IMG/VR virus record: IMGVR_UViG_3300046513_000019
Location: 1-25,850 of that record
Strand: one strand, 5' to 3'
DNA: 25,850 nucleotides
From: a virus
In this document: positions 1 through 25,850 of the stretch, in pieces
How the letters are laid out: each line of letters opens with the position of its first letter
Numbering within the stretch: the stretch's first letter is position 1
Made by a program: the position numbers and the translations under genes
The notes under the pieces: generated by a model
What the model saw: only the letters and a program-made list of their open reading frames with translations
What the model was told of the DNA's origin: nothing
Databases searched by the model: none

Positions 1-1
1 C

Positions 2-439
2 AGCAATTCCCACCGCCCGAAATGGACGGATGAAGCCATAGCTGAGGCTGCCAAGATGTGGAAGGCCAATATCCCCACGTCAATGATTGGCGAACACTTC
101 GGCGTTAACCGCGTGACCATCCTTGGCGTTGCCTATCGGAACCGTGATCTATTCCCGATGAAGGGCAAGAAGCAGAAGCTTGCCATGCGTTCGACACCTC
201 GCCAGCGCGTCGAGAAAGTCAGACGCGATGTTGAGGCCTTCCACGGCGAGACATTACCGGAAGTCCTTCCGAACGAATACGACTTCGGACGGCTGCCAGA
301 TGCAAAGACGCTGATGGATCTCGATCGCGGCGAATGCAAATGGCCGGTCAACAAGGGCAGCCCGTTCATGTTCTGCGCTGCGGAGGCAGAAGGAAATTAC
401 TGCAACCACCATTTCATACGCTCGCGGCGGGCGGCTTAA
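2..439 (+). CDS. gcrA-like: GcrA-family transcriptional regulator (5' end outside window)
   Basis: The reading frame is open to the window edge. Before the first internal ATG (56) it already encodes a GcrA-type N-terminus: KWTDEAIAEAAKMWK, then a helix-turn-helix-like stretch (IPTSMIGEHFGVNRVTILG). The C-terminus carries the other family hallmark, a small Cys/His module, GECKWPV...FCAAEA...YCNHH. In Caulobacter GcrA binds the sigma-2 region of RpoD and activates promoters near CcrM-methylated GANTC sites. The family is restricted to alphaproteobacteria and their phages. The copy here sits just upstream of the NusG-like gene with a 13-base gap, so both may be late-gene regulators. Family assignment is strong; the role in the phage is inference. 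The true start lies before the window. Confidence 0.88.
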   Translation, partial: SNSHRPKWTDEAIAEAAKMWKANIPTSMIGEHFGVNRVTILGVAYRNRDLFPMKGKKQKLAMRSTPRQRVEKVRRDVEAFHGETLPEVLPNEYDFGRLPDAKTLMDLDRGECKWPVNKGSPFMFCAAEAEGNYCNHHFIRSRRAA

Positions 440-452
440 CGAGGGAAACGAT

Positions 453-1058
453 ATGAAGGCGGCACATTGGTATGCTTTGAGGCTCAAGCCCATGGCGCAG
501 CGTCCATCTCGGCAGGACGATCGCTTGACAAACATCGAAATATCATTGCGGCAATCTGGCTTTGAGCATTACATGCCGCTCGAACGGCGTGAAATCATCC
601 ATCACCGGACAAAGAAGCCGATCGATAAGCGATATCCACTCATTCCAGGCTATGCCTTCGTCTATAATCCATATGACTGGCTTGCTCTCAGCAAATGCGA
701 TTTCGTCGCAGGCGTCTTGGGAGTGAGAGGAACGCCATTATCGATCCTAAATACCCAGGTTGACGCCATTCGCGATGCAGAGGCTATCATCTCGGCAGAA
801 TACGAGCGTTCCAAGGCCTTACGCAGGCAGAAAGAGAAGGAACGCGACGAACACATACCGCAACGCCGTCTCCGCGTCATGTTCCCCGCTGGAACGCCTA
901 TCGCCATCGACGGCACACATTCCATCCTCGGAGGCATGACCGGCCGTGTGGTGGACGCTACGGGGCGCCAGACCATCAAGGCGATCATTGAAACGCTTAG
1001 CGGCATGGTGAATGCAGAGCTGCCGTTGGAATACGTGCAGAGGCAGGAGGTGGCGTGA
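453..1058 (+). CDS. NusG/RfaH-like transcription elongation factor (NGN + KOW)
   Basis: This 201-residue protein begins with an NGN domain (about residues 4-90: HWYALRLKPMAQ, IEISLRQSGFEHYMP, then YPLIPGYAFV, the usual last strand). A charged linker follows (about 105-135), then a KOW domain (about 143-195) including GTPIAIDGTHSILGGMTGRV and VNAELPLEYVQ. Housekeeping NusG is about 180 residues, and the linker here is longer and very basic. NGN domains bind the RNA polymerase clamp and KOW domains contact Rho, NusE or nascent RNA. Specialised paralogues such as RfaH and LoaP act as processive antiterminators. The gene has a good ribosome site (GAGGGA) and lies just upstream of the promoter/terminator region and late operon. 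A role as late antiterminator is inferred from this position. Clustering is with GcrA, not with secE/rplK as for host nusG. Confidence 0.85.
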   Translation: MKAAHWYALRLKPMAQRPSRQDDRLTNIEISLRQSGFEHYMPLERREIIHHRTKKPIDKRYPLIPGYAFVYNPYDWLALSKCDFVAGVLGVRGTPLSILNTQVDAIRDAEAIISAEYERSKALRRQKEKERDEHIPQRRLRVMFPAGTPIAIDGTHSILGGMTGRVVDATGRQTIKAIIETLSGMVNAELPLEYVQRQEVA

Positions 1059-1288
1059 TGCGTCGTTTGGTTATGGTTCCCGATGGATGGCCTTGTAAGC
1101 TTGGAGAATGCCTGCCCGGACATTTCGTCTTCAAAGATAGGCTTTGCTTCAAGGATCAATATGGCAGCGAAGGCAACAGTTACAACGAGGCTGGCGAGAT
1201 CTTCTGGGGCGGCGTTTCATCAGAAGACGAGAGACAAGAGCTTATCGTTCAGCCTGTAAATCCATTGTGGGAAGAGTACGAAGAGTAG
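1058..1288 (+). CDS. Small conserved-looking phage protein of unknown function
   Basis: This encodes 76 residues starting at ATG 1058, whose A is the last base of the preceding TGA stop (TGATG), so it is probably translationally coupled to the NusG-like gene. A GTG one codon earlier (1055) is also possible. The protein has two Cys (DGWPCKLGECLPG), aromatic residues and an acidic C-terminus ending in LWEEYEE. No signal peptide or membrane segment is visible. I do not recognise a named domain, although the opening VPDGWPC pattern resembles small hypothetical proteins of rhizobial phages. No function is assigned. Confidence 0.7.
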   Translation: MRRLVMVPDGWPCKLGECLPGHFVFKDRLCFKDQYGSEGNSYNEAGEIFWGGVSSEDERQELIVQPVNPLWEEYEE

Positions 1289-1317
1289 TTGAATTCATAA
1301 CGATATGGATATATTCT
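1289..1317 (+). promoter_or_regulatory. Candidate sigma70-type promoter after the NusG-like operon
   Basis: A -35-like TTGAAT (1289-1294) is followed by an AT-rich stretch with two possible -10 elements: TATATT (1310-1315, 15-nt spacer) or TATTCT (1312-1317, 17-nt spacer). It begins directly after the stop codon of the 76-residue gene and precedes the structured non-coding stretch. Both boxes are imperfect, so this is tentative. Confidence 0.3.
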
Positions 1318-1367
1318 CCGTGTCAAGTGATTTGCGGGATGTTCTGTAGCGGCAACGCCGGTCCTCA

Positions 1368-1482
1368 GGGAAGAGCTTCACGGCTTCCCGCGTGGCTTGA
1401 TATTCTCTAATTCCATGCGTCCCGAACTTCTGGGACACTCCGGCCAGTGAAGCATTAAATGCAGGCACTAGGGCGCATGGAA
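1368..1482 (+). other. Inverted-repeat cluster, possible structured leader RNA
   Basis: No convincing gene lies in 1289-1725. Within it a 9-bp perfect inverted repeat, TTCCATGCG (1411-1419) and CGCATGGAA (1474-1482), encloses a GTCCC/GGGAC hairpin (1419-1436) and the near-palindrome GCATTAAATGC (1452-1462). The outer stem can extend by CCC (1421-1423) pairing with GGG (1471-1473), which would disrupt the GTCCC/GGGAC hairpin, so two folds are mutually exclusive. A further hairpin GGGAAG/CTTCCC (1368-1373 with 1384-1389) lies just upstream. This could be a regulatory leader or small RNA, or simply a hairpin-rich spacer. Confidence 0.4.
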
Positions 1483-1490
1483 GACCTTTC

Positions 1491-1518
1491 TTGACGTCCA
1501 GGCCATCTTGGCTAAAGT
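1491..1518 (+). promoter_or_regulatory. Candidate late promoter upstream of tRNA-like element
   Basis: TTGACG (1491-1496, five of six matches to the -35 consensus) is followed by a 16-base spacer and TAAAGT (1513-1518, four of six matches to -10). It would start transcription near 1525, about 40 bases before the terminator-like hairpin at 1562-1595. This layout resembles a phage late promoter with an early terminator. No other element of comparable quality was seen before the structural genes. Confidence 0.38.
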
Positions 1519-1561
1519 CTTAATTGCGTTCATGCCTTGCCGTCCTGTGGCTTGGTTACGT

Positions 1562-1595
1562 TGATGGCGGTGAATCGGAAGTTCGTCGCCATTTT
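1562..1595 (+). terminator. Intrinsic-terminator-like hairpin
   Basis: Bases 1564-1574 pair with 1582-1592 to give an 11-bp stem (ATGGCG, two G-U pairs, GAA) around the 7-base loop TCGGAAG. The T run at 1592-1595 follows. The stem is good but the T run is short. It lies between the 1491-1518 promoter candidate and the tRNA-like element, and could be the target of a late antiterminator. Confidence 0.45.
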
Positions 1596-1631
1596 CAATT
1601 CTGATATCGCACATCAGCCTGATCAACTGGT

Positions 1632-1703
1632 GGTCCCGTAGCTCAGTTGGTCAGAGTGTCGCGGTTGACGCGAAGGTCGCCGGTTCGAATCCGGCCGGGT
1701 TTG
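1632..1703 (+). tRNA. tRNA-like element with 5-nt anticodon loop (probably non-decoding)
   Basis: The D arm is canonical (GCTC 1641-1644 with GAGT 1654-1657, loop with GG). The T arm is perfect (GCCGG, TTCGAAT, CCGGC, 1679-1695) and the variable loop AGGTC is standard. The 5-bp anticodon stem TCGCG/CGCGA (1659-1663 with 1669-1673) is perfect but encloses only GTTGA, two bases short of the normal seven, so no anticodon can be assigned. The acceptor stem GGTCCCG/CGGGTTT has four Watson-Crick pairs, two G-U pairs and one T-T mismatch, and no CCA is encoded. It may be a decayed tRNA, a tRNA mimic or a remnant of an integration site. Confidence 0.6.
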
Positions 1704-1725
1704 GCGAGCTAGTTAAGGGATTGAG

Positions 1726-1941
1726 ATGATAAGCACATTTGGATGGTGGTCGGTTCCTGCGGCTATCACGCTGGCGTCAATCTTGGTAGTGATCTTCTGG
1801 AAAGGCTTGGATTCCGGTAACAGCGGTAACAGCGGTGACATCGTCGCAAGAGCCGTTGCCGGTCTGCTCAATCTCCTCGTTATCGTGTCGTTCACGATCG
1901 TCTGCCTGATTGCTTGGCTGGTCTGGGCACTGCTGGCATGA
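1726..1941 (+). CDS. Small two-helix membrane protein
   Basis: This encodes 71 residues with two hydrophobic segments, about residues 7-25 (WWSVPAAITLASILVVIFW) and 45-69 (AGLLNLLVIVSFTIVCLIAW). They are separated by a short GNSGNSG linker encoded by two tandem copies of GGTAACAGC (1816-1833). An AAGGGA ribosome site lies eight bases before the ATG. Small bitopic or hairpin membrane proteins are common in phages as holin-like or accessory proteins. The lysis genes here are far away at 22.5 kb, so a holin role is not favoured. Function unknown. Confidence 0.6.
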   Translation: MISTFGWWSVPAAITLASILVVIFWKGLDSGNSGNSGDIVARAVAGLLNLLVIVSFTIVCLIAWLVWALLA

Positions 1942-2136
1942 GCCGCCCCTTCCTTCACAGGTAGGGCTCCAATACGCGGGAAACCGCAACGAGATTGGGA
2001 AGGCGGACAGTTGTTCGTGAAGATCGGGGTTCGTGCCTGGTCGTTCCATCCCGATACCCCTTCAATACCAGTCTGTAGCGCCGAAAGCCCGTCTCCGGTT
2101 TGTCAACCAGTGGCGGGTTTCTTCATGGAGAGCGAT
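1942..2136 (+). other. Non-coding interval with hairpins
   Basis: No supported gene lies between the membrane protein and the next ribosome site. CCGCC-CC-TTCC (1943-1953) can pair with GGAAGGCGG (1998-2006), and inside this a hairpin GCGG-GAAA-CCGC (1976-1987) is capped by a GNRA tetraloop. A second stem-loop spans 2083-2121 (GAAA-CCCG with CGGG-TTTC, with GGTT/AACC inside) and is followed by a pyrimidine-rich tail, resembling a weak terminator just before the gene at 2137. Function unknown. Confidence 0.35.
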
Positions 2137-2421
2137 ATGCAATCAATCTTCGCCCTGCAGCGAGAGACGGCTCAACAGCTTGAGAACGTAGTGAACCGCA
2201 TCCATCGACACTGCCGGATCAAGAACGTTCGGCAGAAGGTGCAGATCCGGGAACGGATTGTTCCTCCTGATTTCACGCCGGCGTTGCCGCCGTTCCCGCC
2301 GAACTCTCTGCGGATCCCATCCATTCCGGCTCCGAATACGTGCGGAACCATAGAATGGTGGCAGAATCCCGTCTATCCGGCACGCTCGGCTGCTTCCATC
2401 TATGCAGCTTACAAAAGCTGA
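2137..2421 (+). CDS. Hypothetical protein
   Basis: This encodes 94 residues from ATG 2137, chosen because GGAG lies seven bases upstream; ATG 2125 and farther starts run through the hairpin region. The N-terminal third is helical and basic (RETAQQLENVVNRIHRHC), followed by a proline-rich stretch (about residues 47-70) and a WWQNPVYP motif. No known domain is recognised. The next gene begins inside its 3' end. The gene is weaker than its neighbours: its proline-rich part could be a spurious reading frame. Confidence 0.45.
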   Translation: MQSIFALQRETAQQLENVVNRIHRHCRIKNVRQKVQIRERIVPPDFTPALPPFPPNSLRIPSIPAPNTCGTIEWWQNPVYPARSAASIYAAYKS

Positions 2422-2587
2422 CCTCGCGATAGGCCAAACATACCACCTCGGCAAGCATTCCAGACATATAGTCTGGATGGACGAAAGCCACATAAGATAC
2501 GACTGCAAGCAATTGCAGGATGGAAATTACTTCCCACTGTTGACGCAAGAGCGGTTTTTGAAGTGGGCTAACGGGCAAATCGCCTAA
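2402..2587 (+). CDS. Small hypothetical phage protein
   Basis: This encodes 61 residues overlapping the preceding gene by 20 bases. The composition is that of a small soluble folded domain: LTKADLAIGQTYHLG, RHIVWMDESHIRYDC, then QERFLKWANGQ. The pattern of strands with a terminal FLKWA helix recalls short KOW/SH3-like conserved phage proteins of unknown function, a resemblance only. No signal or membrane segment is seen. The gene closes this small-gene cluster; about 210 bases without a gene follow. Confidence 0.6.
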   Translation: MQLTKADLAIGQTYHLGKHSRHIVWMDESHIRYDCKQLQDGNYFPLLTQERFLKWANGQIA

Positions 2588-2743
2588 TCGTTTCTAATCC
2601 TGGCAGGATAAGCTAGGGCAACAATCGGGAAGCTGGTTCGAACTGCCGTCTGCATCACTGTTTCTAGGCCTCGCGATGCAGCCATAAACCACAGGGACGA
2701 CGGTTCCTGAAACGCTGGCACGTTCTCTCGATACATCTCCGCA

Positions 2744-2771
2744 GCCCGCTACCCTAACCCGGTAAGCGGGC
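2744..2771 (+). terminator. Strong hairpin before the spike base gene
   Basis: GCCCGCT-ACC (2744-2753) pairs with GGTAAGCGGGC (2761-2771), ten pairs with one bulged base and a 7-base loop. The tail is only TTCC then TTTG, so it is a poor intrinsic terminator. It may instead be a processing or translation-control hairpin 30 bases upstream of the start at 2802. The rest of 2588-2801 shows nothing else I can name. Confidence 0.35.
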
Positions 2772-2801
2772 GTTCCTTTGCCAAACTCCGAGGAATCCAA
2801 C

Positions 2802-3056
2802 ATGCCAGCAGATCGCCTTTCCGGTAAATACGGACCAACAGACAGCGGCATGCTGTTCAACTTCACCCCAAACGACAGCGCAGACCTTGCGTACGTTACG
2901 CGAGCCCTCATTGTCGGTGTGGATGGCAACGTTAAGATCACCGATCCAGATGATGTCACGGACGTTTACCCCCTCACTGCCGGTCAATGGTCTATCCGGG
3001 TGAAGCGTGTATGGCTGACGGGCACGACAGCGACGGGTTTGATCGGCATTCGGTAG
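2802..3056 (+). CDS. Spike base protein-like (RcGTA Rcc01079 family)
   Basis: This encodes 84 residues starting at ATG 2802, chosen because GAGGA lies eight bases upstream; the earlier ATG at 2778 falls just after a hairpin. The core pattern, DSADLAYVTRALIVGVDGNV followed by a variable turn and VKRVWLTGTTATGLIGI, matches the small beta-sandwich family annotated as phage spike base protein after RcGTA Rcc01079. In RcGTA this protein anchors head spikes at the capsid vertex. Here the gene sits directly upstream of the terminase, away from the tail genes. A virion role is therefore likely, as a head spike or other vertex base, but there is no obvious adjacent fibre partner. Confidence 0.65.
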   Translation: MPADRLSGKYGPTDSGMLFNFTPNDSADLAYVTRALIVGVDGNVKITDPDDVTDVYPLTAGQWSIRVKRVWLTGTTATGLIGIR

Positions 3057-3124
3057 AATATTATTCCTCGAAATGCCAAGTGCTCATCGGCTGGATGAAT
3101 TAATATTCCAAAGGACTGACGATA

Positions 3125-3514
3125 ATGGATGAAGACACCCGAAATAACGGGCAGAAAACGGGAAAGTCCACGCCGCCGGTCGAGCATCAGTTCAAGCCAG
3201 GCAATCCAGGCAGACCAAAGGGCGCCCGAAACAAGTTGGGTGAAGCGTTCATTGAGGCGATGCACGACGACTTCGAAGCTCATGGCGTTGCAGCGATCTC
3301 CAAGGTTCGCGACGAGAAGCCAGACCAATACCTCAAAGTGATTGCGTCGATCCTGCCGAAGGATCTGAACGTCAACATCAACAACATGGATGATTTGACG
3401 GATGACCAGCTTATCCAGCGCATCCGCTCTCTTGATGCAGCAATCCGGCCTTTCCTCGATACTCAAGGAGCAGGCATCGTTGATGGCGGAACTGGACCGG
3501 AGACGGCGCACTAA
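3125..3514 (+). CDS. terS: DUF5681-domain protein, probable small terminase subunit
   Basis: This encodes 129 residues. Residues 23-39 contain the DUF5681 signature FKPGNPGRPKGARNK, a basic DNA-binding-like motif, followed by two helices (LGEAFIEAMHDDFEAHG; QYLKVIASILPKD) and an acidic tail. Proteins with this motif frequently lie next to the large terminase and are taken as small terminase subunits that recognise the packaging site. AAAGGA precedes the ATG, and the terminase gene overlaps its last 32 bases. The 68-base gap before it has a long-range inverted repeat GAATATTA/TAATATTC (3056-3063 with 3101-3108). The terminase role rests on position and motif, not on a diagnostic fold. Confidence 0.7.
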   Translation: MDEDTRNNGQKTGKSTPPVEHQFKPGNPGRPKGARNKLGEAFIEAMHDDFEAHGVAAISKVRDEKPDQYLKVIASILPKDLNVNINNMDDLTDDQLIQRIRSLDAAIRPFLDTQGAGIVDGGTGPETAH

Positions 3515-4841
3515 TCTGCTATCGACCTATAAGCCTTATTCGAAGCAGATTGCCTTTCACGATGCTGGGTCTGATTTCCGCGAACGTCTGTTCATGGCGG
3601 GCAACCAGCTTGGCAAGACATTGGCCGGTGCCGCTGAAGGGGCGATGCATCTCACCGGTCTTTATCCAGACTGGTGGACGGGTAAGCGCTTCAATAAGCC
3701 GATCATCATGCTTGCGGGATCTGAATCCTACGAGCTGACACGTGATGGTGTCCAGCGCCTGCTTATCGGCCCTCCGATGTCCGAAGAGGAATGGGGCACC
3801 GGGTATATCCCGAAGAACACGATTGTAGCGACAACACGGCGTTCTGGTGTCTCGGGCGCCCTGGATAGCTGCACGGTTCGGCATGTGTCGGGCGGAACGT
3901 CAACGCTGCTTTTCAAGGCCTATGAGCAGGGCCGGGGCAAATGGCAGGCGAACACGGTTGATTACGTCTGGTTCGATGAAGAGCCGCCGGAAGACGTTTA
4001 TTTCGAGGGCATTACCAGAACGAACGCCACGCGCGGCTTGATCGCCGTCACGTTCACGCCTCTCAAGGGCATGAGCACGGTCGTTGCTCGCTACATCCTG
4101 GAGAAGTCTCCAGACCGCGAAGTCATCACCATGACGATCGATGACGCGGAGCATTACACGCAGGAAGACCGGCAGAAGATCATTGACAGTTATCCGCCAC
4201 ATGAGCGGGAAGCACGAACAAAGGGCATACCGTCACTCGGCTCCGGCCGCATCTTCCCGGTTTCTGAGGAAGCGCTCATCGTCTCACCATTCGAGATCCC
4301 CAAGCATTGGGCACAGATTGGCGGCGCAGACTTTGGTTGGGACCATCCATTCGGTGGCGTCGGTTGCGCATGGGATCGTGATGCAGATGTTTTCTACGTC
4401 ACCAAGGAATATCGGGAACGAGAGGCAACGCCGCTCATTCATAGCGGGGCTCTGAAGCCTTGGGGCCTGTGGCTTCCCTGGTCATGGCCGCATGACGGTC
4501 TGCAGCACGACAAAGGCAGCGGCGAACAGCTTGCATCGCAATACCGGGCGCACGGCCTGAACATGTTGCCAGAGCGCGCAACCTTCGATGACGGGACAAA
4601 CGGCGTCGAGGCCGGACTATCGGACATGCTGCAGCGCATGCAGACGGGCCGCTGGAAAGTGTTTTCGACCTGCACGCAATGGCTTGAAGAATTCCGCCTC
4701 TATCACCGCAAGGACGGGAAAGTCGTCAAAGAACGTGACGACGTGATTTCCGCATCTCGATACGCCCTGATGATGAAGCGCTTTGCCAAGGTCAATCTTG
4801 GCGATGCCAACTGGAACTTCAAGGCTCGAAAGGTCGTATAA
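3483..4841 (+). CDS. terL: Terminase large subunit (P22 gp2-like)
   Basis: The packaging motor ATPase and headful nuclease, 452 residues from ATG 3483. Walker A is AGNQLGKT (residues 39-46), Walker B is VDYVWFDEE (159-167) and the coupling motif TFTP is at 190-193. The RNase H-like nuclease begins with GGADFGWDHPF (280-290, Asp283 and Asp287 likely metal ligands) and ends near KERDDVISASRYALM. The opening STYKPYSKQIAFHDAG and MHLTGLYPDWWTGKRF are typical of P22-type terminases. ATG 3483 is preferred over 3402 because AAGGAG (3465-3470) lies 12 bases upstream and the overlap with the small subunit stays short. The portal follows with no gap. Confidence 0.92.
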   Translation: MAELDRRRRTNLLSTYKPYSKQIAFHDAGSDFRERLFMAGNQLGKTLAGAAEGAMHLTGLYPDWWTGKRFNKPIIMLAGSESYELTRDGVQRLLIGPPMSEEEWGTGYIPKNTIVATTRRSGVSGALDSCTVRHVSGGTSTLLFKAYEQGRGKWQANTVDYVWFDEEPPEDVYFEGITRTNATRGLIAVTFTPLKGMSTVVARYILEKSPDREVITMTIDDAEHYTQEDRQKIIDSYPPHEREARTKGIPSLGSGRIFPVSEEALIVSPFEIPKHWAQIGGADFGWDHPFGGVGCAWDRDADVFYVTKEYREREATPLIHSGALKPWGLWLPWSWPHDGLQHDKGSGEQLASQYRAHGLNMLPERATFDDGTNGVEAGLSDMLQRMQTGRWKVFSTCTQWLEEFRLYHRKDGKVVKERDDVISASRYALMMKRFAKVNLGDANWNFKARKVV

Positions 4842-6944
4842 ATGGCAGAAATGACCGACGAGGCCCTTGCAAAGCTTGTATCGACACTCGTCAAGGACTG
4901 CGAGAACTACCGGGATCAGCTTTCGATCGACCGCGTCAAGGCCATGGAATACTTCGATGGCGAGATGAGGGACGTTCCTGTCGAGGATAACCGGTCAAAG
5001 GTTGTCTCTCGCGATGTCCGCTCAGCGATCACGAAGGTACTGCCGTCTGTCACCCGTGTCATTCTAGGTAATGACAAGGTCGTTGAATACGAGCCTGTCG
5101 GAGAGGGCGATGAGGAGAAGGCCGAGCAAGCCAGCGATTACATCAACTATGTCGTCTTCCCGGAGAGTGACGGATACGAAGCCGTTCAGGATGCGGTCTA
5201 CGACGCCCTGAAGCTCCGCAACGGCATAATTCGTTGGTGGTATGACAAGCGCATCAAGGTCAGCGTTTCCAAGCATACCGGCCTTGATGAAGCGGCACTC
5301 GTTCAACTCGTCCAGGGTGATGACGTTGAGGTTTTGGGGCAGGAGCAGCGCCAAGAGCAGATCGACACGCCGCAAGGCCCGGTCATGCAGACGATCTACG
5401 ATGTCAATATTCGTCGCAAGGCTCCATATGGCTGCACCAAGCTTGCCGCTGTTCCGCTTGAGGAATTCCTCATCCACCCGGATGCGCTTGACATCGAGGA
5501 CAGCCCGATCGTCGGCATCAACCAGCGCCTTCGCCGGTCTGATCTCGTCGCCATGGGTTACGATCGTGAGAAGATCGACGCTCTGCCTGTCTCTGGCAAG
5601 GACGACGACAAGGAGCAGGAAGAATACACCCGCCGTCGCGATGTGATTGAAGACGACGATTATACCCAACGCGCGCTTCAGGAAATCGAGTATTACGAGC
5701 TTTACGTCAAGGTCGATGCTGACGACGACGGGATTGCCGAGTTGCGTCGCCTGGTGTTCGCCGGCGGCACGGCGCTCAAAAACCTGCTGGATAACGAGGA
5801 ATGGGACGAGGTTCCCTTCGCAGACATCATTGCCAAGCGTCGGCCGCATCAGCGCGAAGGTGATTCCGTCACAGACGATATGATGGATATCCAGAAGATC
5901 AAGACAGTTCTGCTGCGCCAGACCATGGATAACCTCTATTGGCAGAACAACCCGCAGCCGATCGTTCAGGAAGGGTCTGTCGTCAACCCGAACTCGATCC
6001 TCAGCCCGAAGTTCGGCGAGCCGATACGGGTGACGCAAGGCACGGATGCCCGCGCCGCGGTGTTTTACAATCAGGTGCCGTTCGTCGCTGAAAAGTCGTT
6101 CGCCATGCTCGAATACCTCGACAATGAGGCAACTGACAGGACTGGAATATCAGAAGCATCAAGCGGTCTCGCTCCTGATGCGCTGCAAAACATGACGGCG
6201 AAAGCCTCTGGCATGATCGAACAGGCCGGCATTGGTCAGACAGAATTGATGGTGCGCACGATCGCCCACGGCCTCAAGCGGGTGTTCCGCGGCCTTCTGC
6301 GCATGGTCATCAAGCATCAGGACAAGCCGCGCACCGTGCGCCTACGCGACCAGTGGGTGACGTTCGACCCGCGAGAATGGAATGCCGAGATGGACGCCAC
6401 GGTCAATACCGGCCTTGGTGCCGGCACCCGTGAGCGCGACATGATGATGATGCAGCAGGTAATCGGGCTGCAGGAAAAACTCCTCGTCTCGCTAGGCCCT
6501 GACAATCCATTCGTCAAACCGGACAACGTTTACAACGCGGTTTCGAAATTCGCGGAATCCGCCGGAGCTCGATCGACAGAATTGTATTTCACCAAGCCAG
6601 ATCCGGCAGAAATACAGGCGAAGATGGACGCCGCAAAGAACCAGCCAAACCCTGAATTGCAGAAAGTCCAGATGCAAGCGCAGGCCGATGCACAGGCAGC
6701 GCAGATGGATGCGCAGATCCAGCAACAGAAGAACCAGACAGACGCCGATATCCAGATGCAGAAACTGCAGGGTGAATTCGCGCTTAAGCAGGAGCAGTTG
6801 ACCAAGGAACTGCAGTTGAAGCGTGAACAGCTTATTGCCGAACTTGAGTTGAAGCGCCAGCAAAGCGCCGCAGAGATCGCGATGAACGCCCAGATAACTC
6901 AGGCTCGCGCAGCTCAGGTCGAAGTCGGAGGCCAACCCGGATGA
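4842..6944 (+). CDS. Portal protein (P22-type)
   Basis: The 700-residue dodecameric portal forms the DNA channel at the capsid vertex, close in length to P22 gp1 (725). The N-terminal region (DQLSIDRVKAMEYFDGEM, NRSKVVSRDVRSAITKVLPS) is typical of the P22 portal family, as is NEATDRTGISEASSGL near residue 430. The C-terminal 110 residues, from about 585, are Gln/Ala/Lys-rich and predicted as a long coiled coil (repeats of QAQADAQAAQMDAQ and KELQLKREQLIAELELKRQQ). This is compatible with the helical barrel that projects into the P22 head. The start abuts the terminase stop. The next gene overlaps by four bases. Confidence 0.9.
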   Translation: MAEMTDEALAKLVSTLVKDCENYRDQLSIDRVKAMEYFDGEMRDVPVEDNRSKVVSRDVRSAITKVLPSVTRVILGNDKVVEYEPVGEGDEEKAEQASDYINYVVFPESDGYEAVQDAVYDALKLRNGIIRWWYDKRIKVSVSKHTGLDEAALVQLVQGDDVEVLGQEQRQEQIDTPQGPVMQTIYDVNIRRKAPYGCTKLAAVPLEEFLIHPDALDIEDSPIVGINQRLRRSDLVAMGYDREKIDALPVSGKDDDKEQEEYTRRRDVIEDDDYTQRALQEIEYYELYVKVDADDDGIAELRRLVFAGGTALKNLLDNEEWDEVPFADIIAKRRPHQREGDSVTDDMMDIQKIKTVLLRQTMDNLYWQNNPQPIVQEGSVVNPNSILSPKFGEPIRVTQGTDARAAVFYNQVPFVAEKSFAMLEYLDNEATDRTGISEASSGLAPDALQNMTAKASGMIEQAGIGQTELMVRTIAHGLKRVFRGLLRMVIKHQDKPRTVRLRDQWVTFDPREWNAEMDATVNTGLGAGTRERDMMMMQQVIGLQEKLLVSLGPDNPFVKPDNVYNAVSKFAESAGARSTELYFTKPDPAEIQAKMDAAKNQPNPELQKVQMQAQADAQAAQMDAQIQQQKNQTDADIQMQKLQGEFALKQEQLTKELQLKREQLIAELELKRQQSAAEIAMNAQITQARAAQVEVGGQPG

Positions 6945-7189
6945 CGGACGCTGAAAAGGTCGCACAGGCCCGCGCTATTCTCGACATGCCGCTGTTTCAT
7001 GTCCTTTGGGACGAGATGGAAGCAAGCGCGGTCAACGCATGCATCTACGCTCGGGCGACCGAAGACGAACCAGAATACGAAGTGCGCGCCGGCAAGGCTG
7101 CCGAGGCCCGCGCAATCAGGAATTTCCGCAGTAAGCTGAACGCTCTTGTGAGCGAAGCCAATACCCAGCGGAAAGGCGCACCGGCATAG
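6941..7189 (+). CDS. Small helical protein between portal and scaffold
   Basis: This encodes 82 residues beginning in an ATGA overlap with the portal stop. It is almost entirely helical and charged (VLWDEMEASAVNACIYA, EARAIRNFRSKLNALVSEA), with no membrane segment. Position between portal and scaffold is common for small unannotated phage proteins that may help procapsid assembly, but no known domain is seen, so function is unassigned. Confidence 0.7.
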   Translation: MTDAEKVAQARAILDMPLFHVLWDEMEASAVNACIYARATEDEPEYEVRAGKAAEARAIRNFRSKLNALVSEANTQRKGAPA

Positions 7190-7218
7190 GGCCGATGCAT
7201 CAACCATAGGGAAAATCC

Positions 7219-8196
7219 ATGTCTATAGGCGAGAGTGCCAACCTGCCCGCCGGCGGGAGCAAAACCGTTGAACCCTCGACTGATCTCAACAACCCGGAAA
7301 ACCTGAATTTCCTGGATTCTGACGACGAAGAGCAGAACACCCAGACCGAAGGCGAGCCAGGGATTGAAAGCGAGACGGATGAGGCCTCCGAAGATGGCCA
7401 AGAGTCCGACGATTCCGAACAACAGGAAGAAACCGAGGATTTGGCGGAAGGCGAAGAGCCGGAAGTCAAGGACAAGGAAGAAGCTGTTGTTATTACCCTG
7501 AAAGGCGGCGAACAGGTTTCTCTTGAGGAACTGAAGCTAGGGTACATGAAGGATCGTGACTATCGCCACAAAACGCAGGAGACGGCGAACAAGTCAAAGT
7601 CTCTTGATGAAATGACGACTCGCGTCACACGCACCGTTGACGCCATCGCATCACACCTGGCCGGCATGTTGCCGGAAGAACCACAGCCCACGTTGGCCAT
7701 CCAAGACCCGAACGAGTACACGCGTCGCAAGGCGATCTACGATTCGGCAATGGCCCAGGTCAACAAAATCATTCAACTCGCCAACGAGCCGAAGGACGTA
7801 GGGAACAAGCTCACCAAGCAGCAGGAAGAGGAGCGTATCAGCTTCGAAGATGCCAAGCTTGCGGAAGCATTCCCCCAGACCCGGAAATCTGCCGAAGAAC
7901 GCAAGAAATTCTTCGAACAGACCTTCCAGACGGCCAAGGATCTCGGTTTCACCGATGAAGAGTTACGCGGTCAGATCGACCACAGGATGTTCAAGCTGGC
8001 GCACTATGCCCGTCTCGGCCTCCAGGCTGAACAGGCAAAGGGCAAAGCGATGACGAAGGTGGCTAACGCCCCTCCTATCGCCAAGGTAAAGGCAAAGGGA
8101 CCGGCTGCAGAGCAGGCCCGCGCCAATCAGGACGCGATGAAGAAGTTGTCGAGAACCGGGTCGATCAAGGACGCAATGTCGATCGACTTCGATTAA
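7219..8196 (+). CDS. Scaffolding protein
   Basis: This encodes 325 residues. The first 95 are extremely acidic (runs of Asp, Glu, Ser and Gln, no obvious fold). Next is the scaffold-like segment LKGGEQVSLEELKLGYMKDRDYRHKTQE (about 93-120) and a long helical, charged central part. The C-terminus is basic (residues 270-315: KGKAMTKVANAPPIAKVKAK), the usual coat-binding end of P22/phi29-type scaffolds. It lies directly before the capsid gene with a 24-base gap. Scaffolds line the procapsid and leave before or during packaging. There is no visible protease motif, so release rather than self-cleavage is expected, as in P22. Confidence 0.8.
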   Translation: MSIGESANLPAGGSKTVEPSTDLNNPENLNFLDSDDEEQNTQTEGEPGIESETDEASEDGQESDDSEQQEETEDLAEGEEPEVKDKEEAVVITLKGGEQVSLEELKLGYMKDRDYRHKTQETANKSKSLDEMTTRVTRTVDAIASHLAGMLPEEPQPTLAIQDPNEYTRRKAIYDSAMAQVNKIIQLANEPKDVGNKLTKQQEEERISFEDAKLAEAFPQTRKSAEERKKFFEQTFQTAKDLGFTDEELRGQIDHRMFKLAHYARLGLQAEQAKGKAMTKVANAPPIAKVKAKGPAAEQARANQDAMKKLSRTGSIKDAMSIDFD

Positions 8197-8220
8197 TCCC
8201 ATCTTCGAAGGATCAATATC

Positions 8221-9216
8221 ATGGCAGTCATTACCAACACCTTCCGCACGACGAATGCGGTCGGTAATCGCGAAGAACTGTCCGACGTGGTATCTCGTAT
8301 CACGCCGGAAGACACCCCCATCTATTCCCTGATCGAAAAGGGAACTTGCAAATCCGTTCACCCGGAATGGGAAACGGACGAGCTTGCAGCGCCTGGCGCC
8401 AATGCCCGCGAAGAAGGTGAAGATTACACCTTCGATGCGATCACGCCGCCGGCACGCCTCGGAAACTACACCCAGATCATGCGCAAGGACTGGATCATCT
8501 CCGGTACGCAGGAAGTGGTTGACGAAGCCGGTAACGTGCAGAAGCGCAAGTATCAGAAGCTGAAGAAGGGCGTTGAGATCCGTAAGGATGTTGAGTTCGC
8601 GCTTGTTTCGACCACAGCTTCCGTTGCCGGCGCAACCCGTCAGCTCGGTTCGATCAACACTTGGACGATCACCAACGTCTCGCGTGGCGGTTCCGGCACC
8701 AACGGCGGCTTCAGCAGCGGCACGGGCCTTACGGTTGCTCCTGGCGCTGGTACGCAACGTGCGTTCACTAAGGCAATCCTCGATACCGTTATGCAAACTG
8801 GCTACACTAACGGCGCCAACTTCCGGCACGTTGTCTGCAGCCCTTATGTCAAGTCGGTCTTCGTGACCTTCATGTCTGACACGAACGTCGCTTCGTTCCG
8901 CTATGCGGTTTCCAAGGGTGGCGAGCGCAATACCATCATCGCCACGGCGGATTATTACGAAGGTCCGTTCGGCACTGTGATGATCCAGCCAGACCGCGTT
9001 ATGGCAGGGTCTGCGACCCTCGCACGCAATGCGTTCTTCCTCGATACCGACTTCATCGAGTTCGATTGGCTCCGCAAGATCCAAGAGGACAAGGATGTCG
9101 CAAAGACCGGTGACGCTGACAAGGGCGTGATCATCGGCGAAGGCACGCTGAAGGTGAAGAACGAAAAGGGCCTCGGCATCGCCGCTGACCTCTTCGGCCT
9201 CACGGCTTCCACGTAA
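8221..9216 (+). CDS. Major capsid protein (SU10-type, DUF5309 family)
   Basis: This encodes 331 residues. The N-terminus MAVITNTFRTTNAVGNREELSDVV and the block ITPEDTPIYSLIEKG...PEWETDEL are typical of the SU10 major-capsid family (formerly DUF5309), an HK97-fold coat protein. A Gly/Ser-rich loop (about 155-178: GGSGTNGGFSSGTG) is followed by the conserved shell domain (FRHVVCSPYVKSVFVTFM; DYYEGPFGTVMIQPDRVM). The family pairs with scaffold and decoration genes in the same order as here. A strong ribosome site (GAAGGA) precedes it. The coat is from a different family than the P22 coat, although portal and terminase are P22-like. Confidence 0.88.
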   Translation: MAVITNTFRTTNAVGNREELSDVVSRITPEDTPIYSLIEKGTCKSVHPEWETDELAAPGANAREEGEDYTFDAITPPARLGNYTQIMRKDWIISGTQEVVDEAGNVQKRKYQKLKKGVEIRKDVEFALVSTTASVAGATRQLGSINTWTITNVSRGGSGTNGGFSSGTGLTVAPGAGTQRAFTKAILDTVMQTGYTNGANFRHVVCSPYVKSVFVTFMSDTNVASFRYAVSKGGERNTIIATADYYEGPFGTVMIQPDRVMAGSATLARNAFFLDTDFIEFDWLRKIQEDKDVAKTGDADKGVIIGEGTLKVKNEKGLGIAADLFGLTAST

Positions 9217-9228
9217 GGAGATATGAAC

Positions 9229-9654
9229 ATGACCGTTTCTTTCCTTCCTATCTCCGTCACGGCGTCGGCAACTCTCAACCGGAAAACCCATTCCGGTACG
9301 ACGACGATCATCAACGCAGCGGCCGGCGCGACCCTCACGCTTCCCGCGGCAACCGGTCTTGGAGACGAATATACCGTGTTCGTCGGCACGACCGTCACGT
9401 CCAACAATGCGATCGTCCAAGTGGCGAACAGCACGGACATCATGCAGGGCGTTCTCAGCGTCGCCGCTGACATCGCCGGTGTTACCTGCCCGACAACCAC
9501 CACGTCGGACACGATCACCATGAACGGCACGACCACGGGCGGCATCAAGGGCAGTTATATCGTCCTCAAGGACATGGCTGCCGGCGTCTGGGAAGTCTCA
9601 GGTTCGCTGGTTGCCAGCGGCACGGAAGCAACTCCCTTCTCCGCGGCCGTCTAA
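9229..9654 (+). CDS. Probable head decoration or capsid-associated protein
   Basis: This encodes 141 residues. The start at ATG 9229 is chosen because GGAG (9217-9220) is eight bases upstream; the nearer ATG 9223 leaves only two bases. The protein is Thr/Ala/Gly-rich and beta in character (TTTIINAAAGATLTLPAATGLGD; TVTSNNAIVQVANSTD), with no signal peptide or membrane segment. A similar small beta-rich protein after the coat gene is often the decoration protein that caps capsomers, but I do not recognise a specific family, so this rests on position. An intrinsic terminator follows directly. Confidence 0.6.
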   Translation: MTVSFLPISVTASATLNRKTHSGTTTIINAAAGATLTLPAATGLGDEYTVFVGTTVTSNNAIVQVANSTDIMQGVLSVAADIAGVTCPTTTTSDTITMNGTTTGGIKGSYIVLKDMAAGVWEVSGSLVASGTEATPFSAAV

Positions 9655-9661
9655 CCTCAAC

Positions 9662-9690
9662 GAGGGCGGCTTTCGGGCCGCTCTTTCCCC
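9662..9690 (+). terminator. Intrinsic terminator after the capsid/decoration genes
   Basis: The stem GAGGGCGGC (9662-9670) pairs with GCCGCTCTT (9677-9685) over nine pairs including two G-T pairs, around the loop TTTCGG. The tract TCTTTCCCCTTT follows. It sits in a 52-base gap between the decoration and neck genes, on the + strand, and would lower expression of tail genes relative to the coat. Confidence 0.72.
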
Positions 9691-9706
9691 TTTCATGGAG
9701 TGAAAC

Positions 9707-9982
9707 ATGACAGAACTCGAAAAGCAGGCAGAAGAACTCGGCATCAAAATCGATGGCCGCTGGTCCGAAGAGCGAATTCAGCAGGAAATCGACAAGGCTC
9801 TTGCCGCGCCGAAGGCGAAGGCAGAAGCGGAAACACCGGTCAAACTGCTCTACGACCGCTGGGGCGCTGATGATATCCGCGTCAAGGCCGGAACTATCAT
9901 CAACGTGCCGATCTCCGAAGCCAGGAAGTTGTTTGCTTCCGGCAAGGCCGAACGCGCCGACCCGCTGCCAGGTGAAGAATGA
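9707..9982 (+). CDS. Small protein with HeH/LEM-like N-terminus
   Basis: This encodes 91 residues. The first 35 (MTELEKQAEELGIKIDGRW, SEERIQQEIDKAL) look like a helix-extended-loop-helix (HeH/LEM-like) motif, which often precedes short virion-associated proteins. An Ala/Lys/Glu-rich linker is followed by a small beta region, LLYDRWGADDIRVKAGTI, NVPISEARKLFASGKAE. No catalytic residues are apparent. GGAG lies near the ATG. The end overlaps the next gene by four bases (ATGA). Neck or head-completion role is inferred from the location only. Confidence 0.65.
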   Translation: MTELEKQAEELGIKIDGRWSEERIQQEIDKALAAPKAKAEAETPVKLLYDRWGADDIRVKAGTIINVPISEARKLFASGKAERADPLPGEE

Positions 9983-10299
9983 TCAAAGACGGCGATTGGA
10001 CGCTATTCGACTATGATTTCAAGTCCGGTCGTTCCGTCTGGCACTATTTCGACGGGGAAAAGAACGTGTTCCGCACGGATTACCCCGTCGATTCCCTGAT
10101 GAGCGAAAATCAGGCCGTCCGCAACGTCGCGGAAAAGGCATGGCGCGGCGATTGGCACCGGGTTGCATCGGTTCCGCTCAATGTTGCCTACGATTCATCG
10201 CTGATGCAGGCCCATTCGGAAGGCGACGACAAGTTCGTCAAGCGCTTCCTGAATTCCAGCGACAACAGCGCCTGGCGCACGAAAGAGGGCAATCTCTGA
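9979..10299 (+). CDS. Phage structural-module protein of unknown function
   Basis: This encodes 106 residues in a chain of coupled genes, with an ATGA overlap at its start and TGATG at its end. It has a beta-rich N-terminus (DWTLFDYDFKSGRSVWHYFDG) and a helical C-terminal part (DKFVKRFLNSSDNSAWRTKEG). Similar short proteins with the GDWHRVASVP...YD pattern occur between the coat and adaptor genes of podovirus-type phages, but their role is not known to me. No membrane segment or signal. Confidence 0.68.
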   Translation: MIKDGDWTLFDYDFKSGRSVWHYFDGEKNVFRTDYPVDSLMSENQAVRNVAEKAWRGDWHRVASVPLNVAYDSSLMQAHSEGDDKFVKRFLNSSDNSAWRTKEGNL

Positions 10300-10892
10300 T
10301 GAGTGTTTTCGCCGGATATCTCGATCTGCGCATTGCCGTCGCCGATCACGTCAAAAACTCGAATATCTCTGACGTGATGAGCAGATTGACGCAGACGGCG
10401 GAAGCGTGGCTAAACCAGAAGCTCCGAGCCCGTGAGCAGATAACGGCGACCACGGCTACATTCACCGCCGGTGTTGCGCCGTTACCGGCCGATTACCTCG
10501 AAATGATCGCTCTCTATGACACGACAGGGCGCAACCCTCTGATACAGGGCACCTTGCAGGAAGTGAAGCTCGTCAACTCCCCATACTGGCGTTATGCGGT
10601 CAATGGAACGAGCATCTATCTCTACGGCTACACCGGCTCCCGGAATATCGAATACTACGCCTCACTTCCCACGCTTACGACGAGCGCCACCACAACCAAT
10701 TGGCTGCTGGCAAAATACCCGAACGTTTATCTCTATGCCGTTGGGCTCGAAGCCGCGAAATTCCTGCGTGATGCAGAATTGATCCAAGCAACCGCGCCGC
10801 TCCTTCAAGGAGCAATGGGCGACCTCAAGGTTGATGACGATCGCGCGCTTTGGGGCAACGGCTCAGCTCGTCCGCAGATGGTGATGCCATGA
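10299..10892 (+). CDS. Head-tail adaptor protein (SU10-type)
   Basis: This encodes 197 residues from ATG 10299, which shares a base with the preceding TGA (TGATG). A far longer start at 10140 would overlap the previous gene by 160 bases. The N-terminal helices (FAGYLDLRIAVADHVKNSN, MSRLTQTAEAWLNQKLR) followed by strands (ITATTATFTAGVAPLPADYLEMIAL) match the phage adaptor family described for SU10-like podophages, related in role to P22 gp4. The C-terminal helix bundle (WLLAKYPNVYLYAVGLEAAKFL) is also typical. It forms the ring under the portal that links head to tail nozzle. Confidence 0.75.
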   Translation: MSVFAGYLDLRIAVADHVKNSNISDVMSRLTQTAEAWLNQKLRAREQITATTATFTAGVAPLPADYLEMIALYDTTGRNPLIQGTLQEVKLVNSPYWRYAVNGTSIYLYGYTGSRNIEYYASLPTLTTSATTTNWLLAKYPNVYLYAVGLEAAKFLRDAELIQATAPLLQGAMGDLKVDDDRALWGNGSARPQMVMP

Positions 10893-11506
10893 CCATTCTC
10901 GAAATCATTGCTGCAGTTTGCAAGAATGTCGGGTTGGATGTTCCAGACCAGGCCGTCGCCAATACCGATCGCGCCTATGTCGAGTTGGTGCAATTCTCCA
11001 AGGAAGCTGCCGACGAGATCGCCCGTCGCGTCGATTGGAGCGTTTTGCGCGCAACGGCAACGATCACCGGAACAGGCACCAATGACGACTTCGCCCTACC
11101 GGCAGGATTCGGGCGCCTGACAATGGGCAGTGCTGTCACCACAGGCGGAAATCCGGTACGCGGCGGCATCAGTCAGGATGAATGGCTTTCGATGACGGGC
11201 GTCGTCGGCACGCCGCGTTATTTTCGCATCAATGGCACGGCGTCGATCTCGTTCTATCCTTTCCCTGCATTGGCTGCGACAGCAACCGTTTCCTTCCTCA
11301 CTAAGAACTGGTGTTCGAATGGAGCGGCGGTATGGAGCGCTGACACAGAGACGCCGCTTGTTCCTGCTGATCTGGTGACAAAAGGCACAATCTGGCGCTT
11401 CAAGCGCAAATCCGGCCAGGATTACAGCGATTATCTTGCTGAGTTTGAGGCCACGTTGACGGACCTTGCCGGCACCGACATGCGGGAACGCTCACCATGG
11501 CAGTAA
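10889..11506 (+). CDS. Second adaptor / head-completion protein
   Basis: This encodes 205 residues starting at ATG 10889 in an ATGA overlap with the first adaptor. Its layout parallels its neighbour: N-terminal helices (LEIIAAVCKNVGLD, FSKEAADEIARRVDWSVL), a strand block with ATATITGTGTNDDFALPAGFGRL, and a closing helix rich in charge (RFKRKSGQDYSDYLAEFEATL). The shared helix-strand-LPADY/LPAGF pattern suggests that the two genes arose by duplication or fill stacked rings of the connector. That is inference; sequence identity looks low by eye. A P22 gp4-type head-completion role is an alternative. Confidence 0.62.
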   Translation: MTILEIIAAVCKNVGLDVPDQAVANTDRAYVELVQFSKEAADEIARRVDWSVLRATATITGTGTNDDFALPAGFGRLTMGSAVTTGGNPVRGGISQDEWLSMTGVVGTPRYFRINGTASISFYPFPALAATATVSFLTKNWCSNGAAVWSADTETPLVPADLVTKGTIWRFKRKSGQDYSDYLAEFEATLTDLAGTDMRERSPWQ

Positions 11507-13101
11507 AGGCAGCCCGCGGCCCGGTCAGACCGACAGCGAAGGTAAACCCGCAGGCGCCCCGCATGCAGCACAAGACGTTCCCGGCGCCGGTGCGTGGCTG
11601 GATCGCCAACGAGAACCTTGCTGCAGCCCAACCGGGCGGCGCCGTCGTGTTCGAAAATTGGGTTGCCACATCGACCAGCGTGCGGCCCCGCGGCGGATCG
11701 CTGAAATATGCGACGATATCGAGCGGCCCAGTTCTGCGTATGTGGTCATTCAAATCCGGTCAGGTTGAGGAGTTTTTCGCCTCCGACGAGACTAAGATTT
11801 TCAATATCACGACGGTTGCTGATCCTGACGTAATTCCGACACCAGTCGTAACGGGGCAGACCAGCGGCTATTATTCGATAGCCCAGATGTCGAACGCTGC
11901 CAACGCCAGTTATATGAGCGTTGTCAACGGCACTGAGACGCCAAAGCTTTATGACGGAACCACATGGGCGGATCACGCATTTACTGGCCTTGCCACGCCG
12001 CAAGACCTGTCATTCGTTTGGTCATTCGCCAGCCGGCTCATGTATATTCGCAAGAACACGATGTCGATCTATTACCTTCCGGTTGACTCGATCAATGGCG
12101 TCCTTACCGAATTCAGCCTGGCGGGCATATTCCAGCAGGGCGGATCTCTTCTATTCGGCGGCAAGTGGTCGCTTGATAGCGGCGATGGCCTGGACGATAA
12201 ATGCGTGTTCGTCTCGACTGAGGGCGAGGTTGCCGTCTACCAGGGAACCAATCCATCCTCTGCTGCAGACTGGCAGAAAGTTGGCGTCTATAAAATCACA
12301 GCCCCGATGGGCGCCAACGCCACGATGCAGGCCGGCGGCGATCTGCTGATTGCAACGGAAGATGGGATTGTTCCTATCTCTGCCGCGGTCAACAAAGATA
12401 TTGCGGCTCTGTCACTTGCCGCCGTTTCGGCCAATATAGAGCCGGAATGGAAGAAAGAGGTTGTCAACCGCAAGAGCCTTCCCTGGGAAATCATAAAATG
12501 GCCGACGAACAACATGATGGTTGTTTCCCTGCCGGCGGTCGCAGACTCCCTGCCTCCGAAGTGCTTTGCCGCCAATCTTGAAACAGGCGCGTGGCACGGC
12601 CCATTCACCGGATGGGATACGCGCTGCATCGCCCATTTCGCCGATCAAGGGTATTTTGGCACAAATTCAGGCACAATCCATGCCATGGAACTGACAGGCT
12701 CTGACGATGGAGAGAACTACGTCGCCGCCCTGGTATGCTCCCCCGACCATATGGATTCTCCGGGAGTGACGAAGACGGTTCACCAGGCGCGGTGCATCTT
12801 CAAATCGAATGTCCCAATCAATCCAAAGATCAGCGCATCGGTGAATTATTCCACCGATCTGCCTACGGCGCCTTCCTCGATTGCCGATTTTGCCGCGGAT
12901 GTGTGGGATGTCGGTCTCTGGGATACCGCATTATGGGACGGTGGGACAGCGACGAACATTTCGACCCAATGGGTATCGATCGGCAAGACTGGGTTCTCCG
13001 TTTCTCCTCAAGTCCAGATCACGTGCGGGATTACGCCGAAGCCAGTCACAGAACTGATTGCTTTCGATATGCTATTCGAAAACGGGGCGGTGATGGTGTG
13101 A
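11497..13101 (+). CDS. Tail nozzle/hub protein (P22 gp10-like)
   Basis: This encodes 534 residues overlapping the previous gene by ten bases. After a basic extended N-terminus (about 1-30) the sequence is a long series of beta strands and turns with recurrent patterns (LRMWSFKSGQVEEFFASDETKIF; YMSVVNGTETPKLYDGTTW; CVFVSTEGEVAVYQGTNP). This fits the beta-propeller that in P22 gp10 closes the portal channel and carries the spikes. The fold is inferred from strand pattern and gene order after two adaptors, not from a signature motif. No coiled coil or membrane segment is seen. Confidence 0.65.
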   Translation: MAVKAARGPVRPTAKVNPQAPRMQHKTFPAPVRGWIANENLAAAQPGGAVVFENWVATSTSVRPRGGSLKYATISSGPVLRMWSFKSGQVEEFFASDETKIFNITTVADPDVIPTPVVTGQTSGYYSIAQMSNAANASYMSVVNGTETPKLYDGTTWADHAFTGLATPQDLSFVWSFASRLMYIRKNTMSIYYLPVDSINGVLTEFSLAGIFQQGGSLLFGGKWSLDSGDGLDDKCVFVSTEGEVAVYQGTNPSSAADWQKVGVYKITAPMGANATMQAGGDLLIATEDGIVPISAAVNKDIAALSLAAVSANIEPEWKKEVVNRKSLPWEIIKWPTNNMMVVSLPAVADSLPPKCFAANLETGAWHGPFTGWDTRCIAHFADQGYFGTNSGTIHAMELTGSDDGENYVAALVCSPDHMDSPGVTKTVHQARCIFKSNVPINPKISASVNYSTDLPTAPSSIADFAADVWDVGLWDTALWDGGTATNISTQWVSIGKTGFSVSPQVQITCGITPKPVTELIAFDMLFENGAVMV

Positions 13102-13556
13102 GGTTCACATGGGTCTTTACCAACCCCGTTGATACGGAAACGCTGTCTCATCTGGTCGCCGATCGGATTTGGCCGACCAAGGGTCGTAATTTCGGAGAGT
13201 GCCGAGGGATTGCGGTCATGGACGGCGAAACCCTCGCTGCCGGTCTGATCTATCACAACTATGACCCAGATTCCCAAGTGATCGAGATATCCGGCGCGGC
13301 ATGGGTTAAGGGCTGGCTTACTCGCGATGTCCTCCGGGCGATGTACGGATATCCCTTCATCGATTGCGGATGCCAAGCTGTCGTTCAGCGCGTTTCCGAC
13401 GATGACGAGGCGCAACACCGGATGCTCGCCTCTTACGGGTCTGTTCGGTATCGCATCCCGAGGCTTCGGGGCGAGAACGCCGCGGAAAACATTTTCGTCA
13501 CAACGAAAGAGGCATGGGCCTCGAATAAGTTCAATCGGAAACATGAGGTGAACTGA
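13098..13556 (+). CDS. GNAT-like acetyltransferase-family protein in the tail module
   Basis: This encodes 152 residues. The start is GTG 13098, overlapping the preceding stop in a GTGA arrangement; no ATG with a ribosome site fits. Strand-helix order resembles a GNAT fold: MDGETLAAGLIYHNYD, VIEISGAAWVKGWLTRDVLRAMYGYPF, then CQAVVQRVSDDDEAQHRMLASYG and a C-terminal strand. The usual acetyl-CoA loop Q/R-x-x-G-x-G/A is degenerate here, so enzyme activity is uncertain. T7 gp13, an internal virion protein, is also GNAT-like. The position between tail nozzle and ejection proteins makes a virion role possible. Confidence 0.6.
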   Translation: MRFTWVFTNPVDTETLSHLVADRIWPTKGRNFGECRGIAVMDGETLAAGLIYHNYDPDSQVIEISGAAWVKGWLTRDVLRAMYGYPFIDCGCQAVVQRVSDDDEAQHRMLASYGSVRYRIPRLRGENAAENIFVTTKEAWASNKFNRKHEVN

Positions 13557-14572
13557 TGGGCAAACCGAAGGCGCCGGCCGCTCCAGATCCCGCAAAGACT
13601 GCCGCAGCACAGACCGGCACGAACGTCACGACAGCGCTTGCAAATGCGCAGCTCGGCAACGTCAACCAGTATGGCCCTGATGGTTCAGTCACCTATTCAA
13701 CCAACGGGTCGAAGTCTTTTACCGATCCGACCAGCGGCGCAAAATACGACATTCCGCAGTATGAGCAGACAACCACCCTGTCGCCGCAGCAGCAGGCAAT
13801 CAAGAATCAGAGTGACGCCGCGAGCCTCAATCTAGGGACTTTGGCAAATCAACAGTCTGGTTTCCTTACTGATTATCTATCGAAGCCGGTCAATCTTGAT
13901 ACCAGCGCCACAGAAGCGCGAACGATGGAGCTTGCCAACCAGCGGCTTTCACCTCTCGTTGCCCAGCGCGACGAGGATCTGCGCACACGCCTTGCCAACC
14001 AGGGCATCAAGGCAGGCTCTGACGCCTATAGCCGAGAATTGAACACCTTCAACCAGGGCACAAACGACGCTTATAACCAGCTTATTCTCAACGGCCACCA
14101 GCAGGCGCAGCAGGATATTCTCACGCAGCGCAACCAGCCTCTCAACGAAATCTCTGCACTGCTTTCCGGGTCACAGGTCCAAACGCCGACATTCGGCGCC
14201 GGCACCAATCAGCCAAGCCTCCCGACCGTCGATTATGCCGGGATGGTAGATCAGAACTACCAGAACCAGCTTGGCGCCTACAACACGCAGATGCAGCAGT
14301 CCAACAATCTCATAGGCGGTTTGTTCGGCCTCGGCGGGAAGTTGATTGGCCTGTCTGATGAGCGGTCCAAAAAGGACATCAAGAAAGTTGGCGAGTTAAA
14401 CGGCCACAAGCTCTATTCCTTCCAATACAAGAAGGGAAAGGGCGACGGCAAGCATCACGTCGGCGTCATGGCGCAGGAAGTCGAGAAAAAGAGGCCTGAT
14501 GCCGTCTCGCGTCGTTCCGATGGCATGCGCCAGGTTGATTACGGCAAACTCTTTTCGGCAGGAGCTGAATAA
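13556..14572 (+). CDS. Virion protein with C-terminal S74 chaperone domain
   Basis: This encodes 338 residues. The C-terminal 75 residues match the intramolecular chaperone of the peptidase S74 family: LSDERSKKDIKKVG (266-279), LYSFQYKKG (287-294), GVMAQEVEKKRPDAV (303-317), and VDYGKL (327-332). Ser267 and the following Lys pair correspond to the autocleavage site in endosialidase-type fibres. The N-terminal 260 residues are Gln/Asn/Ala-rich, mostly helical, with no beta-helix. Such chaperones usually trimerise tail fibres or spikes, yet this gene lies first in the ejection-protein block. It may be a needle or fibre attached to the tail tip, or an ejection protein that trimerises with S74 help. 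It overlaps the preceding TGA by one base. Confidence 0.72.
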   Translation: MGKPKAPAAPDPAKTAAAQTGTNVTTALANAQLGNVNQYGPDGSVTYSTNGSKSFTDPTSGAKYDIPQYEQTTTLSPQQQAIKNQSDAASLNLGTLANQQSGFLTDYLSKPVNLDTSATEARTMELANQRLSPLVAQRDEDLRTRLANQGIKAGSDAYSRELNTFNQGTNDAYNQLILNGHQQAQQDILTQRNQPLNEISALLSGSQVQTPTFGAGTNQPSLPTVDYAGMVDQNYQNQLGAYNTQMQQSNNLIGGLFGLGGKLIGLSDERSKKDIKKVGELNGHKLYSFQYKKGKGDGKHHVGVMAQEVEKKRPDAVSRRSDGMRQVDYGKLFSAGAE

Positions 14573-16828
14573 ATGGCGGTTCCGTCCTTCCTGTTCGGTG
14601 GCAGCACCAACGAAACTCCGGCATCGATCAAGCAGAAGCGTGACCTTGTGCGGGCTCTCATGGGCGCATCGAATGCCCCGAGGAATGTTGGCGAAGGTTT
14701 GAACGCATTGGGTGATGGGATCGTTGCAAACGTCCTCGATCGCCGCGCCAGCAAAGCGGAAGAAGCCGGAACGAGCGCCGCAAATTCCCTGTTCAACAGC
14801 ATTATCGGCGGCTCGCCTTCGACGTCAGGGGCCTCGGGCTCGGCTATGCCAACTGCTTCGCCAAGCGGCACGATTCCGCCCGTCGATCTCAGCGGCAACG
14901 ATGTCTATAATGGCTTCATTGACACGGTGAAGGGCGGCATTACCAACCCGTTCGGGCTTGCAGCAGTAGCGGCGACCGGCCGCGCGGAAAGCGGGTTTGA
15001 CCCGAAGAACGCAAGTCGCACTTGGAGCGACCCGAGTGAAAGCGGGAAGGCTGGCACCGCCGGCGGCATCATGTCCTGGCGTGGGCCTCGATACGACGCG
15101 TTGGCTGCGACAGGAGATCTCTCCCCGGCAGGACAAGGGAAGTTTTTCCTTCAGGAAGATCCGGCCCTTGTCGCCAAGCTCAACAGCGCCAAGAGCGTAG
15201 ATGAAGCGCAGGGCCTGATGAACCGTGCGTGGGCCTTCCGCGGCTATGACAAGCCAGGTGGAGAAGCGGCGCGCCGTCTCGGTTATGCCAACTCCTTCCT
15301 TCCGAAGTTTCAGGGGCAGAGCGCAGGCCAGGAAGTCGCCAGCCTCGACCCAGGCGCAGGCATGCCGGCAGAGCAGGCAATCCAGCAGCAATCACCTCTT
15401 CCACAGGCTGGATATATTGATCCGAAAGTAACGACTGCCGCGCGTGCGCCGATGCAGAGCCCAGCTCCAGCTTTGCCAGCACCATCGACAGTTCAGGCCC
15501 CGCCGCCTGTTCAAGCCGCTCCGCAGCCTCCACAGCAGGTTGCACAGGCTGCGCCGCAAGGTGGCGTGTTTGGCGGCGTAGATCCTCGTCTGCTTCAGGC
15601 ATTGCAGAACCCGTTCCTGAACGAAGGCCAGAAGTCGGCCGTTCAACTTCTGATCCAGCAGCAGCAGCAGGCAGCGCAGCAGCAGCAGGAACAGCAGACG
15701 TGGATCCAGCGCCAGAAGTTCGAACAGGACCAGCGGCAGGCAGATCCTGCCTATCAGCTCGGGCTCAGGAAGACGCAATCTGATATCGACAACACTCTGA
15801 CGCCTGCCCAACAGGATCAGCAGTGGCGCGACCGTCAGACCTATGAAGCCCAGCAGAAGCAGAATGACCCGGCCTATAAGGTGGATCTGCAGAAGACACA
15901 GGCGGAGCTTGATCAGCTTCAGCACGGGCCCGGTGATGTGAAGGTTGTCGGCAATCAGCTTGTTCGCGTCGGCCGCGACGGACAGGTGACAGACATCACC
16001 CCGAAGGCCGGGACGAATGGCAGCGGCAATGGCGGGTTCCGCTTCAATGGAAATGCCGTCGATGCTCAAGCCCTTAACGGCCTGATCGACAGCGGCCAGA
16101 TTACCGCGGAGCAGGCGCAGCAGATCGCCGCTGGCAAGACCATCACCGGCCCGAACGGTGAAATGATGTTCCTCACCCCGCAGAGCATATTCGGGCAAAG
16201 CGGAGGCCAGCCAGCACCTCAACAGGGCATGAACCTGTTCCCGGAACCCGCTCCTACATCTCCCCAAAATCAGGGTATTGACTTGTTTGCAGGTCAATCA
16301 GCGCCAGGGCCTGCCCAAGCTCCGCCTGCTGTTCAAGCCCCGATGCAGAACGGTCCCATTCAGTTGACACCTCCGAAAGCCCCGAACGAGGCCGAAAAGT
16401 CAGCGGCGGGTTATGCAGATCGCATGACGGATGCAGCCGGCCAACTTAACGAGCATGAGGCGCAGGGGCTGAATGCGACAGATCAGTTTCTGACACAGAG
16501 CCCGTTCATTCCGGGGTTCCTCGGCAATGGCATCGTCGGCAGAACAAACCCGGATTACCAGCTTTTCGACCAGGCGCGCCGAAACTTCATAAACTCTCAG
16601 CTTCGCCGGGAGTCTGGCGCCGTGATCAGCCCGGAAGAATTCGACAACGCCAATAAGCAGTATTTCCCCCAGCCGGGAGATTCAAAGGATGTCATCGACC
16701 AGAAACGCGCCAACCGCGAACGGGCCGTTAGTTCGATGATCCGCGATGCTGGGGCGACCTATACGCCTCCGGCACCAACGCCGAAAAAGATCAAGGTTGG
16801 CGGTTATACCATCGAAGAGGCGCAATAA
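14573..16828 (+). CDS. Ejection protein with lysozyme-like domain
   Basis: This encodes 751 residues directly following the previous stop. Residues about 108-250 form a phage tail-lysozyme/transglycosylase-like domain: ATGRAESGFDPKNA with Glu139 as likely catalytic acid, then GGIMSWRGPRYDAL. It would open peptidoglycan during DNA entry. A Pro/Gln/Ala-rich linker (about 270-345) and glutamine runs (345-380) follow. Paired motifs recur (QWRDRQTYEAQQKQNDPAYKV and IQRQKFEQDQRQADPAYQL), a tandem repeat of about 60 residues. The C-terminal part (595-751) is helical with QLRRESGAVISPEEFDNANKQYFP. The gene is in the position of P22 gp20/T7 gp16-type ejection proteins, and the latter also carries a muralytic domain. 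Confidence 0.75.
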   Translation: MAVPSFLFGGSTNETPASIKQKRDLVRALMGASNAPRNVGEGLNALGDGIVANVLDRRASKAEEAGTSAANSLFNSIIGGSPSTSGASGSAMPTASPSGTIPPVDLSGNDVYNGFIDTVKGGITNPFGLAAVAATGRAESGFDPKNASRTWSDPSESGKAGTAGGIMSWRGPRYDALAATGDLSPAGQGKFFLQEDPALVAKLNSAKSVDEAQGLMNRAWAFRGYDKPGGEAARRLGYANSFLPKFQGQSAGQEVASLDPGAGMPAEQAIQQQSPLPQAGYIDPKVTTAARAPMQSPAPALPAPSTVQAPPPVQAAPQPPQQVAQAAPQGGVFGGVDPRLLQALQNPFLNEGQKSAVQLLIQQQQQAAQQQQEQQTWIQRQKFEQDQRQADPAYQLGLRKTQSDIDNTLTPAQQDQQWRDRQTYEAQQKQNDPAYKVDLQKTQAELDQLQHGPGDVKVVGNQLVRVGRDGQVTDITPKAGTNGSGNGGFRFNGNAVDAQALNGLIDSGQITAEQAQQIAAGKTITGPNGEMMFLTPQSIFGQSGGQPAPQQGMNLFPEPAPTSPQNQGIDLFAGQSAPGPAQAPPAVQAPMQNGPIQLTPPKAPNEAEKSAAGYADRMTDAAGQLNEHEAQGLNATDQFLTQSPFIPGFLGNGIVGRTNPDYQLFDQARRNFINSQLRRESGAVISPEEFDNANKQYFPQPGDSKDVIDQKRANRERAVSSMIRDAGATYTPPAPTPKKIKVGGYTIEEAQ

Positions 16829-18775
16829 ATGCCGACATTCCACATCACCGGTCCAGACGGCAAGAGCTACAATGTCACCGGTGATACGCCGGAAGGTGCA
16901 TTGCAGGCGCTGCAGCAGCATATTGGCACGCCTGCCAAGCCAGACACCGGCAATCAGCATATGGACGCTGGCAACGTCTTTGTCGATGAAATGCTGTTTG
17001 GGCTTCCGGGCAAAGCGGCATCGGCTATGAACGCCGCGGTGCGTGCGCCGTTTACCGATAAATCGTTTGGTGAGGAGTATGGCACTCTTCGTGATCAGTA
17101 CCAGAATTCCCGCAAGGAATACGCTACAGAACATCCCGTTGCCAATACGGCCTCATCGATCGCTGGTTCTATCTATGGCGGTGTAGCGACAGGCTCTGCA
17201 GCCGGGAATGTTCTTGGCCGCGTTGCTCCTGGTGTTACCCATGCGCTGCAGTCTTCCTATGGAGGCAGGATGGCGGCTGATGCTGCCGCAGGCCTGACGC
17301 AGGGCGGCTTGTCGGCCTATGGGCATGATCAAGACATTGGCACCGGTGCGCTTATAGGCGGCGTGGCTGGCGGTCTTGCTCGACCCGTTATGGACGCCGG
17401 CGGTGCAGCGCTGCGCACGATCGGCGGTCTTGTTGGCGTTGGCAACGAGGGCCGCGCACAATCCGCAATCGCCTCCGCACTCTCTCGTTCAGGTCAGGCG
17501 CCGGCGGATGTCGCAAACGATCTTGGCAATGCAGTCGCGCAGGGGCAGCCACAGTATACGGTCGCGGATGCTCTTGGAAACTCTGGACAGAGGATGTTGA
17601 CTGGTGTCGCCCGTTCTCCAGGCGATATGCGTCAGACGATCGCTGAAACTCTCCAGAACAGGCAGGCCGGCCAAGGTGAACGTCTCGTCAATGCTCTTTC
17701 CGAGGGCTTCGACGCGCCGACGACGGCCAATCAGGCCCGCACGGCCATGACCACGGCGCGGGATGCCGCTGCTGATGTTAATTATGAAGCCGCGCGTCAA
17801 GGGGCAGGCACAGTAGATCCTAGCGCAGCGATCCAGGCTGCAGATAACTTTCTGACGCCAGGAGCAAGCGGGGTTATGAACCCTGGAAGCAATATCGCCG
17901 ATGACAGCATTGAAAGTGCCGTGCGTAAGGCTCGATCCTATCTGACAGACGGGAATTCTGTCTTGTCCGATTTCAACGCCGCTTTCCGCGCGAAGAACGA
18001 ACTGGACGGGATGATCCAAGGCGCAAAACCAGCCGTACAGCGGCAGCTTATCCCGATCCGCAATGCGCTTGATGACTCTCTCGCGTCAGCCTCGCAACCG
18101 TATTCCGCTGCACGTGATCAGTTCCGCCAGCAAAGCCAAGCAATCAACGCGGTCGATCAAGGTGCGGCTGCAACATCTGCCCGTTCTCGCGCCGCAGATA
18201 ACATTGACCAGTTTCAGGGAATGCCTGCCGATCAGCAGCAGGCTTTCCGGCAGGGATATGCGGATCCGTATATTGCTCGGGTGGAAAGCGCTTCGGCGTC
18301 TCCCTCAACCAACAAAGCGCGCATGCTGATCACTGAAAAGACCGGGCAGGAATTCCCTGCCTTCGCAGCACCTGGCCGCGGTGACATTCTTGGCGACCGA
18401 ATTGCTCGCGAACAGCGCATGTTTGAAACTGCGAATGCAGCGCTTGGCGGATCGAGGACGGCGGATAACGCGGCCGATATGGCTGATATCCAAGGGTTCG
18501 ACCCGACGATGATCTCAGCCTTTGCGACCGGTGGCATCAAGGGCGCTGCGCTTCACGGTCTGCAGAAGGGCATCAACGCAGTTCAGGGGCGCAATTCCCA
18601 GACTCGCGACATGATCGCCCGCATGTTGCTGCAGGGCGACCCGACACAGGCAGCCGCTGACCTATCGAGGGCGGTTGCGAAAGGCACTCAGCTTACGAGA
18701 ACGCAGGAAGCACTTATAAAGGCGCTTATAGGCGGCACAGCAACTGCACCATCTCGATTGATGGCCGGTCAGTAA
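16829..18775 (+). CDS. Ejection / internal virion protein
   Basis: This encodes 648 residues from ATG 16829, abutting the previous stop. The N-terminus (FHITGPDGKSYNVTGDTPEG, ALQALQQ) is a short domain often found at the start of phage ejection proteins. Residues about 105-205 are Gly/Ala-rich and mildly hydrophobic (SIAGSIYGGVATGSAAGNVLG; DIGTGALIGGVAGGLARPV), suitable for membrane insertion or channel formation. The rest is a long Ala/Gln/Asp-rich helical region without catalytic motifs. It would leave the capsid ahead of DNA and build the periplasmic conduit, comparable to P22 gp16 or gp7. Assignment is by position and composition. Its last seven bases overlap the convergent gene on the minus strand. 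Confidence 0.62.
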   Translation: MPTFHITGPDGKSYNVTGDTPEGALQALQQHIGTPAKPDTGNQHMDAGNVFVDEMLFGLPGKAASAMNAAVRAPFTDKSFGEEYGTLRDQYQNSRKEYATEHPVANTASSIAGSIYGGVATGSAAGNVLGRVAPGVTHALQSSYGGRMAADAAAGLTQGGLSAYGHDQDIGTGALIGGVAGGLARPVMDAGGAALRTIGGLVGVGNEGRAQSAIASALSRSGQAPADVANDLGNAVAQGQPQYTVADALGNSGQRMLTGVARSPGDMRQTIAETLQNRQAGQGERLVNALSEGFDAPTTANQARTAMTTARDAAADVNYEAARQGAGTVDPSAAIQAADNFLTPGASGVMNPGSNIADDSIESAVRKARSYLTDGNSVLSDFNAAFRAKNELDGMIQGAKPAVQRQLIPIRNALDDSLASASQPYSAARDQFRQQSQAINAVDQGAAATSARSRAADNIDQFQGMPADQQQAFRQGYADPYIARVESASASPSTNKARMLITEKTGQEFPAFAAPGRGDILGDRIAREQRMFETANAALGGSRTADNAADMADIQGFDPTMISAFATGGIKGAALHGLQKGINAVQGRNSQTRDMIARMLLQGDPTQAAADLSRAVAKGTQLTRTQEALIKALIGGTATAPSRLMAGQ

Positions 18776-18939
18776 CCGCGCCAAAGGAACATCGCTACGG
18801 CTATCGCTGCAAATGGCAGCACGTAATAAAAAAGATCCGCCGGCGTTGCGTCTCGGCCGTATTTATGGCGCGCCCACTGGCGTTCCATCTGCCCAGGAAG
18901 GTTTTTGTTCTCTGCGGGGTCGTGGTCGATCTGTTTCAA
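18769..18939 (-). CDS. 56-residue membrane protein, TTG start
   Basis: This short gene starts at TTG 18939, which overlaps the stop of the lipoprotein gene (TTGA), and ends at TGA 18769-18771. The frame encodes a polar N-terminus (IDHDPAENKNLPGQMERQWA, RHKYGRDATPADL) and one membrane segment (FYYVLPFAAIAVAMFLW) ending in RGY. Codon choice and clean helix support a real gene, although there is no strong separate ribosome site; coupling to the lipoprotein stop would explain that. It converges on the ejection gene with a seven-base overlap. Function unknown. Together with the lipoprotein it forms a two-gene minus-strand cassette. Confidence 0.62.
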   Translation of the reverse strand: MKQIDHDPAENKNLPGQMERQWARHKYGRDATPADLFYYVLPFAAIAVAMFLWRGY

Positions 18940-19271
18940 TTGCAATTTGTCCTTACGGTTCCGCCGTAGCGGGTTGAAGTGCAGTTTACCGGTTTATTCA
19001 TAGCATTGACCAATTGCTGATTGCGGGCGTTCGCCTGCATCTCATCGCCCATGTCACTGAAGGCCCCAGCAATAACCATCCGCTTCCGGCGGTTCTCGGC
19101 AATTCTACTCTGATCGAGTTGAAAAATACAGGCGTTGAACGCGTCCGTTCCAGGCTTGAACCCATAAACCATGCACTGCTCACCAAGCTTTTGAACCTGC
19201 TGCTGATCAGCAGGCCTATCGGTCGTGCAGGATGCCAATACAGCAACCGACAGTAACATAATTTTTCTCAT
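18936..19271 (-). CDS. Small lipoprotein, probable moron gene
   Basis: This encodes 111 residues from ATG 19271, chosen because GGAGG ends five bases upstream; ATG 19274 is too close. It begins MRKIMLLSVAVLASCTT, a signal peptide with lipobox LASC, so Cys15 is the predicted lipidated residue. The mature part is short and helical with three further Cys (QCMVYGF, NACIF, VNCTSTRYG and a final Cys); two or more may form disulphides in the periplasm. No catalytic motif is seen. It resembles small rhizobial lipoproteins of unknown role with the CMVYGFKPGTDAF-like pattern. As an isolated minus-strand gene between plus-strand late operons it may be expressed from its own promoter, for example to alter the envelope of an infected cell. 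Confidence 0.75.
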   Translation of the reverse strand: MRKIMLLSVAVLASCTTDRPADQQQVQKLGEQCMVYGFKPGTDAFNACIFQLDQSRIAENRRKRMVIAGAFSDMGDEMQANARNQQLVNAMNKPVNCTSTRYGGTVRTNCN

Positions 19272-19313
19272 CATCCCCTCCAATGGCGCTGCAAGTCGTA
19301 GCGCTGGATGCCT

Positions 19314-19319
19314 TATAAT
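19314..19319 (+). promoter_or_regulatory. TATAAT -10-like box before the tail fibre gene
   Basis: A perfect TATAAT (19314-19319) lies in the 64-base gap between the divergent lipoprotein and tail fibre genes, 16 bases before the ATG and adjacent to GAGGAA. The 17-base upstream position (GCAAGT) is not a good -35, so it may need an activator. On the minus strand the same bases give TATAAG, so it could serve the lipoprotein instead. Confidence 0.3.
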
Positions 19320-19335
19320 GGAAGAGGAATCGTAA

Positions 19336-20370
19336 ATGCCCCGGAACGGAAGCGGCGTATATTCGAAGCCTGCAGGCACGACAGCGGTAACAAACACCGC
19401 TATCGAGAGCGCAAAATACAACTCAACGATAGATGACCTTGTCACCGACGCCAATACCGCCAGGCCAATCGTCGCAGGCGGCACGGGGCAAACGTCTCTG
19501 GCCGGAATAAAGTCAGCGTTCGGCATCGATGGCAAAGAGGCGATTTCTGTCTATACCACGAAGGCCGGCGCCTATACGGCGCTTGCCGACGACAATAACG
19601 GACTTATTCGATTTTCCGTAGCCGCAACTCTTTCTCTCACGGCAGCCGCAACGCTTGGATTGAGCTGGCACGCGGAGATTTTCGCGACCGGCGGCGTTGT
19701 CACGATCGACCCGAACGGCGCGGAAACCATCAACGGTGCGTCAACCTTTGCTGTACCGAATGGTACATCGGTTGTCGTCGTTTGCACCGGAACGGCATTT
19801 TTCACGACAACGAAGCCCTCAACCGCAAAAACAGCCAACACCCTCGTCGCCAGGGATTCCCTCGGCGCGATCTACGGCCAAGATTTCAATGCCGATCGAG
19901 GCGACGGAAGTGGCGCGTATTTCTTCGGCGGCGGCACGACCCGGTACGTCCAGTGGGACAATACATATTACCAATTTGGCGGCGCTATCCGCGTCGTCGT
20001 CAATGGCGATGGCCTGTACATCGGCGGCACGGCATCAGGATCGCTTTACCAGAGTGACGGCAATATAAATTTCACCGCCGGCATGCTCTCGGCCTATGGC
20101 GCAACTCTCGACATCGCTCTTAACTCTCTCAATGCGACCAAAGCGACCGTTTACACCGGGACCGGCGCCGGCGACACAATACTTCCGATTGGTCATACGA
20201 TCATGGTGAATTCGGTTACTCCAAACCGAAACGCAGGCCTTTCCGTCTGGATAAACTCAGGGAACAACACCCAATATGTTGGGTCTGCGTCTGGTGCGCA
20301 GCTTGCCGGAACTTATCGCGGCAGAGGCAATGACAATGCGTCTGCCTGCTTGGCGGAAAGGACGGCATGA
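19336..20370 (+). CDS. Tail fibre protein
   Basis: This encodes 344 residues. The N-terminus (VYSKPAGTTAVTNTAIESAK, YNSTIDDLVTDANTARPIV, then GGTGQTS) is a common start of phage tail fibres, where it docks to the tail. The middle is Gly/Thr/Ala-rich beta structure (DPNGAETINGASTFAVPNG; YFFGGGTTRYVQWDN; GDGLYIGGTASGSLYQSDG), typical of trimeric fibre shafts. No enzymatic motif or S74 domain. It ends with a Cys-containing C-terminus (SACLAERTA). GAGGAA is six bases before the ATG. It opens the receptor-binding block and overlaps the following small gene by four bases. Confidence 0.78.
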   Translation: MPRNGSGVYSKPAGTTAVTNTAIESAKYNSTIDDLVTDANTARPIVAGGTGQTSLAGIKSAFGIDGKEAISVYTTKAGAYTALADDNNGLIRFSVAATLSLTAAATLGLSWHAEIFATGGVVTIDPNGAETINGASTFAVPNGTSVVVVCTGTAFFTTTKPSTAKTANTLVARDSLGAIYGQDFNADRGDGSGAYFFGGGTTRYVQWDNTYYQFGGAIRVVVNGDGLYIGGTASGSLYQSDGNINFTAGMLSAYGATLDIALNSLNATKATVYTGTGAGDTILPIGHTIMVNSVTPNRNAGLSVWINSGNNTQYVGSASGAQLAGTYRGRGNDNASACLAERTA

Positions 20371-20606
20371 TGAGTAATTCTGTTCTCCATGAAATAATTT
20401 CTGTCAGAGCGACAAGCGCGCCAGACGCGCCAGGGACAATGATTCTTGTCGTTGATCTCACCGATTGGAAGGGATCGAGATACGTCTGCGAATACTGCTC
20501 AATTCCAGACGATCCAAGCCCAGTCAATCAGGCTATTCGTCAATGGTTGACGGATAACGAAGGGAAATACGAAATCCTGCCGGTTCGGACTGCTGAGGGA
20601 AACTGA
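20367..20606 (+). CDS. Small protein between fibre and tailspike
   Basis: This encodes 79 residues starting in an ATGATG overlap with the fibre stop (alternative start 20370). It has an alternating strand pattern at the N-terminus (VLHEIISVRATSAPDAPG; MILVVDL) followed by a helix (PVNQAIRQWLTDNEGKYEIL). No signal, membrane segment or known motif. Position suggests a fibre-assembly chaperone or fibre-tip partner, but that is inference. Its TGA overlaps the tailspike ATG by one base. Confidence 0.65.
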   Translation: MMSNSVLHEIISVRATSAPDAPGTMILVVDLTDWKGSRYVCEYCSIPDDPSPVNQAIRQWLTDNEGKYEILPVRTAEGN

Positions 20607-22441
20607 TGACATCGATCACCGCCATCAAGACTTCATGCAGAGCTGCGACCACGGAAAATATTGCTCTCTATGGCGAGCAGGAGGTTGACGGGGTTGCAGT
20701 TATCGCCGGCGATCTGGTTCTGGTGAAGGATCAGACCGCGGCTTACGAAAACGGTATCTATGACGTTGATATCGGCCAATGGCAGCGCGCGAAAGGCTTC
20801 AGGAAATCCAAGGATATTGCCAAGGGAACGCTCGTCTATGTGACGGACGGTGAAACCGGATCCTCTACCATCTACGCCATGGCACGCGACAACCCGGTTG
20901 CCATCGGAACGGACCCGATAACGTGGGCTCGGCCGTTCCTGGCGAGTTCCGCCCTTGCCGGCGCTACCGGCGCCACTCTCATAGGATACAAGACGCCAGA
21001 CACAGGCGCAGTCCAGAAGACGCTCCAGAGCGCCTTGACGAGGTTCGTCAATGTCCTCGATGAAGGCCCGGAGACGATGGGCCAAGGCCTTGTTGCCGCG
21101 GATGGTTATATCCAGGCTGCAATAAACGCAGCGTCGGCGCGGGGTGGCGGCGTCGTTATCCTTCCGTCTGGCGTGTATCGGATCTACAATCCCCTGACTT
21201 TTGGCGGTAATAACGTCGTCCTGATGGGCTCTGGGCCATTCGTTGGCGGGACTGTCTTTCTCAACTTCATGACCAGCGGAAATGTTATTTCTATCGTCAA
21301 CGGCCAATATTGCGGCCTTGAGCGGATATACATCAGATCCGAGGTGAAACACACGTCTGGCTATGGCGCCGTCATCGATGGCGGCTGCTTTGGCTGCTAC
21401 TTTGACAAGGTTCGTGTCGATTACACTTTCCGGGGCGCGAAAATATCCGGCAAAGAGGAATGCTGGACGAACAACCTGACGTTCCGCTATCTGCTTGGCG
21501 ATATCGGGCTCCACTACGTCGGCACAGACGCGCAGAGATGCTATCGCCTCACGGTGGATAACATCCGCGCAGACAACCCCTATAATCGCGTCAAGGACTT
21601 CTCTAAGGGGCGTAGTTGGCTCGCGAGCACGGCATTTCCACAAGGCGCAACTATCGCCGCCGGCGGGAACATCTGGCAGGCTGACACAGGTGGGACGACT
21701 GGCGCCAGTTCACCAAGCTTCTCGACCATCCCCGGAACCGGCGGCGATAGCTGTTTCACGACCGATGTGAATGACGGAACTGTCAAATGGCGCTTCTGCG
21801 GCGGAAATACGGTCTGGATTGTCCAAGACAGTTACGCCTATAGCCTCAACGTCAAGGGTGGCGCGGTCGTTCGTGGTTACAACGGCTACAAGATGATCGA
21901 CTCGGCAAACACCGGGACTTCATACCCGCAATGGTTCTGGAATTACGATTTCGAGATTGACCATCCTCTTGATCATGGCGCCGTTCTTGCCGCTGGGGAG
22001 GGCTTCTATGCCACTTCCGGCTATTTCTGCTCGGCAACATTTGGAAATGGAATTGATATCCAGCCCACTCACCGCGGCGAAATATCGATCGTTGCTGCAA
22101 CTCGTATCCAGGCCAACGGGAAGCATGGAATTAACGTGTCGGCAGGCCCCCTGGTCGTAGCAATCGATGGAAACATAATAGGTGACAACGGCCTGCTCGC
22201 TCCGAACACCTATGACGGCGTCCATATCAACGGCAATGCTATGCGGTTCAAGGTCCGCAACAACACCATAGGCGACACTGTGAGCCTAATCGGAAATTTC
22301 CAGAGATACGGCGTTTGCATCGATAGCGGCGTAAGCGACAAATACATAATCACTGGCAACGATCTTACGGGCAACATGACCGGCGGTCTATCGGACGGCG
22401 GCATAGGCACCAACAAAGTGGTTTCCCTCAACCTCGTCTAA
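20606..22441 (+). CDS. Tailspike with beta-helix, probable polysaccharide depolymerase
   Basis: This encodes 611 residues. Residues 12-110 are a recurrent N-terminal anchor (CRAATTENIALYGEQEVDGV, AVIAGDLVLVKDQT, ENGIYDVD), typical of podophage spikes. A short linker leads to a right-handed pectate-lyase-like beta-helix (from about 165: DGYIQAAINAASARGGGVVILPSGVYRI, then strand repeats such as GLERIYIRS, FDKVRVDYT, LTVDNIRADN, VVAIDGNIIGDNG). At about 335-400 an inserted small domain interrupts the helix (SWLASTAFPQGATIAAGGNI, WQADTGGTTGASSPS, DGTVKWRFCGG); this W...G..Y/W...GTTG..P...DGTV.W pattern is a known add-on module in phage tail proteins. Acidic catalytic residues cannot be placed by eye. 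It probably binds and cleaves host EPS or LPS. Confidence 0.83.
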   Translation: MTSITAIKTSCRAATTENIALYGEQEVDGVAVIAGDLVLVKDQTAAYENGIYDVDIGQWQRAKGFRKSKDIAKGTLVYVTDGETGSSTIYAMARDNPVAIGTDPITWARPFLASSALAGATGATLIGYKTPDTGAVQKTLQSALTRFVNVLDEGPETMGQGLVAADGYIQAAINAASARGGGVVILPSGVYRIYNPLTFGGNNVVLMGSGPFVGGTVFLNFMTSGNVISIVNGQYCGLERIYIRSEVKHTSGYGAVIDGGCFGCYFDKVRVDYTFRGAKISGKEECWTNNLTFRYLLGDIGLHYVGTDAQRCYRLTVDNIRADNPYNRVKDFSKGRSWLASTAFPQGATIAAGGNIWQADTGGTTGASSPSFSTIPGTGGDSCFTTDVNDGTVKWRFCGGNTVWIVQDSYAYSLNVKGGAVVRGYNGYKMIDSANTGTSYPQWFWNYDFEIDHPLDHGAVLAAGEGFYATSGYFCSATFGNGIDIQPTHRGEISIVAATRIQANGKHGINVSAGPLVVAIDGNIIGDNGLLAPNTYDGVHINGNAMRFKVRNNTIGDTVSLIGNFQRYGVCIDSGVSDKYIITGNDLTGNMTGGLSDGGIGTNKVVSLNLV

Positions 22442-22465
22442 CCATTCCAAACATCGGAGAAACAC

Positions 22466-22720
22466 ATGATCGTCGCCAACTGGCGCGCGATTCTGAAGCG
22501 CGCTTGGAGTGTTCGGCTCATGGCCCTTGCTCTGCTCTTCATCCTCGCAGAGCCGATTTACACCTTCGTCGCCGCCACGTGGGTATCCCGAAACATCTAT
22601 ATCCAACTCGGAATGTCGGCAGTCACCGGCCTCCTGACCGTCGCGGCGATCATCGCCCGCATCTTCGTTCAAACCAAAGTCTCAGGAGATTTGAATGGCA
22701 AGCCGCCTCAAGAAGGGTAG
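22466..22720 (+). CDS. Holin
   Basis: This encodes 84 residues with a basic N-terminus (NWRAILKRAWSVR) and two membrane segments, about 17-38 (RLMALALLFILAEPIYTFVAA) and 46-68 (IQLGMSAVTGLLTVAAIIARI). A short charged hydrophilic C-terminus follows. This is the pattern of the small two-helix holins that precede endolysin genes in alphaproteobacterial phages. The endolysin overlaps by 26 bases. With a SAR-type endolysin, the holin probably acts by collapsing membrane potential (pinholin-like) rather than by forming large holes; that is inference. Confidence 0.72.
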   Translation: MIVANWRAILKRAWSVRLMALALLFILAEPIYTFVAATWVSRNIYIQLGMSAVTGLLTVAAIIARIFVQTKVSGDLNGKPPQEG

Positions 22721-23159
22721 CGCCGTCGCTGCTGCTGCAATTGCTCTCGTCAGCACGTTTGAGGGGCTGCGCACGGTCGCCTATCGTGACCCGATCGGAA
22801 TCCCAACGGTTTGCTTCGGTGAGACGCGCGGCGTCAAGATGGGCGATGGATACACCGTCCAGCAGTGCAAGGACATGCTTGGCGACAGCCTGCGGGAGTT
22901 TGAGACCGGCATGCGCGCGTGCCTGGTCAACCCGGATCGTATTCCAGACAAGCCTTATGAGGCGTTCCTGTCATTTACATACAATATTGGAACCGGCGCG
23001 TTCTGCAAATCCACGATGGCGAAGAAGATCAATGCCGGCGATCTCCGGGGTGCATGCGATGAATTTCCCAAGTGGGACAAGGCTGCAGGTATCCGTCTTC
23101 CCGGCCTGACGAAGCGCCGCACGGCCGAACGTGCTCTCTGCGTTGAAGGCGCGCAATGA
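22695..23159 (+). CDS. Endolysin, SAR-type lysozyme (GH24)
   Basis: This encodes 154 residues. An uncleaved N-terminal anchor (SAVAAAAIALVSTFEG, about 9-22) of weakly hydrophobic Ala/Val residues, with a basic start (SRLKKG), is typical of signal-arrest-release endolysins. It is followed at once by the T4-lysozyme-type catalytic triad Glu23-x8-Asp32-x5-Thr38 (FEGLRTVAYRDPIGIPT). CFGET and YNIGTGAFCKST are also family blocks, as is GLTKRRTAERALC. Six cysteines are present, which may control activation by disulphide exchange as in P1 Lyz. It hydrolyses peptidoglycan after release from the membrane. AGGAGA lies before the ATG. It overlaps the spanin gene by four bases (ATGA). Confidence 0.9.
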   Translation: MASRLKKGSAVAAAAIALVSTFEGLRTVAYRDPIGIPTVCFGETRGVKMGDGYTVQQCKDMLGDSLREFETGMRACLVNPDRIPDKPYEAFLSFTYNIGTGAFCKSTMAKKINAGDLRGACDEFPKWDKAAGIRLPGLTKRRTAERALCVEGAQ

Positions 23160-23611
23160 ACACCCTCACCAACTACGCCCTGATCGCCCTCGGCATCATC
23201 ATCATCGGCCTTGTCGTAACCGTCAAAATCCTCTCGGCAAACAACGGCCAGCTCAAAGCAGAGAAAGCCGCGATCGCGCAAGAGCTATCCCTGACCCAAG
23301 CCGATCTCAAAACCTCCGTCGCCAACAGCAACCGCATGATGTCAGAAAAGAACCGGCTCATAGTTGCCCAGCGTGAACAGGCCGAAGTCGAGCAGTCAGC
23401 CGCCGTCGAAAGCGCCCAGATCCAAAAGGATATCGAATATGCCGCCGATGGTACGAAGTGCCGCGATAGCGATCCTATGCAGCGGGTTCTCCGCGGCGTG
23501 TGGAACAGTGAAAACCATTCCGGCGCCAAAGCCATCGATCGAGTACCGGAGCCAAGACGACCCGGAGCATCAACTGGTCTGCCCACCGCGCCCGCCAGCT
23601 CCAAACCCTGA
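23156..23611 (+). CDS. Inner-membrane spanin (Rz-like)
   Basis: This encodes 151 residues with one N-terminal membrane helix (about 7-27: YALIALGIIIIGLVVTVKIL) and a long Gln/Lys/Ala/Glu-rich coiled coil in the periplasm (about 32-100: LKAEKAAIAQELSLTQADLK). The C-terminus is Pro/Ser-rich. It follows the endolysin with a four-base overlap. I-spanins join with an outer-membrane lipoprotein to fuse the membranes at the final step of lysis. The matching o-spanin gene is embedded in a different frame over its 3' part (from 23439), a typical Rz/Rz1 design. Confidence 0.8.
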   Translation: MNTLTNYALIALGIIIIGLVVTVKILSANNGQLKAEKAAIAQELSLTQADLKTSVANSNRMMSEKNRLIVAQREQAEVEQSAAVESAQIQKDIEYAADGTKCRDSDPMQRVLRGVWNSENHSGAKAIDRVPEPRRPGASTGLPTAPASSKP

Positions 23612-23732
23612 CACCGTGCAGGACAAGCAACAGGCCGCATACCTCCTCGCTCTATGGGCCGGATATGGCACCTGTCAGCGATCGGTAGCGGGATATTTGA
23701 AGTTTCGTAAGTCAATAGGAGACCGCACATGA
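23439..23732 (+). CDS. Outer-membrane spanin lipoprotein (Rz1-like)
   Basis: This encodes 97 residues read in another frame than Rz, which it overlaps by 173 bases, then extends 121 bases past it. The start ATG 23439 is chosen because AAGGA ends eight bases upstream; ATG 23448 is three codons later. It has a signal peptide (MVRSAAIAILCSGFSAACG) with a lipobox-like FSAAC (Cys21); Ser at -3 is unusual but tolerated. The mature part has a Pro-rich segment CPPRPPAPNPD, as in Rz1, followed by a helix (KQQAAYLLALWAGYG). It would pair with the i-spanin to bridge the envelope. It overlaps the next gene by four bases. Confidence 0.75.
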   Translation: MPPMVRSAAIAILCSGFSAACGTVKTIPAPKPSIEYRSQDDPEHQLVCPPRPPAPNPDTVQDKQQAAYLLALWAGYGTCQRSVAGYLKFRKSIGDRT

Positions 23733-23878
23733 TCGGCATTGGCATAGGTTTAAGCCTCACCCTAGGTGCGGGCGGTGGGGTGCCATGGCGCTCCTTCGGC
23801 GGTCTCGCCTTTCGCGTCGGCGGCCAAATTCTTCGCGTCACCTCAAAAGCTCTCGTAGTGGAGAACCCCAATGACTAA
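23729..23878 (+). CDS. 49-residue linker protein of unknown function
   Basis: This gene begins with the ATGA overlap at the Rz1 stop, with AGGAG eight bases upstream, and ends TAA 23876-23878 inside the start of the SGNH gene (8-base overlap). It encodes a short Gly-rich, mildly hydrophobic N-terminus (MIGIGIGLSLTLGAGGGV) and a basic amphipathic C-terminal half (FRVGGQILRVTSK). Similar short genes starting MIG(I/L)G occur before tail-tip genes in other phages. No function is assigned; its continuous coupling to both neighbours supports that it is translated. Confidence 0.6.
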   Translation: MIGIGIGLSLTLGAGGGVPWRSFGGLAFRVGGQILRVTSKALVVENPND

Positions 23879-25283
23879 TGGCTATATCGATCTTGACGGC
23901 ACTGGCAACCGAGCGCCGACCGATGCTGAGGTAGCCGCTTCGGCGGTTCAGATAGGTGCGTACAACTCTATTTCGATGAACGCCTTCTCGCCGATCAAGG
24001 TGGCGTTGGCTCGTGGTCAGGATGCCCATCTTGGCATCTGCTCTGATTCTACTGGTAACGAGCATGGTGACGGCGTTGCCAGCAAGCGCGAGTGGCCGTA
24101 TCTATTTGCCGATCAGTTCGCCGCGGCAAATGCAGGTATCGGAGTCATTTGTCATCAGTGGGAAGAGCCCACAGGGACGTCGAGCACCAGCTATAGCGCG
24201 ACAACGATCGTTATACAGGCTGCAACCGGCTCGAACCCGACCCTGCATATTTGGGTGGCAGGTGTCGCGAGCACTACTCCCCAATATTTCATGGGCTCAT
24301 CGTGGTTTGCCAGCATGGTGGCTATCCCGCTTGACTGTCTGATCGTGAACCACGGCCATAATCTTGTTGGTGTCATTGACGACAGTTGCGTTCGTGGCGA
24401 GATCGTATCGTTTATCGAGCAATTTAAGCTCTATAGACCTGGCGTGCCGATATCGTGGATCTGCCAAAACCCGCGTCAAACTGACACTCAGCTAACGACG
24501 GTCGTAGAGCAGATCAAGCGCTGCGCACAGATGCGTGACGTTGCGATCATTGACGTTCATTCGGCATGGATTGCAGCAGGCGGAAAAACCAACCCTGCCT
24601 TCTATGATGTTGGCGGAACGGATAATGTGCACCCCAGCCAGTTGGGGCAGACGTTCTGGGAAACGATCATCTGGCAGCATTATCTGCAAGCCGCCAGCAT
24701 TCTTGCGCCCGCAAGGCCATCGTTGCTTTCAATGCCAGTACCGACGAATGCAAACCTCCTCGTAAATGGAGATTTCCGCGCCTATCCGTCAACGCCAGGA
24801 CTTCCGACAGGCTGGTCAGATAGCGGATCGGGCACGACAACAGTTTCTAAGGATACTGGTGGAACCTACCCTGTCGCCGATACCCGGCAGGGCTATAGTG
24901 TGAACGTCACAGACACGACCGTTGCTGCGTACATTACGCAAGCTCTGTCGAGCGCTCTGTATATTCCTCTGAGAGGCAGCCGAGTGACCTTGGCTGTCCT
25001 TCGATACGTAAATTCCTCAGCCCCGTCTACAACTGCTCGCATAGCACTGAAAGTCGGGTCGCCGACAGGCGGCTTAACGGTTACTGCATCATCTCGCGGG
25101 TATACCACGCGTCAAAATGGTTGGGTCTGGTGGGTTATCTCAGGTCTGTTCGTGCCATTGGATTGCAACCAGATCCAAGTCTATCTGCATCATAACACTT
25201 CCACGCCGGGAGCTACGCCATATTCGGCAGGGTACGATCAGGCGTGCTTGCTCCCCGGATACCTCCCCGGCGCGGCGCGCTAG
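23871..25283 (+). CDS. SGNH-hydrolase tail protein, probable polysaccharide deacetylase
   Basis: This encodes 470 residues. Residues about 50-280 form an SGNH/GDSL esterase: block I HLGICSDSTGN with Ser60 in the SDS motif as nucleophile, block III NHGHN with Asn164, and block V TDNVHPS with Asp251 and His254. A C-terminal beta-sandwich (about 295-465: NLLVNGDFRAYPSTPGLPTG, WVWWVISGLFVPLD) resembles carbohydrate-binding domains that follow such esterases. Phage SGNH domains remove O-acetyl groups from capsule, EPS or LPS. The enzyme has no signal peptide and lies after the lysis cassette but close to the fibre and spike genes, so it is probably a tail receptor component. A canonical GDSL glycine block II is not obvious. 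Confidence 0.8.
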   Translation: MTNGYIDLDGTGNRAPTDAEVAASAVQIGAYNSISMNAFSPIKVALARGQDAHLGICSDSTGNEHGDGVASKREWPYLFADQFAAANAGIGVICHQWEEPTGTSSTSYSATTIVIQAATGSNPTLHIWVAGVASTTPQYFMGSSWFASMVAIPLDCLIVNHGHNLVGVIDDSCVRGEIVSFIEQFKLYRPGVPISWICQNPRQTDTQLTTVVEQIKRCAQMRDVAIIDVHSAWIAAGGKTNPAFYDVGGTDNVHPSQLGQTFWETIIWQHYLQAASILAPARPSLLSMPVPTNANLLVNGDFRAYPSTPGLPTGWSDSGSGTTTVSKDTGGTYPVADTRQGYSVNVTDTTVAAYITQALSSALYIPLRGSRVTLAVLRYVNSSAPSTTARIALKVGSPTGGLTVTASSRGYTTRQNGWVWWVISGLFVPLDCNQIQVYLHHNTSTPGATPYSAGYDQACLLPGYLPGAAR

Positions 25284-25331
25284 TACCACCCACCCCAATC
25301 ACCCTCGGGGGGTACCCACCCACCAAAATCA
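25283..25331 (+). repeat. Imperfect direct repeat after the SGNH gene
   Basis: Two GTACC-ACCCACC-AATCA-like copies (25283-25301 and 25312-25331) differ at a few positions, begin 29 bases apart and are separated by CCCTCGGGGG. They may also form the stem TACC/GGTA. They start in the stop codon of the SGNH gene. Possible terminator or regulator target; unexplained. Confidence 0.45.
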
Positions 25332-25334
25332 AGC

Positions 25335-25369
25335 GGCCGACCGTCCTGTTACTAGCAGAACGGCCGGCC
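25335..25369 (+). terminator. Long hairpin, possible transcription end
   Basis: Bases 25335-25348 pair with 25356-25369 in 12 of 14 positions (GGCCGACCGTCCTG with CAGAACGGCCGGCC) around the 7-base loop TTACTAG. There is no T run, so it is not a classical intrinsic terminator. It ends the late operon or acts as an RNA-stability hairpin. Confidence 0.45.
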
Positions 25370-25423
25370 TAGCCAATTCGCAATTCACTGGATCGCGAAA
25401 GGCCTGCCGATAGTATGGCGGTC

Positions 25424-25492
25424 TAACGTTCTTCAAACGTTAATACGAACGGACAGCAAGGCTCTATAGAATGGCGGCAGAGGACAACGTTA
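25424..25492 (+). promoter_or_regulatory. AACGTTA operator-like repeats before the last gene
   Basis: A perfect 7-bp inverted repeat TAACGTT-CTTCA-AACGTTA (25424-25442) is followed by a third AACGTTA at 25486-25492 touching the start codon of the next gene. TATAGA (25465-25470) lies between and could be a -10. The layout suggests a dimeric regulator site, or RNA hairpin control, over this promoter. The regulator is not known. Confidence 0.4.
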
Positions 25493-25850
25493 TGCAGATC
25501 GAAATCGAGAAGCCAAAGATCAACCCGGTTCATTTCAGCGCCATCATAGCCGGGGCGCTGGTGAATGCCTTCATCCTCGGCGGCGTCTGGATCAGCCTGA
25601 ATCGAGATGTTGGCGATCTTCGCGACAAGCAAATCGAGATGTCCAAGCGCTTCGATGTCGAGGCAGACGACAGGAAGGACCGGCAGAAATCCTATCAATC
25701 CACAATGGACGGCATGAATACCCAGATAGGCCAGATCCAGCCGCTTCAATTTCAGCAGTCCCGCATGCTGGAGCAGATCACGGAAAACAAGACCGGCGTC
25801 GTGGAGCTGAACAAGCGGGTGGACCGGGTTGTCGAGTCGTTCGGCGGCAA
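25492..25850 (+). CDS. Membrane-anchored coiled-coil protein (3' end outside window)
   Basis: The frame is open to the window edge (119 codons). ATG 25492 is chosen because AGAGGA (25479-25484) is seven bases upstream; ATG 25471 is an alternative. It has a short polar N-terminus (MQIEIEKPKINPVHF), one membrane helix (about 16-36: SAIIAGALVNAFILGGVWI), then a long charged coiled coil (SLNRDVGDLRDKQIEMSKRF; LEQITENKTGVVELNKRVDR). Proteins of this form occur near the end of late regions of rhizobial phages, where they might act in lysis or superinfection exclusion, but no function is assigned. Operator-like repeats precede it. Confidence 0.7.
   Translation, partial: MQIEIEKPKINPVHFSAIIAGALVNAFILGGVWISLNRDVGDLRDKQIEMSKRFDVEADDRKDRQKSYQSTMDGMNTQIGQIQPLQFQQSRMLEQITENKTGVVELNKRVDRVVESFGG

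Follow-up and report, generated by a model that had tools for sequence, protein, structure and literature searches.

Among the described systems that the present locus resembles, LoaP of Bacillus velezensis is a NusG paralogue that goes together with the dfn leader hairpin and terminator (PMC12691694). As to phages, genes named 'NusG-like transcription antiterminator' are found in the GenBank records of RHph_N28_2, RHph_TM3_3_3 and phiLM21 (locus L066), where they were annotated by similarity only, and a 2025 prophage survey reported a NusG-like antiterminator gene in every phiLM21-like prophage (PMC12429752). These three genes are homologous to the one considered here and occupy the same position, and the leader RNA described below was found in all three phages. 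A review and a survey of NusG paralogues (PMC7819879, PMC7593976) yielded no phage member. The preliminary description of this locus, made from its sequence, had treated a phage late antiterminator of the NusG family as not described; this has to be corrected for the genes, which bear such names already, but it stands for their target, leader RNA and mechanism, of which we found no description in the literature outside subscription journals and preprints. The naming of the genes is already known, while the leader RNA and the conserved promoter are, to judge from these sources, new here.

The analysed stretch of DNA (the window) is a virus record of 25,850 bases, apparently a fragment. It is related to Rhizobium podoviruses of the SU10-like kind, among them RHEph18, with which it shares 77% identity across 37% of the query. 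Its features are collected in Table 1. With a NusG of their own, a late-operon promoter and a structured RNA, viruses of root-nodule bacteria look like carriers of a NusG-built late on-switch in the place of lambda Q. The fold, the genomic position, the conservation of promoter and RNA and their co-occurrence are demonstrated below by computation.

Table 1. Features of the window around the start of the late region
Feature	Position	Strand	Basis
gcrA-like gene, end of early region	56..439	+	PF07750 27.4 bits vs cut-off 26.9; phrog_16311
Phage NusG paralogue	453..1058	+	PF02357 E 1.7e-7; AF2 model
Small ORF, 77 aa, between nusG and late promoter	1055..1288	+	weak PHROG 12239
Proposed late promoter	1289..1317	+	-35 TTGAAT 1289-1294, 17 bp, -10 TATTCT 1312-1317
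Conserved structured late-leader RNA	1326..1391	+	covariance model R1; covariation in relatives
Hairpin 1 of leader RNA	1336..1365	+	outer-stem pair counts, alignments A6 and A10
Hairpin 2 of leader RNA	1368..1389	+	stem 1368-1373/1384-1389, covariation in relatives
Candidate intrinsic terminator, weak T tract	1563..1593	+	fold -14.8 kcal/mol, z -2.75
tRNA-Gln (UUG) in late leader	1631..1705	+	ARAGORN; Rfam RF00005 50.3 bits
Terminase large subunit	3402..4841	+	PF03237 E 4.6e-40, PF17289 E 2.8e-28
Portal, scaffold, major capsid genes of late operon	4842..9216	+	SU10_portal, SU10_MCP, phrog_3927

The phage NusG paralogue and its place before the late genes

The preliminary description had seen a NusG/RfaH-like gene next to a gcrA-like gene and upstream of late genes, and these assignments hold. 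The 201-residue product of the former scores 32.1 bits in Pfam against a cut-off of 22.2 and matches PHROG 25909 and 6386, both designated 'transcription antiterminator'; the Q protein family gave no match, Pfam returning the NusG family only and PHROGs these two antiterminators. The gcrA-like neighbour just passes its Pfam cut-off, and the terminase large subunit gene (terL), one of the earliest genes that can be recognised in the late operon, is followed by portal, scaffold and capsid genes identified by Pfam and PHROG. The NGN/KOW fold, on which the earlier assignment had been made dependent, is present in the AF2 model (pLDDT 88.9), which consists of an NGN domain (encoded at about 465-773), a long linker helix and a KOW barrel (about 876-1049). 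The NGN domain is closest in structure to that of RfaH (Z 11.6, 98 aa aligned, rmsd 1.9), and the KOW domain aligns with that of E. coli NusG with Z 8.5 (55 aa, rmsd 1.6).

A tblastn search against phages matched four records (three phages), all of them rhizobial and all with genes named antiterminators. Searching viral contigs with the single protein gave no match and an alignment was required as the query; the one built from the four phage records (A1) retrieved 80 viral loci together with nine prophage loci in Rhizobium, Sinorhizobium and Metarhizobium genomes. Two architectures are present among these proteins. The window protein and its like possess a KOW domain; in the larger set, of the phiLM21 and RHph_N28_2 type, the NGN domain is intact (Z 12.7 to RfaH NGN) and the C-terminus contains no KOW sequence and is predicted to be helical, AF2 giving a KOW domain for the window protein and helices for the phiLM21 type. 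In the phiLM21-type proteins among loci L029-L086, the predicted helical domain standing in the place of KOW comprises the C-terminal 60 residues. In the phylogenetic tree, which the preliminary description had proposed as a check, the phage proteins form one group, outside which stand eight housekeeping NusGs from rhizobial hosts, whose genomes still contain NusG genes of their own. Judging by these sequence comparisons, the phage protein is a specialised paralogue, distinct from the housekeeping nusG product of the host.

The position of the gene is constant. In all 41 related viral records in which a terminase large subunit was detectable by a TerL match, nusG precedes terL by 1.4-4.0 kb and both are on one strand, i.e., it has the Q-like placement just before the late operon in 41/41. 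In RHEph18 (L002 40385-41032) and RHph_N3_2 (L003 38498-39115), close relatives that lack this NusG, its place is occupied by a similar-sized protein of phrog_15385. We rejected it as a NusG, since it is not one by Pfam, and it has no sequence relative in the PDB; by its location it is a candidate replacement late regulator. One more observation concerns the Microcystis phage vB_MweS-yong2 (OM681334.1 43606-44530, 1-2763; L204 and L205), whose KOW-type NusG gene is the last one before the terminase genes if the record is circular. A strong terminator-like hairpin lies between them, and the leader model R1 (see below) has no match in this nusG-terminase region. The layout with nusG before the terminase may extend beyond rhizobial phages.

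The proposed late promoter and the leader RNA

Comparison of the DNA 3' of nusG revealed a conserved block, which consists of a sigma70-like promoter followed by a structured RNA. The promoter has a fixed position relative to the RNA in 54 non-identical loci; it reaches at least 8/12 matches with a spacer of 16-18 in 80% of them vs 1.4% of random positions, bearing in mind that these loci are kin and cannot be counted as 54 separate events. The promoter of many phages is situated within the 3' end of nusG, so that the -10 element or the TGATTT sequence overlaps the stop codon, whereas in the window and its group it is placed after extra sequence beyond nusG; in the window, the small ORF found there has no Pfam match. 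The late promoters of loci L009, L013, L023, L034 and L104 carry an inverted repeat, CAAATCA..TGATTTG, around the -10 element and the start site, which from its sequence is a possible operator.

The transcript is predicted to start at about 1326-1327. The RNA begins with TGATTTG; next comes the first hairpin, whose internal loop (TGTTCTG..) is conserved, and after it the second. The inner stem of the first hairpin is GCG/CGC or GTCG/CGAC, and there is an optional apical stem flanked by GGACC..GGGAATACTCG. In the window the outer stem of this hairpin is 1336-1340/1361-1365, the inner stem is 1349-1351/1356-1358, and the conserved side of the internal loop reads TGTTCTGTA. The loop of the second hairpin is AGCTTCACGG, and its TCAC can pair with the 5' GTGA (1327-1330). 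The observed value for this GUGA/UCAC pairing was reached by 3 of 1000 shuffles, a comparison that ignores the kinship of the sequences, and the pairing is absent in phiLM21-type leaders; it is weakly suggestive of a pseudoknot.

We took the structure of the leader from covariation in relatives, because the window leader folded alone adopts another minimum-energy structure with a stability no better than that of shuffles. In the alignment A6 (17 sequences) changes on both sides are found at 13 of 19 pairs, and in the outer stem of the first hairpin at all six (pair counts in A6 and A10). The covariation score of A6 is 0.357 vs 0.128 in shuffles, none of 500 reaching it, and it falls to 0.17 or less when the partners are slid by 1-3 columns. 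When 52 sequences were aligned to the model, a score of 0.518 vs 0.154 was obtained (again 0/500), this alignment being fitted to the structure and hence biased towards it. Covariance model R1 matches the window at 1328-1391 with 59.3 bits (E 1.1e-9), the window having been among its training sequences. As for known RNAs, Rfam shows no leader-RNA family in 1240-1640 up to E 5, and its sole match in the window is the tRNA.

The RNA, the nusG gene and the late operon occur together. A search of 1.09 Mb with R1, blind to position, gave 55 matches, of which 53 fall in the late leader and have the orientation of nusG. In most of the 41 terminase-bearing records the RNA is thereby placed where the late region starts; RHEph18 and RHph_N3_2 have no match. 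On phiLM21-type leaders R1 scores weakly (E about 0.004-0.3, one at 5), because these leaders were left out of the model. In the converse direction, three patterns drawn from the RNA alone and run over 2.9 million viral contigs found 63 viral loci. An NusG ORF lies within 1.6 kb upstream in 55 of these; of the remainder, five carry a NusG gene at another place of the record, two are truncated by the contig end and one is without NusG. In Rhizobiaceae genomes R1 has eight matches, in 6 of 298 genomes, six of them beside NusG (one NusG being broken) and two with no NusG found nearby, and in a class-wide sample of 289 genomes it has none; the large genome scans used stricter filters and a model not built for diverged groups, so that absence in them is weak evidence. 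The start of the element is, in the majority of the phages, inside the nusG stop codon or 15-40 nt past it, and in the group of the window it is 170-460 nt from nusG. In four records the RNA is 2.0-3.6 kb away from nusG, still preceded by a promoter and still about 2 kb before terL, the TerL match starting about 1.6-1.8 kb after it. The proximity of the RNA to terL in these records, far from nusG, shows that it belongs to the late operon. Locus L067 has a second copy of the leader RNA (8657-8740) about 1 kb after nusG, the first, diverged copy following the gene directly.

Of 68 leaders, 29 have a strong terminator-like hairpin (-12 kcal/mol or better) within 310 nt, compared with 17% of random windows; the most convincing ones are compact hairpins about 100-130 nt into phiLM21-type leaders. 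In about half of the set a clear intrinsic terminator is absent from the vicinity of the RNA. We considered a terminator directly 3' of the RNA as a universal feature and rejected it on this count. The stretch after nusG had been described as devoid of a convincing gene; it contains the tRNA-Gln gene, and the conserved promoter and leader RNA lie further upstream. In 22 of 52 loci the late leader contains tRNA genes, which follow nusG in the same orientation, and other parts of the loci have none; across the 52 they are mostly Met-CAT, with Gln, Arg, Asn, Gly, Ser and Val also present. Just after the tRNA the window has a small ORF with a hydrophobic stretch (1726-1941), which matches a phage holin family weakly and below the cut-off (E 0.05). 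The leaders of loci L010, L015 and L043 share a further motif, GTCCGACTAGGGCA..TTCGAGGCAATGCC..ATCGGGAAGG.

A probable mechanism and its alternatives

The anatomy of the locus, i.e., a regulator at the end of the early region, a late promoter, a 5' element, terminators or an untranslated leader, and the late genes, leads us to regard it as a late-gene antitermination module, in which the NusG paralogue is loaded at the leader for processive antitermination. We give this reading a probability of about three in four. We infer antitermination and its targets, loading and RNA binding from RfaH, LoaP and lambda Q. The paralogue would be made from the last recognisable regulator gene of the early region. 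The host RNA polymerase would start at the sigma70-type promoter (1289-1317) and at once transcribe the 65-nt leader (1326-1391), where the leader RNA and/or the conserved TGATTTG start would load the paralogue onto the elongation complex, its NGN domain occupying the polymerase site to which NusG binds. The paralogue would then travel with the polymerase along the late operon, transcription of which would no longer be stopped by the terminator(s) of the leader, by Rho or by the lack of translation in the tRNA-bearing leader. Rho acting on long untranslated leaders with tRNAs is a possible second target of antitermination.

Both the KOW-bearing and the helical members carry the common leader RNA, which suggests that it is recognised by the NGN/linker part. 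In its full form the proposal is of a phage late switch class: a NusG paralogue recruited by a dedicated, possibly pseudoknotted leader RNA, the late promoter often within the 3' end of nusG, and in many members a change of KOW to a helical domain with the RNA kept, which would imply that NGN/linker reads it. We put this fuller version only slightly above even odds.

The paralogue might instead be loaded via the non-template DNA at a pause site, in the manner of RfaH and ops, with TGATTTG at about +1 to +8 and the hairpins being only signals of pausing or termination. TGATTT is indeed the most conserved part of the element, and the best structural match of the NGN domain is RfaH; but the strong compensatory changes in the stems count against it, and the ops element (GGCGGTAGYNT) has no match within two mismatches on the + strand of 1289-1600. 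We regard loading through DNA as unlikely. The leader RNA could also modify RNA polymerase by itself, like put of HK022, the NusG paralogue having a separate general role. That the transcript opens with an RNA of two hairpins fits this, as do three loci with the RNA in which no NusG was found nearby, but with a NusG gene on the record in 60 of the 63 RNA-bearing viral loci we deem such a division of roles distinctly improbable.

In phiLM21-like phages promoter, RNA and terminator form compact units of about 120 nt, similar to the short leader RNA made from lambda pR'; these units lend some colour to the idea that the stretch from promoter to terminator yields a stable small trans-acting RNA, its linkage with nusG being inherited synteny. 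We find this hard to accept in view of the four records in which the RNA is 2-3.6 kb from nusG and still next to terL, and of the many leaders without a terminator directly after the RNA.

As for the switch that the preliminary description had placed further downstream, with a promoter at 1491-1518 and a terminator at 1562-1595, we give it very little credence. The promoter matches at 9/12, but it is one of two such matches where shuffles give 2.6 per 4 kb, i.e., it is at chance level. The hairpin is real in that it folds at 1563-1593 (z -2.75), but its T tract is short (TTTTCAATT), and 1400-1630 of the window has no blastn relative in any fetched locus. A better conserved promoter and RNA are found upstream, the conserved element lying 170-270 bases before the site originally indicated. 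The general idea of a late switch operated by NusG gains from the position of the gene, the co-conserved promoter and RNA, and the tree, whereas the cis parts originally named were mostly wrong. Finally, the element could act on nusG, as a regulator 3' of the gene (for autoregulation or termination), and not as a late leader; this would suit its usual location at or shortly after the stop codon, but is the least probable reading of all given the larger distances in the window group and the four records, with a promoter directly before the element.

Comparison with known systems

If the antitermination reading is true, phages have built a late switch from the universal elongation factor NusG, i.e., an analogue of Q whose RNA target is defined. 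With a NusG paralogue of phage type and a candidate RNA for its recruitment, one could directly test how specialised NusGs are brought to their operons, and members devoid of KOW would be a test of what this domain is for. The reading would also explain the numerous genes of rhizobial prophages annotated as 'NusG-like antiterminator', and the RNA model would mark the starts of late operons in unannotated phage contigs.

With the Q/pR'/qut/tR' system of lambda the locus shares a regulator before the late operon and the succession of late promoter, short leader, terminator and late genes; it differs in having a protein of the NusG family and a covarying leader RNA where lambda has a DNA Q-binding element. 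The put RNA of HK022 likewise has two hairpins close to where a phage transcript begins, but here the RNA is linked to a dedicated protein, belongs to a late and not an early transcript and is unrelated in sequence. RfaH is likewise a specialised NusG paralogue, and its NGN domain is the closest to ours in structure; in contrast to the RfaH/ops system, there is no ops in the leader and the RNA covaries, and the helical C-terminus of the relatives, lacking KOW sequence, is unlike the switching domain of RfaH. As to LoaP, a NusG paralogue, a hairpin in the 5' leader RNA and a leader terminator before a long operon are common to both systems (PMC12691694). The present paralogue differs in being phage-encoded, in other hosts, with many members devoid of KOW, and its RNA is a two-hairpin element at the transcript start without a closing loop of the UNCG type, no UNCG loop closed by C-G being found among the consensus loops of the leader-RNA alignments.
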